In this document: one piece after another, positions 1-64,000 of the stretch | Numbering within the stretch: position 1 is the stretch's first letter | How the letters are laid out: each line of letters starts with the position of its first letter | DNA from: Collinsella tanakaei | GTDB lineage: Bacteria > Actinomycetota > Coriobacteriia > Coriobacteriales > Coriobacteriaceae | DNA length: 64,000 bases | Assembly (NCBI RefSeq): GCF_016902615.1 | Contig: NZ_JACJMB010000001.1 | Location: 124,001 to 188,000 of the forward strand | Direction: 5' to 3' | The notes under the pieces: model-generated | What the model saw: the letters and a program-made list of their open reading frames with translations, nothing else | The model's database searches: none | What the model was told of the DNA's origin: nothing | Made by a program: the position numbers and the translations under genes

Positions 1-803
1 TAGGTTCTCACGACGTTGTACACGTAGTCGGGATTCTTCATGCGCCCCTCGATCTTGAGGGCGGCAACGCCTGCGCGCACGAGCTCGGCAAGATGGGCGA
101 CGGAGACGTAATCGCGTGGGCAGAGCAGCCGATCGCCCGTCACCTGGACGCGCGAGCCCCCTTGCGCATCCACCAGGTCATAGGACAGGCGGCAGGGCTG
201 CGTGCAGTCGCCCCGATTCGCCGAACGGCCCCGGCGCAACGCCGAGAACGTGCACGCGCCCGAATAGCAGATGCAGATCGCCCCGTGGCAGAACACCTCG
301 ATGTCCACGCCCGTCGCGCACAGCGCCGCAATCTCGTCGACCGAAAGCTCACGAGCGCACGTCACGCGCTCCACGCCGAACTCGCGGGCCGCCAGACGCG
401 CGCCCGCCGCCGACACGACGCCCGCCTGGGTCGACAGATGAAGCTCCACCTCGGGCAGGCGGCAGCGCACGAGGCGCGCGAAGCCGGCGTCGGCGACAAT
501 CAGCGCGTCCGCCCCAGCGGCCATCGCGCGTTGCGCGAGCGCGCACGCGTCCTCGAGCTCGCTTTCGCGCATATACACGTTCTCCGTCACATAGACGCGC
601 ACGCCGTGGGCGTGAGCGCACGAGCAGGCGCGCGCGAAGTCGTCGAGCGCAACCGGGCGGGCGGCGGCGCGGGCGTTGAGCGCGCCGAGTCCGATATAGA
701 CGGCATCGGCACCCGCCGCCACCGCGGCGAGCAGCGCGTCGACAGAACCCGCCGGCGCCAAGAGCTCGGGCAAGCGCACCGGGCGCCCGCGATTCTCGTG
801 CAT
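1..803 (-). CDS. Peptidase U32 family protein (3' part outside window)
   Basis: The first 267 residues are present; the rest lies beyond the left edge. Family members act as collagenase-like proteases or, as in TrhP/RlhA, in RNA hydroxylation. The frame reads LPELLAPAGS near the N-terminus, then the U32 signature EVFCHGAICICYSGACTFS at about residues 169-187, then CTQPCR, and LKIEGRMKNPDYVYNVV at the cut edge. The ATG at 803 is chosen because GGAGG lies just upstream. It is divergent from the penicillin-binding protein. Family assignment is firm; the substrate cannot be told from sequence. Confidence 0.93.
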   Translation of the reverse strand, partial: MHENRGRPVRLPELLAPAGSVDALLAAVAAGADAVYIGLGALNARAAARPVALDDFARACSCAHAHGVRVYVTENVYMRESELEDACALAQRAMAAGADALIVADAGFARLVRCRLPEVELHLSTQAGVVSAAGARLAAREFGVERVTCARELSVDEIAALCATGVDIEVFCHGAICICYSGACTFSALRRGRSANRGDCTQPCRLSYDLVDAQGGSRVQVTGDRLLCPRDYVSVAHLAELVRAGVAALKIEGRMKNPDYVYNVVRT

Positions 804-1060
804 GCTGTCCTCCCATGATCGGCAGCGCGGCGCAACCCTGCGAATGCGGCGCCTCCTTGCGCCTCAACTATCCCTTCTTCAGGCGGTATGCGCCGCGCCC
901 ACCATATGCAGTCGGTCTGAAATTTGGTTCACTCCCAGCATACACGAGCCCTACGCGCCCCCCATACGGTAATGTGTTCTTACTTATGCGCACACAATCG
1001 ACGTGCGTTCACGAAGCGGTGCCGCCGCACCGCCATCCGTCCAACGATTGGAGATGCAGT

Positions 1061-3481
1061 ATGGGTCCACGCGAGCGCTCGACACGCCGTCGCTCCAAAA
1101 CGCATACCCTTCCCGTCATCATCGGTTCGTTTTTCGGGTTCTTCCTGATCCTGTGCGTTGCCTTCGGCATCGGCATGGTCGGCAACGTCACGCAGTGGCT
1201 GAGCGACCTGCCCGATTACACCAACGCCGACAATTACCTGGCATCTGAGCCCACGAGCATCCAGGATGCCTACGGCAACGAGATCGCGAGCCTCTACATC
1301 CAGAACCGCGATGTCGTGGATTTCGACCAGATCTCGCCCTATGCCCTCACCGCCATCGTCGACGTTGAGGACGAGCGCTTCTACGAGCACCCCGGCGTCG
1401 ACCTCATCGGCATCATGCGCGCCGTGGTGAGCCAGCTCACCGGCGGCTCACAGGGCGCCTCCACCATCACGCAGCAGCTCGTGCGCAACACGATCCTGTC
1501 CGAGGAGCAGTTCGACGACACCATCGAGCGCAAGGTGCGCGAGGCGTGGATCGCCCTGCAGATGGAGAAGATCTTCTCCAAGGAAGAGATCCTCACCATG
1601 TATCTCAACACCGTGTACTACGGGCACGGCGCTTACGGCATCCAGGCTGCGGCCAAGACCTATTTCTCCAAGAACGCCATTGACCTCACCCTCGGCGAGG
1701 CGACGCTGCTTGTCGGCCTGCCCAACGCCCCGGACTACCTCGACCCCACCAAGAACCCCGAGGGTGCCATGGAGCGCCGTGCCGTCGTCCTGTCCGCGAT
1801 GCTGCGCCTGGGCCACATCAACCAGGAAGAGTACGACGCGACCGTAAACGAGCCCATCACGCTCAACGTCAGCGAGCAGCCCGTCAACGGCACGCTCGCC
1901 TATCCTTACTTCGTCGACTACGTGAAGAGCCTGCTGTCCGAGGAGTTCTCCACCGACGTGCTGTTCGCCGGCGGCCTTACCATCAAGACGACCATCGACC
2001 CGACCATCCAGGCCGCGGCAGAACAGGCTGCCTACGAGCGAATGGACTATCTCGACGCCGACGATCTCGAGGTCGGCATGACGGTGCTCGACCCCGACAC
2101 CGGCTACATCCTGGCCATGGTGGGCGGTCGCGACTACTACAAGGACGACAAGCACATCAACCATGCGACGAGCCGCCGCTCGACCGGTTCGGCGTTCAAG
2201 GCGATCACGCTTGCCGCCGCCATCACCGACGGTATGGACCCCAACACGCGCATCGACTGCTCCTCCCCCATGGTCATCGAGCCCTACTACACCGCTGACG
2301 GCCCGCTGCAGAACTACGGCAACCACGACTACGGCGTGTGCACCTTAGCGCGCGCGACCGCCCTGTCCTCCAACACGGGCTTCGTGCAGGTCGCTCTCGC
2401 TATCGGAAACAACAAAATCATCGATATGGCCGACAAGCTCGGCATCGACACCGACGCTGCCGGCATGGATCCCACCGCGGCTTCCCTCACCCTGACCGGC
2501 GGCTCGTACGGCTGCTCCACCGCCGAGATGGCCGAGGCGTTCTCCACGTTCGCCGCGGGCGGAGAGCATCGCGGCACGGTCGCCATCACCGAGATCACGA
2601 ACCGCGACGGCGACGTCCTCTACCAGCACGCCGACTCACCCGAGCGCGTCATGACCACCGGCGAGGCCGAGGCCATCAACGAGGTCCTCGAGGGCGTCAT
2701 GACCGGCTCCGGAACGGGCATCTACGGCTATCCCTACGAGATCGACCAGCCCGTCGCAGGCAAGACCGGCACGGCCGGTACGGCGAGCGACACGACCGAC
2801 CTGTGGTTCGTGGGCTATACCCCTCAGCTCGCCTGCGCCATCTGGGTCGGCCACTCCAACAGCAACGCGCCCATCTCCGGCCTTGGCACGGCCGACACCG
2901 TCCTGCCGATCTTCGAGAACTTTATGAACTCGACGCTGGCAGATGCCGAGCGCGAGGAGTTCCCCGAGGGCGACGATCCCGATTACAAGAACGCCGACGA
3001 GTGGGACTTCGAGGGCGGCAACTACGGCAGCGGTAGCCGCTGGAGCAACGACGAGGGCGAAGAGACGGAGGAGCCCGCTGAAGAGGGCACGGCACATACC
3101 ACTCCCTCCGATACGCAACAGACCCCTGAGACCCAGAACCCGACGACGCCGACGGACCCGAATGCCGGTGGCGGTAACAACGGCACCACCGGTGGCAACA
3201 GCGGCGGCAACGGAGGAAACACGGGTGGCGGCACCGGCGGCAACACCGGCGGCAACACCGGCGGCAACACCGGCGGCAACACCGGCGGCAACACCGGCGG
3301 CAACACCGGCGGCGGCACGGGCGACAACTCTGGCGGCAATAGCGGCACCGGAGAAGGCACCGGCGGCGGATCGGATGACGGCAGCACCGGCGGTGGGACC
3401 GAGCCCACACCCACGCCGGACCCCACGCCGACACCGGAACCTACCCCGACACCTGATCCCACCACGCCTGCGGCTTCATAG
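1061..3481 (+). CDS. Class A penicillin-binding protein (bifunctional transglycosylase/transpeptidase)
   Basis: Peptidoglycan synthase of 806 aa. A basic N-terminus precedes one membrane anchor (about residues 19-40). The GT51 glycosyltransferase domain carries EDERFYEH (about 103-110) and GASTITQQL (about 133). The transpeptidase domain has SAFK (S377, K380), SSN (436-438) and KTG (568-570). The last 140 or so residues are low complexity: an acidic linker, then Asn-Thr-Gly-Gly repeats, then a Thr-Pro/Asp-Pro tail, likely wall-spanning. I chose the ATG at 1061, which has GGAG seven bases upstream; the frame stays open to 815, but that would overlap the U32 gene start. A strong terminator follows. 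Confidence 0.95.
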   Translation: MGPRERSTRRRSKTHTLPVIIGSFFGFFLILCVAFGIGMVGNVTQWLSDLPDYTNADNYLASEPTSIQDAYGNEIASLYIQNRDVVDFDQISPYALTAIVDVEDERFYEHPGVDLIGIMRAVVSQLTGGSQGASTITQQLVRNTILSEEQFDDTIERKVREAWIALQMEKIFSKEEILTMYLNTVYYGHGAYGIQAAAKTYFSKNAIDLTLGEATLLVGLPNAPDYLDPTKNPEGAMERRAVVLSAMLRLGHINQEEYDATVNEPITLNVSEQPVNGTLAYPYFVDYVKSLLSEEFSTDVLFAGGLTIKTTIDPTIQAAAEQAAYERMDYLDADDLEVGMTVLDPDTGYILAMVGGRDYYKDDKHINHATSRRSTGSAFKAITLAAAITDGMDPNTRIDCSSPMVIEPYYTADGPLQNYGNHDYGVCTLARATALSSNTGFVQVALAIGNNKIIDMADKLGIDTDAAGMDPTAASLTLTGGSYGCSTAEMAEAFSTFAAGGEHRGTVAITEITNRDGDVLYQHADSPERVMTTGEAEAINEVLEGVMTGSGTGIYGYPYEIDQPVAGKTGTAGTASDTTDLWFVGYTPQLACAIWVGHSNSNAPISGLGTADTVLPIFENFMNSTLADAEREEFPEGDDPDYKNADEWDFEGGNYGSGSRWSNDEGEETEEPAEEGTAHTTPSDTQQTPETQNPTTPTDPNAGGGNNGTTGGNSGGNGGNTGGGTGGNTGGNTGGNTGGNTGGNTGGNTGGGTGDNSGGNSGTGEGTGGGSDDGSTGGGTEPTPTPDPTPTPEPTPTPDPTTPAAS
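3242..3313 (+). repeat. Tandem 12-bp repeat, six copies, in the PBP tail
   Basis: Six perfect copies of AACACCGGCGGC, coding for Asn-Thr-Gly-Gly, lie within the penicillin-binding protein. Degenerate copies flank them. The unit is a multiple of three, so copy-number changes would lengthen or shorten the tail without a frameshift. Confidence 0.9.
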
Positions 3482-3507
3482 CGATCGCAGCGCCTAAGCA
3501 ATCTGAA

Positions 3508-3537
3508 AAGCGCCCCGAGAGTCTCGGGGCGCTTTCT
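3508..3537 (+). terminator. Rho-independent terminator after the PBP gene
   Basis: A perfect 13-bp stem (3508-3520 with 3522-3534) with a very tight loop is followed by T-rich sequence, 27 bases past the PBP stop codon. Confidence 0.88.
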
Positions 3538-3637
3538 TCATGAAAGTACCCCTCCCTCTCCGGAAGTCCGACGTTGGAAGATGAGCGCGCAGGGGCCCTT
3601 CCCCCATGGAGAGCGCGTCGCCGTACATGCGCGATAG

Positions 3638-3673
3638 AAAAACGCGGCGCCCCGCATACACCGGGGCGCCGCG
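3638..3673 (-). terminator. Rho-independent terminator of the argR transcript
   Basis: A 12-bp perfect stem (3643-3654 with 3662-3673), read on the minus strand, is followed by TTTTT. It lies 35 bases past the stop of the small membrane ORF downstream of argR, so both genes would share one transcript. Confidence 0.85.
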
Positions 3674-3707
3674 TACCTATTCAGCCCGACGTATATCGTC
3701 TGCGCGC

Positions 3708-3815
3708 TCAGCGCGAAGCGCGCCAGCGGATGAAATACCACACAAGGAGGGCGACCAGGGCAATCGGTAACAAAATGACCAGCGAGAGAACGAGGATATG
3801 GATGGCTGCAATCAT
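3708..3815 (-). CDS. 35-aa single-pass membrane microprotein next to argR
   Basis: A 36-codon ORF whose ATG directly abuts the argR stop codon (AAG TAG ATG). It encodes MIAAIHILVLSLVILLPI, then a continuous hydrophobic stretch to about residue 28, and ends in the basic tail IRWRASR. The profile is one transmembrane helix with a positive, probably cytoplasmic, C-terminus. The terminator 35 bases downstream fits co-transcription and translational coupling with argR. I do not recognise a family. No separate Shine-Dalgarno is visible, as expected for re-initiation. It may also be a fortuitous ORF. Confidence 0.55.
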   Translation of the reverse strand: MIAAIHILVLSLVILLPIALVALLVWYFIRWRASR

Positions 3816-4253
3816 CTACTTGCGCACGCTCCTCAGCTTGCCAATCATGTTCTCCAAGCGCTCTCCGTCTTCAGCGGTACGCGCGATCACGAGAATCGTG
3901 TCGTTTCCCGCCAGCGACCCGAGCACATCGGGCAGCTCGGCGGCGTCGATAGCGGCGGCGATACCCGACGCGGTGCCCGGCTGGGCCTTCACCAACACGA
4001 GGTTGTCGGCACGTGCGACCTCAACCACGAGCTCGGACACCATACGCTGCAGGTGGAGATCCTCTGCGAGCACATACACGCCCTCGGGGAGTTTGCGAAG
4101 CCCCATGTCTGCAATATCACGGGAAACTGTCGCCTGTGTACAGTCGAACCCGCTTGCCTTGAGCTCGTCTACAAGCATGCGCTGGGTCCGCACGTCCTTC
4201 TCGCGGACGATTTCACGAATCGCATCCTGGCGACCGTTGCGCTTTTTAGCCAT
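3816..4253 (-). CDS. argR: Arginine repressor ArgR
   Basis: A 145-aa arginine-responsive repressor or activator of arginine biosynthesis and catabolism genes. The N-terminal winged helix contains TQATVSRDIADMGLRKL; the C-terminal oligomerisation and arginine-binding domain contains GTASGIAAAIDAAELPDVLG and GNDTILVIA. I start at the ATG at 4253 (MAKKRNGRQ), which has GGAGGG upstream; a longer in-frame start would add 21 unlikely residues. It is followed without a gap by a 35-aa membrane ORF. Confidence 0.95.
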   Translation of the reverse strand: MAKKRNGRQDAIREIVREKDVRTQRMLVDELKASGFDCTQATVSRDIADMGLRKLPEGVYVLAEDLHLQRMVSELVVEVARADNLVLVKAQPGTASGIAAAIDAAELPDVLGSLAGNDTILVIARTAEDGERLENMIGKLRSVRK

Positions 4254-4526
4254 GGGACCTGTCCCTCCCTCGTAATCCACTGCGCTAAACACGTCGATAT
4301 CAAACTGTACTCGCATGGCGACTTTTCGGTCGATAACCGATGGATGATTTAACAGTTATGACTCATATCAACGATTTTTTGCGTAGTTTATCAAATGCAG
4401 ATGCATAGTTCAGCCCAAAGCGGGATAGCTTCTGCATACTAACACGAAGCACCCGACACGCCCGACGCACAGTGTGCGGTCGCAGCCCTACAGCACCCTC
4501 TAAGCAGGGACTATCGGTTCTTGAGA
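4254..4526. other. Intergenic region upstream of argR
   Basis: No gene seen. On the minus strand a possible -35 (TTGATA, 4366-4371) lies 17 bases from ATCATC (4343-4348), a weak candidate argR promoter. A short palindrome with arms CGCACA/TGTGCG sits near 4465-4479. I could not identify a convincing ARG box. Confidence 0.35.
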
Positions 4527-5591
4527 TCAGAGTATGAAGCCGAGCGGCAGATGGGAGATACGCACAAGCTCGCGCAGACGAGCACCCATGCAGCACCCCG
4601 CGGCATTGCGGCGCGACATGGGACGGTACATGATGCCAAACTCGGACGATGCGTCCTCCACGGCGGCCAGAGAATCGCGCACGTCGGCGTCGTCGATCAT
4701 GGTCTGCACGCGATCGAGCCGCTCGGATGCGGAAATGGCCGAGCTTCCGATGCTCGCGTTGTCGATACAGGCGATCAGGTCGCGCACATGCTTGCGGTGC
4801 ACGGGCGCCACGATGGCGGGGTCGCCATCGGCGCCGCGGGAGCGCAGCAGGTCCATCATGAGCCGATGCTCATGGGCGCATTGCCTCGCGAACGCGGGGT
4901 CGAACGGGGCGGCAGCGCCACTCGCGTACGCCGCATCGTGATAGAGCGGACCGTCGACGACGCCGACACGGTGCGCGTCGGCGAAGCACGCGAGGACGAA
5001 GGCGAACCCGCCATCGCGCTCGGACGTCAACAGGCCGCCGTGCTCGCGCGCGCTCTCGCGCATGAGCACCGTGCCGTACGCATCGCTTAGTAACCCCTCT
5101 TCATACAGGAGCGCAGCCACCCCGGCCAGGTCGTCATCGGCACCCCACGTGCGCTGCGCCACACGACGCTTGCGCGTCGACGCGAGATGACCCTTGCCAT
5201 CATATGAATCGTCCGAGCGGCTCAAAAAGACGATATCGGGCGCGTCGCCATCCACCAGGGCGTGCACGGTCTCAAGGGCACCGGGGGCAAGCCAGCCCTC
5301 CTGGCGCAGCATGAGCACGCGCGGGCTGCGTGCCCGCTCGATCGCGCTCACGAGTCCGGCAGCGATATCGTCATCGTCGCGCTCGATCAGCTCCACCCGG
5401 ATGTCGCGGTCGTGGAAGCTCTGCATGAGCGCGGGCGTGCGGTCCGTCGACGCGCAGTCGACGAGCATGAGCTCGAGGTCGGCATACGACTGGTTGAGAA
5501 CGCTTTCCACCGAGCGCGCAAAATGCCCCGCGCCGTCATGCACTGCCATGACAACGGATATACCCGGACATCTTGGAACGCGATGGGCCAC
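4527..5591 (-). CDS. Family 2 glycosyltransferase
   Basis: A 354-aa GT-A type glycosyltransferase. The N-terminus shows ISVVMAVHDGAGHF, then SVESVLNQSYADLELMLVDC, STDRTP, and the acidic SRSDDS region, the order expected for GT2 nucleotide-sugar binding. The start is a GTG at 5591 with GGAGG five bases upstream. The C-terminal 150 residues are helical and unassigned. It stands alone downstream of truA rather than in a capsule cluster, so donor and acceptor are unknown. Confidence 0.85.
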   Translation of the reverse strand: MAHRVPRCPGISVVMAVHDGAGHFARSVESVLNQSYADLELMLVDCASTDRTPALMQSFHDRDIRVELIERDDDDIAAGLVSAIERARSPRVLMLRQEGWLAPGALETVHALVDGDAPDIVFLSRSDDSYDGKGHLASTRKRRVAQRTWGADDDLAGVAALLYEEGLLSDAYGTVLMRESAREHGGLLTSERDGGFAFVLACFADAHRVGVVDGPLYHDAAYASGAAAPFDPAFARQCAHEHRLMMDLLRSRGADGDPAIVAPVHRKHVRDLIACIDNASIGSSAISASERLDRVQTMIDDADVRDSLAAVEDASSEFGIMYRPMSRRNAAGCCMGARLRELVRISHLPLGFIL

Positions 5592-5792
5592 GTCTGCCTC
5601 CCGATGATACTGCCATTGCTGACAATGGTAGCATCGCGCAGGTGACGCAACGATTCGCCCCGCGCCCGCTCACGGCAAGCACAGATGTTGCACACTCGCC
5701 CACCACAGCTTTGCCATCTTCTCGCGCCCGTGCGGCAGCATCGGTGCCGCGTGCGCCGGGACGTTGGCGGTCGGCGGCCAATTGGAGCCGTC

Positions 5793-6653
5793 CTACGGGC
5801 AGCGCACCAGCGCCCCCTCGTCGTAAGCGACGTCCATGAAGCACAGGCCGCATGCCGGAGCCGTGGGACCGGCCGCCGCGCGGTCGCAGGCCGCCAGCAC
5901 CTCATCGATCCATGCCGGCTCGCGCCGATGGCACCCCACCTCCACGAGCGTGCCCACGATGGTGCGCACCATGGAGTGCAGGAAGGCGTTGCCGCGGATG
6001 GTGAACGCCAGGCATTCCTCCCCCAGGCTGCATTCGCGCGCAAAGGAGACCGCCTGGACGCAGCGGTGCGTCGGTCGTCCGATAGCCGACGAGGTCTTGC
6101 AGAAGCTCTTGAAATCGCGCTCGCCCACGAGGCGCTGGGCGGCGTCATCCATCGCCGCGACGTCGAGCGGCCAACGGTGCCACCACGTGACGGAGCGCGT
6201 CAGCAGAGGCGGCGCGTCGCCTGTCGCGATGCGATACGTATAGGTGCGCGAGCGGGCGTCGAAGCGCGCCGAGAACCCCGGGGCGGCATGGAAGACCTCT
6301 GACACGGCGATATCGTGCGGCAGCAGCGCGGGAAACGCGCGCATCCAGCGCGAGCGCGGCACGGCGAGCTCATCTGCGGTCACCGGGATACTCACGTACT
6401 GCCCGACCGCATGCACGCCGGCATCGGTGCGGCCCGCGCAGGTGAGCTCGATGGGGCGCCGCAAGAACACCTCGAGCGCACGGCGGACCTCACCGGCGAC
6501 CGTGGTCTCCGTCGGTTGCTCGGCGAAGCCCGCATAGGCGCTCCCGTCGTAGCCGAGACGCAGCACGAGCGTGCCGTCGAGCGACGAGGCGTCCTCCTCC
6601 CGATGCATCCCACGCGAGGAGGTCTGTTCGGCATCCATCTGCTCTTCCATCAT
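5793..6653 (-). CDS. truA: tRNA pseudouridine(38-40) synthase TruA
   Basis: Isomerises uridines 38-40 in the tRNA anticodon arm. LRLGYDGSAYAGFAEQP opens the catalytic domain and AGRTDAGVHAVGQ holds the catalytic aspartate. The C-terminal domain has FCKTSSAIGRPT and IRGNAFLHSMVRTIVGTLVEVG, all typical. The frame is open to 6842, but the start at 6653 or 6650 (MMEEQ) keeps it clear of ecfT and has GGAG just upstream; about 286 aa. Following ecfT is the conserved rplQ-ecfA-ecfT-truA order known from Gram-positives. Confidence 0.94.
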   Translation of the reverse strand: MMEEQMDAEQTSSRGMHREEDASSLDGTLVLRLGYDGSAYAGFAEQPTETTVAGEVRRALEVFLRRPIELTCAGRTDAGVHAVGQYVSIPVTADELAVPRSRWMRAFPALLPHDIAVSEVFHAAPGFSARFDARSRTYTYRIATGDAPPLLTRSVTWWHRWPLDVAAMDDAAQRLVGERDFKSFCKTSSAIGRPTHRCVQAVSFARECSLGEECLAFTIRGNAFLHSMVRTIVGTLVEVGCHRREPAWIDEVLAACDRAAAGPTAPACGLCFMDVAYDEGALVRCP

Positions 6654-6696
6654 GACTCCGTATCTCTGCGCGCGGGTCTTTAAGCCGCGCGGGCGA

Positions 6697-7500
6697 TCAG
6701 TGCAACAGGCGCGCCAGGACCGGCAGGGCGCAGCACAGCGCAAGGCCAGCCGCCAGCACCCAGCGGTCGCGCGCGGCCAGCGGGACGCGCGGGCCCATAG
6801 CGTCCGCGCTCTCAGCATAGCATCGCGCCGCCATGGACTCACCGAGCCGATCGGCCCGGCGAAACAGCCGGACCACCAGAGGCGTCAGCACCGATGCCCA
6901 CGAGCGAATGCGCGCGATAAGCCCGCCGTCGTCGAAGTCGACACCGCGGGCGCGCTGGGCGAGCTTGATGCGGAAGAACTCCTCCGAGACGATCGGGATG
7001 AACCGCAGGGCGAGCGAGAGCATCAGGCCGATATCGGCCACGGGGACACCCAGGCGCGCGAGCGGGCGCATAAGGCGCACGCAGCCGTCGGCGAGCTGCG
7101 GAGGCGTGGTGGATGACGACACGGCGAGCGCGAGGCCGAGCAAAATGACGATGCGCGCGACGGCCGTAAAGCCGCGCTGCGCGCCCGCCGGATCGAGGCC
7201 GACCGGCCCCGCGATCGGAATCGAGCCGTGACCGTCGAGCGCCAGCGCGTTGGCGATCAAGGTGAATGCGAGAATGAACACAACCGGCACGAGCGCGCGC
7301 AGGTGATCGCGCACCTTCATCCCGCTTGCCCACACGACACCGACGAGCACCGCCGCCCATGCGGCAAGGGTCCACGCCGCCTGCGACAAGAACAGCGATA
7401 CGGTGGCGGCGAGCAGCAGCGCGAGCTTCACGCGCGCATCGATGCGGGCAGCGGGCGTGTCGGCTGACACGAACGAGCCCAACGGCGTAAACGACGTCAT
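6697..7500 (-). CDS. ecfT: ECF transporter transmembrane subunit EcfT
   Basis: The 267-aa membrane scaffold of an energy-coupling-factor vitamin or metal importer. Several hydrophobic segments are followed by a cytoplasmic coupling region with RAR (in AQRARGVDF) and RRADRLGESMAARCY, corresponding to the two Ala-Arg-Gly-like motifs that contact the ATPases. Its ATG overlaps the ATPase stop by four bases (ATGA), so the two are translationally coupled. No substrate-binding S component lies nearby, which fits a shared group II ECF module. Confidence 0.92.
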   Translation of the reverse strand: MTSFTPLGSFVSADTPAARIDARVKLALLLAATVSLFLSQAAWTLAAWAAVLVGVVWASGMKVRDHLRALVPVVFILAFTLIANALALDGHGSIPIAGPVGLDPAGAQRGFTAVARIVILLGLALAVSSSTTPPQLADGCVRLMRPLARLGVPVADIGLMLSLALRFIPIVSEEFFRIKLAQRARGVDFDDGGLIARIRSWASVLTPLVVRLFRRADRLGESMAARCYAESADAMGPRVPLAARDRWVLAAGLALCCALPVLARLLH

Positions 7501-9170
7501 GCGCGCACCTCCCCCAGCGCCGCCCGGATGCGATGGGCGAGCTCGAATGACAGCGGGGGTCGCATGCCGGCCGATGCGAACGCGTCCGCATCGGCGCTAA
7601 GGTCAGCAGGTGTCCCCTCCCACACGACAGCACCGGCGGCCATGAGGACGACCCGATCGACCTCCGCCGCCCACTCCTCAAGATCATGGCTGATGACGAC
7701 CACCGCGCATCCGCGCTCGGCGCACGCGCGGACCACGCGGTGCAGCGACCGCCTACCGTCCGCATCGAGGCCGGCCGTCGGCTCATCGAACAGGTAGGCG
7801 CCCGACGCGAGCGACAGGACCGACGCGATGGCCACGCGGCGCGCCTGGCCGCCGGACAGGTCGAAGGGATACCGATCGAGCAGGTCGTCTTCGAGTCCCA
7901 CGAGCTCTGCAGCCATGCGAACGGATGCGGAAACCTGCGTCTCCGACGCCCCGAGATTCCGCGGGGCGAACGCGATCTCGTCGCGAACGCTCTCGCAGAA
8001 CAGCTGGTCCTCAGGGCGCTGGAAGGCGATACCCACCGCTCCCGGTCGAAGCGGCGCGCCATCGAGCGTCACCGTCCCGGACCGCGCCTCATAGAGACCC
8101 GCGGCGACGCAGGCGAGCGTCGATTTCCCTGAACCCGAGCGACCGGCAAGCAGCACGACCTCACCGCCGCGCACCCCGAGCGAGACGTCACGGAGCACAC
8201 AGGCATCGCGATCGTACGCGAAATCGATCCGCGACAGAACCAGACGTTCGTCTGCACGCTCAAGACGCTCCCCCTGTCCCCATCCTCGGGGCATGAGAGC
8301 CCGCAAAACGCTCTCTAGAGACGCAGTCGGTACCCGAGCCTGCCCAATGGCCGCAAGAAGCCACGATACGGCATCTGAGGGCGCGACGCCGACATCTTCC
8401 GGCAAGCCCGCCGCGATGCACGCGCGCACCGCGCGTGCACATGGATCCTCGACCACCGTGGCATCCCACAGGGCACCATGTCCACCGATAAACGATGCGG
8501 GCGACCCGGAAAACACAACACGGCCGGCATCGAGCACGATGACGCGATCGGAGACGAGTATTTCAAGCGGGTCATGCGTCACCTGGATGACGCCGAGCCC
8601 CTCATCGTGCGCAAGATGATCCACAAGCGCACGCATGCCGGGGCGGGCGCACGAATCAAGCATGGAGGTGGCCTCATCGAGCACGATATACGCCGGCTCC
8701 ATGGCGAGAATGCCCGCAATCGCGAGCAGCTGCTGCTGGCCTCCCGAAAGCGCCTGCGTATCATGCGCGCCAGTGTGCGAAAGGCCGACGACATCCAGAG
8801 CGCGTGCGACGCGACGGCTGACCTCATCGGGGGCGAGCCCGAGGTTTCTCGGGCCGAACGCCACCTCGTCGGCAACCAAGGTCGACACGAGCTGGTCTGA
8901 GGGGTGCTGCTGCACAAAGCCGACACGACGCCTGACCTCTCGACGCTCACGGTCCCCCGTAGCGGGATCGATACCGTCCACGGCAACGGAACCCTCGTCG
9001 GCAAGCGTCATCGCGCAGAGGAGCCGCGCGAGCGTCGACTTGCCCGAGCCGTTGGCACCGACGAGTGCCACGACTTCTCCGGGAACAAGCGAAACCGAGG
9101 CCCCATCGAGTGCCGCGACCTCATCGTCGCCGGCACCGAAGCGCACGACGGCATCTGTGACCTCGATCAC
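7497..9170 (-). CDS. Fused double ECF ATPase (EcfA1-EcfA2-like)
   Basis: About 557 aa with two complete ABC domains in one chain. The first has Walker A GANGSGKS, signature ALSGGQQQ and Walker B YIVLDEATSMLD; the second has GRSGSGKS, DLSGGQARR and YLFDEPTAGLD. It powers EcfT and interchangeable S components. In most Gram-positives the two ATPases are separate genes; here they are fused with a linker of roughly 60 residues. I prefer the GTG at 9170 (VIEVTDAVVRFG), which has AGGGGG upstream and matches the usual MIEV beginning; an ATG at 9188 is possible. Confidence 0.92.
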   Translation of the reverse strand: MIEVTDAVVRFGAGDDEVAALDGASVSLVPGEVVALVGANGSGKSTLARLLCAMTLADEGSVAVDGIDPATGDRERREVRRRVGFVQQHPSDQLVSTLVADEVAFGPRNLGLAPDEVSRRVARALDVVGLSHTGAHDTQALSGGQQQLLAIAGILAMEPAYIVLDEATSMLDSCARPGMRALVDHLAHDEGLGVIQVTHDPLEILVSDRVIVLDAGRVVFSGSPASFIGGHGALWDATVVEDPCARAVRACIAAGLPEDVGVAPSDAVSWLLAAIGQARVPTASLESVLRALMPRGWGQGERLERADERLVLSRIDFAYDRDACVLRDVSLGVRGGEVVLLAGRSGSGKSTLACVAAGLYEARSGTVTLDGAPLRPGAVGIAFQRPEDQLFCESVRDEIAFAPRNLGASETQVSASVRMAAELVGLEDDLLDRYPFDLSGGQARRVAIASVLSLASGAYLFDEPTAGLDADGRRSLHRVVRACAERGCAVVVISHDLEEWAAEVDRVVLMAAGAVVWEGTPADLSADADAFASAGMRPPLSFELAHRIRAALGEVRA

Positions 9171-9270
9171 GCAAGACCCCCTCACCATAAGGCAGTCGAT
9201 AGGGAGAGACGGATACGACAAGAATCGCATCCACCATATCCGCATGTCCCTCGCGACTGCTCGACAACGC

Positions 9271-9302
9271 AAAAGGGGCACACCGTACGGCGCGCCCCTT
9301 TC
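9271..9302 (-). terminator. Probable terminator after rplQ
   Basis: On the minus strand AAAGGGGC pairs with GCCCCTTT around a 14-base loop whose inner bases can also pair, and the stem ends in TTTT. It lies 34 bases past the rplQ stop and before the ecfA start, so the ECF genes may need their own promoter or read-through. Confidence 0.7.
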
Positions 9303-9335
9303 TCATACAACATATGCCGGTTGCCGCACCTGCAG

Positions 9336-9830
9336 CTACTCGGCAGCCTCCTCAGAAGCAGCCTCGGCGGTCTCGGTGGCCTCAGCCTCGACGGCCTCGG
9401 TGGTCTCCTCAACCTTCTTCGGAGCCTTCTTCGGGGTGGTGGCCTTCTTCGGGGCCTTCTTCACCACCGGCTCGGTGACGAGCTCGATGATGACCATCTC
9501 GGCGTTGTCGCCCTTACGGGTGCCGAGCTTCATGATGCGGGTGTAACCACCGTTGCGGTCGGCCCACATACCCTGAGCAGCCTTGTCAAAGATCTCCTTC
9601 ACGAGATCCTTGTCGCCGAGCTTGGCGATGGCCAGACGGCGGGAATGCAGATCGCCCTTCTTGGCCCACGTGATGATCGGCTCAGCGTAGGAACGCAGCG
9701 CCTTGGCGCGGGTGATGGTGGTCTTGATGCGATCGTTGGTGAAGAGCGCCTTGGCGAGGCTCTTCTTCATGGCCTTGGTGTGGCTCGCGTCGGTGCCGAG
9801 CTTCAGGCCCTTCTTTCGATTGTGACGCAT
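9336..9830 (-). CDS. rplQ: 50S ribosomal protein L17
   Basis: 164 aa. The N-terminal MRHNRKKGLKLG and the block GDLHSRRLAIAKLGDKDLV are typical of L17. Beyond about residue 125 comes a Lys-Pro then Ala/Glu-rich tail (for example TTPKKAPKKVEETTEAVEAE) not found in short L17 proteins but common in actinobacterial ones. Last gene of the infA-rplQ run; a terminator follows. Confidence 0.97.
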   Translation of the reverse strand: MRHNRKKGLKLGTDASHTKAMKKSLAKALFTNDRIKTTITRAKALRSYAEPIITWAKKGDLHSRRLAIAKLGDKDLVKEIFDKAAQGMWADRNGGYTRIMKLGTRKGDNAEMVIIELVTEPVVKKAPKKATTPKKAPKKVEETTEAVEAEATETAEAASEEAAE

Positions 9831-9864
9831 AGCTATGGTCTCCTTGGTTACACGAGTAGCGCGA

Positions 9865-10806
9865 TTAAGCCTTCAGGCTCAGGCCCATGGACTCAAGCTT
9901 ATCCTTGACTTCCTCGATGGACTTCACGCCGAAGTTGCGGATGTTGAGCAGGTCGTTCTCGGAGAACTCGACAAGCTGACGCACGGAGTGGATGCTCGCG
10001 CGCTTCAGGCAGTTGTAAGAGCGCACCGAGAGGTCGAGGTCCTCGATCTGCTTATCGAGCTCAGCGTTGTCGCTGGTGGTCTCGGGGGCAAAGATGGAGA
10101 CCTCTTCCTCCGCCTCGGGCGTCTCAGCGAGGTTCATGAAGGCAGCCATGTGCTGGTTGATGATGTTGGCAGCCTGGACGACCGCCTCACGCGGGCTGAG
10201 CGCGCCGTTCGTCTCGATCTCAAGAACGAGACGGTCGTAGTCGGTGTGCTGACCGACACGGCACGCCTCGACGAGCTTGGCGCAGCGACGGACCGGCGAA
10301 TAGAGCGAGTCGACGTGGATGACGCCGATCGGATCGTTATCGCGCTTGTTCCCCTCGTAGGAAACGTAGCCGCGGCCATAGCCGATGCGCATGCTCATGG
10401 TCAGGTGACCGCCCTCGTTGAGTGTGGCGATGTGCTTATCGGGATTGACGAGCTCGAACTCCGAAGGGATGAAGAAGTCCGCGCCGGTCACCTCGCAGGG
10501 ACCGTCGACCGAGATGGTCGCGGTGCCCTCGTCGGTGGTACCGAGCGAACGGAACACCAGGCCCTTGACATTCAGGACGATGTCCGTGACATCCTCAACC
10601 ATATTGGGGATGGTCATGAACTCGTGCTGCGCGCCATCGATCTGGATCGCCTCGACCGCGGCGCCCTCGAGCGACGAGAGCAGCACGCGACGCAGCGAGT
10701 TGCCCAGCGTATCGCCGTAGCCGCGCTCGAGCGGCTCGACGGAAACGCGAGCGGACGTCTCGTTGATCTCCTCGACCTGAACCTGAGGCCTAATGAATTC
10801 TGACAT
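9865..10806 (-). CDS. rpoA: DNA-directed RNA polymerase alpha subunit
   Basis: 313 aa. The N-terminal dimerisation and assembly domain has GYGDTLGNSLRRVLLSSLEG; the C-terminal domain, which binds UP elements and activators, carries RSYNCLKRASIHSVRQLVEF and LLNIRNFGVKSIEEVK. An acidic linker separates them. Usual position between rpsD and rplQ. Confidence 0.98.
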   Translation of the reverse strand: MSEFIRPQVQVEEINETSARVSVEPLERGYGDTLGNSLRRVLLSSLEGAAVEAIQIDGAQHEFMTIPNMVEDVTDIVLNVKGLVFRSLGTTDEGTATISVDGPCEVTGADFFIPSEFELVNPDKHIATLNEGGHLTMSMRIGYGRGYVSYEGNKRDNDPIGVIHVDSLYSPVRRCAKLVEACRVGQHTDYDRLVLEIETNGALSPREAVVQAANIINQHMAAFMNLAETPEAEEEVSIFAPETTSDNAELDKQIEDLDLSVRSYNCLKRASIHSVRQLVEFSENDLLNIRNFGVKSIEEVKDKLESMGLSLKA

Positions 10807-10838
10807 GTATTACCTCCAGCCTCAGCAGCCCAAATGGA

Positions 10839-11432
10839 CTACTTAGAGTAGAGCTCGACGATGAGCTGCTCGTTGATGTCGCCGCTGATCTGCTCACGGC
10901 TCGGGATGGCGAGCACGTTGCCGGACAGCTTCTCGATATCAACCTCGAGCCAGCCGGGGACCTCGAAACGCTCGGAGGAGATGAGGGCCTCCTTGATGGG
11001 AAGGAGGTCACGGTACTTCTCGCCAACAGCGACGACGTCGCCGGGCTTGACGAGGTAGGAGGGGATGTCGACACGACGGCCGTTCACGGTGAAGTGACCG
11101 TGACGGACGGACTGGCGAGCCTCCTTGCGCGTACGCGCGAAGCCCAGACGGAAGACCACGTTGTCGAGACGGGTCTCGAGAATCTTCATCAGGTTCTCGC
11201 CGGTGATGCCGGGCATCTTACGGGCGCGGACGAAGTAGCTGTGGAACTGCTTCTCCAGAACGCCGTAGATGAACTTAACCTTCTGCTTCTCACGAAGCTG
11301 AATGCCGTACTCGGATTCCTTGCGACGACGCTTGGGCTGACGCTTGGATTCCTTGCCGCTATAGCCCAGCTCAGCGGGATCGATCCCGAGCTGACGGCAG
11401 CGCTTGAGAACCGGAGTCCTATCGATTGCCAT
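10839..11432 (-). CDS. rpsD: 30S ribosomal protein S4
   Basis: 197 aa. It begins MAIDRTPVLKRCRQLGIDP and contains the S4 RNA-binding domain (LETRLDNVVFRLGFARTRKE, RHGHFTVNGRRVDIPSY). The N-terminal region lacks a full Cys4 zinc site, so it is the zinc-free form. It lies between rpsK and rpoA. Confidence 0.97.
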   Translation of the reverse strand: MAIDRTPVLKRCRQLGIDPAELGYSGKESKRQPKRRRKESEYGIQLREKQKVKFIYGVLEKQFHSYFVRARKMPGITGENLMKILETRLDNVVFRLGFARTRKEARQSVRHGHFTVNGRRVDIPSYLVKPGDVVAVGEKYRDLLPIKEALISSERFEVPGWLEVDIEKLSGNVLAIPSREQISGDINEQLIVELYSK

Positions 11433-11454
11433 AGTTTATCGATCCTTTCAGGAG

Positions 11455-11862
11455 TTACACGCGGCGACGCTTCTTGGGGCGGCAGCCGTTGTGCGGAATG
11501 GGGGTCTTGTCCTGGATGCTCGAGACCTCGAGGCCGGCAGCCTGGAGGGAGCGGATGGCGGTCTCGCGACCGGAGCCGGGGCCCTTCACGAAGACGGCAA
11601 CCTTATGCATGCCGTGCTCCATGGCGATCTTGGCGCAAGCCTCGGCAGCCATCTGAGCGGCAAACGGCGTGGACTTACGGGAACCCTTGAAACCGACCGT
11701 GCCAGCGGACTTCCAAGCGATGACGTTGCCCTGGCCGTCGGTGATGGACACGATGGTGTTGTTGAACGTGGAACGGATGTGAGCCTGGCCCACGGTGATG
11801 TTCTTGCGGTCGGAGCGCTTGATACGACCAGCCTGACCGCGCTTGTTCTTAGCAGTAGCCAT
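11455..11862 (-). CDS. rpsK: 30S ribosomal protein S11
   Basis: 135 aa with [29 protein letters not shown] and the C-terminal [15 protein letters not shown], all diagnostic of S11. It sits between rpsM and rpsD in the standard order. Confidence 0.98.
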
Positions 11863-11875
11863 TAGTCAGTCTCCC

Positions 11876-12250
11876 TTATTTCTTCTTCTTGGCACCGATC
11901 TGACGCTTCGGACCCTTACGGGTGCGAGCGTTGGTGTGGGTGCGCTGACCACGGACAGGGAGGCCCTTGCGGTGACGGAGGCCGCGGTTGCAGCCGATGT
12001 CCATCAGGCGCTTGACGTTCTGGTTGCGCTCACGGCGGAGGTCACCCTCAACCATGATGTGGTTCTGGTCGATGTACTTACGGATCTTGTCGACCTCCTC
12101 GTCCGTGAGGTCACGGACGCGGGTATCGACATTGATGCCACAGTCATTGCAGATCTTGGTGGCGGTAGTGCGGCCGATGCCGTAGATGTAGGTCAGACCG
12201 ATCTCGACGCGCTTCTCGCGCGGAAGGTCGACACCATTAATACGGGCCAA
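11876..12250 (-). CDS. rpsM: 30S ribosomal protein S13
   Basis: 124 aa: [20 protein letters not shown], the [14 protein letters not shown] helix-hairpin-helix region, [20 protein letters not shown] and a lysine-rich end. The initiation codon is TTG (12250-12248), with GGAGACC upstream; no nearby ATG or GTG would preserve the conserved N-terminus. Confidence 0.97.
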
Positions 12251-12265
12251 CGTTGGTCTCCTCTC

Positions 12266-12379
12266 TTAGCCCTGGCGCTGCTTGTGACGGGGGTTCTCGC
12301 AGATGACGAGGACCTTGCCGTGACGCCGGATGATCTTGCACTTATCGCACATCTTCTTGACCGAAGGACGTACCTTCAT
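12266..12379 (-). CDS. rpmJ: 50S ribosomal protein L36
   Basis: 37 aa, [15 protein letters not shown] through [20 protein letters not shown]. The CxxC, Cys and His zinc ligands are all present, so this is the zinc-binding form. It lies between infA and rpsM as in most bacteria. Confidence 0.96.
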
Positions 12380-12536
12380 CGTTCTTCCTTTCGGTAGTGC
12401 TCAAACTACAAATGGAATGTATCTACTCGCCCAGCCGCAGGCGTGAATAACTGATGGCTGGTCTCGCGTCATGCAAACGCGACCGTAAGGCTGAGCGGAC
12501 CTTGCGATCGCAAATCTGCACTATGCGAATCTGTCG

Positions 12537-12764
12537 CTATTTGTAGCGATAGGTGATGCGCCCACGGGTCAGGTCATAGGGGGAAAGCTCCACCACGACC
12601 TTGTCGCCGGGGAGAATACGGATGTAGTTCATGCGGATCTTGCCCGAGATGGAGCAGAGAACCGAATGGCCGTTCTCGAGCTCAACACGAAACATCGCGT
12701 TGGGCAGGGGCTCGGTTACCGTGCCCTCGAGTTCGATAGCATCTTCCTTCTTCAAAGCAATCAT
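12537..12764 (-). CDS. infA: Translation initiation factor IF-1
   Basis: 75 aa, a single S1-like OB fold ([49 protein letters not shown]). It heads the infA-rpmJ-rpsM-rpsK-rpsD-rpoA-rplQ unit; a promoter-like sequence lies 30-60 bases upstream, so the unit is probably transcribed separately from map and secY. Confidence 0.97.
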
Positions 12765-12793
12765 CTTTCTCTAGAAAACGACAGCAACTGAGA

Positions 12794-12824
12794 ATGATAA
12801 CAAAAACCTTACAGGGGTGGTCAA
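12794..12824 (-). promoter_or_regulatory. Candidate infA promoter
   Basis: On the minus strand TTGACC (12819-12824) is followed after 18-19 bases by an extended -10, TGTTATCAT (hexamer within 12794-12800). It is in an AT-rich pocket of an otherwise GC-rich region and 30 bases from the infA start codon. Confidence 0.6.
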
Positions 12825-12989
12825 TTTCGTAATCGCTCCACATTTGAAATACGCGTGCGACCTGTCGAATCACCTGACCACATGAAAAGGCAAACCCCCA
12901 GCACCATCCCCTACCGAGCCGTCAGCAAGGCTACGCATGGGCTCGGGATTATCGAGGTGCCGGGGGCAGTGTCGCCGATACGGATCAGC

Positions 12990-13778
12990 TTACAGCGCGC
13001 CGCCCTGCATGGAGCACCAGGGACCCATCTCGTCGACGGTCAGGATGACCGGACCGTCATCGGTGATGGCGATGGTGTTCTCGTAGTGGGCAGCCGCCAG
13101 ATGGTCGTTCGTCGTGACGACCCAGCCGTCAGCGCCGGTGGTCACATGGTTCGTGCCGAGAGTGATCATCGGCTCGATCGCGATGACCATGCCGGCCTGC
13201 AGGCGCACGCCGCGACCCTTCTTGCCGTAGTTCGGCACGTTCGGATCCTCGTGCATCACGCGGCCGACACCGTGACCGACGTAATCGCGCAGCACGCCGT
13301 AGCCGTGGGACTCGGCAAGCGACTGGATCGCATGGCCGATGTCACCCAGATGGTTGCCGGGCACGGCCTGCTCGATGCCGGCCTTGAGGCAGTCGCGGGT
13401 GACCTCGCAGAGCGCCTGCACGTCGGCAGACGGGGTGCCGCAATAGAAGGTCCAGGCGTTATCCCCCACCCAGCCGTCGACGATGGCACCCGTGTCGATG
13501 GACACGATGTCGCCATCGCGTAGGATGACGTCGGGATTCGGAATGCCGTGGACGACCTGATCGTTTACGCTCGCGCAGATCGTGCCGGGGAAGCCGGCGT
13601 ATCCCTTGAACGCGGGGATGCCGCCATGCATGCGGATGATCTGCTCGGCGAGCTGGTCGAGCTCGAAGGTAGAGACGCCGGGGCGCACCATGGCGCCAAC
13701 GCGGCGGAGCGCCATCTTAGACAGCGCTCCAGCCTTCTTCATCTGCTCGATTTCTTCTGCAGACTTGATTTTGATCAT
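12990..13778 (-). CDS. map: Methionine aminopeptidase, type I
   Basis: 262 aa; removes N-terminal methionine cotranslationally. Metal ligands are visible in SIDTGAIVDGWVGDNAW (Asp, Asp), GHGVGRVMHEDPNVPNYG (His) and IEPMITLG (Glu). Its ATG overlaps the adk stop by four bases. About 225 bases with no gene separate it from infA. Confidence 0.97.
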   Translation of the reverse strand: MIKIKSAEEIEQMKKAGALSKMALRRVGAMVRPGVSTFELDQLAEQIIRMHGGIPAFKGYAGFPGTICASVNDQVVHGIPNPDVILRDGDIVSIDTGAIVDGWVGDNAWTFYCGTPSADVQALCEVTRDCLKAGIEQAVPGNHLGDIGHAIQSLAESHGYGVLRDYVGHGVGRVMHEDPNVPNYGKKGRGVRLQAGMVIAIEPMITLGTNHVTTGADGWVVTTNDHLAAAHYENTIAITDDGPVILTVDEMGPWCSMQGGAL

Positions 13779-14401
13779 AGGGCGAGGACTTCCTTCGCAC
13801 GGGCGTAGACGTCCTCGATCGCACCGGTGCCGTCGACGATCTTGAGCTTGCCCTGGCCGCGGTAGTACTCCACGAGCGGGGCGGTGTTCTTCTCGTAGAC
13901 GTCGAGACGGTTCGCGATCGTCTCGGGCTTGTCGTCATCGCGTTGGTACATCTCGCCGCCGCACTTCGGGCACACCGCATCGGCAGCGGTGCCGGTGTAG
14001 CCGCACTCGCGGCAGGCGCGACGAGAGGACAGACGGTCAATGATGACGTCCGCAGCAACGTCGACGAGCAGCGCACACTCAAGCGGCTGGCCGAGCTGCG
14101 AGAGCTCGGAGTCGAGCGTCACGGCCTGAAGGGTGTTGCGCGGGAAGCCGTCGAGGATGAAGCCCTTCTGGGCATCATCGGCAGCAAGGCGCTCCTTCAC
14201 GAGGTCGATCACGAGCTGATCGGGAACGAGCTCGCCGGCATCCATGTACTTCTTGGCCTGAATGCCGAGCTGCGTGCCGCCCTTCACCGCAGCGCGCAGA
14301 AGATCGCCCGTGGAAATGTGGGCGACGCCGTACTCGGCGACGAGCTGCTGGGCGAGGGTGCCCTTGCCGGCACCGGGAGCTCCCAAAAGCACGATTTTCA
14401 T
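13775..14401 (-). CDS. adk: Adenylate kinase
   Basis: 208 aa; AMP + ATP = 2 ADP. P-loop GAPGAGKGT, the FILDGFPRN motif, and a zinc-binding LID with CRECG and CPKCG pairs. It is in the secY-adk-map order typical of Gram-positives, coupled to map by overlap. Confidence 0.97.
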   Translation of the reverse strand: MKIVLLGAPGAGKGTLAQQLVAEYGVAHISTGDLLRAAVKGGTQLGIQAKKYMDAGELVPDQLVIDLVKERLAADDAQKGFILDGFPRNTLQAVTLDSELSQLGQPLECALLVDVAADVIIDRLSSRRACRECGYTGTAADAVCPKCGGEMYQRDDDKPETIANRLDVYEKNTAPLVEYYRGQGKLKIVDGTGAIEDVYARAKEVLAL

Positions 14402-14419
14402 AGGTTGCCTCCTTGTCCC

Positions 14420-15709
14420 TTACTTGAAGAAACCGTCGTAGTCGTACATCTTGAGCTGGCTCTCCACCTTGGAGATGGTATCCAGCACAACGCCGACCAT
14501 GATGAGGATGGACGTGCCGCCGAAGGCCTGGATGAGCTGGTTGCCCGTGAACGAGAACACGATCGACGGGACGATGGCGATGATGGCCAGGAAGATGGCG
14601 GAGGGAAGCGTGATCTTGTTCAGCGCGTTCTTGATGTAGTTCGCGGTGGCGCGACCCGGACGAACACCGGGGATGAAGCCGCCCTGGCGCTTGAGATTCT
14701 CGGCCGTGTCGTCGGGGTTAAAGACCATGGAGGTGTAGAAGTACGCGAAGAACACGATGAGGACCACGTTGAGAACCCAGTTGAGCCACCCGCTCGAAAG
14801 CGCGCCCGCGACAGCCTGGATCCAGTCGATGCCGGGGAAGAACACGGCGATCTGCGCCGGGAAGTACAGCAGGGCAGACGCGAAGATGATGGGGATGACG
14901 CCGGCGGTATTCACCTTGATGGGCAGGTAGGTAGCCTGACCGCCCATGATGCGACGACCCACGACGCGCTTGGCGTACTGCACGGGGATGCGGCGCTGGC
15001 CGCGCTCGACGAACACGATCAGCGGGATGACGGCGACGATGACGACGGCGATCACGATCGTGAGAATGATGCCGGCGGTGCCACCGTCGGAGACGGAGGC
15101 GAAGATGGCCTGAGGAAGACCCGCCATGATGTTGGCGAAGATGATCAGGCTCATGCCGTTGCCGATACCGCGCTGGGTGATGAGCTCGCCGATCCACATG
15201 ATGAGCATGGCGCCCGCGACGAGCGTGCCCACGACCATGATGTCAAAGATGGCCTCAGGGGCGTCGGCGCCGACGAACGAAATGCCGAAGCTCTTGAACA
15301 GGAACAGATAGCCGATTGCGTTCAGGATAGCGAGCGCGAGCGTGAGATAGCGCGTGTACTGGGTGATCTTGGTCTGACCGACCTCACCCTCGCGCGCAAG
15401 CTCGTGCAGGGAAGGCACCACGGCCTGCAGCATCTGCAGGATGATGGAGCTCGTGATGTAGGGCATGATGCCCAGCGAGAACACCGAAACGTAGGACAGA
15501 GCGCCGCCCGAGAACAGGTTCAGAAGCGCCATGGCGCCACCAGCGACCGAGTCTGTGGCCGACTGGAAAAGGCCCAGCATCCCCTGGAAGGGAATGCCGG
15601 GCACGGGAACGTGCGCACCGATACGGTACAGCACGAGCATGGCGATAGTGAAACAGATCTTGCCGCGCAGCTCCTTGATTCGGAATGCGTTTTTAAGACC
15701 AGTTAGCAC
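14420..15709 (-). CDS. secY: Preprotein translocase subunit SecY
   Basis: 429 aa, ten predicted membrane segments. It starts MLTGLKNAFRIKELRGKI; GAHVPVPGIPFQGM and GMSLIIFANIMAGLP are typical. It forms the Sec channel. Its start overlaps the last seven bases of rplO. Confidence 0.98.
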   Translation of the reverse strand: MLTGLKNAFRIKELRGKICFTIAMLVLYRIGAHVPVPGIPFQGMLGLFQSATDSVAGGAMALLNLFSGGALSYVSVFSLGIMPYITSSIILQMLQAVVPSLHELAREGEVGQTKITQYTRYLTLALAILNAIGYLFLFKSFGISFVGADAPEAIFDIMVVGTLVAGAMLIMWIGELITQRGIGNGMSLIIFANIMAGLPQAIFASVSDGGTAGIILTIVIAVVIVAVIPLIVFVERGQRRIPVQYAKRVVGRRIMGGQATYLPIKVNTAGVIPIIFASALLYFPAQIAVFFPGIDWIQAVAGALSSGWLNWVLNVVLIVFFAYFYTSMVFNPDDTAENLKRQGGFIPGVRPGRATANYIKNALNKITLPSAIFLAIIAIVPSIVFSFTGNQLIQAFGGTSILIMVGVVLDTISKVESQLKMYDYDGFFK

Positions 15710-16152
15710 GGGAGCTCGACCTTTCCGCCCGCGGCCTCGATCTTGGCCTTGGCAGTCGCCGAGACCTTATCGACCTTGACCGTGAACTTCTTCGTCAGAT
15801 CGCCATCGCCGAGCACCTTGACGGGCTCGAACTCCTTCTTGATGATGCCGGCGGCCTTGAGGGCAGCGCCATCGATGACGGCATCGTTGTCGAACTTCTC
15901 CTCGAGACGGGAGAGGTTCACCGCCTTGTACTCGACACGGCGGGGGTTCTTGAAGCCAGGGAGCTTCGGAAGGCGCATCGCGAGCGGGGTCTGGCCACCC
16001 TCGAAGCCGGCACCCTTGGTGCCGCCAGAGCGGGAGCCCTGGCCGTTCTGGCCGCGGCCCGAATAGGTGCCGGTACCAGAAGAGTTACCGCGGCCGACGC
16101 GCTTGCGCTTATGCGTCGAGCCCGCGTTGGGCGTAAGATCATGAAGCTGCAT
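15703..16152 (-). CDS. rplO: 50S ribosomal protein L15
   Basis: 149 aa: MQLHDLTPNAGSTHKRKRVG, the glycine-rich GRGNSSGTGTYSGRGQNGQG block and GFEGGQTPLAMRLPKLPGF are diagnostic. Overlaps secY. Confidence 0.97.
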   Translation of the reverse strand: MQLHDLTPNAGSTHKRKRVGRGNSSGTGTYSGRGQNGQGSRSGGTKGAGFEGGQTPLAMRLPKLPGFKNPRRVEYKAVNLSRLEEKFDNDAVIDGAALKAAGIIKKEFEPVKVLGDGDLTKKFTVKVDKVSATAKAKIEAAGGKVELPC

Positions 16153-16154
16153 TG

Positions 16155-16337
16155 CTACTCCTCTACAATCTCGACAAGGTGCTTGACCTTGAAGATCATG
16201 CCGCGAACGCTCTCGTTGTCGGTAATCTCGCGAACCTCACGGATGCGATGCAGACCGAGGGCGCGGACAGTCCTCTTCTGATCCTCCTTGCAGCCGTTGA
16301 TGCTGCGGATCTGCTTAATCTTGATGGTCTTAGCCAT
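16155..16337 (-). CDS. rpmD: 50S ribosomal protein L30
   Basis: 60 aa, IKIKQIRSINGCKEDQKRTV then ALGLHRIREVREITDNESVR, the short bacterial L30. Two bases separate it from rpsE and from rplO. Confidence 0.96.
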   Translation of the reverse strand: MAKTIKIKQIRSINGCKEDQKRTVRALGLHRIREVREITDNESVRGMIFKVKHLVEIVEE

Positions 16338-16339
16338 GC

Positions 16340-16864
16340 CTACTTCTCCTTCCCGACAAACAGCTGGGAAACGGTGAGGCCGCGACGGGAAGCGACATCC
16401 TCGGGGCTGGAGAGCTCCTTGAGGCCCTCGGCAGCAGCCTTGATGATGTTCAGGCCGTTGTCGGTACCCAGGGACTTGGACAGGACGTTCTTGATGCCGG
16501 CGAGCTCGAAGAGGGGACGCACAGCGCCACCGGCGATAACGCCGGTACCCTCGACAGCGGGCTTGATGATGATGCGACCGGCACCGAAGTGACCGATGAC
16601 CTCATGCGGGATGGTACCCTCGTCGGTCACCGGAACATGGAACATGTTCTTCTTGGCGTCGAGCGAAGCCTTGGAGATGGCCAGGGGCACCTCAGCGGAC
16701 TTGCCCATGCCGAGACCGACGTTGCCCTTGCCGTCGCCGACGACCACGAGGGCCACGAGCGACATGCGGCGACCGCCCTTGACGGTCTTGGACACACGGT
16801 TGATGAAGACGACGCGCTCCTCGAACTCGGAGGCCTCGCGCTGCTGCTTTTGATTACGAGCCAT
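16340..16864 (-). CDS. rpsE: 30S ribosomal protein S5
   Basis: 174 aa with the S5 double-stranded RNA-binding motif ([40 protein letters not shown]) and C-terminal [21 protein letters not shown] start at MARNQKQQ (16864), which has AGGAGG nine bases upstream; the open frame further upstream overlaps rplR and is a shadow. Confidence 0.97.
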
Positions 16865-16877
16865 AGCTACATACCTC

Positions 16878-17240
16878 CTAGAACTGCAGGCCGGCGGCGC
16901 GGGCGCCATCGGCGAGGGCCTTAACACGGCCGTGGTAGATGCGGCCGCCACGGTCGAAGGTGACCGCCGTGATGCCGGCAGCGAGGGCGCGCTCGCCCAC
17001 GAGCTTACCGACCTTCTCGGCAGCCTCCTTGTTCGAGGTGGTCATGCCCTCGAACTCCTTCTCGAGCGTCGAGGCGGAGACCAGGGTGTGACCCTTGGTG
17101 TCGTCGACGATCTGGGCGTAGATGTTGGCGTTGGTGCGGGTGACGCGGAGACGCGGACGCTCGGGCGTGCCGAAGATCTTGCCGCGGACGCGACGCTGAC
17201 GGCGCTTGAGGCCAGCCAGCTTCGCCTTATGCTTATCCAT
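16878..17240 (-). CDS. rplR: 50S ribosomal protein L18
   Basis: 120 aa, [40 protein letters not shown] and the end [18 protein letters not shown]. The start at 17240 has GGAG upstream and matches the family length. Confidence 0.97.
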
Positions 17241-17313
17241 GGAAAACTCCTTCGAAGTCATGTGCCAGCACCTGACGGGGTACTGGTCTTGGACGAAGCG
17301 CTACGAGCGCCTA

Positions 17314-17850
17314 CTACTTGGCGGCCTTACCGAGCTTGCGGCGGATGTGCTCGCCCACGTAGTGGATGCCCTTGCCCTTGTAGGGCTCAGGCGGACGCTT
17401 GGAGCGGATCTCGGCGGCAACCTGGCCGACCTGCTGCTTGCTGATGCCCTTCACGTTGATGTGCGTGTTGTCGGGCACCTCGAAGGTGATGCCCTCGGGG
17501 GCCTCATAGGTCACCGGGTGCGAATAGCCGAGCGAGAGGTCCAGGGTGTTGCCCTTGAGGGCGACACGGTAGCCGACGCCCGCGAGCTCGAGGGACTTGG
17601 TGAAGCCCTCGGAGACGCCCACGACCATGTTGTGGATGAGGGCGCGGGTGAGGCCGTGCATAGCGCGGGTCTCGCGCTCGTCATCCGGACGGGAGACGGT
17701 CAGCACGTTGTCCTCGACGCTGATGGTCAGCTTGTTGTAGAAATCCTTCTCAATGGTGCCCTTGGGGCCCTTGACGGCGACATGCGTGCCGTTGACTGCC
17801 ACTTCGACTCCGGCGGGAATCTGGACAGGCTTATTACCGATACGAGACAC
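17314..17850 (-). CDS. rplF: 50S ribosomal protein L6
   Basis: 178 aa: [29 protein letters not shown], and the C-terminal [20 protein letters not shown]. Standard position between rpsH and rplR. Confidence 0.98.
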
Positions 17851-17883
17851 GGGTGTATCCTTTCCTTCTACTCGCCGAAACCG

Positions 17884-18282
17884 TTACCAAACGAACGCGA
17901 TGACCTCGCCGCCGACACCCGTGGCGCGGGCGTCGCGGTCGGCCATAACACCGCGGCTGGTAGAAATGATCGCAGTACCGAGACCGCCGCGGACGCGCGG
18001 CAGGTCAGCCACACCGGCGTACTTGCGCAGACCGGGCTTGGAGATGCGCTTGATGCCGTTGATGACCTTGGCCTTCTTGGGACCGTACTTGAGGGTGATG
18101 TGGAGGGTCTTCTGGGGCTCGGTGTCCTCGACGGCGTAACCGGCGATGTAGCCCTCCTCGTAGATGACGCGCGCGATCTCCACGAGCTTCTTGCTGCTCG
18201 GCATGGAGACCTCGGCCTTGTTCGCAGAATTCGCGTTACGAATGCGCGTAAGCATATCTGCGATCGGGTCAGTGACGTTCAT
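17884..18282 (-). CDS. rpsH: 30S ribosomal protein S8
   Basis: 132 aa, MNVTDPIADMLTRIRNANSA through GLGTAIISTSRGVMADRDAR. The ATG at 18282 matches the conserved N-terminus; the longer open frame is not conserved. Confidence 0.97.
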   Translation of the reverse strand: MNVTDPIADMLTRIRNANSANKAEVSMPSSKKLVEIARVIYEEGYIAGYAVEDTEPQKTLHITLKYGPKKAKVINGIKRISKPGLRKYAGVADLPRVRGGLGTAIISTSRGVMADRDARATGVGGEVIAFVW

Positions 18283-18402
18283 GCAGATTCTCCTTCGTTC
18301 TTGATGAACCTGTGCCAGCGGTTCTCGCCCACCCATAGCGGACAAGCCGGCTGACACGATCTTCCGTGCAACGCGGATAGATCCACGTGCGCTGGCAGTG
18401 AC

Positions 18403-18588
18403 TTACCAGCTGGCCTTCTTGATGCCGGGAAGTTCGCCCTTGAGCGCGAGCTCGCGGAAGCAGACACGGCACAGGCCGAACTTGCGGTACACAGAGTGCG
18501 GACGGCCGCAACGCTGGCAACGCGTGTACTCACGCGTCGAGAACTTCTGCTTGCGCTGCTGCTTGACGATCATCGATGTCTTAGCCAC
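18403..18588 (-). CDS. rpsZ: 30S ribosomal protein S14, zinc-binding type
   Basis: 61 aa. The paired CQRCG and CRVCF motifs are the four zinc ligands of the short S14 form (S14Z). It ends [11 protein letters not shown]. It lies between rplE and rpsH. Confidence 0.96.
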
Positions 18589-18671
18589 TTATTTCCTCCT
18601 CACATATATGTATCAAAGCGCCGGACGGGCGACGCGTACGTTCGCGCCGCCCGGAGCCGGAGCAGATGAAC

Positions 18672-19229
18672 CTATTTCTTGAACGGGAACCCGAAGGCGT
18701 CGAGAAGGGCCTTGGCCTCTTCATCGGTCTTCGCGGTCGTCACGATGGTGATGTCCATACCGCGGGTGCGGTCGACGGAGTCGAACTCGACCTCGGGGAA
18801 GATGAGCTGCTCGGTCACGCCCATGGAGAAGTTACCACGGCCGTCGAAGCTCTTGGGGGAGATGCCGCGGAAGTCGCGGATACGGGGGATGGCGATGGAG
18901 GTCAGACGATCGAAGAACTCCCACATGCGATCGCCGCGCAGGGTGACCTTGGCACCGATCGGCATGCCGGCGCGCAGGTGGAACGAAGCGATGGACTTGC
19001 GAGCGCGGGTGACCATCGGCTGCTGGCCGGTGATGGTGCGCAGGTCGCGCACGGCGCCCTCGATAGCCTTGGAATCGGTCGCGGCCTCGCCGACGCCCAT
19101 GTTCACGACGATCTTCTCGAACTTCGGGATCATCATGACGTTCTTGTACTGGAATTTGTCCTGCATGAGCTGCTTGACCTCGTTGTTGTACTTGGCCTTC
19201 AGACGCGGGACGTACTTCTCCTCTGCCAT
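18672..19229 (-). CDS. rplE: 50S ribosomal protein L5
   Basis: 185 aa: [54 protein letters not shown] and the [19 protein letters not shown] block. AAGGAG precedes the ATG. It is the first gene of the cluster here: rplX (L24) and rplN (L14), which normally precede it, are missing from the next 257 bases and beyond. Confidence 0.97.
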
Positions 19230-19486
19230 GTCAACTCCTTAGGGGTTTTAAGCACGGGGCATGTGGCGCTGCGCTGGTGCGGCCGGTATGCGCGGCCTGG
19301 CGCTTTGCTGTCCTCGTGCCTCCTGTCGCGCTCAGGCCGCCTATGGCGTAGCGGCATGACGATATTCCGACAGGAGCCGGGCAATACGAGTCGGTATGAT
19401 ACGCGCACCGGGCCTCAAATGCCATAAAAACCTCGTCCGCTGCGGAAATCCACATTTCGCCGGCACGATGCTGAGGTCGCACCCCC
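19230..19486. other. Region upstream of rplE, no gene recognised
   Basis: The gap between the zinc-ribbon gene and rplE should contain an rplE promoter. A TATCAT -10-like hexamer is seen on the minus strand about 160 bases upstream of rplE, but no -35 at a good distance. In-frame translation shows nothing resembling L24 or L14. A leader of about 150 bases would be long enough for ribosomal-protein autoregulation, but I see no known structure. Confidence 0.4.
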
Positions 19487-20596
19487 TCAGTTCATGCGCA
19501 GCAGGTGGAACGTGACGTCGCCGTCGTCATTGAGGTAGGCCTCGATCGTGGCCGTCGCGCTGTAGATGGGCGTATCGGAGGCGCCCACCGCGTCGAGCAT
19601 GTCCGCAAGCGGCCAGCCGTAGACACGCAGCAGCACGTCCACCGGCTTCACGCCGTCAGCAGGGCGGTAAACATCGAACGCCACCTCGTAACGGTTATCC
19701 CCGATATCAGTCAGCGACGTCGTATAGGGCACGCCCATGCTCTGCCACCCCTCCACCGAGGTCGCGAAGTAGAACCAGTTTCCCTCCACGGCTCCCTTGT
19801 TGCCGTCGGAGATAGTGTAGGGCAGCTGGTCGGCGGAAACCGTGACGTCAAACTGACGCGCGATGCGGTCGATCAGATAGGTCGCGTCCACCCGGTACGC
19901 ATAGCCCTCGGCGGCGAGCGGGTCGTCGGCATCCACAGCGCTGACATGGTCGTTGGCGTTGCCCATCATGTGGTACTCCAGGTAGAGCACCATGTCCGTG
20001 ACGGTCTGCTGATCGGGGGAATCCGTTCGCTCATAGTGGCTTTGCGCGGTAATGCCCTGCCCCACCTCGGTGAAATTACTGACAAACGTTCCGATCGCCT
20101 CGCGGTCGGCAGCATTTTCGAGCGACAACTCGATGGTGCTCGGCGCGGGCTCCTGCTCAGCGTCCACGTCCACCTCGGAAGGTGCCTGTTCGGCCTCCGC
20201 CCTTTGCGCGACCGTCGTTGCGGACACCTGGCCATCGCCACCGGCCTTGAGCAGACCGAACCCCGACGTCAGCGCCGCAGCGATACCGACGCCGGCAAGC
20301 GCACCCACCCCGACGGCAAGCGCGACGGCCGCTCCCCTGCCGCGACGGGGCACCGAGGAGGACCTGCCCGCAACCGGTTGGGGGCAGGTGTCCTCCGGCC
20401 GCTGAGCTACGGGGTGCAGCGCCTCGATGACGCGCGTCGGCGCCTCGGATGGCGGCGCGACGGAGGTAACCCCATCAGGCGAGACGGCGGGCGCTCCCGA
20501 CGAAGCCCCTGACGAATCCCCCGTCATCCTCGCACCGCACGCCGTACAGAACCGGGTGCCCTCAGGCATCTTCGCCCCGCATTTCACGCAATACAC
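19487..20596 (-). CDS. Zinc-ribbon, single-pass membrane protein (paralogue 1)
   Basis: 369 aa of unknown function. The N-terminus is a zinc ribbon (CVKCGAKMPEGTRFCTACG), followed by a Pro/Ser-rich linker, one membrane helix (about residues 90-118) and a C-terminal domain of about 230 residues, presumably extracellular. The start is a GTG with GGGGG upstream. The C-terminal domain shares ITVSA-like and YGWPLADMLDAVGASDTPIY segments with its neighbour, so the two arose by tandem duplication. No catalytic motif seen. Confidence 0.75.
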   Translation of the reverse strand: MYCVKCGAKMPEGTRFCTACGARMTGDSSGASSGAPAVSPDGVTSVAPPSEAPTRVIEALHPVAQRPEDTCPQPVAGRSSSVPRRGRGAAVALAVGVGALAGVGIAAALTSGFGLLKAGGDGQVSATTVAQRAEAEQAPSEVDVDAEQEPAPSTIELSLENAADREAIGTFVSNFTEVGQGITAQSHYERTDSPDQQTVTDMVLYLEYHMMGNANDHVSAVDADDPLAAEGYAYRVDATYLIDRIARQFDVTVSADQLPYTISDGNKGAVEGNWFYFATSVEGWQSMGVPYTTSLTDIGDNRYEVAFDVYRPADGVKPVDVLLRVYGWPLADMLDAVGASDTPIYSATATIEAYLNDDGDVTFHLLRMN

Positions 20597-20653
20597 GATG
20601 TGCCCCCGTCATCTCATCAAGCAGTTTGGCCCGAAGCGCGCCGCAGTGGACCA

Positions 20654-21808
20654 TCAATTCATCCGATACAGGTGAAACGCCAGCTCGCCCTCATCGTAAT
20701 AGGCCTCGAGCGTCGCCGTGCCGCTGTAGATGGGAGTGTCTGAAGCCCCCACGGCATCGAGCATATCCGCAAGCGGCCAGCCGTACACGCGCAACTTAAT
20801 CTCCGCCGGTGCCACGTTGCCGGAGGGCCGATAGACATCAAAGGTCACGTCGAACAGGTTGCCGCCCGTATCGACAAGCGACGTCACATTGGCCACCCCC
20901 TGGCTGGCAAACCACGCATCGGACCCGAAGCCGTAGTAGAACCACCCGTCCGACACCGTTCCGCGTCCGCCCGAGCTGTGCTCATAACCCAGCTGGTCCG
21001 GTGTGACGTTCACGCCGAAGTACTTGTAGACAAGCCCGCAGAAATAGTCCGCGTCACAGCGGAACTGGTACCCCTCGGCTGCAAACGGATCGTCAGCACC
21101 GACGGTCTCGATGTGCGCGTTCTGGTTGCCGCTCATGTGGCGCTCGAGAAACACGATCATCTCGGCAAGGGTCGCGGGGTCGGAAGCGTCTTCACGTGTG
21201 AAATGACTCCGGGCGGACAGTCCCTCGTTTACCTCGGAGAAGTTCGTCACAAAGGTGTTGATGACCTCGCGGTCGCTTTGGGAGGAGAGATCGGGCGAGA
21301 TCGTGCTCGGGGCGCGTCGGGGCTCAGGGCTACTCGACGCCGCGCCCGAGGTTGCCGCGTCAGCACCCGTCATCCCTTCGCCCGCTGCATCGGTATCCTG
21401 TCCAGTATCGGCAGGCGTCACCGTCGTGTTCAATGCGGCATCCCCGCTTGTAGCCGTTCGGTCGACAGCGCGCACCGATGTCTGCCCTGCTTGCTGCCCA
21501 CCGAATCCAAGCAGGCCGAATCCCGATGTCGCGATGGCAGCGATACCGACGCCAAGCACAGCGACGCCCGCCACCACAGCCGCGATGAGAGGTGCTCTCG
21601 AGCGCTTCTGCGGCTGCTCCGGCACGCCTGCAGCCTGGGGATCGGGGGCTGCCGCCGACGGCGTCGGCGTGGCGCCCGCGGCAGCGTCGGCTGGCGTGAC
21701 CGGGACAGGCGTTCCCGCTATATCGTCCTCTTCAACCATCTTCGCGCCGCACACTGTGCAAAAGCGCGCCCCCTCGGGCATCTGGGCCCCGCACTCAGTG
21801 CAAAACAT
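20654..21808 (-). CDS. Zinc-ribbon, single-pass membrane protein (paralogue 2)
   Basis: 384 aa, unknown function. Same order as its downstream paralogue: zinc ribbon (CTECGAQMPEGARFCTVCG), linker, one membrane helix (about residues 75-97), a low-complexity Thr/Asp/Ala stretch, then the shared C-terminal domain (SDREVINTFVTNFSEVNEG; YGWPLADMLDAVGASDTPIY). I start at the ATG at 21808, five bases after GGGGGT; a longer frame to 22033 would place residues before the zinc ribbon that the paralogue lacks. Confidence 0.75.
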   Translation of the reverse strand: MFCTECGAQMPEGARFCTVCGAKMVEEDDIAGTPVPVTPADAAAGATPTPSAAAPDPQAAGVPEQPQKRSRAPLIAAVVAGVAVLGVGIAAIATSGFGLLGFGGQQAGQTSVRAVDRTATSGDAALNTTVTPADTGQDTDAAGEGMTGADAATSGAASSSPEPRRAPSTISPDLSSQSDREVINTFVTNFSEVNEGLSARSHFTREDASDPATLAEMIVFLERHMSGNQNAHIETVGADDPFAAEGYQFRCDADYFCGLVYKYFGVNVTPDQLGYEHSSGGRGTVSDGWFYYGFGSDAWFASQGVANVTSLVDTGGNLFDVTFDVYRPSGNVAPAEIKLRVYGWPLADMLDAVGASDTPIYSGTATLEAYYDEGELAFHLYRMN

Positions 21809-22241
21809 GACAACCCCCATCTTCGACCTCGTGTCACATATGCCCACATTGTACGCGACCCCGTCCGCACGGTGGCACGCGTACACATTGGAAACGCCAT
21901 ATACCGACCCTACGGCATTTGACGCCGTTTTATACCGGGGCACAGACACCTTTTCAATCCGGACGCGCGCCGCTGGACAAAAACGGCTTGAGTGGGACTC
22001 CTCATTGACCTTATAGGTTTCTATAACTGTCAATTGAGCGATAATTTCTCATCGTTCTTATCAATACACCAGATACCTTGCAATAACTATTCATCGTCCA
22101 CAAGCCGTACATCCTGTGTCACGCTGTATACGTCCCACTCAGCGCGTTTTTGTCCAGAGGAGTACCTGGCGCCTCCGCTCGCATGCGGGCGGCACCTCTC
22201 GAGGCCAACAATCGCGTCCGCACGGTCCCCGCGCACGGAAA
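21809..22241. other. AT-rich intergenic region
   Basis: No gene seen. It holds the inverted-repeat element at 21973-22157 and an interior that is much more AT-rich than the surrounding genes. The first 160 bases may carry the promoter of the zinc-ribbon gene. Confidence 0.5.
21973..22157. mobile_element. Possible 185-bp miniature inverted-repeat element
   Basis: The ends are 26-bp imperfect inverted repeats (21973-21998 and 22132-22157) beginning CTGGACAAAAACG and ending TGAGTGGGAC, differing at about three or four positions. The 133-bp interior is AT-rich and non-coding. This is the shape of a MITE or the relic of an insertion sequence. No target-site duplication is evident; a very large transcriptional hairpin is the alternative. 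Confidence 0.4.
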
Positions 22242-22275
22242 AAGCGTCCCCGTTTGTCAGCAAACGGGGACGCTT
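22242..22275 (-). terminator. Strong terminator of the yqeB-xdhC transcript
   Basis: A perfect 15-bp stem (22242-22256 with 22261-22275) with a TCAG/CTGA loop. On the minus strand it is followed by TTTTT, and it lies 109 bases past the stop of the XdhC-like gene. Confidence 0.88.
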
Positions 22276-22383
22276 GCGCTCAACTTCGGTTCTGCGCCGG
22301 TGGTACGCGTCAGCGCGGTTCACACGCTGCGCTCCCCCAACGCCTGCGGCATCCATATAAGATGCACGAACGCGGCCCGGGCA

Positions 22384-23412
22384 TCAGTGAATGCGGGGCA
22401 GCAGGCGCGTGCGGCGATGCTCGATCATCTCGGCGGCGATGCTGATGGCGATCTCCTCGGGCGTCTCCGCCTGGATGGGAACGCCGACGGGCATGTGCAC
22501 CTGTGCGATCTCGTCTTCGGAGAACCCCGCCTCGGCGAGCTGCGCGTGCACGAACGCCGTCTTCTTCTTGCTGCCTAAGCAGCCCAGGTAGGTCGGATGG
22601 CAGGCAAGGGCCTGAATCACGACGGCGCGGTCGCTCTTGTGACCGGAGGTGGCGCAAACTACGAAGTCGCGGCTTCCGATGGTGCAGGTGTCGGCGATGC
22701 GATCGTAGTCAACCAGCCGGCACTCGACGGCATCCGACATGAGACCGCGCTCGAGCATCTCGGGCCTGTCGTCGCAGGCAACGACGGCGAATCCCGTCGC
22801 CGCCAGCGTCGACGCGAGCGCTCGGCCCACATGCCCGCAACCGAAGATATAGGTGTAGCCCTCCGGACAGATGGGTTCGAGGTAGCGATTGCCCGCGATC
22901 CCCGCTCGAATCGACGCCTGGTCAGACAGATGCTCGATCGCCCACGGCACCGAGCCCGCAACTGTGCGGCGCGACGCTTCACCGTGCTCCGTCGTGTCCG
23001 CAACATCCGCCCTGAACCCCGACAGATCGAACACGAGAACGCCCTCGCCGCGATCGGCGAGCACCTGACGCTCACGGGACAGAACGTCGCGCAGCGTTGC
23101 GTCCACGAGCACATGGCAGAGCGTGACCGCCCCGCCGCAAATCATGCCGGTGTCACTCTTCTTCCCGCCGATCGTGTAGCGCACAAGGCAGCTTCGGCGC
23201 GCCTCGAGGAGCTCCTGTGCATCCTTTTGCGCGATAGCCTCCATGCTGCCCCCGCCCACGGTGCCGAGCAGCTCCCCGCCCTCGAACAGGGCCATCCAAG
23301 CTCCCGCCGAGCGCGGGGCCGAGCCGTGCGTCTGCGCGACGACGGTCAGCTCGGCGCACGAACCTGCGTCGATGGTTTCCAGCAGGCGGTCAACAATCTC
23401 GATCTTATTCAT
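22384..23412 (-). CDS. XdhC/CoxI family molybdenum-hydroxylase maturation protein
   Basis: 342 aa. The XdhC family binds molybdenum cofactor and delivers the sulfurated form to xanthine-dehydrogenase-like enzymes. The N-terminal CoxI domain has THGSAPRSAGAWM and GTVGGGSMEA; the C-terminal Rossmann domain has YIFGCGHVGRALAS and ends with LGCLGSKKKTAFVHAQLAEA. The start at 23412 (MNKIEIVD) has AAGGA eight bases upstream. It follows yqeB by 52 bases in the same transcript, consistent with a role in maturing the hydroxylase of arm 2. Confidence 0.9.
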   Translation of the reverse strand: MNKIEIVDRLLETIDAGSCAELTVVAQTHGSAPRSAGAWMALFEGGELLGTVGGGSMEAIAQKDAQELLEARRSCLVRYTIGGKKSDTGMICGGAVTLCHVLVDATLRDVLSRERQVLADRGEGVLVFDLSGFRADVADTTEHGEASRRTVAGSVPWAIEHLSDQASIRAGIAGNRYLEPICPEGYTYIFGCGHVGRALASTLAATGFAVVACDDRPEMLERGLMSDAVECRLVDYDRIADTCTIGSRDFVVCATSGHKSDRAVVIQALACHPTYLGCLGSKKKTAFVHAQLAEAGFSEDEIAQVHMPVGVPIQAETPEEIAISIAAEMIEHRRTRLLPRIH

Positions 23413-23464
23413 GCATGTCATCCTTCATAGGTGTTCGCCCAAGGGACCTCAGCCCACGTGCCCG

Positions 23465-24247
23465 TTAGCGTGAGAAATGGAGCAGGGCCTCGAGCACGCC
23501 GCCGGCCACGGCGCTCGCCTTGTCCGAAACCGTCGTGCAAAACGACGCGTCGCCGCGCGGGTCGATATCTCCCGCCTTCATGCCGCGGGTCGCGAAGACC
23601 CCGGGGGCGAGCAGACCGCGCAACACGCCGTCGATCGTGGCGCGCATGGGTTCGCCTGCGACGCGTCCCACGACCTCGCCGGCGCACACGGTGTCCCCGA
23701 TGGCGCGCACGCACTCGAACGGGCCGTCCGCCGGAGCGCGCAGCACGCGGTCGGCTCCCACGCCGGCGATGATGCCCGGAATGCCCGTGTTGGGGATCGG
23801 CGAGCCCTCGTACAGGGCGCGCCCGAGGTAATGCCCGCGCTTCGTCTCGACGGCCGCATGGCAGTCGACGCCCGCCGTGAACCCCGGGCCGACGCCGATC
23901 ACGACAGGCGCCATGTCCATCGTCGTCCCGAGGTTGCGCTTGGCGAGAATCGCATCGACCACCGCGTCGGGCGCGAGCTCGGCCACCCGCTCCGCTGCGG
24001 GATCGACCATCACGGCGATATCCCCTGGTGTCATGATGGAGCGCGCCTCGTCGGGCGTGGCAGCGAGACGCGCGCACGCATCCTCGACACGCGCCTCGCC
24101 GCAGCGGATCGCCTCGGAGAACGCGACCGTGCGCCTGATGCACGTCGGCTCGGCGATATCGGCCATCACCACATCCATACCGGCTCGGTGCAGCCTGAGG
24201 GCGATGCCGCTCGCCAGGTCACCCGCGCCGCGCATATACACCAGCAT
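23465..24247 (-). CDS. yqeB: Selenium-dependent molybdenum hydroxylase maturation protein YqeB
   Basis: 260 aa. YqeB (EF2563 family) is a marker of genomes that put a labile selenium atom into molybdenum hydroxylases. Visible features are the N-terminal MRGAGDLASGIALRLHRAG nucleotide-binding-like motif, LAKRNLGTTMDMAP, VIGVGPGFTAGVDCHAAVE and GKAGDIDPRG-like sequence at the end. Divergent from yqeC, with 124 bases between them. The biochemical step is not established. Confidence 0.9.
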   Translation of the reverse strand: MLVYMRGAGDLASGIALRLHRAGMDVVMADIAEPTCIRRTVAFSEAIRCGEARVEDACARLAATPDEARSIMTPGDIAVMVDPAAERVAELAPDAVVDAILAKRNLGTTMDMAPVVIGVGPGFTAGVDCHAAVETKRGHYLGRALYEGSPIPNTGIPGIIAGVGADRVLRAPADGPFECVRAIGDTVCAGEVVGRVAGEPMRATIDGVLRGLLAPGVFATRGMKAGDIDPRGDASFCTTVSDKASAVAGGVLEALLHFSR

Positions 24248-24371
24248 GTCAATCTCATCCTTTCATCGGGACGCGCGCCCGTGCGCATCCCGTCATGGTA
24301 CCTTGTCCCCAAGCGGCTTCGCACCCATGCGCGCAGCGTCGGGCGCAAGCGGCACGCGAGAGAGGAACCCC

Positions 24372-25058
24372 ATGTACGACCCTGTCGACCTCATCGATAT
24401 CGTCCGCCGGCTGCGCGGCGTCACCGCCGTCATCGGCGGCGGCGGCAAGTCAACGTTTCTTACACGGGTGGGCGCGGGTCTGTCAGAGCGCGGCACGCGC
24501 TGCATACTCGCGACCTCGACGCACATGTTCCCCGCGGCGGGCGTCGCGCTCGAGGACGAGGACACCGGCGCGCCGCTCACCCAGACGGGCGTCATCGAGC
24601 AGGCGACCGGCAAGCTCACCGCGCCGGCGGAGCCGTGGGAGGCGCTCGCCGGCCGCGCGGACCACGTCCTCGTGGAGGCTGACGGCTCGCGCGGTCTGCC
24701 CTTCAAGGCGCACAGCGACCGCGAGCCGGTCATCCCCGCGCTCTGCGCGCGCGTCGTCTACATCGTCGGCGCACAGGGGTTCGGCCTGCCCATCTACGAC
24801 GTCGTGCACCGCCCGCAGCTGTTCTGTCAGCTCACCGGTGCCGCACAGGCCGACATCGCCACGCCCGAGCTCATCGCCGCCGGCATCGCCGCCGAGGGCC
24901 TCGTCGGGCTTTCCGACGACATCGTGATCGTCAACCAAACCGAAACCGATGAAGCGCGCGAGCAGGCGGCCGCCTTCGCCCGCGCGCTCACCGGCTCCAT
25001 GGCTTGTCCGATTCTCGCCGGAAGCCTGCGCGAGCTCGACCTCTATCGGCTCACATAG
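24372..25058 (+). CDS. yqeC: Selenium-dependent hydroxylase accessory protein YqeC
   Basis: 228 aa, a P-loop protein found with YqeB in selenium-dependent molybdenum hydroxylase loci. P-loop VIGGGGKSTFL near residue 20, then RCILATSTHMFPA and HVLVEADGSRGLPFKAH, the typical VEADGS block. The ATG at 24372 is preceded by GAGAGAGGA; the long upstream frame is antisense to yqeB. Its 3' end overlaps the hydantoinase 3' end by 16 bases, tail to tail. The precise reaction is unknown. Confidence 0.9.
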   Translation: MYDPVDLIDIVRRLRGVTAVIGGGGKSTFLTRVGAGLSERGTRCILATSTHMFPAAGVALEDEDTGAPLTQTGVIEQATGKLTAPAEPWEALAGRADHVLVEADGSRGLPFKAHSDREPVIPALCARVVYIVGAQGFGLPIYDVVHRPQLFCQLTGAAQADIATPELIAAGIAAEGLVGLSDDIVIVNQTETDEAREQAAAFARALTGSMACPILAGSLRELDLYRLT

Positions 25059-26407
25059 ACACCGGGGCGCTCGCCGGTGGGAGCCCCGTCGCGCGCGGCG
25101 AGCACGCCGCCCACGTAGACGAGGTGGGCGCGGCCGTGCGCCTCGAAGCCCTCGTAGGGCGTGTAGTCGACGGCCTGCTGCTGCGTGGCGGCGGAAATCG
25201 TCCAGCGGGCCCGCGGATCCCACACGCACACATCGGCATCGGCGCCCTCGGCAAGACGGCCCTTTCTCGGCCACATGCCGAACACGCGCGCCGGCCCCTC
25301 GCTCATGAGATGCATGAGCTCGATGGGACCGAGCTGGCCTGCGAACGTCGTGGCGATCACGGCGGGACGGTGCTCGATACCCGGGCCTCCGTTCGGAATC
25401 TTCGTGAAGTCACCCCGTCCGCGGTCCTTCTGGCCATGCAGGTTGAACGAGCAGTGATCGGTGGCGATGGAATCGACCTCGCCCGCGCACACGGCCTCCC
25501 GCAGCGCGCGGATGTCCGCCGGTTTGCGCAGAGGCGGGCTCATCACGTACTTCGCGCCGGCGAAGCCGTCGTCTCCCTCCTCCAGATAGCGCGTATCGTC
25601 GAGCGTGAGGTACTGCGGGCAGGTCTCCACGAAGATGCCCTGCTGCCCATGCGCCCGCGCCGCGCGGACAGCGTCAAGGCCGAGGGCGGTCGAGAGGTGC
25701 ACGACGTTCACCTTGGCGCCCGCGATCCGCGCCAGGTAGAGCAGGCGCGAGACGGCGTCAGCCTCGGCCTCGGCAGGACGCGACAGCGGATGGCCCTCGG
25801 GCCCCGTGATGCCGGCGGCGAGCACTTCGCGCTGCAGCTCGTTCACCACGTCACCGTTCTCGCAGTGCACGCAGAGCACCGCGTCGAGGTCGCGCACCAC
25901 GCGCAGGCACTGCAGCGTCTCGGCATCGGTCAGCTTCAGATGGTCATAGGCCAGATAGGTCTTGAACGAGCTCACGCCCGCCTCGCGCATGCGGCGCATC
26001 TGGGCGGGGCTGTCGGGTCCCCACTCGGCGATCGCCATGTGGAAGCCGTAGTTGGCCGTGCAGGTGCCGTCGGCGCGGCGGTGCCACTCCGCCAGCGCCT
26101 CGTCCATCGTCACGCCGCGATCGGCCGTCGCGTAGTCCACGATGGTCGTCGTGCCGCCGCAGGCTGCCGCACGCGTGCCGGTCTCGAAGCTGTCGGCCGT
26201 CCAGTCCATGCCCGTCCAGCACTGCAGATGGGTGTGCGCGTCAATGAAGCCGGGAAACACCCAGCAACCCGTCGCGTCCTCCACCGTATCGCCCGGCGCG
26301 GCCTCTATCGATGCCGCCACCTTCGCGATCGTGCCGCCGTCCAGCGCGATGTCACCGCAGCGCAGCCCCTCGGGTGTGACGAGCGCGCCGCCTTTGATGA
26401 TGATCAT
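25043..26407 (-). CDS. Dihydropyrimidinase/D-hydantoinase (HyuA/HydA-like)
   Basis: 454 aa cyclic amidohydrolase. GFIDAHTHLQ gives the first metal ligands; SSFKTYLAYDH carries the lysine that is carboxylated to bridge the metals; HCENGD, VHLSTALG and SIATDHCSFN complete the site. In anaerobic purine loci the homologue is thought to open a hydantoin-like ring; this substrate is inferred from context. The start at 26407 (MIIIKGG) has AGGAGG six bases upstream. The 83-base gap to mocA contains a hairpin. Confidence 0.92.
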   Translation of the reverse strand: MIIIKGGALVTPEGLRCGDIALDGGTIAKVAASIEAAPGDTVEDATGCWVFPGFIDAHTHLQCWTGMDWTADSFETGTRAAACGGTTTIVDYATADRGVTMDEALAEWHRRADGTCTANYGFHMAIAEWGPDSPAQMRRMREAGVSSFKTYLAYDHLKLTDAETLQCLRVVRDLDAVLCVHCENGDVVNELQREVLAAGITGPEGHPLSRPAEAEADAVSRLLYLARIAGAKVNVVHLSTALGLDAVRAARAHGQQGIFVETCPQYLTLDDTRYLEEGDDGFAGAKYVMSPPLRKPADIRALREAVCAGEVDSIATDHCSFNLHGQKDRGRGDFTKIPNGGPGIEHRPAVIATTFAGQLGPIELMHLMSEGPARVFGMWPRKGRLAEGADADVCVWDPRARWTISAATQQQAVDYTPYEGFEAHGRAHLVYVGGVLAARDGAPTGERPGVYVSR

Positions 26408-26439
26408 ACGCATCCTCCTTTTCGCCTCGTGCGAGACAC

Positions 26440-26485
26440 TCGATGCCGAAGCTCTTGCCGCACCGCAGCAGAGCGCCGGCATCGA
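26440..26485 (-). other. Intercistronic hairpin between mocA-like gene and hydantoinase
   Basis: TCGATGCCG (26440-26448) pairs with CGGCATCGA (26477-26485), with extra pairing (GAGAC/GTCTC) outside. There is no following T-run, so it looks like an RNA-processing or stability element rather than a terminator. Confidence 0.5.
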
Positions 26486-26490
26486 CCGTC

Positions 26491-27138
26491 TCACCTGGTA
26501 TCGCGCGATGGGGCGCCCACGTTGCGCCCCGCGTGCTCGCGCACGCAGCGCACCGCCCGCTCGAGATCGGCCGGCGTGTCGACATCGAGCAGCTCACAGC
26601 CCCCGTGCGCCGGAACAAGCGAGATGGTGACCTCCCCGCGGCGCAGCAGCGCGCCGCCGCCCTGCGCGCCGGAAAGCGCCATGAGCCCATCGAAACATGC
26701 GCGCGGAAAGAGCACGGGACTGCCGGCGGCCCCCTCCCACGAGAGGCGGTAAGCGCGCGTCGGGTCCTTTCGGAACGCCTCCGCCAGACGGCGAAAGCTC
26801 GCCGTGCTCACCAGGGGCTGGTCGCCCGGCAAAAACAGGCAGCCCTCCCACCGGTCGCGCCCCGCGGCGAGCCCGCATCGCACGACCTCGCTGCGAAGCG
26901 GGGCACCCTGCGCGACGTCGACGGTCTTGACGGCAAAGCCCGCGGCCTCCACCGCGCGCGCAACATGCGCGTCGCGCACGCACAGCACGCGCTCGAACGC
27001 ATCGGCGGGCACCGACGCCACCGTGCGCACGATGAGCGGCAACCCCGCCACGTCGGCGAGCAGCTTGTCACCCGCCCCGCCTGCGGCGGCGAAGCGCGTA
27101 CCCTGCCCGCAGGCCATGATCACGCACCCGAGCTTCAT
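26491..27138 (-). CDS. MobA/MocA-like nucleotidyltransferase
   Basis: 215 aa. The N-terminal CVIMACGQGTRFAAAGG is the NTP-binding loop, with GDKLLADVAG providing the following lysine, and LFLPGDQPLV the metal-binding aspartate region. MocA (YgfJ) adds CMP to molybdopterin for hydroxylase-type enzymes, which fits this locus. The start at 27138 has GAGGAGG upstream; the frame upstream of that overlaps the carbamate kinase. A related quality-control or MobA role cannot be excluded. Confidence 0.85.
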   Translation of the reverse strand: MKLGCVIMACGQGTRFAAAGGAGDKLLADVAGLPLIVRTVASVPADAFERVLCVRDAHVARAVEAAGFAVKTVDVAQGAPLRSEVVRCGLAAGRDRWEGCLFLPGDQPLVSTASFRRLAEAFRKDPTRAYRLSWEGAAGSPVLFPRACFDGLMALSGAQGGGALLRRGEVTISLVPAHGGCELLDVDTPADLERAVRCVREHAGRNVGAPSRDTR

Positions 27139-27189
27139 GACGTCCTCCTCGCAACACCGTCGGTCGGCACTCCCCTCACCATAGCAAAG

Positions 27190-27217
27190 GGGATGCCCCG
27201 CGCGCACGGGGCATCCC
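27190..27217 (-). other. Intercistronic hairpin between arcC and mocA-like gene
   Basis: A perfect 11-bp stem (27190-27200 with 27207-27217) and a six-base loop. On the minus strand it is followed by CTTTGC only, so it may be a weak terminator or a processing site that lowers expression of the downstream genes. Confidence 0.6.
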
Positions 27218-27239
27218 ACTGGAAGGAGAGCTATGGATG

Positions 27240-28184
27240 TTACGCGCGCTCGATGCGGGTACCGGTCTTGCCGGCAAGGCCGTCTGCCGCCTTCTCGAGC
27301 AGGGTGATGAGCGCGGTGCGCCCCTCCTTGCTCTCGACGAACGCCGTGGCGGCCTGGACCTTCGGCAACATGGAGCCGCTGCCGAACTCGCCGGCACGAC
27401 CCAGCTCGTTCGCGCGCGCGGGCGTCAGGGTGTCCAGCCACTCCTCGTGGTCGGTGCCGAACCCGATGGCAACCTTCTCGACCGCCGTCAGGATGACGAG
27501 CGAATCGGCGTCGAGCTGCTCGGCGAGCTTCTCGGCGGCGAAGTCCTTGTCGATGACGGCCGCGGCGCCCTTGAGATGATGCCCCTCGGTGTTCACGACC
27601 GGGATGCCGCCACCGCCGCAGCAGATGACGACGTGGTTTGCCGCGACGAGCGACTCGATGGTGTCGAGCTCGACGATCGACACGGGCTTCGGGCTCGCCA
27701 CGACGCGACGGTAGCCCTTCTTCTCGTCATGCATGAACTCGTAGCCGCGGTCGCGGGTGAGCTGCTCGGCCTCCTGCTCGCTCATGAACGGGCCGATGGG
27801 CTTCGTGGGGTTCTCGAAGGCGGGGTCGTCCGCGTCGACCTGGATCTGGGTCAGCACGGTGGCCACGCCCTTGTCCATGCCGCGGTCGAGCATCTCCTCG
27901 CGCAGGGCGTTCTGCAGGTCGTAACCGATGTAGCCCTGGCTCATCGCGCCGCACACCGACAGCGGGCAGGGAATGTACTTCTCGGGATTGGAGCGGGTGA
28001 GCTCGGCCATGGCGTTGGCGATCATGCCGACCTGCGGGCCGTTGCCGTGCACGATGATGACCTCGTTGCCCTCCTCGATGAGGTCGACGATGGCGCGCGC
28101 GGTGATCTTCACGGCGGCCATCTGCTCGGGCAGGTTGGAGCCGAGCGCATTGCCCCCGAGGGCGACGACGATGCGGCGAGACAT
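27240..28184 (-). CDS. arcC: Carbamate kinase
   Basis: 314 aa; carbamoyl phosphate + ADP gives ATP, CO2 and ammonia. RIVVALGGNALG, VIIVHGNGPQVG, and VICCGGGGIPV are the kinase motifs. In E. coli the purine-locus copy is YqeA. Placed right after ygeW, it would harvest the carbamoyl phosphate released there as ATP, which would be the energy-conserving step of purine fermentation. AAAGGTGG precedes the ATG. Confidence 0.95.
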   Translation of the reverse strand: MSRRIVVALGGNALGSNLPEQMAAVKITARAIVDLIEEGNEVIIVHGNGPQVGMIANAMAELTRSNPEKYIPCPLSVCGAMSQGYIGYDLQNALREEMLDRGMDKGVATVLTQIQVDADDPAFENPTKPIGPFMSEQEAEQLTRDRGYEFMHDEKKGYRRVVASPKPVSIVELDTIESLVAANHVVICCGGGGIPVVNTEGHHLKGAAAVIDKDFAAEKLAEQLDADSLVILTAVEKVAIGFGTDHEEWLDTLTPARANELGRAGEFGSGSMLPKVQAATAFVESKEGRTALITLLEKAADGLAGKTGTRIERA

Positions 28185-28212
28185 GGAATACCACCTTTCT
28201 GAGATGAGCGAA

Positions 28213-28264
28213 GAAAATGCGGCAGCGCCCGGTGGCCATCCGACGCCGTCCCGGGCGCTGCCGC
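28213..28264 (-). terminator. Hairpin/terminator between ygeW and arcC
   Basis: A 14-bp stem (28219-28232 with 28251-28264) followed on the minus strand by ATTTTCTTC. It could terminate part of the transcripts after ygeW; arcC and the genes after it would then be expressed by read-through. Confidence 0.65.
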
Positions 28265-28337
28265 TGCTAAGAGAGGACTATCGTGTTGTGCGCCGGGGCG
28301 GGGAGCCTGACATCCCCGCCGCGCGCAAGGGTCTGCC

Positions 28338-29540
28338 TTACGCCTGGTTCCAGCGCGGGGCCGCGGCGGCCTCGATGGCACGCAGGGTCTCGACCGGATT
28401 CTTGACCTTCTGCAGGAAGATCATGGCCGCGATGGCGTACGGCTTGTAGCTGGCCTCCTTGTACATGCCCACGCGGTGCATGTCGAAGACGTCGGCCATG
28501 ACCTCGCCGTGCTCGCAGGAGACGCCGGAGATGTCGGCCGGCAGCGGATGCATGTAGATGGTGTCGTCGCCGTGAGCGGTCTTGGCCATGAGCTCGCGCG
28601 TGGAGCACCAGTCCCTGTGCGTCGCGTTCTGGGCGAGGAGCTCCTTCTCGAGCGCGGCGATGCCGGCGTCGTCACCCTCGGCGTACAGGTTCGTGCGGCG
28701 CTCCATGGCGGCGTACGGTGCCCAGCTCTTCGGGATGACGATGTCAGCGCCCTCGAAGGCCTCGGCCATGGTGCCGACCTGCTTGAAGGTGGCGCCGGAC
28801 TCGGCGGCGTAGCCCTTCGCCTTCTCGACCAGGTCGGGCATGAGGTCGTAGCCCTCGGGGTGAGCGAGGGTCACGTCGACGCCGAAGCGGGGCAGCAGGG
28901 TGATCAGCGACTGCGGGCAGGACAGCGGCTTGCCGTAAGAGGGCGAGTAAGCCCAGGTCACCGCGACCTTCTTGCCGCGCAGGTTCTCCAGGCCGCCGAA
29001 CTCCTCGATGAGGTAGAGCATGTCGGCAGAGGACTGCGTCGGGTGATCGGAGTCGGACTGCAGGGAGATGAGCGTCGGGCGATGGTCGAGCACGCCGTCC
29101 TTGAAGGACTCCTCGACGGACTCGGCGACCTCAGCCATATAGGCGTCGCCCTTGCCGATGTACATGTCGTCGCGGATGCCGATGACGTCGGCCATGAAGG
29201 AGATCATGGTCGCGGTCTCGCGCACGGTCTCGCCGTGGGCGATCTGGGACTTCTTCTCATCGAGGTCCTGCAGCTCGAGGCCGAGCAGGTTCGTGGCCTT
29301 GGAGAAGGAGAAGCGGGTGCGGGTGGAGTTGTCGCGGAACAGCGAGACGGCGAGGCCGGAGTCGAAGATGCGCGGCGAGATGTTGCGCTCACGCAGGTCG
29401 CGCAGGGCGGCGGCCACGGCGTAGAGGGCCTTCAGCTCGTCGGTCGTCTTGTCCCAGGTGTGCAGGAAGTCGCTGCCGTACATGCCGGCAAAGTCGAGAC
29501 CGGACAGGTCCTCGAGCAGCTCATTGAAAGACTTGGCCAT
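28338..29540 (-). CDS. ygeW: Knotted carbamoyltransferase YgeW
   Basis: 400 aa, a member of the aspartate/ornithine carbamoyltransferase superfamily. The carbamoyl-phosphate loop is DNSTRTRFSF, with HPTQSSADML and a late HPLPADISG. YgeW lacks the usual ornithine or aspartate signatures, and its physiological substrate is proposed to be a ureido compound from purine breakdown, releasing carbamoyl phosphate. GAGAGGA precedes the ATG. It lies between ygeY and arcC. Confidence 0.95.
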   Translation of the reverse strand: MAKSFNELLEDLSGLDFAGMYGSDFLHTWDKTTDELKALYAVAAALRDLRERNISPRIFDSGLAVSLFRDNSTRTRFSFSKATNLLGLELQDLDEKKSQIAHGETVRETATMISFMADVIGIRDDMYIGKGDAYMAEVAESVEESFKDGVLDHRPTLISLQSDSDHPTQSSADMLYLIEEFGGLENLRGKKVAVTWAYSPSYGKPLSCPQSLITLLPRFGVDVTLAHPEGYDLMPDLVEKAKGYAAESGATFKQVGTMAEAFEGADIVIPKSWAPYAAMERRTNLYAEGDDAGIAALEKELLAQNATHRDWCSTRELMAKTAHGDDTIYMHPLPADISGVSCEHGEVMADVFDMHRVGMYKEASYKPYAIAAMIFLQKVKNPVETLRAIEAAAAPRWNQA

Positions 29541-29649
29541 GATGATTCCTCTCTTTGTGCTCGCCGTCCCGGCTGGACGGTCAAATGACGATGAGATGAC
29601 GCGCCATTCCTCAGAGGATGTATGCGTCGGGATGGTTCCCGGGCGCTAA

Positions 29650-29687
29650 GTCCGCGCGGTAAAGCATGGGAGAAAACCCGCGCGGAC
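29650..29687 (-). other. Intercistronic hairpin between ygeY and ygeW
   Basis: GTCCGCGCGG (29650-29659) pairs perfectly with 29678-29687 around an 18-base loop. No T-run follows. The gap between ygeY and ygeW is 188 bases, long for an operon. Confidence 0.55.
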
Positions 29688-29728
29688 CTCACGCGCCTGA
29701 TGGGGAACGGGATGATCGGTGGGAAGGA

Positions 29729-31135
29729 CTACTTGATGTCGTTATCCGTGGTACCGGCGCGGAACACGGTGACGTCATCGGTCTTCTTGGAGGGGTCGTA
29801 CAGGTTCAGCGCAGCGGTGTAGAGCGCAGCGCAGGTCACGAGATCCTGCTTGTAGGTGACCTCGTTGGGAGCGTGCGCCTGGCTCTCGGCACCCGGGCCG
29901 AAGCCGACGCAGGGGATGCCGTAGCGGCCCTGGATGGAGACGCAGTTCGTGGAGAAGGTCCACTTGTCCGTGAGCGGACGGCCGGCGCGCTTGTCCATGG
30001 ACTGCGCCACACCGATGCGCTCGGGGCCGTACAGGGCGAGGTGGGCGTCGACGAGCGCCTGGACGTGGGCGGCGTTCTCGGCGTTGATCCAGGTCGGGAA
30101 GTATGCCTCGGTCTCGTAGACGGTGCCCTTCCAGCTCGGACGGTCGTACATGTACATGGAGACCTCGACGTCCTCGCCGTACTTCTTGACGGACGGCAGG
30201 TCGCGGATCTCCTGCAGGCAGGAGTCCCAGGTCTCGCCGGCGGTCATGCGGCGGTCGATGGAGATCGCGCAGGAGTCGGCCACAGCGCAGCGGGAAGGCG
30301 AGGTGTAGAAGATCTGGGAGACGGTGCAGGTGCCGCGGCCCAGGAAGCGGGCGTCCTGGTAGTGCTCGGGGTTGTACTTGGGGTCGAGCATCTTGACGAG
30401 ACCCTTGATGGACGTGGACTCGTCGCAGCCGTTGTTGTTGTGGGCGCGGACATCGGAGATGATGTCGGCCATCTTGTAGATGGCGTTGTCGCCGCGGTCG
30501 GGAGCGGAGCCGTGGCAGGAGATGCCGTGGACGTCGACGCGGATCTCCATGCGGCCGCGATGGCCACGGTAGATGCCGCCGTCGGTCGGCTCGGTGGAGA
30601 TGACGAACTCGATCTTGTCGCGCGCGTCCTCCGGGCCGTCGAAGTACTTGTTGACGATGTACTGCCAGCACATGCCGTCGCAGTCCTCTTCCTGGACGGA
30701 GCCGACGACCATGATCTTGTAGCCCTCGGGGATGAGGCCCATGTCCTTCATCATCTTGGCTGCGTAGGTAGCGGAAGCCATGCCGCCCTCCTGGTCGGAG
30801 CCGCCGCGGCCGTAGATGACCTCGTCGTCCTCGTAGCCCTCGTAGGGGTCGTGGGTCCAGTTGTCGCGGTTGCCGATGCCCACGGTGTCGATGTGGGAGT
30901 CGATGGCGATGATCTTGTCGCCCTCGCCCATCCAGCCGATGACGTTGCCCAGGCCGTCGACCTCGACCTTGTCGAAGCCCAGCTTCTCCATCTCGGCCTT
31001 GATGCAGGCGACGACCTCGCCCTCCTCGCAGGACTCGGACGGATGGGAGATCATGGCGCGCAGGAAGGCGGTCATGTCGGGACCGTAGGCGGCGGCTGCC
31101 TGCTTGATGGCGTCGAAATCGAGTTCCTTGGTCAT
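29729..31135 (-). CDS. ygeY: YgeY-type M20 family metallohydrolase
   Basis: 468 aa. Metal ligands are seen in [10 protein letters not shown] (His, Asp), [10 protein letters not shown] (Asp), [11 protein letters not shown] (Glu-Glu) and later in the C-terminal domain. The lid domain contains [16 protein letters not shown]. YgeY is proposed to cleave a ureido group in the uric-acid pathway; the substrate is inferred from locus context. The ATG at 31135 is preceded by GAGAGAGGA. Length is as expected for YgeY. Confidence 0.93.
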
Positions 31136-31179
31136 TGCAAATTCCTCTCTCGTATCAGAGTGATACACGTAGTCGATCG

Positions 31180-31214
31180 GGTGCGGGCGGCCGCACGGCG
31201 CGCCCGCCCGCACC
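31180..31214 (-). other. Intercistronic hairpin between ygeX and ygeY
   Basis: GGTGCGGGCGG (31180-31190) pairs with 31204-31214. A second small palindrome, GTATCAGAGTGATAC (31152-31166), lies just before the ygeY Shine-Dalgarno. Neither is followed by a T-run. Confidence 0.55.
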
Positions 31215-31224
31215 GAGGGGGAAG

Positions 31225-32439
31225 CTACTCGGCGGGATAGGCGCCGTCCCAGACGACCTTGCGGTAGTTCACCGGGTCGGTGTCGCCCTCGGTCGAGAAC
31301 AGCAGGACGGAGCTCTCGGAGGTGAGGCCGATGGCCTCGCGCAGGTCGGCGTACTCATCGGACTCCATGAGGGTCGTGATGAGGCCGGCTCCCACGGCAC
31401 CGGACTCGCCGGAGATCACGCGGGGGTCGCCGGAAAGCGGGGCGCCGAGCACGCGCATGCCCTTGGCGGCCACCCAGTTGGGGCACGCCACGAAGACGGA
31501 CACGTGGTTGCGCAGGATGTCCCATCCGAGCGTGTTGGGCTCGCCGCAGGCGAGGCCGGCCATGATCGTGGGCATGTCGCCGTCCACGATGCGGGGCTCG
31601 CCGTCGCCGGCCACCGCGCCCTTGTACAGGCACGCGGCCTCGTCGGCCTCCATGACCACGAAGGTCGGCGGGTTATCGGGGAACAGGTTGGTGAAGTAGC
31701 CCACCACGGCACCGGCGAGGGAGCCGACGCCCGCCTGGACGAACACGTGGGTCGGACGCTCGACGCCCGCGGCGGCAAACTGCTCGGCCGCCTCGGAGGC
31801 CATGGTGCCGTAGCCCTCCATGATCCAGCTCGGGATCTCCTCGTAGCCGTCCCATGCGGTGTCCTGGACGATGACGCCGTTCTCGCAGGCGTCGGCCTCG
31901 GCGGCGGCCATGCGGACGCACTCGTCGTAGTTGACGTCCTCGATGGTCACCTGGGCGCCCTCGGCGGCGATGTTGTCGAAGCGGCTCTTGACCGAACCCT
32001 TGGGCATGTGGACGACGGCCTTCTGGCCGAGCTTGTTGGCGGCCCATGCCACGCCGCGGCCGTGGTTGCCGTCGGTGGCGGTGAAGAAGGTGGCCTGGCC
32101 GAAGTCGCGGGCGAGCTCCTCGCTGGTGAGGTAGTCGTAGGTCATCTCAGAGACGGGCTTGCCGGTCTTCTCGGCGATGTAGCTCGCCATGGCGAACGAT
32201 CCGCCCAGGACCTTGAAGGCGTTGAGACCGAAGCGGTAGCTCTCGTCCTTGACCGCAAGGTTCGCAAGACCAAGGTCTGCCGCCAGGCCATCGAGCTTGG
32301 CGAGCGGGGTCACCGAGTACTGCGGGAAGCTCTGGTGGAACGAGCGGGCGGCGCTGACGTGCTCGAGCGACATGATGCCCAGGTGGGCGTCATCGCTTTT
32401 AGGCATCTTGTTCGCAACCCATTTAATCTGATCGGCCAT
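31225..32439 (-). CDS. ygeX: Diaminopropionate ammonia-lyase YgeX
   Basis: 404 aa PLP enzyme; 2,3-diaminopropionate to pyruvate and two ammonia. [10 protein letters not shown] carries the PLP lysine (K76); [10 protein letters not shown] and [11 protein letters not shown] contact the cofactor phosphate. The start at 32439 (MADQIKWV) has GGAGA upstream; the open frame above it is not conserved. First gene of the ygeX-ygeY-ygeW-arcC-mocA-hydA run, downstream of a region with two operator-like sequences and divergent from a YheO-type regulator. Confidence 0.95.
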
Positions 32440-32539
32440 GCTGTTGTTCTCTCCTTTTTGGCTCACTTTGCCGGTGTGTGGGATACGAGCTCGCCCTTTT
32501 GGCAGCTGTGGCCGACTGGGCTGAACTTTTATCTGAACA

Positions 32540-32556
32540 CCAAACAAAAAGTTTTG
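32540..32556 (+). promoter_or_regulatory. Operator-like site 1 of the purine locus
   Basis: CCAAACAAAAAGTTTTG, one base off the near-palindrome CCAAACAAAAAGTTTGG. It is 101 bases upstream of the ygeX start codon, in the divergent promoter region. Confidence 0.6.
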
Positions 32557-32649
32557 CTGACCTAGTTTTACCACAGGGGATATAGCTGAGTCCAGACAGA
32601 TTGTTTGGTTTCATAAACGGTTGGAATCTGCCGGTAAACGGTATATTCC

Positions 32650-32677
32650 TTGGACATTTGTGCTCTAACTATATTTA
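32650..32677 (+). promoter_or_regulatory. Candidate promoter of the YheO-like regulator
   Basis: TTGGAC (32650-32655) and TATTTA (32672-32677), 16 bases apart, in an AT-rich stretch 40 bases upstream of the start codon. Operator-like site 2 lies just downstream. Confidence 0.45.
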
Positions 32678-32689
32678 TGTCAGGATATA

Positions 32690-32706
32690 CCTAACAAAAA
32701 GTTTGG
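32690..32706 (+). promoter_or_regulatory. Operator-like site 2 of the purine locus
   Basis: CCTAACAAAAAGTTTGG, again one base from the consensus. It lies between the candidate promoter and the Shine-Dalgarno of the regulator gene, a position suited to autorepression. Confidence 0.6.
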
Positions 32707-32717
32707 AAGGAGGTTAC

Positions 32718-33371
32718 ATGTCCCCAGCGCAGATTGAGTTCTATCGCCGTCTTGCCAAGGGTCTTGCCCTTCAGTTCGGCCCCAACTGCGAGATCGTCAT
32801 CCATGACTTGGAGTCCGACGATCTCGACCACTCCATCGTGGCGATCGAGAACGGACACGTGTCTGGGCGCCATCTGGGTGACGGCCCCAGCCATGTAGTC
32901 CTCGAGGCGCTCCACGACGCGCCCGACAAACTTGAGGACCGCCCGCCGTATCTCACCAAGACGTCGGACGGCAAGCTCCTGAAGTCGAGCACCATCTTCA
33001 TCCGCAACGAAGCCGGCTGGCCGTGCGGGATCTTAGCCATCAACTTCGACATCACGCTGATGACGGCGTTTTCCGGCACGCTGGCCTCGCTCATCGGCAC
33101 CGGTGATCACAACGAGCCGGAACCCATCGCCAAAAACATCGGTGACCTGCTTGACGACCTGTTCGGCGAGTGCGAGCAGATGATCGGAAAGCCTGCCGCC
33201 CTCATGACGAAGGAGGAGCGTGTGCGGGCCATCGGTTACCTCGACCAGCGCGGAGCGTTCCTGATCAGCAAGTCCAGCCAGAAGGCATGCGACTTCTTCG
33301 GGATCTCCAAGTACAGCTTCTACAGCTACCTTGACGAAGCCAAGGCCGCCTCAAACGATGATCAGAAGTAG
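32718..33371 (+). CDS. YheO/DauR-like transcriptional regulator (PAS + HTH), arm 1
   Basis: 217 aa. The N-terminal half is a YheO-type PAS domain (CEIVIHDLESDDLDHSIVAI, NGHVSGRHLGDGPS, FIRNEAGWPCGILAINFD); the C-terminal region is an HTH (RVRAIGYLDQRGAFLISKSS, DFFGISKYSFYSYLDEA). This architecture is found in DauR and other amino-acid or nitrogen-compound responsive regulators. GGAAGGAGG precedes the ATG at 32718. Divergent from ygeX, so it is the likely regulator of arm 1; the ligand is unknown. Confidence 0.88.
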   Translation: MSPAQIEFYRRLAKGLALQFGPNCEIVIHDLESDDLDHSIVAIENGHVSGRHLGDGPSHVVLEALHDAPDKLEDRPPYLTKTSDGKLLKSSTIFIRNEAGWPCGILAINFDITLMTAFSGTLASLIGTGDHNEPEPIAKNIGDLLDDLFGECEQMIGKPAALMTKEERVRAIGYLDQRGAFLISKSSQKACDFFGISKYSFYSYLDEAKAASNDDQK

Positions 33372-33395
33372 CGAAACCGCACATACGCGCGGCAA

Positions 33396-33441
33396 CAGGC
33401 GGGGGCGGGGCTCGATATGAGTCCCGCCCCCGCCTGCTTTT
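33396..33441 (+). terminator. Terminator after the YheO-like regulator
   Basis: A 14-bp GC-rich stem (33396-33409 with 33423-33436) followed by CTTTT, 24 bases past the stop codon. Confidence 0.82.
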
Positions 33442-33646
33442 GGTACGCATACCATGGTATTGGGGCATTGTTGACGAACTTGGAGCGTTCGGGCTCCGGT
33501 GCGCATCAATTTGGTATCGAGTTCGCGTATATCAGCCTTATTGGACAAAACGGACCAGCCGTTGACCTGCGGTTTTTATGATGCGCTCGAGATGCGCCGG
33601 ACCGCTCTCCCCGCCTCGCGGACGATTGGGGCCCAGAATGGCCCGA

Positions 33647-35029
33647 TCATTGATACCAAACCTTCTTGTTCTCGCGAACAGATGCCCGATTGCCTGCCGA
33701 TTCCGCTTCGCGCTCGGCGAACGCGACGCCGAGCACCGCGATGAGCAGCGGGGCGGTGAAGATGAGCGCGCAGGCGTAGCGCGCATCGTACATGGGCGAC
33801 AGCACGACGCTCGCCATGCTCAACAGCACCGGCATCATGATGGGCAGCCAGCGGCGCATGCGGCAGATGAACAGCCACAGGGCGAACAGCGGAATCCAGA
33901 TCACATACGGCGGGCAGGTCATCGCCAGCCCGATGACCGGGATGTCCACCTAGGCGTCCCAGACGTCGCGAGCGGCTTCGCGCAGGCCCTCCAGCTGCCA
34001 GGGCTGGCGCAGCAGGCTCGTGCCGTCATGGTCCTCGTCCCATGTCTCGATGCGCAACTGGATGGGCTCAGACGGAGACGCGAAACCCGAGAGCATCGAG
34101 AGCGTCGCCTCCACGTAGACCTCGGGATGGCGCAGGCCCTGGGCGGCCCAGACCTTGAGGTACTCCTGGATCTGCTCGTCGGTGGTGCTCGCGTTGTACT
34201 CGTACTTCACCGAATCCGCCCACTCGGGTTGGTAGCGCTCGTTCAGCGCGTCCACCACCAGCACGTCGTCGATGGCGCGACGCTCGCTCGCGCTCATCTC
34301 CACCCCATGCAGGGCGACGTAGCGCGCGGTCTGCTGGAACAGCGCGCCGAGCATCTCCTGACGTCCGCCGGGAACGACGTCGAGCGCGGGGAACACCACG
34401 TTCGGCATAACGCCCCACATGAGCGCGACGGAGAGCGCCGCGGGCACCAGGCTTCTCCACCACACGCGGCGGTACACGACCGCGTAGACGACCATGGTCG
34501 GGATCACGATGTAGATACCGGTCTTCTTGGTGAGGACGAGCAGCAGCGTGTCGAAGATGAGATGGTGGTCGCTGAACTGCGCATATGCGCGCCTGCCGGG
34601 CACCGCCCACAGCTCGGCGCGCTCCTCGTCCCCGCGCGGATAGAACTGCGTGATCTGGTAGTAGGTGTCGTAGATCATCGAGCCCGGGTAGAACGCGACG
34701 ATTCAAAACGACCAGCAGAGCATGAGAATGAGCGCCGCGAAGACGACAGCGCGGAAGCACCAGGAGAACACGAGGCGATCGACGGTGGCGGCGAGGCGGA
34801 AGGCGACCGCGCGCAGGCCCGCCTGTGGGGCGGGAGCGGGCGGACGGGAGACGCGCCTGAGAGCCTTCGCGAGCAGGGGAACGATGATGGCCGCGGGGAT
34901 CACGATGCCCACGGTCGCAAGCAACACCAATTCGCGCGGATCGCCCCGAAACCATCCGTCGGACGCAAGCGCGGAAGCATAGACCCCAAGAAACGTCGCG
35001 AAGACGATGAACGCCAGCATGAGCAGCAC
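33647..35029 (-). pseudogene. Polytopic membrane protein, broken by two in-frame stops
   Basis: One continuous reading frame is interrupted twice: TGA at 34703-34705 (…CWSF*IVAFYPGS…) and TAG at 33950-33952 (…DVWDA*VDIPVIGL…). The three parts read as one protein: N-terminal membrane segments, then a YDTYYQITQFYPRGDEERAE loop and further membrane segments, then a C-terminal segment VIWIPLFALWLFICRMRRW. It resembles large multi-pass envelope proteins of the DUF6020 type, but I am not certain. The original start may be lost: the frame runs back into the stop codon of the upstream HAD gene, with only a GTG at 35029. Confidence 0.7.
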
Positions 35030-35074
35030 GCACGGAACGTAGCGAACCGCGCGCTGACGACGCGCCCGGGCGTC

Positions 35075-35899
35075 TTACTCGCCGAACGGCCACTCCCCTG
35101 CTGCCAAGGCCTCGATGGCCGCCGCCACCGCATCGTCCTCGCAACGGCCGATGTGCCAACGAGCGGCGGCCTTCGCCTCGGGCGTCGCATTGCCCACGGC
35201 GACCGCGTGGCCGGCAACCGAAAACATCGTCAGGTCGTTGCCCGCATCGCCGAAGACCACGACTTGATCGGGGGTAATGCCGAGATGGTCACACAGGGTG
35301 AGCAGGGCACTGCCCTTGTTCCACCCTTTCGGCATGATGTTGGCGTACCCGACCATGGGGATATCGAAATCAAGTCCATCGACCTCGTCGTTCAAGCGGG
35401 TGACGAACGCCTCGGTCCCCGCCATGTCGGCGTCGATGAAGATATTCGCCTTGAGGACGTCCTCTGCGGGCAGCGCGCCCACGGGCACGCATGCGCGGGC
35501 GTACGCCGGGGTGATCCGGGCGAGCACGTCGAGGTCGCCGGCGACGAGCTGCGGCGTCGTGCCGTCAAAGGCGAGCAGGCCCGCGCCCGGCGTGTCGCGC
35601 ACGATGTCGAGCGCGCGCTCGAGGGCGGCGATCGGCAGACGTTGCTCGCAGATCTTTTCGCCCGCGCAGTAGACCTCAAGGCCGTTGGTGGCGATCGCCG
35701 TCTGGCAGCACGCGGCGTCCCCTCGGAAGAACGGCGCGATCTGCACCAGGCCGCGCCCGCTCGCAGGACCGGCCATGATGCCGGAGTCCAGCGCGGCGCG
35801 GAACGCGGCGACGGTGCGCGGGGACACCGTCGATGCGCCCGCAGGCATGATTGTTCCGTCGATATCGGAAAGAATGAGCTTGATGGCGCTGGCCTGCAT
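35075..35899 (-). CDS. HAD-superfamily Cof-type phosphatase
   Basis: 274 aa. Motif I LILSDIDGTIMP (nucleophile Asp), lysine in NKGSALLTL, and motif IV VVFGDAGNDLTMF are all present with a C2-type cap between. Family members dephosphorylate sugar phosphates and cofactors; substrate unknown. Its stop codon is in the same frame as the broken membrane gene that follows. Confidence 0.88.
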   Translation of the reverse strand: MQASAIKLILSDIDGTIMPAGASTVSPRTVAAFRAALDSGIMAGPASGRGLVQIAPFFRGDAACCQTAIATNGLEVYCAGEKICEQRLPIAALERALDIVRDTPGAGLLAFDGTTPQLVAGDLDVLARITPAYARACVPVGALPAEDVLKANIFIDADMAGTEAFVTRLNDEVDGLDFDIPMVGYANIMPKGWNKGSALLTLCDHLGITPDQVVVFGDAGNDLTMFSVAGHAVAVGNATPEAKAAARWHIGRCEDDAVAAAIEALAAGEWPFGE

Positions 35900-36452
35900 G
35901 ATTCACCTGCACCTTCCCGGTAATACTTAGGTGGCCATCCACGAATGGCCACGGCCATTGTACGGCAGCGCACGGCTCTCCCCTTCTGCGCACATAAGTC
36001 GAAACACGGCCTGGGGAGATGCGGTCGAGTGCCTCCGCGTGCCGCGGCTTTGCGAAGGAACCGATGCGCCTGCGCTACGAGGTGGACGCAGCTGGCCCGT
36101 GCCGACGCCGTCCGAGCGCGCGTGCGCCAGGAAGACACCCCGGGTGCATAGCGCAAGAAACTTGGTATGCGGAACAATGAGCGCTGCCCTGTCGTCGCGT
36201 ATCATCCATCGTGTATGAATCTGTCCCCGAATGCGCAAAGGCGGCCTGCGGTGCGAGCAACTTCGCCCGCTGCATGGGTGCACAGCTCGGGCAGAAGCCG
36301 AGCGAGACCACAAGGCACCCTGCGCGAAGCCGCCACGAAAGTTCCCATGCATGCCCGTAAAGGTCGCCTCGAGACATCCGGGCCAGCATCAAGTCCGCCA
36401 GCAACGGTGCAGACGACCAGGAATCGCCGAGCATACCCGCCTCCGCTTTCCC
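35900..36452. other. 550-bp intergenic region, nothing recognised
   Basis: Open frames here on both strands lack ribosome-binding sites and show no family resemblance. No tRNA, no clear terminator and no repeat were identified. It may be decayed coding sequence. Confidence 0.4.
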
Positions 36453-37574
36453 CTACTCCTCAACCCCGTATCGAGACAGCAGGGCGCTGCGATTCGACAA
36501 CAGGTAGTCGCTCATGAACGGAATGGAGAACCCGACGTACCCGCGGCCTGTCGACTCGATGATCTGGCGCGTGATAAGCATGCTCCGCGTCGCCGTCAGC
36601 GATGAGGAGGGTACGCCTATGCGCCGGGCGATCTCCGTCGTCGATGACGCATGTGCATCCTGCGCCATTGCAAGCAGGTACTCCATGGCGGTTTTGGACA
36701 GGCCCGCAATGGCGGTCTCGAGCACCGCGCGCTCGAATTCCCTTCTTGCCGCGGCGATACCGTTCTGGACGTCTTCCATGGCGATCCGACTGTCCTGGCG
36801 CGCCGCCAAATGCGCCGCACGCCAGATGTGGTAGCCGACCAGCTGAATCAGATAGGCGTATCCCGCAGTTGCCGCGGCCGCCATCTCGAGAGGCTCTTCG
36901 TCAATACTCAGGCCGCTCTTCTCGATTGAGCTTCTAAGCGCCAAGGCAACGTCCGCCACGGAGATGGTATCGAGCTCCTCCGGGCGCGCCCTCCGCAGAA
37001 ATGCCTGCCCGTCCTCGCCAAGCAAACTCATGACGCCCGAGGTGATTCCGGCGAACACGAACGCGATGTTCTTCTTTTCACGAATCAAGTGCTGCACGGC
37101 GATGGCGATTTCCTTGATCTCTGCCCTGTCGGCATCTTGTACCTCGTCGACCGTGACGAGCAGTCCGACGTTCTTTTCCGTCAGGCGAGTCACCGCATCG
37201 TCCAGAGCATCCCGCAGACGAACAGGTTTTTTGAGGGTGCTCCTTTTCGCCTGGGCCTTGGCGACCACAAGGTCGATTTCCAATGAGAGGTCGGAGAAAC
37301 CCTGGTTTTGCAGTCGCTCGGAGATGATAGCGGGAAGGCCTGGCTCGGCGGTCACATCCACCACACGCCAACCCGCCCTGCGCGCGATATCGCCCAGCTC
37401 GGTCAACAGCACCGTCTTTCCGGAACCTCGAGGCCCCGTGATGCGCATGAGCCTGCCCGGAGCGCCGAAACCTGCAGCAAGGCCCTCTTCAAAGTCATAC
37501 AGTACCTCATCGCGACCGACCAGAATCGGCGGCTCCGCACCAGCTGAAGGCTTAAAAGGATTGGTTGGTCTCAT
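36453..37574 (-). CDS. AAA ATPase with C-terminal winged helix
   Basis: 373 aa. Walker A TGPRGSGKTVLL near residue 50, Walker B GLLVTVDEVQDA, a sensor-like FVFAGI segment, and a C-terminal HTH-like region (SSTTEIARRIGVPSSSL). The layout is that of ORC/Cdc6-like or STAND-related ATP-binding proteins often found in accessory DNA. The start at 37574 (MRPTNPFKP) has AGAGGA seven bases upstream. Two tandem 18-bp direct repeats sit about 55 bases upstream. The role is unknown. Confidence 0.8.
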   Translation of the reverse strand: MRPTNPFKPSAGAEPPILVGRDEVLYDFEEGLAAGFGAPGRLMRITGPRGSGKTVLLTELGDIARRAGWRVVDVTAEPGLPAIISERLQNQGFSDLSLEIDLVVAKAQAKRSTLKKPVRLRDALDDAVTRLTEKNVGLLVTVDEVQDADRAEIKEIAIAVQHLIREKKNIAFVFAGITSGVMSLLGEDGQAFLRRARPEELDTISVADVALALRSSIEKSGLSIDEEPLEMAAAATAGYAYLIQLVGYHIWRAAHLAARQDSRIAMEDVQNGIAAARREFERAVLETAIAGLSKTAMEYLLAMAQDAHASSTTEIARRIGVPSSSLTATRSMLITRQIIESTGRGYVGFSIPFMSDYLLSNRSALLSRYGVEE

Positions 37575-37630
37575 CGCGCTTCCTCTCTGCAGGAATGGGT
37601 GCACGTCGCCATGTTCGGCCTTTGACCTCA

Positions 37631-37666
37631 TTTTAGTGGAAATATTTGTTTTATTGGAAATATTCA
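37631..37666. repeat. Two tandem 18-bp direct repeats upstream of the AAA ATPase
   Basis: TTTTAGTGGAAATATTTG (37631-37648) and TTTTATTGGAAATATTCA (37649-37666), 15 of 18 identical and exactly adjacent, in an AT-rich island. Probably overlaps the promoter of the ATPase gene; likely a protein-binding site, possibly for the ATPase itself. Confidence 0.65.
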
Positions 37667-37739
37667 TTCTATTCAGAACAATCAGCGCCGGCACACAGGG
37701 CCCTCTCGTGCTCCTGATGCCCCGCCGGAAACGACGCTC

Positions 37740-38357
37740 CTACCGCTCTGGCTCCGATATCAACCGCACGCGGCTGCGGTCCGCAAGCATCTCGAAATTC
37801 GGCCCCAGCCATATGCTCGACTCCCCGGGTCCCAGCACGAGCGGCATGCGGTTGTGCACGGGTGCGACCGCAGCATTGGGCTCGCAGGTCACAATGGAAA
37901 GCTTTCCATCCTGACACACGCCGGCAAGAAGAAACGCTTTGGCGCCCGGCATGAGAAACCGATATTGTCGGCGCACGGGCTTACCTGTACGCTCGCTCTT
38001 TACGCGCTCGGTGGCGTGTCCTTCAAAGAACGCTCGCACCGGAACCAAGCAGCGCCCGTGCGCGATAGCCCCGGCCCACATGCCGCGTCCGTCGCGCAGC
38101 TGCGCCAGCGCTGTCTCTATTCGCGTGTTGAACACAGCGCGCGACCCGTTTGGAGCGTCGAAACCCCATATCAGTTTCGTGGCGACAAGCTGCCCACTCT
38201 CGTTGGGAACAAGTGCGGGAACCATCGAACCAGGCCACGCATCGCGCGCCGGATCGAACGTTTCGTCCGCCGTCACGCGAGCGCGCCCCGTTTCCTCGCG
38301 CGATGCAAGGACCTCTTGGGCCTCCTCGAAGCTCAGCGGACACATTCTTTGGCACAT
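37740..38357 (-). CDS. SRAP-domain protein (HMCES/YedK family)
   Basis: 205 aa. SRAP proteins cross-link to abasic sites in single-stranded DNA through the cysteine at position 2. The start at 38357 (MCQRMCPLSFEEA) has GGAGG seven bases upstream and puts Cys at position 2; the longer frame (MSETGGCAM…) would not. Other active-site elements are NTRIETA (Asn, Arg), the Glu in AFFEGH and PVHNRMP (His). Function in abasic-site shielding is inferred from the family. Confidence 0.88.
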   Translation of the reverse strand: MCQRMCPLSFEEAQEVLASREETGRARVTADETFDPARDAWPGSMVPALVPNESGQLVATKLIWGFDAPNGSRAVFNTRIETALAQLRDGRGMWAGAIAHGRCLVPVRAFFEGHATERVKSERTGKPVRRQYRFLMPGAKAFLLAGVCQDGKLSIVTCEPNAAVAPVHNRMPLVLGPGESSIWLGPNFEMLADRSRVRLISEPER

Positions 38358-38926
38358 CGCGCAACCTCCGGTTTCCGACATTTGTGGTTATGATACGCGC
38401 TGCTGCTCCGCTGCGGAGCGCGCGGAAAGCGGCGATGGAACAACTCTGCCTCGTCGAGCATTGCGAGCTCATCACTGGCAAACCCTGTACCGACGCGAAG
38501 ACCCTTCGCGTCGCGCCGACATCACCCCGCTAGGACAAAACCTCAGGCTGCGCCTGTCCACCAAGACGATAGCACGTACGACCAGGAGGCAGCACCCGTA
38601 CCGTACGACACGCGACAAACCCGTTGTATCCGCCCGTAGGAGAAACCGCACCTTGATAAAAGGTTTTATCAAGACATGTGAGGGCACCCGAAAGAATATG
38701 GCATCAATAATAGGGTTATAAAGGCCTCTTTGAGACATTTAGAGCGCCCCGCAGAGACGTTCGGCGGCTGGCGCATGAAAGAATCAGCAGTTCAAAGGGC
38801 TTATCAGATTTGGCTGTTTTCTTGAGTACCTTGAGAATTGATACCAAATACATTTTCATTAATTATTGACCCCTGCTATCCTGGGGTTTTGCGGCGCGGA
38901 TCCCCCACCGCACGCATGCAGAACCT
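38358..38926. other. 570-bp intergenic region with a 22-bp palindrome
   Basis: No gene recognised. It contains the palindrome at 38652-38673 and a plus-strand promoter-like TTGATA-17-AATTAT near 38836-38864 that points into the broken phosphoesterase in antisense. The rest shows nothing clear. Confidence 0.4.
38652..38673. promoter_or_regulatory. 22-bp perfect palindrome
   Basis: Arms CTTGATAAAA and TTTTATCAAG around GG. AT-rich, perfect dyad symmetry, in an intergenic region with no adjacent plus-strand gene. It looks like a dimeric repressor operator; a bidirectional terminator is less likely because the arms lack GC. Confidence 0.45.
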
Positions 38927-39741
38927 CTACCGCGGGAGCTCACGTGCCCGGGACGTCCATAATTGCGGCCAGCATTGCCCTTCCCGCGGACGGCCCGAAA
39001 GGAGCAGCGCGACAGAGCCCCGCGTCCCCCAGCTCCCCAGCTCCACGATATCCCGGTACAGCAGCCGATGCCGCTCGTCCAGCTCCGCGTCCGTATGATA
39101 ATGCCCAAAGTACCAGCGACGATATGTCAGCCGATCCTCCAGCATGTCAAACCATTCGTTCAGAGCATCCGGCTTGTCGCGCCCGTCGGGATACGGCGTG
39201 CGCGACAAGCGCCGCGTCGAGCATACGCGTGGCGCAACAGTGCGAGACCACGTAGTCAACCTGCCAACCGACCGTCTCGGGCCGCTCTTCAGCCGCACAA
39301 AGCCCCACCACACGCGGCATTTCCTCGGGAAACCAGTCCCAACCGGGCGTGGCGCCACTGCTTGTCGTGGCTCGCCGCCCCACCCATCGCGAAGATGCGC
39401 GCCCCATCGATATCGTAGATCTCGCCGCGCATGAGATGGATGATGCTCGGATGGTCAGGGTACACCTGCACTCGGCCTCCCCACCGATCACTCACCGGCA
39501 ATTCCGCAAGATGGGGAAAGCACTCATGGTTGCCGTCCACAAACAGTGTGGTCCACGGCCGATCCCCCAGCCAGTCGAGCCAGTACTTCTCCTCGTTGGA
39601 GCCGCTCCACGGCATGCCGAAGTCACCACAGATGATAAGTTAGTCGTCGCGCGTGAGCATCCGGCCCTCCGGCCAGCGGCGATACGACAGCTTCTTGATA
39701 TCGATACTGCCGTGGATGTCCCCGGAGATCCAGATACTCAT
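38927..39741 (-). pseudogene. Calcineurin-like metallophosphoesterase, nonsense plus frameshifts
   Basis: The start is good (GAGGAGG upstream; MSIWISGDIHGSIDIKKLS), but the frame hits TAA at 39640-39642 where DD-x-LIICGDFG should continue. It goes on in frame through CGDFGMPWSG, FVDGNHECF and MRGEIYDIDGARIFAMGGA, then needs a frameshift near 39345 to reach VDYVVSHCCA and another near 39190 to reach RRWYFGHYHTDAEL. The metal-binding motifs GDIHG, GDFG, GNHE and GHYH are all recognisable, so this is a recently broken gene. Confidence 0.82.
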
Positions 39742-39784
39742 AGCGACCCCTCCTCATCCGCCAATTGTACCCGTCCCCCATGGC

Positions 39785-39809
39785 AGAGCCCGCCTCCGTG
39801 GCGGGCTCT
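39785..39809 (-). other. Hairpin after the vWA gene
   Basis: AGAGCCCGCC (39785-39794) pairs with 39800-39809 around a five-base loop, just past the vWA stop codon. No T-run on the minus strand, so terminator activity is uncertain. Confidence 0.55.
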
Positions 39810-39812
39810 TCG

Positions 39813-40484
39813 TTAGCGACGCGTGCGGATATCTTCGTCGAGACCTTCGCGCCAGGTGTTCCCCAGCACCCCGCCCGCCGGTGCGCTGCGCACGCTCGCC
39901 ACAGCCGATGCCATCGCAGCATAGAGCACCTCGGTGCCCTGCTCGTCGGCCAGATAGTCCGCCGCGCGATCGCGCTCGATTCCCAGCTGCTCTGCCTCCG
40001 CCCCCGCATCGATGTTGGCACCGATGAACAGGAACTCCCAACCCTGCTTTCGCCGCCGCTCGATCATATTCTTGATCTGCGCATACGAGAAGCGTCGGCT
40101 CGCGTTCTCCATCCCGTCCGTCGTGATGACGAACAGTACCTTGTCCGCCTTGTAGCCGTCGGGCAGCACACCTTGCACCACGTCGACATGCTTGATGGCG
40201 CCGCCTACCGCATCCAGCAGCGCCGTGCAACCACTGCAGCGGTACTGCCTGCGCGTGAGGCGCGGCACCTCCCGAATATCGATGCGGTCGTGCAGCACGT
40301 AACTCTTATCGTTGAAGATGATGGTCGACACCACCGCCTCGCCAGGCTCCTCGCGGTTGCGCTCGATCATGCCGTTGAACCCGCCGACCGTGTCGCTCTC
40401 CAGCCCGCTCATCGACCCGCTCGCGTCCAAGATAAAGACGATCTCGGTACGATTGACCTGCTTGACCTGCTGCTTTTTGCTCAT
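39813..40484 (-). CDS. von Willebrand factor A domain protein
   Basis: 223 aa. A complete MIDAS is visible: DASGSMS (about residues 20-26), the Thr in GCTALLDA and the Asp in TTDGMEN. No signal peptide or membrane segment, so cytoplasmic. AAGGAGG precedes the ATG. Cytoplasmic vWA proteins often act with ATPases or in stress functions; here the neighbours are a macro-domain protein and a broken phosphoesterase. Specific role unknown. Confidence 0.85.
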   Translation of the reverse strand: MSKKQQVKQVNRTEIVFILDASGSMSGLESDTVGGFNGMIERNREEPGEAVVSTIIFNDKSYVLHDRIDIREVPRLTRRQYRCSGCTALLDAVGGAIKHVDVVQGVLPDGYKADKVLFVITTDGMENASRRFSYAQIKNMIERRRKQGWEFLFIGANIDAGAEAEQLGIERDRAADYLADEQGTEVLYAAMASAVASVRSAPAGGVLGNTWREGLDEDIRTRR

Positions 40485-40582
40485 GATTACCTCCTTGGCA
40501 TCGATTCGCTTCCGACACCATGAAGACTACCGGTCAACCTCGGACGATAGGTAAACCGCCAGGCGACATCTCGCACACCGCG

Positions 40583-41620
40583 TTATGCTGAGCCGAGCAG
40601 CGGCTGGTCGAATGCGAACAGTGCCTCGTTGACGTCGAGGATGTCGTAGTCGCCCCGCGTGACGAAGAACTCGATGATCACGTCGAACTTGCTGCTGCGC
40701 GAGAGCGTGAGTCCCGCGCGGGCAAGCAGATCCTGCAGCTCGTCATAGGTGAGTTCGAGCGCCATACCGAGTGCCACCGCCGTCGGCTTGGTCGGCTTGT
40801 ACGCCGGGTTGGAGCGTATCTTGGCGAAGAGCTGCCGACTGATATTCGCGCGCTTGTACACCTGCGCGTCGGTCAGGCCGCGCGCGTCGATCAGGGCAAG
40901 AAGCGTTGTAGAGAAGGACTCGTCCAGATGATCGAGCAGGTCTGCCAGCTCGTTTTTATCCCGAGGGGCACCGGCGAACACCGTCTCGGGTGCCCGCCCT
41001 GGCGCAACCATGGCATCCATCTGAACCATGGCGGAAGCATCCAGGTGCGGCACCTCATCCATGCGGCGGCGCATGTGCGGGCTGCTTTCCACATACGTAT
41101 CGTCGATATAGGCGCGCAGGTCCGCAAGATGCCTGCCTCCCTGCACGATGACGTCGCGCGTGAACACGACGAGCGTCGCCCGCACGTCATCATGCTCATC
41201 CAGAAACGCCGCCGTCTCCTCGCGCGCGATACGCAGCGCATCGCGGATCGGATACCCGTAGATGCCCGCCGATATCAGCGGAAACGCAACTGAGGAGGCG
41301 CCTAAACGCACAACCTCGGCGAAGGTGCTACGGTAGCTTTCACGGAGCAGCTGCTCCTCGCCGTGCGCCCCACCGCGCCACACCGGTCCCACTGCGTGCA
41401 CGACCCAGCGACACGGCAGGTCGAAGCCCGGTGTGACGGCAGCGCTTCCTGTAGGCGTGCGGCCGATAACCCGGCACGCCGCGAGCATCTGCTGGTATCC
41501 CGCACCCTCGAACAGCGCGCCGCACACGCCGCCTCCCGGAGCCAGCTGCTCGTTGGCGGCATTCACCAGCACGTCGGCATGAACCTTGGCGATATCGTTG
41601 CGCTCGATGGTAAACGGCAT
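40583..41620 (-). CDS. Macro-domain protein with C-terminal HTH-like domain
   Basis: 345 aa. The N-terminal macro domain has VLVNAANEQLAPGGGVCGAL, VVHAVGPVW and FPLISAGIYGYP, the ADP-ribose site typical of O-acetyl-ADP-ribose deacetylases. After a linker, the last 110 residues contain an HTH-like region (LTDAQVYKRANISRQLFAKI, then KPTKPTAVALGMALEL), so this is a macro-HTH fusion. The start at 41620 gives the correct macro-domain N-terminus; the frame above it is a shadow. Confidence 0.85.
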   Translation of the reverse strand: MPFTIERNDIAKVHADVLVNAANEQLAPGGGVCGALFEGAGYQQMLAACRVIGRTPTGSAAVTPGFDLPCRWVVHAVGPVWRGGAHGEEQLLRESYRSTFAEVVRLGASSVAFPLISAGIYGYPIRDALRIAREETAAFLDEHDDVRATLVVFTRDVIVQGGRHLADLRAYIDDTYVESSPHMRRRMDEVPHLDASAMVQMDAMVAPGRAPETVFAGAPRDKNELADLLDHLDESFSTTLLALIDARGLTDAQVYKRANISRQLFAKIRSNPAYKPTKPTAVALGMALELTYDELQDLLARAGLTLSRSSKFDVIIEFFVTRGDYDILDVNEALFAFDQPLLGSA

Positions 41621-41768
41621 GACGCACCCCGTCCTATTGCATCGACTGGAACCATGCCCATTGTTCCACACCTGCGCTCTGATGCGTCTTGGAGCGAGGA
41701 GTTTTGGAAGGAGGGGCTGTGGCGGGACGCTTCCGTTCCGGTTCGCGGGAACCGCAGGGGCCGCCGGA

Positions 41769-41811
41769 TGGGTTGAAACGAACCCGTCCCCAAGCAACCC
41801 ATTGAGACGGG
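41769..41811. other. Interleaved inverted repeats (pseudoknot-like)
   Basis: TGGGTTG (41769-41775) pairs with CAACCCA (41795-41801), and CCCGTC (41783-41788) with GACGGG (41806-41811). The pairs are interleaved, the arrangement of an H-type pseudoknot. It lies between the macro-domain gene and the transposase remnant; it may be a repeat element rather than a functional RNA. Confidence 0.35.
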
Positions 41812-41890
41812 ACATTTTGGCAGGAAGGAGGCCGCGGCGGGGCGGGCGCTGCCAAACGCACCCGTCAATGGCAGGTAATCCCTGTTTATT

Positions 41891-42325
41891 TCAGAAAGCG
41901 CGGCCGCATGCCCGCGCTTTCCGGCGCGCGATCCCCGTCACGGTCGCGCCGGACATCGCCATCACGAGCACCCGCGCCTCGAACAGGGCGGTGCAGTGGG
42001 AGTTCGGGCGCACCTCCCAGGGCATGCGGACGGTCCGGGGCCCGTGCTCGGGGCAGTCGGCCCGGGGCACGCGGCAGTGCACGACGGTGCGGAACTGCCA
42101 GATGTCGAGGTGGCGCCAGGTGCGCTCGCGGGCGTCGCAGGCCCCGCAGCGCGCGCCGCACTCCGGGCAAGCCACGGCGGCGCCGGGGACCCTGCCGACG
42201 CGTATGTGCAGCTCCTCGTCCCCCGATGCGGGCGACTCGAACCGGACGTCCTCGACCCGCCATTCCTCCCCGAGCCCCATCGAGTGCTCGAAGAGCCTCG
42301 CCAGCATCCCCGCCTGAGCGTCCAT
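41891..42325 (-). pseudogene. ISL3-family transposase, N-terminal fragment
   Basis: 144 aa remain of a protein normally over 400 aa. The zinc-finger region (CPECGARCGACDARERTWRH), CRVPRADCPEHGPRTV and LFEARVLVMAMSGATVTGIA are typical of ISL3 transposase N-termini. The DDE catalytic domain is absent and the frame ends in unrelated residues. It sits directly upstream of the PTS operon regulator. Terminal repeats not identified. Confidence 0.8.
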
Positions 42326-42603
42326 GTGGGAACCCCTCTCCTCCACCCGTCGGCAGAATGGTACCGCTCGGGGTACCCGCGGTCACGGGGGACGGGGCGT
42401 GCTACCCACCAAAAGCTTCGATGAGCCGAAAAACGCGGCGCGGCTTTCCGAAACATATGGCAGATTACCAACAGGACCGTTATATACCTGCGGAAACAGC
42501 GGTTTTCGTTTTGTTCAATTCTTTCCGTTTTGCACCGGAACTTTCATCGTTGGAACTTCACATTTCGTACACATATCATAAACCGGTAAGGAGGTACGTA
42601 TCA

Positions 42604-44649
42604 ATGCGCATCGGAGCCGAAACGCTCGCTGCATATGTCGAGACCCATCCGGGCATAACGCCGGACGCCCTTGCTGACTACATCGGGGTCAGCGTACGCA
42701 CCGTCAGGACGTACGTCAACCAGATCAACAGGACGATGAGCGGGTTCGCGGCTATCAAGCTGAACCGCAAGAGCGGCTACCATATGGAGATATCGGACCC
42801 GTACGCCTATGACACCTGGCGCGAGGGGGTGGGGGCGTCTTCGGCGGTGCAGACCCCGAAGGCGCGCCTGGTGCTCCTGCTCAACGATCTGCTCATGCGC
42901 AACGACTGGGTCAAGCTGGACGACCTGAGCAGGCTCATGTTCGTATCGCGCGGCACCGTCTCCAATGACCTCAAGCACGCCCAGGAGTTCCTCGACGGCT
43001 ATGGGCTCTCCATCGAGACGCGCCCCCATTACGGCATCCGCATCACCGGTCCGGAGCTGTCGCGCCGCATCTGCCTGGCGAACGTCATCGTCGACCGCTT
43101 CAACGACGCCATGGGCGACATCGAGAGCGAGACGAACCGCTCGCTCGACACGCTGTTCTCCCGCCTGTTCAAAGACAGGCAGGAGCCGGATCCCGATGCG
43201 AACGCGGGCGATGGCGCCGACGCCGGTAGCGACCCGACGCTCGACATCGTGTCCGACTGCGTCTCCCGCATCATCCGGGAGGAGCACTTCCAGATCAACA
43301 CGGCCGCCTACCGCAACCTCATCGTCCATATCGCCGTAGCGCTCGTCCGCATCCAAGAGCACTGCTATGTGCCGATGGCATCCGATCAGCTCGACCAGAT
43401 GAAGGGCACCGACGAGTTCAGGGTCGCCGAGAAGATCGTCGCGGCGATCGAGGGGGCCCTGGGCCAGGAAAGCCTGCTGCCCGAGGAGGAGATCGCCTAC
43501 ATCTCCATCCACCTCGCGGGCAAGCGGATGATGCTCGGCGACTCGCCCAAAGACGAGGGCCTGATCATCACCGACGACGTCTGGCATGTCGTCGAGGAGA
43601 TGATCGAGTGCGTCTGGAAGGCATTCCGGTTCGATTTCCGCAACGACCTGGAACTCCATATGAACCTCGCGCGCCATATCGTGCCGCTCGCGGTACGCCT
43701 GCGCTACCGCATGAACCTGAAGAACCCGCTGATCGACGACATCAAGAAGCGCTATGCCCTGGCGTACTCCATGGCCATGGACGCCTCGATCGTGCTCGCG
43801 CGCAAATACGGCGCCGAGGTCAGCGAGGATGAGATCGGCTATATCGCCCTGGCGTTCGCGCTCGCGCTCGAGCGGCAGAAATCCAAGATTCCCAAGAAGA
43901 ACATCCTGGTGGTCTGCGCGTCGGGCGCGGGATCGGCCCATCTGCTCGAATACCGCTGCCGCCGCGAGTTCGCCGACTACGTCGACCGGATCTTCACCTG
44001 CGACCTCATGGGTATCGACAACGTCGACTTCTCGCATATCGATTACGTGTTCACCACCGTGCCGATCAACCGCAAGCTTCCGGTCCCCGTCCGCGAGGTC
44101 TCCTACTTCCTCGGTGAAGACGAGGTCATCGACATGCGCCTGGTCCTCGACTCGCGGAGCAAGCCGGGCAAGGTCCCGCCCTACTTCAAGCGCTCCCTGT
44201 TCTTCCCGCACATGACCCTGACGTCCAAGCGCAAGGTGCTCGACTTCCTGCTCGACCGGACGTGCGAGACGTGCTCGGTGGCGTCGGACTTCCGCGAGTT
44301 CGTCTGGAAGCGCGAGGCCCTGGTGCCCACGTCGTTCGGCAACCGCGTCGCGACCCCGCATCCCATCGAGACCGCAAGCGACGAGACGTTCATCTGCGTC
44401 GGCCTGCTTGATCACCCTGTGGCATGGGATGCAGACGACCAGCCGGTCCAAGCGGTGTTCCTGCTCGGCTTCTCCGACAAGAATCGGAACGGCGAGATGC
44501 CACTCCACGAGTTCATGAGTGCGTTCGCGAGCCTCCTTGCCGACAAGGAGGCCGTCGACACGCTCCTGAGGCGCCAGAACTGGGAGACCCTCATGGCGCT
44601 ACTCGAAAGCGCCCTCTCAGGAGAGCCGGACGGCTCGCCAGGAACGTGA
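42604..44649 (+). CDS. LicR/BglG-type PTS-controlled transcriptional activator
   Basis: 681 aa. N-terminal HTH (ALADYIGVSVRTVRTYVNQI) and second HTH (DLSRLMFVSRGTVSNDLKHA), two PTS regulation domains (histidines in the FQINTAAYRNLIVHIAV and YISIHLAG regions), an EIIB-like domain (ILVVCASGAGSAHLLEYR) and a C-terminal EIIA-2-like domain with the phospho-His in VATPHPIE. This is the order of LicR-type activators of beta-glucoside operons. AAGGAGG precedes the ATG at 42604. It is transcribed with, and probably controls, the PTS genes that follow. Confidence 0.9.
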   Translation: MRIGAETLAAYVETHPGITPDALADYIGVSVRTVRTYVNQINRTMSGFAAIKLNRKSGYHMEISDPYAYDTWREGVGASSAVQTPKARLVLLLNDLLMRNDWVKLDDLSRLMFVSRGTVSNDLKHAQEFLDGYGLSIETRPHYGIRITGPELSRRICLANVIVDRFNDAMGDIESETNRSLDTLFSRLFKDRQEPDPDANAGDGADAGSDPTLDIVSDCVSRIIREEHFQINTAAYRNLIVHIAVALVRIQEHCYVPMASDQLDQMKGTDEFRVAEKIVAAIEGALGQESLLPEEEIAYISIHLAGKRMMLGDSPKDEGLIITDDVWHVVEEMIECVWKAFRFDFRNDLELHMNLARHIVPLAVRLRYRMNLKNPLIDDIKKRYALAYSMAMDASIVLARKYGAEVSEDEIGYIALAFALALERQKSKIPKKNILVVCASGAGSAHLLEYRCRREFADYVDRIFTCDLMGIDNVDFSHIDYVFTTVPINRKLPVPVREVSYFLGEDEVIDMRLVLDSRSKPGKVPPYFKRSLFFPHMTLTSKRKVLDFLLDRTCETCSVASDFREFVWKREALVPTSFGNRVATPHPIETASDETFICVGLLDHPVAWDADDQPVQAVFLLGFSDKNRNGEMPLHEFMSAFASLLADKEAVDTLLRRQNWETLMALLESALSGEPDGSPGT

Positions 44650-44663
44650 ACGCATATCTACGG

Positions 44664-44685
44664 ACCGGGTTCGCACCGGTTTTCT
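44664..44685 (+). terminator. Short hairpin with T-run after the regulator gene
   Basis: ACCGG (44664-44668) pairs with CCGGT (44676-44680), followed by TTTCT. Weak; could act as an attenuator between the regulator and the PTS genes. Confidence 0.4.
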
Positions 44686-44732
44686 AGATAGGACCTATAG
44701 AGCACGAGACCGCACACGAGGAGGTGACGAAG

Positions 44733-45053
44733 ATGGCAGAGGAAAGCATGGAGATGATTTCGTTCGGAATCGTCGCTGCAGCCGGTCAGGCGCGCAGCCT
44801 CGCGATGGAGTCGATCAAGGCCGCCCGTGAGGGCAAGTTCGACGAGGCCCGCCAGATGCTCGAGGAGTCCCGCACCGCGGGTCTCGCCGCGCATGACGAG
44901 CAGACCAAGCTGCTTTCCCGCGAGGCCGGCGGAGACCACGTTCCCGTGGACATCCTGCTGGTCCATTCGCAGGACCACCTGATGACCGCCATGCTGTGCC
45001 AGGACCTGGCCGAGGAGATCATCAACCTGTACGAGCTCAAGCAGGACAAATAG
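44733..45053 (+). CDS. PTS lactose/cellobiose-type IIA component
   Basis: 106 aa helical protein. The phosphorylated His is in LLVHSQDHLM (H78), and GQARSLAMESIKAAREGKFD is typical of LicA/CelC. It carries phosphate from HPr to IIB. The ATG at 44733 is preceded by GAGGAGG; a GTG nine bases upstream is an alternative. First enzyme gene of the operon. Confidence 0.95.
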   Translation: MAEESMEMISFGIVAAAGQARSLAMESIKAAREGKFDEARQMLEESRTAGLAAHDEQTKLLSREAGGDHVPVDILLVHSQDHLMTAMLCQDLAEEIINLYELKQDK

Positions 45054-45060
45054 TCCTGAA

Positions 45061-45130
45061 AGGGGCCCGGGGTCGAACAGACCGCACCCCGGGCCCCTCG
45101 AGCGACCGTCGCGGGACCCGAAGGTCCCGC
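45061..45130 (+). other. Two stacked hairpins in the IIA-IIB gap
   Basis: A 13-bp perfect stem (45061-45073 with 45086-45098) is followed by GCGGGACC-CGAA-GGTCCCGC (45111-45130), a stem capped by a CGAA loop. Neither has a T-run. They fill the 98-base gap and probably set mRNA stability or cleavage so that IIA and IIB amounts differ. Confidence 0.65.
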
Positions 45131-45151
45131 TCTACCGAAGGGAGTACTCAC

Positions 45152-45451
45152 ATGAAGGTACTGCTCGTTTGCGCAGCCGGTATGTCGACCAGCATGCTCA
45201 TGAAGAAGATGGAGGCCTACGCCAAGGACAACGGCATCGACCTCGAGATCGCCGCCCGCAGCTTCTCCGAGCTCAAGAACCCCGCCGATGACGGCTATGA
45301 CTGCATCCTCATCGGTCCGCAGATCTCCTATCAGAAGGACAAGGTCGTCGCCAAGGCCCAGGGCCTGCCCGTCGACGTCATCCCCATGAAGGACTACGGA
45401 CGCCAGAACTGCCCGGCGATCTTCGAGCAGATCGACAAGATCCTGGCGTAG
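45152..45451 (+). CDS. PTS lactose/cellobiose-type IIB component
   Basis: 99 aa. The N-terminal MKVLLVCAAGMSTSMLM has the phospho-cysteine (C7), and QISYQKDKV and PMKDYGRQNC follow as in LicB/CelA. It passes phosphate from IIA to the sugar bound by IIC. GAAGGGAG precedes the ATG. Confidence 0.95.
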   Translation: MKVLLVCAAGMSTSMLMKKMEAYAKDNGIDLEIAARSFSELKNPADDGYDCILIGPQISYQKDKVVAKAQGLPVDVIPMKDYGRQNCPAIFEQIDKILA

Positions 45452-45478
45452 GCCAGCAACAGATAAGAGAGCTCAAGC

Positions 45479-46051
45479 GTGAAAAAGGGAAAACGGAAAG
45501 AGCGCATTCGCGCGGAGCGTCGTCGGCTTCATGACAGGGCCGGGCGCGGACCCACCGAGGAAGAGATTTCGTTTCGCCAGATGCAGCAGGTGAACACCGC
45601 GAAGTGGAACCGCTACATGCTGATTCGATATCTGGATTCAGGGATCTTCTTCGTGGGTCTGTACTGGGGCGTCATGCTGTTCGCGACAACAGACAGCCTC
45701 GTTACGCTCGCTGCGCCCGCCTCGGAGATCGCACTCGGCGCCATCGTGCTGCTCGAGGTCAACCGCGTGCTCACGCACGATATCGAATATCTCAGGGCTT
45801 CGCACGTCGCGCTCATCATCGGCTGCTTCCTGTCGGTGCTCGAGATCGCGATCACCGCCGTCTTCGGCAAGGAGGCGTTCTTCCCGTTTTTCTCCACCCC
45901 GGTCGTCGGCATCGGCCTGTGCGCGATACTGCTCGCGCTCAAGGCCCTCATTGTCTGGCGTATCGTGCTCGTGCGCGATCGCCGCGACAAGAAGCGCTAC
46001 GGCCTCTACCTCATGGCGCTTGAGCATACAGGACAACGGAAGGGAGAGTAG
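45479..46051 (+). CDS. Unknown membrane protein inside the PTS operon
   Basis: 190 aa, no family recognised. The first 45 residues are very basic and hydrophilic (KKGKRKERIRAERRRLHDRA), followed by four hydrophobic segments at about 50-70, 75-95, 105-130 and 135-160, and a charged tail. It starts at a GTG with only a weak ribosome-binding site, 27 bases after IIB, and ends 4 bases before IIC, so it is clearly within the operon. An auxiliary role for the IIC permease is inference from position only. Confidence 0.7.
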   Translation: MKKGKRKERIRAERRRLHDRAGRGPTEEEISFRQMQQVNTAKWNRYMLIRYLDSGIFFVGLYWGVMLFATTDSLVTLAAPASEIALGAIVLLEVNRVLTHDIEYLRASHVALIIGCFLSVLEIAITAVFGKEAFFPFFSTPVVGIGLCAILLALKALIVWRIVLVRDRRDKKRYGLYLMALEHTGQRKGE

Positions 46052-46055
46052 TCCT

Positions 46056-48972
<2,917 letters not shown>

Positions 48973-49055
48973 CGCACATGACCGCGCGACACCTCGGCCG
49001 ACCACTGCGCTGAGATCAACATCGGCGCACTGAACTGCCGAAAGACTCTACCCCC

Positions 49056-49103
49056 ACCGGGTTCACCGCCCCGCGCTATACACGGACGGTGAACCCGGTT
49101 TCT
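49056..49103. terminator. Bidirectional terminator overlapping the acylphosphatase end
   Basis: A 13-bp perfect stem (49056-49068 with 49087-49099) followed on the plus strand by TTCTCG. It would end the PTS operon transcript. On the other strand one arm lies within the last codons of the convergent acylphosphatase gene. Confidence 0.65.
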
Positions 49104-49426
49104 CGTTGCCGCGGCACCGTCTCGAACGCAGCGACCTCGAAACCCGATGGGAACCATGCGCGGAACTGCTCGTAATGCGCGTGCATGCGCAGGATGAGCT
49201 GGGCGACGACCATGCGCGTGCCCTCGAGCTCGGCTTCGACCGTCGAGCCGTCAGGCAGGTTCCCCACCCATCCGGCAACACCTGCCTCCTCGGCAAACGA
49301 CTGCAGGTTCCACCGGAACCCGACACCTTGCACGTGCCCGCGGAACAGCACGTGCACGCGGACGGCATCCGATGCGGACCCCGCGCCAAGGAGCTCATCG
49401 ACGCACGCTGAAACCGACTGAGTCAT
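49076..49426 (-). CDS. acyP: Acylphosphatase
   Basis: 116 aa. [19 protein letters not shown] holds the catalytic Arg, [18 protein letters not shown] the catalytic Asn. It hydrolyses acyl phosphates such as carbamoyl phosphate. The ATG at 49426 has GGGAGG upstream. The N-terminus is about 20 residues longer than in minimal forms. Convergent with the glucosidase gene. Confidence 0.92.
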
Positions 49427-49580
49427 ATCTTCCTCCCTTGGTGAAGACGGAAAGCCTGTACCCTCGCCCGTCCTTCTCGCCTCCCGGCTCGCCACGGTAG
49501 CGCGCCGCCGGGATAAAGGGGCGCCGGCAAGGGCGAAAAGCGGCGCGAACGCCCCCTCGCCAACGGTTTGCCAGGCCCCG

Positions 49581-49940
49581 CTAGCGCACCTCGGCGCCGA
49601 AGGGCAGAAGCGACAGCTTGGCCATCTTGAAACTCTGCAGGCCGAAGGGGATCCCGATCACGGTGATGCAGTTCAGCACGCCGGCAAGCAGGTACATGCA
49701 GCACATCGGGACGCCCGCCAGGATCACCCAGAAGACATTGGCCACCAGCGACGGGGCCCCGCCGCCGTACACGATCGTCTTGCCGAACGGGGCGAGCGTG
49801 AGCGATGCCATCTTGAGGCACTGGCGCCCCAAGGGGATACCGACGATGGTGATAGTGAACAGCAGGGCGGCGATGAGCCAGCCGAGCGCCGTCCAGATGC
49901 CCCCGAACACGATCCAGATGATGTTGCCGAGCAGGCGCAT
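49581..49940 (-). CDS. YccF-family inner membrane protein
   Basis: 119 aa with two copies of a repeat: [20 protein letters not shown] and, 70 residues later, [20 protein letters not shown], each after hydrophobic segments. This internal duplication is the hallmark of YccF. Function unknown. GGAG precedes the ATG. Confidence 0.88.
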
Positions 49941-50052
49941 GGCGTCTCCTATCTTCGAACCTCAACACCCCTATCGTACGCGAACCGCCTGTGGCGCCCG
50001 TGAAGGCTTGCTTGCGATTTACTTAGCTTCCCGAGCAGCCCCTCCAACGGGG

Positions 50053-50113
50053 GCGCCCCGCCTGGCGCGAGGGCCGGACGGGGCGCGATGGATTCGTCTT
50101 CGCGGGGCGCGAA
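50053..50113 (-). other. Hairpins after the xanthine-dehydrogenase-like gene
   Basis: TTCGCGGGGCGCGAA (50099-50113) lies nine bases past the stop codon, and GCGCCCCG (50053-50060) pairs with 50079-50086 further on. Neither has a clear T-run; together they may mark the 3' end of the arm 2 transcript. Confidence 0.45.
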
Positions 50114-50121
50114 TCGCGGGG

Positions 50122-52881
50122 CTACTTGCGGCGCGAGTAGTACGTGTTCTCGAGCGGAAGCTTCGTGCGGTACTCGCCATCGAGCGCATAGTAGGCGCCC
50201 GCCACGGCCTGCGCCGTGGGGATCGTGGCGATCTCGCCGATGCCCTTGGCGCCGTAGCCCACGGGCAGAAGCTCGTCTTTCTCCACGTAGATGGCGTTGA
50301 TGTAGGGGATGTCCGTCGAGCGGAAGAGCCCGAGCGTGCCGAACTTGGCCTGCGGCACGCCGTCTTTCAGTGGGAAGTCCTCGGTCAGCGCGTAGCCCAT
50401 GCCCATGAGCACGCCCCCCTCGATCTGGCCCTGGATGGCGATGGGGTTCACGACCTTGCCGGAATCGTGCGCGGCGTGGACCTCGGTCACGCGGCCCTCG
50501 TCGTCGAGCACGACCACATGCGTGGCGTAGCCGTAGGCGACATGGCTCTTCGGGTTGGGGACGTCGGCGCCCAGCTTGTCGGTCTTCTCGAGGTACTCGT
50601 AGGAGAACTCGCGCCCCTCGAGCTTGGCGAGCGAGGTGGTCGGGTCCGCCGGGTGCACGGCGGAGCCGGGGCCCTGGTAAGGCGTGCCGTCCGCGTACTC
50701 CACGATGAAGCCGTCGCCGTGGGCGACCACGGGCTCCGTCGGCACCTCGTCGCCCGCCTCGGCGGCGAGCATGGCGTCGCGCAGCAGGAAGGCGGCGCCG
50801 CGCACGGCCTCGCCGGTGATCAGCGTCTGGCGCGAACCGGAGGTCGTGCCGGAGTCCGGCGCGTTCTCGGTCGAGCACTCGCCGTTGGCGATGTAGGCCA
50901 GCGGCAGCCCCGTCGCCTCGGCGACGTCCTGCAGAAAGACGGTGTTGCAGCCCTGACCGATGTCGGAGGTCGCCGAGTACACCACGGCGCGCCCCTCCTC
51001 CACGCGGATCTTGCAGCGGCCCGCATCGGGCAGGCCGACGCCCACGCCGGCGTTCTTCATGGCGCAGGCGATGCCGGCATGACCCGGATGGGCGTCGAAG
51101 ACGTCCTTCACGGCGAGCAGGGTCTCCTTGAGCGCCGTGGAGCAATCCGCGATCTGACCGTTGGGCAGCACCTTGCCCGGCTCGATAGCGTTGCGGTAGC
51201 GGATCTCCCACGGGCTGATGCCGACCTCCTCGGCCAGCAGGTTGATGAGCATCTCGAGGGCGAACTCGCTCTGGCACACGCCGAAGCCGCGGAATGCGCC
51301 GGCCGGCGGGTTGTTCGTGTACCAGCCGTAACCGCGGATGTCGGTGTTCTGGTAGCAGTACGGACCCACGGAGTGCGTGCAGGCACGCTCGAGAACCGGG
51401 CCGCACAGCGACGCGTAGGCGCCGGTGTCGAAGTTGATCTCGCAATCGAGGCCGGTGAAGATGCCGTTCTCGTCGCAGCCCAGCGTGAAGGTTCCCTCCA
51501 TGGCATGGCGCTTCGGATGGAAATTGATGGACTCCTGGCGCGTCATGCGGCACTTGACCGGGCGGTTCACGGCCATCGCGGCGAGCGCGGCCAGATGCTG
51601 GACGGAGACGTCCTCCTTGCCGCCGAAGCCGCCGCCCACGAGCATGGTCTCCACGACCACGCGCTCGGGCGTGGCGTCCCAGCCGAACATGTGGGCGATC
51701 TCCTTGCGGGAGTCGTAGGCGCCCTGGTCGGTCGAGCAGACCTTGACGCCGCCCTTGTACGGGAAGGCGACGGCGCACTCGGGCTCCAGAAACGCATGCT
51801 CGGTGAACGGCGTCGAGAAGCTGCGCGTCACCTTGTGCGCAGAGTTCGCGAGCGCGGTCGCCGCGTCGCCTCGCACCACATGGCGCTGCTGGCAGATGTT
51901 GTTCTCGAGCTCGACCCAGTTGCCGAACGCGAGGAACCTGTCGTGCAGCTTCGGGGCTCCCTCGGCACGGGCCTCGTCGATGCTGCGCACCGGCTCGAGC
52001 TCCTCGTAGGTGATCTTGACGAGCTTCTTGGCGCGCTCGCAGGTGACCATGTCCTCGGCAACCACGAGCGCGATGGCGTCGCCCACGCAGCGCGTGATGT
52101 CGCCCTCGGCGATCATAACGTCCCAGTCGTAGATGAGGTGGCCGACCGCGTTCACGGGAACGTCGGCCGCCGTGAGGACCGCGAGCACGCCGGGCAGGGC
52201 GCGGGCCTTGTCCGCATCGATCTTGACCACGCGTGCGCGCGGGTACTTGGAGCGCACCGCACTCGCATAGGCGAGATCGGGGAAATCGGTCTCGTCGATA
52301 TCGTCGGGATACTTGCCGTATCCGAGCACCTTGCGGCGCACGTCCACGCGGAAGGCGCGCTCGCCCACGCCGTAGCGGTCGCCGCGCTCGAGCTCGGGGT
52401 CGATCTCGGCCTCGCCGCGCAGGATGGCGGCGGCGAGCGAGATGCCCTCGATGATCTTCTTGTATCCCGTGCAGCGGCACACGTTGCCGCGGATGGCCTC
52501 TTTGATCTGGTCCTCGGTGGGGTCGGGCACGTGGTGGATCAGGCCGGCGCCCGCCATCACCATGCCGGGAATGCAGAAGCCGCACTGCACGGCGCCCACG
52601 GCGCCGAATGCATAGACGAAGGCCTCCTGCTCCTCGTGGGGCAGGCCCTCCACGGTCACGATGTCGCGGCCGGCCGCGAGCTCGGTCGTGAGCACGCAGG
52701 CCTTGATGGCGTGGTCGTCAACCAGCACGGTGCAGGTACCGCAGGCGCCCTCCGAGCATCCGTCCTTGGCGGAATGGATATGCAGATCGTCGCGCAGGTA
52801 GCGCAGAAGCGGTTTCTTCTCGGTCACCGTGCGCTCGACGCCGTTGACGGTGAAGGTGTAGCTCACCGGCTCTTTTGCCAT
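50122..52881 (-). CDS. Xanthine-dehydrogenase-like molybdenum hydroxylase with fused 2Fe-2S domain
   Basis: 919 aa. Residues 1-160 or so form the [2Fe-2S] domain (CSEGACGTC, CGFCIPG, CRCTGY); the rest is the molybdopterin subunit, with VGGGFGGKED, GAFRGFGV, SDIGQGCNTVFLQ and GYGAKGIGE carrying the active-site Glu. There is no FAD domain, so electrons must leave to a partner, plausibly the ferredoxin and YgfK encoded upstream. YqeB, YqeC and MocA in the window suggest selenium-dependent activity on xanthine or another purine (XdhD-like). ATG at 52881 chosen; a GTG nine bases earlier is possible. Confidence 0.93.
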   Translation of the reverse strand: MAKEPVSYTFTVNGVERTVTEKKPLLRYLRDDLHIHSAKDGCSEGACGTCTVLVDDHAIKACVLTTELAAGRDIVTVEGLPHEEQEAFVYAFGAVGAVQCGFCIPGMVMAGAGLIHHVPDPTEDQIKEAIRGNVCRCTGYKKIIEGISLAAAILRGEAEIDPELERGDRYGVGERAFRVDVRRKVLGYGKYPDDIDETDFPDLAYASAVRSKYPRARVVKIDADKARALPGVLAVLTAADVPVNAVGHLIYDWDVMIAEGDITRCVGDAIALVVAEDMVTCERAKKLVKITYEELEPVRSIDEARAEGAPKLHDRFLAFGNWVELENNICQQRHVVRGDAATALANSAHKVTRSFSTPFTEHAFLEPECAVAFPYKGGVKVCSTDQGAYDSRKEIAHMFGWDATPERVVVETMLVGGGFGGKEDVSVQHLAALAAMAVNRPVKCRMTRQESINFHPKRHAMEGTFTLGCDENGIFTGLDCEINFDTGAYASLCGPVLERACTHSVGPYCYQNTDIRGYGWYTNNPPAGAFRGFGVCQSEFALEMLINLLAEEVGISPWEIRYRNAIEPGKVLPNGQIADCSTALKETLLAVKDVFDAHPGHAGIACAMKNAGVGVGLPDAGRCKIRVEEGRAVVYSATSDIGQGCNTVFLQDVAEATGLPLAYIANGECSTENAPDSGTTSGSRQTLITGEAVRGAAFLLRDAMLAAEAGDEVPTEPVVAHGDGFIVEYADGTPYQGPGSAVHPADPTTSLAKLEGREFSYEYLEKTDKLGADVPNPKSHVAYGYATHVVVLDDEGRVTEVHAAHDSGKVVNPIAIQGQIEGGVLMGMGYALTEDFPLKDGVPQAKFGTLGLFRSTDIPYINAIYVEKDELLPVGYGAKGIGEIATIPTAQAVAGAYYALDGEYRTKLPLENTYYSRRK

Positions 52882-52896
52882 AGCGTCCACCCCTTT

Positions 52897-53109
52897 CTAT
52901 TCCGCTGCGGCGAAGATGCCGAGCGTGTCGTGAATCACGTGCTTGGGGCACTTCGTGGCGCACATGCCGCAGGAGATGCAGCGCTCGTAATCGATCACGG
53001 CCTGCTTGTCGACCACGGACATGGCTCCGCACGGGCACACGCGCGCGCACATGCCGCACCCGATGCAGCCCGTCTCGGCTACCCAAATCTGATGGGCGGT
53101 TTCGGCCAT
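52897..53109 (-). CDS. 2[4Fe-4S] ferredoxin
   Basis: 70 aa with two complete cluster motifs, CIGCGMCARVCPCG and CISCGMCATKCPKH. GAGGGGAGG precedes the ATG at 53109. It lies 15 bases upstream of the hydroxylase gene, so the two are likely made together; probable electron carrier between the hydroxylase and YgfK (inference). Confidence 0.92.
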   Translation of the reverse strand: MAETAHQIWVAETGCIGCGMCARVCPCGAMSVVDKQAVIDYERCISCGMCATKCPKHVIHDTLGIFAAAE

Positions 53110-53228
53110 AGGGGCCTCCCCTCTCGTTTCACGCCCGCACGGCGGCGGGCACGCGTCGCAGCATGCTGCCATGCCGGACGCCGCCGGCGCGCAGAAGGCC
53201 GCAGGGCCCCGCGCGCCGGCACCTGAGT

Positions 53229-53263
53229 GCGGGAGGGAGCGAAGCAGCCCTGCGCCCTCCCGC
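53229..53263 (-). other. Intercistronic hairpin between ygfK and ferredoxin
   Basis: GCGGGAGGG (53229-53237) pairs with CCCTCCCGC (53255-53263) in the 167-base gap; no T-run. Confidence 0.5.
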
Positions 53264-53276
53264 TCATCCTTACCGG

Positions 53277-56276
53277 TTACTCGCAGAACAGGTACCCGTA
53301 GTCGTCGCGCACCGCGGCGATGGTGCGGCGGATGCCGTCGGGCACGCCCGAGGAGGCATCGTCGATATCGACGACGTGGACCTCGCCGGCCAGGCGCACG
53401 GAGAACGTGCCGTCGGCGAGTTTCATGAAGCCGTCGTTATCGGAGTCGAGCATGTCGTCGCCGCTCCAGAACAGCGTCAGCTTGTCCTTGTAGGGGCGGC
53501 CGGTCTCGTACGGGCAGAACACGGCGCAGTTGCCGCACTCGTTGCACATGCCGTCCACGTGGATGACCTGCTGCTTGTCCATGCCCGGCACGGCTATGGC
53601 GATGTTCGCGCGGTTCGGGCACACATCGCAGCAGACCTCGCACACGGCCCCGCAGCCGAGGCAGCGGGTATGCGTGCACGTCTCCTTGTCGCGGCAGAGA
53701 GCGCCCTTCTTGGCGACATACGGGGCGCGGTCGAGCTGCTCGTTGGCATCGACGTACTTGTTGAAGTCGACGTCCGCGATCTTGCGCGCGACCTCGGCCG
53801 CGTCGGCGATGGCCTCAACCACGGTCGCGGGGCCGCGACGGCAGTCGCCCGCCGCCCACACGCCCGCAACGCCGGTCTCGACGTCGGCCAAGCGGCCGCG
53901 GCGGTCGGTCCCGACGCCCGCACCCTCATAGAGGGAGGTGTCGATGCGCTCGCCCACCGCGCAGATCACGGTGGTGGCGGGCACGATCACCGTCTCGCCC
54001 GTGGGCTCGGGCGCGCGGCGGCCGGAAGCATCCGGCTCACCGAGGCGCATGACGTTGCAGGTCAGCCCGCCATCGGCAAGCGACACGGGAGCGAGCAGCT
54101 CCATGAACTCGACGCCGTCGGCGAGCGCGAAATCGAGCTCCTCCTCGTCGGCGGGCATCTGGGCCTTCGTGCGGCGATACACGAGGCGCACGTTTTCCAC
54201 GCCCGCGATGCGCTTGGCCGCGCGCGCGGCGTCCATGGCGGTGTTGCCGGCGCCGATGACCACGACATCCGTACCCAGATCGAGGGTCTCCGGTGCCTTC
54301 TTGGCAGCCTCGAGGAACTCGAGCACGTCCGTCTCGGCACCCTCGTCGAGACCGGCAGAGCCGGGCAGCCAGGCACCGGTCGCCACGACGACGTCGGAGA
54401 AGCCCTGCTCCTTGAGCTCGGCAACGGACTCGACGCGCACGCCGGTCTTCACCTCGGCGCCGAAGGCGCGGCACAGCTCGACGTCGGCATCGATGTCTGC
54501 GCTCTCGATACGGAACTCGGGGATGACGTGGCGCACGATGCCGCCGAGCGTGTCGCGCTCCTCGAAGATGGTGACGGGCACGCCGGCGCGCGTCAGGAAG
54601 TAGGCGCAGGCCAGGCCGGCCGGGCCGCCGCCGACAACGGCGACGTTGCGCTCGGAGGTCTTCTCGTGCGCCTTGGCGCGCAGCTGGGGCAGGACCTCGG
54701 CGAACGCCTCGCGCGCGGCGCGCAGCTTGCTCGCACGGATCTGGGCGCCTTCGGGCTCGTAGAACGCGCGCTCGCAGCTCTTGCCGCAGGGATGCGGGCA
54801 GATGACGCCGGTGATGTGCGGCAGGGCGTTGCGCTCGATGATGATGTCGAGGGCGTCGGCGAAGCGCCCCTCATCGACAGCGGCGAGGTAGGCAGGGATG
54901 TCCTGGGAGATGGGGCAGCTCGTGCGGCAGGGCGCGGTGAAGCAGTCCACGAGCGCAGGGGTGCCCGGAACCTTCGCGGAGGGCAGTTTGCGCAGCGGGT
55001 TGCGGTAGAGCGGGTTGGTGAGCGAGTCCTCCTGGATCTTCGTCACGGCATCGAGCGACACGCCCGCGAAGGGCTTGCCGTCCAGATGCGCGAACTCGCC
55101 GGCGATCTGGCTCATGCGCTCATAGCCGCCCGGCTTCAGCACGTCGGTCGCCATGGTGATCGGCCAGATGCCCGCATCGTAGAGCGAGCGGATGTTGTAG
55201 ATGGTGGCGCCGCCGGAGTAGGAGATGCGCAGGGCTCCGCCGAACTGCTCGGTGATGCGGCGCGCGACCTCGATGGTGAGCGAGAACAGCGTGCGGCCGC
55301 TCATGTACATCTCGTCGCTCGGCAGCTCGCCGCGGGTGACGTCGACCGGGAAGGTGTTCGTGAGCTTCACGCCGAAGTCCAGGCCGCGCTCGGCGGTGAG
55401 GGCCATCAGGCGCTCGAACATCGGCACGGCGTCGGCCCACTGCAGATCCTCCACGAAGTGGCGGTCGTCGAAGGCGATGTAGTCGAATCCGAGCTCGTCG
55501 AGGCGGGCGCGGGCGAAGTCGTAGCCGAGCAGCGTCGGGTTGCACTTGATGTAGGTGTTCAGATTCTTCTCGCAGATGAGGTAGGTCGCGATGCGCTCGA
55601 TCTCATCGGGCGGGCAGCCGTGCAGCGTGGACTCGGTGATGGAGTTCGACACGCGCGCCGGGATGGAATCGATGAACGCGGCGTCCACGTGCTCGAAGCG
55701 GTCGAGGTTCTCGAGCGCCCAGGCGCGGCACTCGGCCCAGACCTCGGAGCCGGAGGCGTCCTTCATGCCCTCGATGTAGGCATCGACCTTCGGGCTCTTG
55801 ATGCCCTCGAGGTCGTAGCCCACGCTCATGTTGAACACGAAGCCGTCAGGCGAGCCAAGCCCGTACTCGCGGGCGATCAGGTGGCAGGCGAACCAGGCCT
55901 TCACGTACTCGGCGTATGCCTGCGGAACCTCGAGCTCGGTGGACCACTCGCAGTTGTAGCACTCGTCGGCCGCGGTGATGCAGGGCTTGTTCACGCAGGC
56001 GGAGAGCTCGGCGCCGTCCATCACCTGGACGGTCTTGAGCTCGAAGAAGCGCGAGCCGGCCACGTAGGCGGCGATGATGTTCTGCGCGAGCTGGGTGTTC
56101 GGGCCGGCGGCGGGGCCGAACGGGGTCTCGACCTTCTCGTCGAAGATCGGCAGCGCGCCCGCCGGGTCGGCGTGCACGATCTTGCGGACACCGAAGATGG
56201 AGCCGGTCTGCTCGTGCTCGGTCATGACCCAGTTCATCAGGCTGGCAAACGGGATGGGCCTCATGATGTCGCTCAT
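53277..56276 (-). CDS. ygfK: YgfK-type iron-sulfur flavoprotein
   Basis: 999 aa. The N-terminal 450 residues are dihydroorotate-dehydrogenase-like (GPAAGPNTQLAQNIIAAY, TLHGCPPDEIE, LRISYSGGATIYNIRSLY). Then comes a GltD-like module with iron-sulfur cysteines (CRTSCPISQDIPAY, CPHPCGKSCE), FAD motif VAVVGGGPAGLACAYFL, NAD motif VVVIGAGNTAMDAARA and VWAAGDCRRGPATVVEAI, and a C-terminal cluster region (CLGCGAVCEVCCDVCPNRAN, CNECGNCAVFCPYE). Once annotated as a selenate reductase subunit; in purine loci it is thought to transfer electrons for a reductive step. Substrate not proven. Confidence 0.93.
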   Translation of the reverse strand: MSDIMRPIPFASLMNWVMTEHEQTGSIFGVRKIVHADPAGALPIFDEKVETPFGPAAGPNTQLAQNIIAAYVAGSRFFELKTVQVMDGAELSACVNKPCITAADECYNCEWSTELEVPQAYAEYVKAWFACHLIAREYGLGSPDGFVFNMSVGYDLEGIKSPKVDAYIEGMKDASGSEVWAECRAWALENLDRFEHVDAAFIDSIPARVSNSITESTLHGCPPDEIERIATYLICEKNLNTYIKCNPTLLGYDFARARLDELGFDYIAFDDRHFVEDLQWADAVPMFERLMALTAERGLDFGVKLTNTFPVDVTRGELPSDEMYMSGRTLFSLTIEVARRITEQFGGALRISYSGGATIYNIRSLYDAGIWPITMATDVLKPGGYERMSQIAGEFAHLDGKPFAGVSLDAVTKIQEDSLTNPLYRNPLRKLPSAKVPGTPALVDCFTAPCRTSCPISQDIPAYLAAVDEGRFADALDIIIERNALPHITGVICPHPCGKSCERAFYEPEGAQIRASKLRAAREAFAEVLPQLRAKAHEKTSERNVAVVGGGPAGLACAYFLTRAGVPVTIFEERDTLGGIVRHVIPEFRIESADIDADVELCRAFGAEVKTGVRVESVAELKEQGFSDVVVATGAWLPGSAGLDEGAETDVLEFLEAAKKAPETLDLGTDVVVIGAGNTAMDAARAAKRIAGVENVRLVYRRTKAQMPADEEELDFALADGVEFMELLAPVSLADGGLTCNVMRLGEPDASGRRAPEPTGETVIVPATTVICAVGERIDTSLYEGAGVGTDRRGRLADVETGVAGVWAAGDCRRGPATVVEAIADAAEVARKIADVDFNKYVDANEQLDRAPYVAKKGALCRDKETCTHTRCLGCGAVCEVCCDVCPNRANIAIAVPGMDKQQVIHVDGMCNECGNCAVFCPYETGRPYKDKLTLFWSGDDMLDSDNDGFMKLADGTFSVRLAGEVHVVDIDDASSGVPDGIRRTIAAVRDDYGYLFCE

Positions 56277-56307
56277 TGTTTATATCCCCTCAATCTTTAG
56301 CAGGCAA

Positions 56308-56344
56308 ATCGCGGCGGCGTGGGGCAGGTGCGCGCCGCCGCGAT
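56308..56344 (-). other. Intercistronic hairpin between ssnA and ygfK
   Basis: ATCGCGGCGGCG (56308-56319) pairs perfectly with 56333-56344; no T-run. It fills most of the 81-base gap. Confidence 0.6.
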
Positions 56345-56357
56345 GCGTTCCAGGCGG

Positions 56358-57710
56358 TTAGTAGGTGCGCTCGTTCAGGACGCCCCAGAGCTTCTTGGAC
56401 TGCTCCATCGTCCAGGCGTTGATGCGCTCCTCGTCGAAGGCGACGAACTCGCGATCCTTGTACAGGACGCGGCCGTTCACGATCGTCGTGCGGCAGTTCT
56501 TGCCCATCATGCCGAACAGCATGTGGCCGTCGACGTTCTCCTCTGAGAAGGGCGTGAACTTGTTGTAATCCATCACGATGACGTCGGCGGCGGCACCGGG
56601 CGCCAGCACGCCGATCTTGCGGCCGAAGTACATGCTCGCCATCTCGGGGTTGTTCTTGAACAGCATCGTCATGCCCTCGACCCAGCCGACATTCGGCATG
56701 GCGGCGTTATGCCGCTGGATGGTGAGGAAGACCTTCAGGCTCTCGAGCATGTCGTGCGTGTAGGCGTCGGTACCCATGTGCACCGGGATGCCGCGCCGGA
56801 AGAACTCGAGCACCGGCGCGCAACCCACGGCGTTGCCCATGTTGGACTCGGGGTTGTTGACGATATGGGTGCCGGTCTCCTTGATGATGTCCATCTCGGC
56901 GGGCGTCACGTGGATGCAGTGGCCGAGCATCGTGCGGGGGCCCAGCAGCCCGTGCTGGAGCAGCCGCTCCACCGGCGGGATGCCGCCGCGGTTCTCGCGG
57001 GAATCCCACACGTCGTTCATGCCCTCGCACACATGGATGTGGAAGCCGGTGAGCCCGTCGTTGGCCTCGGCCATCATGTCCATGGTCTCGTCGGAAAGCG
57101 TGAAGGTGGCATGGCCGCCGAACATGGCGGCGATCATGGAGTTGCCGTCCGCCTGCGCGGCGGCCGCCCAGCGGGCGAACTCGGCGTTCTCGGCGATGGC
57201 CTGGTCGCGCTTCTCCTCCCCACGGCGGTCGGAGGTCTCGTAGCACAGGCACGCGCGGATGCCGGTCTCCTCGCAGACGTCCTTGATGGCGAACAGGCTG
57301 CCCGGAATCTCACAGAAGCTCGCATGGTGATCGAAGATCGTGGTCACGCCGTCGCGCAGGCTGTCGAGCACCGTCGCGTAGGCCGAGGCGCGCGTGCCGT
57401 CGAGCGTGAGGTTGTCATCGATCTTCCACCACTGCTGCTCGAGGTTCTCGAGAAAGTTCGTGGGATTGCAGCCCTTGATGGACAGGCCGCGGGCAAGGCC
57501 GGAGTAGATGTGGGTGTGGCAGTTCACCAGACCCGGCATGATGATGCCGCCGTGGGCGTCGACGTACTCCGAGCCGGGGTTCGCGGCGACGATCTCGTCC
57601 TCGGCGCCCACCTGGACGATCGTGTCGCCATCGATGAGCACCGCACCGCGCTCCAGATAGGGCATCTCCGCGTCGCGTGTGACGACCGAGCCGTTACCAA
57701 CGATGAGCAT
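56358..57710 (-). CDS. ssnA: Putative aminohydrolase SsnA
   Basis: 450 aa, amidohydrolase superfamily. Metal ligands are seen in GLVNCHTHIYSGLARG, GFHIHVCEG, LGHCIHVTPAEMD and MGTDAYTHD. SsnA occurs in purine loci with YgfK and YgeW/X/Y and is proposed to deaminate or open a purine-derived ring; the substrate is inferred. AGAGGAG precedes the ATG. Same transcript as the permease and ygfK. Confidence 0.93.
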   Translation of the reverse strand: MLIVGNGSVVTRDAEMPYLERGAVLIDGDTIVQVGAEDEIVAANPGSEYVDAHGGIIMPGLVNCHTHIYSGLARGLSIKGCNPTNFLENLEQQWWKIDDNLTLDGTRASAYATVLDSLRDGVTTIFDHHASFCEIPGSLFAIKDVCEETGIRACLCYETSDRRGEEKRDQAIAENAEFARWAAAAQADGNSMIAAMFGGHATFTLSDETMDMMAEANDGLTGFHIHVCEGMNDVWDSRENRGGIPPVERLLQHGLLGPRTMLGHCIHVTPAEMDIIKETGTHIVNNPESNMGNAVGCAPVLEFFRRGIPVHMGTDAYTHDMLESLKVFLTIQRHNAAMPNVGWVEGMTMLFKNNPEMASMYFGRKIGVLAPGAAADVIVMDYNKFTPFSEENVDGHMLFGMMGKNCRTTIVNGRVLYKDREFVAFDEERINAWTMEQSKKLWGVLNERTY

Positions 57711-57809
57711 GGGTTCTCCTCTCGTCGTCTAAGGCGGGGTTTAACACCTCGGACTCTCTTTGTATGGCGCGGCCATGCGACCGACGGGCACCTCCCCCGT
57801 CATACGCCT

Positions 57810-57852
57810 GCGCGTCTGCGGCCGGGCCTCTGCGGCCCGGGTGCAGACGCGC
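57810..57852 (-). other. Two-part hairpin between permease gene and ssnA
   Basis: Outer stem 57810-57819 with 57843-57852 (GCGCGTCTGC), inner stem CCGGGCC/GGCCCGG (57822-57828 with 57834-57840). Strong, GC-only, no T-run. Confidence 0.6.
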
Positions 57853-57881
57853 GCGGGATAACGCTCCCGTGGGCGGGTTGA

Positions 57882-59288
57882 CTACTTCTTGTGATCGGGA
57901 AGGACGGTGCCGACGGCAGCCTCCTTCGCGGCGTCCACGTACGCGTCCACCGGCGGGGTGGGCGGCAGGATGAGGTTCAAGATGATGGCCATGATGGCGC
58001 ACGGGGTGATGGCGTTGGAACCGATGACCGTCGTGACCCAGCTGGGCATGCCCTCGCCGGCAAGGCAGCCGGAGGCCATCCAGATGCCGAGGCCGAACAC
58101 GACCGAGGTGCCCACGATGGTGGCCACGCGCTGGGTCAGGCCCTCCTTGGTGAACATGCGGATGCCGTTCATGGTGATGGTACCGAACACGCCGACGGTG
58201 GCGCCGCCGATAACCGGCTGCGGGATGGCGGTCAGCAGGGCGGAGAGCTGCGGGAAGAGGCCGGCGAGCGCGAACACGGCCGCCACGATGGCGAACACCC
58301 ACTTGTTGATGACCTTGTTCGAGGCGATGATGCCGACGTTCTGGCCAAGGGCGCTCGTGGGCAGGCCGCCCAGGAAGGCGGAGATGATGCTCGTCAGGCC
58401 CTGGGAGACGATGGCGCCGGACAGCTCGCGCTCCTCGGGCATGCGGTCGATGGAGCCGAGGCAGGCAGCCGAGACGTCACCGATGACCTGGATGGCGACC
58501 ATGGGGTACACCACGGCAAGCGTGATGCAGACCTCGGGCTGGAACTCGATGGGATAGGGCATGAACTTGGGCAGGGCGAAGATGCCGGCCGTGCCCACGC
58601 TCGAGAAGTCGAGCATGCCGAACGGCGCGGACACGATGATGCCCACGATCATGCCGAAGAACACACTGCCGAGCTTGAGCGTGCCCTTGGTGAAGTTGGA
58701 CAGGAAGAACACGACGGCAAAGGTGATGAGCGCGACGATCCAGCTCTGCGGGGTGCCCCAGATGGGCGTGCCCTCGCCGCCGGCCATGTACTTCACGGCC
58801 GTCGGATACAGCGACACGCCGATCGTGAAGATGACCGTACCGGTCACGACGGGTGGGAACAGGTTTTTCAGCTTGCTGTAGAACAGGCCGAACAGAATCG
58901 CCGCGATACCGCCGACGATCTCGCCGCCGAGCAGCGTGCCGAACGAGAAGTCCGCCCCCATAGCCTGCAGCGCGGGAAGGAAGGCGAACGAGACGCCCAT
59001 GACGATCGGCAGGCCGCCGCCGATGCGGCGGAACGGCGCGAATGCCTGCAGCGCAGTGTCGATGGCGGACAGGATCAGGGCGACCTGGATGATATCGGTG
59101 CGCTGCTGGGCGTCCCAACCGTAGACCGATGCAATGATGATCGCCGGGGTGATGATGCCGGCGAACGATGCGAGCACATGCTGCAGGGCGCACGGGATCA
59201 TGTCCTGGATGGGAGGCATGCCTCCTCTGGTGAATAGATAGTCGTGCGCGCTGCCGGTGCGCGCCGCCGTTGTCGTCTTCTGGGTCAT
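57882..59288 (-). CDS. NCS2-family urate/xanthine permease (UacT/YgfU-like)
   Basis: 468 aa, about 12-14 membrane segments of the nucleobase:cation symporter-2 family. GGMPPIQDMIPCALQHVLAS at the start, GVSFAFLPALQAMGA, and GLPTSALGQNVGIIASNKV with the substrate-binding QNxG motif. In YgfU/UacT homologues this family carries uric acid. The ATG at 59288 has GGGAGGG upstream. First gene of arm 2 (permease-ssnA-ygfK-ferredoxin-hydroxylase). A promoter, a 31-bp palindrome and an operator-like site lie upstream. Confidence 0.92.
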   Translation of the reverse strand: MTQKTTTAARTGSAHDYLFTRGGMPPIQDMIPCALQHVLASFAGIITPAIIIASVYGWDAQQRTDIIQVALILSAIDTALQAFAPFRRIGGGLPIVMGVSFAFLPALQAMGADFSFGTLLGGEIVGGIAAILFGLFYSKLKNLFPPVVTGTVIFTIGVSLYPTAVKYMAGGEGTPIWGTPQSWIVALITFAVVFFLSNFTKGTLKLGSVFFGMIVGIIVSAPFGMLDFSSVGTAGIFALPKFMPYPIEFQPEVCITLAVVYPMVAIQVIGDVSAACLGSIDRMPEERELSGAIVSQGLTSIISAFLGGLPTSALGQNVGIIASNKVINKWVFAIVAAVFALAGLFPQLSALLTAIPQPVIGGATVGVFGTITMNGIRMFTKEGLTQRVATIVGTSVVFGLGIWMASGCLAGEGMPSWVTTVIGSNAITPCAIMAIILNLILPPTPPVDAYVDAAKEAAVGTVLPDHKK

Positions 59289-59441
59289 AAGTGAGTTCCC
59301 TCCCGTTTTGTTTCGCGCCCGCAACGCCCGAAGCTTCAGCAGACGCGACGCCTCCCGGCCTCCGGGAGACACCTTGCCTTTCATATCGGATACGGGTTTC
59401 CCACCGGCCTCACGCGATGAGGTAACGCCGATGCGAACAAC

Positions 59442-59472
59442 CAAACATTCAGTTAGGCTAACTGAATGTTTG
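59442..59472 (-). promoter_or_regulatory. 31-bp palindromic operator at the permease transcription start
   Basis: Perfect 15-bp arms around one central base; the core is GTTAGGCTAAC and the outer arm AAACATTCA. It begins 8 bases downstream of the candidate -10, so it covers the expected transcription start. AT-rich arms without a T-run argue for a repressor site rather than a terminator. Confidence 0.7.
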
Positions 59473-59479
59473 TATTACT

Positions 59480-59507
59480 GTATAACCCTCCCAACTCCCC
59501 CGTTCAA
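59480..59507 (-). promoter_or_regulatory. Candidate promoter of purine arm 2
   Basis: On the minus strand TTGAAC (59502-59507) and TTATAC (59480-59485), 16 bases apart. The palindrome follows immediately. Confidence 0.55.
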
Positions 59508-59571
59508 TGAAAGGAGGGAAAACGTCGGCGAATGGTGCTTTAGATACCGTTCGCCGATGGGCCGAGGGTGA

Positions 59572-59588
59572 CCAAACTTTTTGTTTGG
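59572..59588 (-). promoter_or_regulatory. Operator-like site 3 of the purine locus
   Basis: Minus strand CCAAACAAAAAGTTTGG, the perfect form of the sites near ygeX. Flanking bases extend the dyad (GGGTGG…TCACCC), so an RNA hairpin at the end of the lipoprotein transcript is also possible. It is about 100 bases upstream of the candidate transcription start. Confidence 0.6.
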
Positions 59589-59628
59589 CCACCCTTGCAC
59601 GGGGCGCAGGAACTCGGTTCGGGGTCCG

Positions 59629-60609
59629 CTAGCTCAGATACGACCCCTGGGCGATCTGGTCGACGATGCCCGCATAGCGCTCCTGCGTGTACGGATCGAC
59701 GAGCACCTCGGACAGGGTTCCGACACCGACACCGCCGGTCGAGGCGTCGCCGGTCACCGTCTTCGCGCCGAACGTCCCGCTTGTGATATCGCGGAAGGCG
59801 TTGCGCATCATCATGTCGTTGTCCGTGACGACCGAGCCGGCGATGATCTGGTCATAGGCGCTGCCGGCATCGTTAGGCTGCGCGATGGCCATACCGCGAC
59901 CCAGCTCGTACAGGGCGCGCCGAGCGCCCGCATCCACGATCGAGGCGTCGCCGAACAGGACGTCGACGTCATGCTGCTCGACCATCTCGGTCGCGATCTC
60001 GTAGCCGCGATGCTCGTCATCGAACGTCTCGGCGTAGTCCTCGATCAGCTGGATGTCCGGGTTGATGACGCGCGCCGCGGCCAGATAGTTCTCGACCTTC
60101 TCCTTCGTCCCGGCAAGCCCCGTGCCGCCGATGAAGCCGATGACGCCCGCCTTGGGGATGAGCCCCGCCAAGGCGCCGGCGAGCTGGCCGATCTGGGCGT
60201 TGTTCGGAACGAGGTTCTCGACGTTTTCGAGGTCGAAGTCGCCGTTCAGCACGATGAACTTGACGTCCTCATGAGCGCTCGCGGCATCCTGAATGGCCTC
60301 GGTGTACTGCGCGCCCGGCGCGAACACGATCGTGCAGCCGTCCGAGATGAGGTCCTCGATGGCGCGGGGCCAATCCGCCTCTCCCACGTGCTGCGTATAG
60401 GTGTGCTCCCACTGGTGTGCCTCCGCCGCACTCACGAGCGCGCCGTAGCAGCTCTCGCCCCAGCCCCCGTCGTCGACGGCGCCGTCGATGAACATGCCCG
60501 CCTTTTCGACCTTCTCCTCCGAGCAGGCGGAAAGCGGCAGGGCTGCCGCGCAGGCGGCGGCAAGCGTGCAGAAGATGACGTTTCTACGGCTGATCGTGTG
60601 GGCATCCAT
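59629..60609 (-). CDS. BMP-family (PnrA/Med-like) substrate-binding lipoprotein
   Basis: 326 aa. The signal peptide has SRRNVIF (twin-arginine-like) and the lipobox LPLSAC, so it is a lipid-anchored surface protein. GMFIDGAVDDGGWGESCYGA, IVFAPGAQY and GVIGFIGGTGLAG fit the BMP/PnrA family, which binds nucleosides or purines for ABC uptake or sensing. No ABC permease genes lie nearby. I start at the ATG at 60609 with AGGTG upstream. A purine ligand is inferred. Confidence 0.88.
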   Translation of the reverse strand: MDAHTISRRNVIFCTLAAACAAALPLSACSEEKVEKAGMFIDGAVDDGGWGESCYGALVSAAEAHQWEHTYTQHVGEADWPRAIEDLISDGCTIVFAPGAQYTEAIQDAASAHEDVKFIVLNGDFDLENVENLVPNNAQIGQLAGALAGLIPKAGVIGFIGGTGLAGTKEKVENYLAAARVINPDIQLIEDYAETFDDEHRGYEIATEMVEQHDVDVLFGDASIVDAGARRALYELGRGMAIAQPNDAGSAYDQIIAGSVVTDNDMMMRNAFRDITSGTFGAKTVTGDASTGGVGVGTLSEVLVDPYTQERYAGIVDQIAQGSYLS

Positions 60610-60769
60610 GTGTATCACCTCTCGCCCTCTCTTTGACTGGTATCTACCCGCTCGCGCGAGCGGCTACCGATGCGTGCCCGCGCGCCCATGCGGCGGCGCG
60701 AATAATCGGTAAGCGGCCGGGCCGCGGGCGAACAATGCGAATCGGGGCGCCTCGGGGCACATCATCGCG

Positions 60770-61288
60770 TTACGCCGCGTCGTCGTCCGCGTGCGCAGCG
60801 AGCGTGCGCTCGGCGATGTCGGCGCACTCGTTCACCGCGCGCTCGACGGCGTTCACGATGTTCTGGTAACCCGTGCAGCGGCACAGTTGGCCCGAGATGA
60901 GCTAGCGGATCTCGTCGCGCGTGTAGCGCTTGCCCGAGCCCACGATCTCGGTCGTGCTCATGATGATGCCCGGCGTGCAGAAGCCGCACTGGACCGCCGC
61001 CTCATCGACAAGCGCCTGCTGGACGGGCGTGAGCGTGCCGTCGCGCGCGAGCAGCCCCTCGGTCGTGACGATCGTGGCGCCCTCGCACCAGACGGTCAGG
61101 TACAGGCACGAGTCGATGGCCACCCCGTCGAGCAGGACGGTGCAGGCGCCGCACTCGCCCACCTCGCAGCCGCGCTTCACGCTCGTCAGGCCCAGGCGGT
61201 CGCGCAGGGTGTCGAGCAGCATCTCGCGCTCGTCGACGCCGACCTCCATCTCGCGCCCGTTCACCGTCATCTTCACGAAACGCATCAT
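60770..61288 (-). pseudogene. Xanthine dehydrogenase 2Fe-2S subunit with an in-frame stop
   Basis: MMRFVKMTVNGREMEV, CEVGECGACTVLLDG and CGFCTPGIIMS are intact, then TAG at 60902-60904 ends the protein in the middle of DEIR*LISGQLCRCTGY. The frame continues cleanly through the last cluster cysteines to TAA at 60770. The stop therefore removes CRCTGY, needed for the second [2Fe-2S] cluster. It overlaps the upstream flavoprotein fragment by ATGA. No molybdenum subunit is next to it. Confidence 0.85.
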
Positions 61289-61626
61289 GCGTCTGCACCT
61301 CCCTTGACAGCCGTCTCGCGGATGAGGCGGCGGGACAGCTCTGCGATCAGCTGCAGGCGGAACTCCTTGGAAGCACGCCAGCTCGTGCGCGGGTTCATCT
61401 CCGCGCACGCGAGGTCGCCCACCTGCGAGACGGCCTCGTCGACCGTGCACCCGCGCAGCGCGTCCTCGGTGGCGCGGGCGCGCTTGGGATACGGGCCCGC
61501 CACGCCGTATGCCAGGCGGATGTCGGCGATATGGGTGCGGTCGGCATCCATCTTGACCAGGCAGCTCACGCCCATCGTGGCGATCTCGAGCGCCTCGCGC
61601 TTGCCGTACTTGCAGTACGTGCCGGA
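61285..61626 (-). pseudogene. Xanthine dehydrogenase FAD subunit, C-terminal fragment
   Basis: About 110 residues remain (YCKYGKREALEIATMGVSCL, RLAYGVAGPYPKRA, LQLIAELSRRLIRETAVKGG), matching the end of XdhB-type FAD subunits of about 290 aa. The FAD-binding N-terminal domain is absent; the sequence upstream is the DUF3100 permease in another frame. Confidence 0.8.
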
Positions 61627-62360
61627 TACACGCCATCGATGCCGGCGATGGTCTGCGAGGCGCCGGCGAGCGCGTTGATCTGCTCGGCCTGGCCCGGGTA
61701 GATAACGGACAGCGAGCCGACGGCGGCGGCCATCATGATGCCCGCGCCGACACCGGAGGCAAGGCCCAGCGCCAAAGGATCGAACACGCCGGTCATGGCG
61801 ACGATGGAGGCCATGAGGCCGAAATAGATCGTGCCGAGCATGCCGCCGACGACGTAGACGGCGAGGCTGCCGCGATTCTCAGGCGAATCGGAACCGTAGC
61901 GGTCGGCCACGATGGCGAGGTTGGTCTCGCGGTTGATGGAGCTCGCCGCGCCGATGGCCTCACGGCCGAGCCCGAGCAGCAGCGCCACGGGCAGGGTGAT
62001 GAAAATCGTCAGGATGTCGCCGAACGCGTGGGAGAACAGCGCGGGGCCGGCGGACACGACGGTGTCGAGCGAGGCGCCGGCGTTGATGCCGATCTTGGCG
62101 ATGAACGGGCAGATGGCGATGATGACGAGCTTCGAGGCTGCCTTCACCTCCTTGCGGTTGAAGATCTTCACGACCTCGGGACCGGACAGGATGCCCAAGA
62201 TGATGGAATAGAAAATCGGGAACAAGATGATCTGACCCGGTCCCAGCGGGATGGCGATCTGCCCGATCAGTCCGGCGATGAGCGCGAACACGAACGAGAC
62301 GACGTAGATCTTCCATTCCTGCTTGATTCGTTCGGCAAGCGAAGCGTATGCGTACTCCAC
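61566..62360 (-). pseudogene. DUF3100 family permease, 3' truncated
   Basis: About 265 codons. Hydrophobic segments such as IYVVSFVFALIAGLIGQIAI, GINAGASLDTVVSAGPALFS and PGQAEQINALAGASQTIAGI are typical of the DUF3100 membrane family. After GIDGVYPA, near 61630, the sequence becomes the xanthine-dehydrogenase fragment out of frame, so the last membrane segment is lost. I start at the GTG at 62360, which follows GGGGAGG; an ATG at 62414 is possible. Confidence 0.75.
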
Positions 62361-62526
62361 GAGCCTCCCCTCCTCTCTGCCGCAGAGCTCTTCCTCCGCG
62401 GTATCCGTTCGCATCCGAAGCGGTCCATCCCATCGGACCGCCACCCTCGGGTAGGGTACGGATGCGCAGCTAACGGGGTATGCTGACCGTATTGTCGTAA
62501 GACGGGTCGGGCCGAATACCATGAAG

Positions 62527-62606
62527 AGATAAAAAATTTTTATCTAGTAGGAAGAATATTTGTCTAGCAGGGGCTTTTCTCTACGTGATAAAAATTTTTT
62601 GTTATC
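62527..62606. promoter_or_regulatory. Two AT-rich palindromes and a direct repeat
   Basis: AGATAAAAAATTTTTATCT (62527-62545) and GATAAAAATTTTTTGTTATC (62587-62606) share GATAAAAA…TTATC ends. Between them TATCTAGTAGG (62541) and TGTCTAGCAGG (62561) repeat at a 20-bp spacing. Likely operators for a dimeric regulator. Confidence 0.55.
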
Positions 62607-62682
62607 GTGCCGCTTGCCGCTCAAAACCGACCGCTTGCAGCCGCTCCGCGGTTGCCTTTATGCTGACGGCACTCGAAAATAG

Positions 62683-62713
62683 GAGAAACTCTTATCAGAG
62701 AGAAACTCTTATC
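62683..62713 (+). repeat. Direct repeat at the start of the regulator 2 leader
   Basis: GAGAAACTCTTATC occurs at 62683-62696 and again at 62700-62713, a 17-bp period. It ends 17 bases before the start codon, suited to autoregulation. Confidence 0.6.
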
Positions 62714-62730
62714 GCGCCCCGGGAGGCCTG

Positions 62731-63399
62731 ATGAACAAGACGGTCGAGAGCTATCTGCCCTTCTTTAACTTCCTGTGCACCATTATCGGTGGCAACACCG
62801 AGGTCGTCCTACACGATTTCACCGACCTCTCGCACTCCGTCGTCGCCATCCGCAACGGGCACATCTCCGGGCGTCACGTGGGCGCGCCCGCCACCGACTT
62901 CGCGCTCAAGATGGTCCACAGCGACATTCCGCAGGATCAGGACTACACCGAGCTCTACCTCTCGCACAGCGCCACGGGCAAACCGCTGCGCTCCGCGAGC
63001 ATGTTCATCCGTGAGAACGGTACGCTGGTCGGCATGCTATGCGTCAACACCGACACGTCGCTGATCGTCCAGCTGAAGTCGCTGACCGAGGCCATCGCCG
63101 AAACGCTGCCGCCCGGCGTGTCGGGCGACGGCGCGGTCGAGGGCCATGCGAACGCCGCGATCGGCGAGCACCTCACCGCCTCGGTCGACGAGCTCGTGGC
63201 CAAGCGCGTGGGCGAGTTCGCCGCGAGCCGCGGAAAGGCGGTGCCCGTCCTCTCGGTCGCCGAGCGCCTGGAACTCATCGGCGCGCTCGAGGGAGAAGGC
63301 GTCTTTCTGCTCAAGGGCGCAGTCGCCGTCGTCGCCCAGTCCCTCGACATCTCGGAGCCGAGCGTGTACCGCTACCTTCAGAAGGTCCGGCGACGCTAG
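62731..63399 (+). CDS. YheO/DauR-like transcriptional regulator (PAS + HTH), arm 2
   Basis: 222 aa, same architecture as the arm 1 regulator: PAS-like half (EVVLHDFTDLSHSVVAIRNG, HISGRHVGAPATDF, FIRENGTLVGMLCVNTD) and C-terminal HTH (ERLELIGALEGEGVFLLKGA, LDISEPSVYRYLQKVRR). Linker residues differ greatly, so it is a distant paralogue. GGGAGG precedes the ATG. It is divergent from the truncated DUF3100 permease and sits next to the decayed dehydrogenase genes. Confidence 0.88.
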   Translation: MNKTVESYLPFFNFLCTIIGGNTEVVLHDFTDLSHSVVAIRNGHISGRHVGAPATDFALKMVHSDIPQDQDYTELYLSHSATGKPLRSASMFIRENGTLVGMLCVNTDTSLIVQLKSLTEAIAETLPPGVSGDGAVEGHANAAIGEHLTASVDELVAKRVGEFAASRGKAVPVLSVAERLELIGALEGEGVFLLKGAVAVVAQSLDISEPSVYRYLQKVRRR

Positions 63400-63806
63400 C
63401 GCGCTCCAAACAAGCTGAATCCAAGCAGTTCGCCCGCGGCCGCAACCACGACGGTGCGCCACGGGCGAACATATCCCGGCCCGTCGCATCCGAAAGGTCG
63501 CCCTTCGGCACCGAGTTGCCATGTATAGCCGATATTAGGCGCGCCTTCGAGGGGGCTCGCTCAACCGCCCCGCGCAACGCCACGAAACGCGCAGATAAGC
63601 GTCCCGCGAAAAGACCGCACTCGGGCTTGGCGGCGACATGGGAGCCTAATACCGGCGCTGGCGAGCAACAGCCGGACGCGAAGCCTCCGCCCGCCCGGCC
63701 GCTTGAGCCGAACACGCCGCCCGCCACCTTGCGTGCGGCATGCGCGGCGGGCAGACAGGGCTCGACCCCGCCTGTTCGCCGCGCCAAAACATGAAGGGGC
63801 CATCCC
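63400..63806. other. 400-bp intergenic region, no gene recognised
   Basis: GC-rich; open frames lack ribosome-binding sites. A 13-base sequence, GCCGATATTAGGC near 63530, recurs with one change in inverted orientation near 63645. No convincing terminator was found for either flanking gene. Confidence 0.35.
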
Positions 63807-64000
63807 CTACCCGCACCACGCGCCCTGCTTGGCGAAGAACTTGTGGCGCCCCATGAGGGCATGGGCATCGGCGCTCACGCGCTCCCAGTCGATCGTCAGA
63901 AGCTCGCGGTCCCTCATGACGACCTTGCCGTTGATGATGGAGTGGCGCACGTCGGCTCCGTTCGCGCCCTCGATGAGGCTGTGCACGATGCTGCCCGTCG
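63807..64000 (-). CDS. Amidohydrolase family protein (5' part outside window)
   Basis: The last 64 codons of a protein running off the right edge. The end reads SIINGKVVMRDRELLTIDWE and HKFFAKQGAWCG, the usual C-terminal beta-sandwich of SsnA/TrzA-type metal-dependent hydrolases (the NGKVV strand). A second purine or pyrimidine aminohydrolase is plausible from context; the active site is not in the window. Confidence 0.75.
   Translation of the reverse strand, partial: TGSIVHSLIEGANGADVRHSIINGKVVMRDRELLTIDWERVSADAHALMGRHKFFAKQGAWCG

Follow-up and report, generated by a model that had tools for sequence, protein, structure and literature searches.

The window analyzed here, a 64,000-nucleotide (64-kb) stretch of the Collinsella tanakaei genome, contains two operons of purine genes on its minus strand. 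The first is led by a gene for an NCS2 permease of the xanthine/uric acid type (57882-59288; PF00860, 2e-66), which is pbuX-like but scores under the cut-off of that model. It is followed by ssnA (aminohydrolase; 56358-57710; NF005540, 613 bits compared to a cut-off of 444), ygfK (reductase; 53277-56276; TIGR03315, 1283 bits compared to 835), a ferredoxin-like ORF, and an xdhD-like gene of the selenium-dependent xanthine dehydrogenase type (50122-52890; TIGR03311, 1157 bits compared to 830). The second operon begins with ygeX, which encodes diaminopropionate ammonia-lyase (31225-32439; TIGR03528, 618 bits compared to 532) and is accompanied by ygeY and ygeW. The reductive uric-acid pathway of gut bacteria includes XdhD, YgfK, SsnA, HyuA, YgeW, YgeY, and YgeX (PMC12507026), and, as judged from sequence, the permease and ygeX operons together amount to most of this pathway as described for E. 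coli (PMC12507026). No regulator of the pathway in Collinsella was named in the literature searched.

Divergent from ygeX on the plus strand lies regA (32718-33371), which we propose encodes the owner of the operators described below. RegA is ≈217 amino acids long, the size expected for YheO-like regulators, and its PAS_6 (PF08348, 1.5e-36) and HTH_22 (PF13309, 5e-15) domains both score above curated cut-offs. A paralogous PAS_6/HTH_22 protein, RegB, is ≈35% identical to RegA and is encoded at 62731-63399 on the plus strand, 3.4 kb from the palindrome that is the subject of this analysis. Thus, both regulators checked near the two operons belong to the little-studied YheO-like family. The region upstream of regB (62528-62609 and 62681-62712) carries different repeats, namely AT-rich inverted ones of the form GATAA...TTATC together with the direct repeat AGAAACTCTTATC; these GATAA-type repeats are probably RegB's own operators.

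Upstream of the permease gene, positions 59442-59472 form a perfect 31-bp palindrome whose 15-bp arms flank a single base (CAAACATTCAGTTAG-G-CTAACTGAATGTTTG), exactly as a preliminary description of this DNA had reported. In 64 kb of the same composition, the chance expectation is ≈2e-4 for the palindrome's own geometry and ≈2e-3 for loops of 0-11, and 100 first-order Markov simulations reached arms of at most 13, compared to 15 in the palindrome. Even allowing 3 mismatches, the 2.45-Mb genome contains only this one copy. Long inverted repeats at 22242 and 3507 of the window are GC-rich and terminator-like. Tested as an intrinsic terminator (GC-rich stem plus T-run), the palindrome did not qualify; there is no T-run beside it on either strand, the terminator scan lists none there, and the palindrome region has no Rfam match at gathering score.

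A minus-strand promoter, plausibly that of the permease operon as judged from its hexamers, reads into the palindrome, with TTGAAC (59507-59502) and TTATAC (59485-59480) separated by a 16-bp spacer. This promoter was not listed by a strict sigma-70 consensus scan. Two other Collinsella genomes nevertheless conserve both hexamers and their placement with respect to the palindrome (TTGAAT-16-TTATAC in one, TTGTAA-17-TATAAG in the other). The hexamers and spacer agree with the preliminary description, but the gap between the -10 and the palindrome is 7 bases, not 8. The usual spacing from the -10 places the predicted +1 at ≈59473, and the predicted 5' UTR extends ≈185 bases from there to the permease ATG at 59288. 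Part of this 5' UTR (59289-59350; TGAAGCTWCGGGYGYTGCRG), 3' of a variable hairpin, is conserved in three species and has no Rfam match. The earlier suggestion that a purine operon begins here with an operator is supported. The contrary case named with that suggestion, a terminator between unrelated genes, is inconsistent with the absence of a T-run and with the location of the element, which lies at a promoter within a cluster of purine genes.

The palindrome is composed of two copies of CCWAAC-N5-GTTWGG that share base 59457 and lie 16 bp apart from center to center. Copy 1 (CCAAACATTCAGTTAGG; 59441-59457) reads CCAAAC-ATTCA-GTTAGG, which matches this pattern exactly and has the third-best matrix (PWM) score in the window. 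Copy 2 (GCTAACTGAATGTTTGT; 59457-59473) reads GCTAAC-TGAAT-GTTTGT, with two outer-base mismatches, and is the sixth-best match in the window at 15.2 bits. Both copies have the AAC/GTT half-sites, 5-bp spacer, and location at a purine-pathway promoter that define this set of sites. The palindrome had been described as different from a CCAAAC motif and as implying a second, TetR- or MarR-like regulator. Instead, it consists of two overlapping copies of that same motif, and we rejected a second independent motif since each half fits the CCWAAC matrix.

Further copies of the motif occur at both purine promoters. A single upstream operator (CCAAACTTTTTGTTTGG; 59572-59588), which matches both the motif and the PWM, is centered at ≈-107 of the permease promoter and is kept in genome G016 and lost in G022. 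The second operator region, between ygeX and regA, contains motif matches directly 5' of the regA RBS (CCTAACAAAAAGTTTGG; 32690-32706), over the ygeX -35 region (CCAGACAGATTGTTTGG; 32592-32608), and directly past the ygeX -10 at ≈+3 to +19 (CCAAACAAAAAGTTTTG; 32540-32556). The ygeX promoter has a conserved extended -10 of the TGTGRTAAAAC type, from which the last of these operators is 8 bases away. At the permease promoter, the palindrome operators start 7 bases past the -10 and span ≈+1 to +33 of the predicted transcript, such that the operator start lies 7-8 bases past the -10 at both promoters.

Genome-wide, the only exact CCWAAC-N5-GTTWGG sites are those at 59441, 59572, and 32690, all in the two purine intergenic regions. 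There are four one-mismatch sites, two in a purine intergenic region (32540 and 32592) and two outside these regions, on contigs C24 and C46, and the reversed-pattern control gave 3 matches per strand genome-wide. Scored with a 17-bp matrix, the six proposed sites were the top six in the 64 kb, the lowest of them at 15.2 bits and the next-ranked site at 9.6; the matrix was trained on sites of this and related genomes, including four of the six proposed sites and excluding both palindrome copies, so that the ranks of those four are partly by construction.

Among 400 genomes of the class, the exact double site was found only in G000, G016, and G022, each time upstream of the permease gene. In G016, both arms are altered together (ATTCA/TGAAT to AATCA/TGATT). 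The changes in G022 fall within the N5 spacers and leave the AAC/GTT half-sites intact. With up to 2 mismatches allowed, three genomes from another family add four places where a double site looks real or possible: G301 has one ahead of ygeY and one ahead of the gene for a 65% identical permease (2 mismatches), G150 has one ahead of ygeX (2 mismatches), and G142 has a candidate. Each of these three genomes encodes RegA and no second relative at E <= 1e-10. Two bacterial families thereby have double sites ahead of purine genes. The double site of the G301 permease gene fits as two 17-mers and not as a 31-bp palindrome, which is more in keeping with a pair of protein sites than with an RNA hairpin. 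Other matches with up to 2 mismatches (G009, G051, G321, and G401) adjoin no tested purine gene. The matches in G144, G339, G366, and G261 (loci L156-L159 and L164) share a conserved sequence, CAAACTGACTGGTAGTCAAAC, which recurs in another Coriobacteriia family and is unrelated to the operator. We also considered whether double sites in Oscillospirales keep to a spacing of 16 bp; support was weak, as 17 bp is commoner there.

We also compared regA orthologues at 80 loci in Coriobacteriia and Oscillospirales. Ahead of regA, the 17-mer keeps to recurring positions in Collinsella and at most Atopobiaceae-type loci, and the regA loci, each covered for up to 20 kb, contain almost no further matches. 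Overall, most of the Coriobacteriia examined have such sites ahead of their regA orthologues. In Oscillospirales, the site is richer in AT and weaker. Of 45 Collinsella genomes, 31 encode RegA, and 29 of these contain the motif, compared to none of the 14 without RegA (Fisher, 7e-10); this test is not independent because most sites adjoin regA and the genomes share ancestry. G023 and G036 encode RegA and have no site by the CCWAAC pattern. Since the sites are mostly linked to regA, we rejected this co-occurrence as proof of RegA binding and treat it as support. From proximity and co-occurrence, we infer that CCWAAC-N5-GTTWGG is the motif bound by RegA. In the literature searched (YheO, DauR), no published operator was found for a purine-linked YheO-like member.

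In most other Collinsella examined, permease-ssnA has a different promoter without a CCWAAC site and a RegB-type gene as divergent neighbor, at least in G032 and G042; the products of these neighbor genes are 45-47% identical to RegB. The absence of the CCWAAC site from these permease loci limits the double site to one small clade of Collinsella. The different promoter beside a RegB-type gene suggests that control of the permease-ssnA operon may have moved between two YheO-type regulators. At loci L092, L093, L095, L096, L100, and L114, where permease-ssnA is divergent from a RegB-type gene, the promoter is unrelated (AAAAAATTATTATTGA...).

We consider it probable that the palindrome is a double operator for RegA, in which two overlapping sites at ≈+1 to +33 would mediate repression of permease-ssnA-ygfK-xdhD until a purine-pathway signal appears. 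Because the site centers are 16 bp (≈1.5 helical turns) apart, adjacent RegA dimers, one per 17-bp site, could occupy opposite sides of the double helix. RegA bound there would block initiation at the permease promoter, and a purine-pathway signal would release it. RegA would also act at single sites at the divergent ygeX operon and at its own gene, and control of the permease and ygeX operons by the same regulator would make both halves of the reductive uric-acid pathway respond together. Operators past the -10 of both promoters and over the ygeX -35 suggest repression by blocked initiation, and the operator position at +1 likewise suggests repression, short of proof; negative control by RegA is thus the sign that we favor, with some reserve. 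From the gene content, our guess is that the inducer is a purine of the pathway or 2,3-diaminopropionate.

Several other explanations of the palindrome were weighed against a RegA double operator. An operator of a second, unrelated regulator of the TetR or MarR type, as proposed in the preliminary description, would account for a length of 31 bp that exceeds one 17-bp site and for a perfect overall symmetry that two independent sites do not need and that G016 keeps through paired changes. This explanation is quite unlikely, given that both halves fit the CCWAAC-N5-GTTWGG matrix, that other strong copies stand at the other purine promoter, and that the G301 permease gene has a double site that reads as two 17-mers without a 31-bp palindrome. 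Binding by RegB, alone or in common with RegA, is suggested by its shared domains, its nearness to the palindrome, and the RegB-type genes that are divergent neighbors of the permease gene in other Collinsella. However, the region upstream of regB lacks a CCWAAC site and has GATAA-type repeats instead, no CCWAAC sites are present at permease promoters adjoining RegB-type genes, and G301, G150, and G142 carry double sites with RegA as the only relative at the E-value threshold given above; we therefore regard a role of RegB at the palindrome as unlikely.

Another possibility is that the palindrome acts in the RNA, as a hairpin near the transcript's 5' end that serves as a stability element or attenuator, and its predicted RNA fold (-16.9 kcal/mol, z -6.5; -19.3 kcal/mol, z -8.2 in G016) agrees with this. 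Yet in G022 two arm positions are unpaired (-9.2 kcal/mol) while the half-sites remain intact, the G301 permease double site is not palindromic, and the single 17-mers at 59572-59588, upstream of the promoter, and at the ygeX -35 fall outside the RNA, all of which makes a hairpin function very unlikely. An RNA leader or riboswitch was similarly rejected, with no Rfam support and a hairpin broken in G022. The palindrome also lies downstream of a same-strand gene for a BMP-lipoprotein, whose terminator it might be; given that neither strand has a T-run, that the terminator scan was negative, and that the arms are AT-rich and follow a conserved promoter, this last explanation is scarcely credible.

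Beyond this locus, and more tentatively, RegA may be dedicated to the control of anaerobic uric-acid degradation, may be widespread in this role among gut Coriobacteriia and some Oscillospirales, and may use half-overlapping double operators. Within Collinsella, permease-ssnA would then have been switched between regulators, with RegA in the ihumii/An791 clade and a RegB-type protein elsewhere; we hold this wider proposal with slightly more doubt than confidence. If the RegA double operator is real, a single regulator-operator pair that can be read from the sequence makes it predictable when and where uric-acid genes are on, and a YheO-type protein gains a concrete DNA target.

A second element is shared by the two purine promoters, which both have RARCGGT pairs at ≈-52 to -84. 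At the permease promoter, the pair is an inverted dyad, TCGGCGAATGGT-N9-ACCGTTCGCCGA (59525-59557; ≈-52 to -84), with paired changes in G016 and G022. At ygeX, it is a direct repeat, RARCGGT-N14-RARCGGT (32615-32642; ≈-55 to -82), with a 21-bp period. The direct-repeat pattern has 11 exact matches in the genome, several of them intergenic and adjoining sugar-regulator, ABC, PTS, or arginine-deiminase-like genes, as named by eye from translated ORFs. At least two matches (L171 and L179) look like coding sequence, and the pattern does not exceed the control in frequency when one mismatch is allowed. Besides the two purine promoters, RARCGGT repeats, often direct and with a 21-bp period, stand upstream of several catabolic genes in Collinsella (L173, L174, L176, L177, and L178). 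A LytTR-type or other global regulator may bind these repeats, and the genome encodes six LytTR matches. The idea of two regulators on one purine operon thus remains plausible as a lead, not a result, for these repeats, whose motif recurs near other catabolic genes, and fails at the palindrome, where it had been placed.

LytTR sites have a 21-bp period. The RARCGGT element resembles them in position and in spacing at ygeX, whereas the permease pair is inverted and not direct; by this analogy, assignment of the element to LytTR is a lead only. Among published direct-repeat LytTR sites, those of AgrA are centered at ≈-60 (PMC4227749).

DauR of Pseudomonas, a YheO-like regulator, acts on D-arginine catabolism. 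Another YheO-like PAS_6/HTH_22 regulator (PF08348 + PF13309), Cj1387c of Campylobacter jejuni, has the same domains as RegA and concerns flagella (PMC4519771). The same or related enzymes and permeases are under other regulator families elsewhere, none of them YheO-like: a Crp site lies in the E. coli ygeV-ygeW region (PMC12507026), Clostridioides difficile pbuX is under DioR/sigma-54 control (PMC11448449), and B. subtilis PucR is connected with control of uric-acid or purine genes by the title of a work cited in PMC12507026.

The double operator is itself a known kind of element in a new instance. QacR-type TetR sites are double operators bound by two dimers. As in those sites, the two overlapping dyads of the palindrome would set dimers on different faces of the DNA, but the protein family is another one, and the spacing in the palindrome is 16 bp with one shared base.
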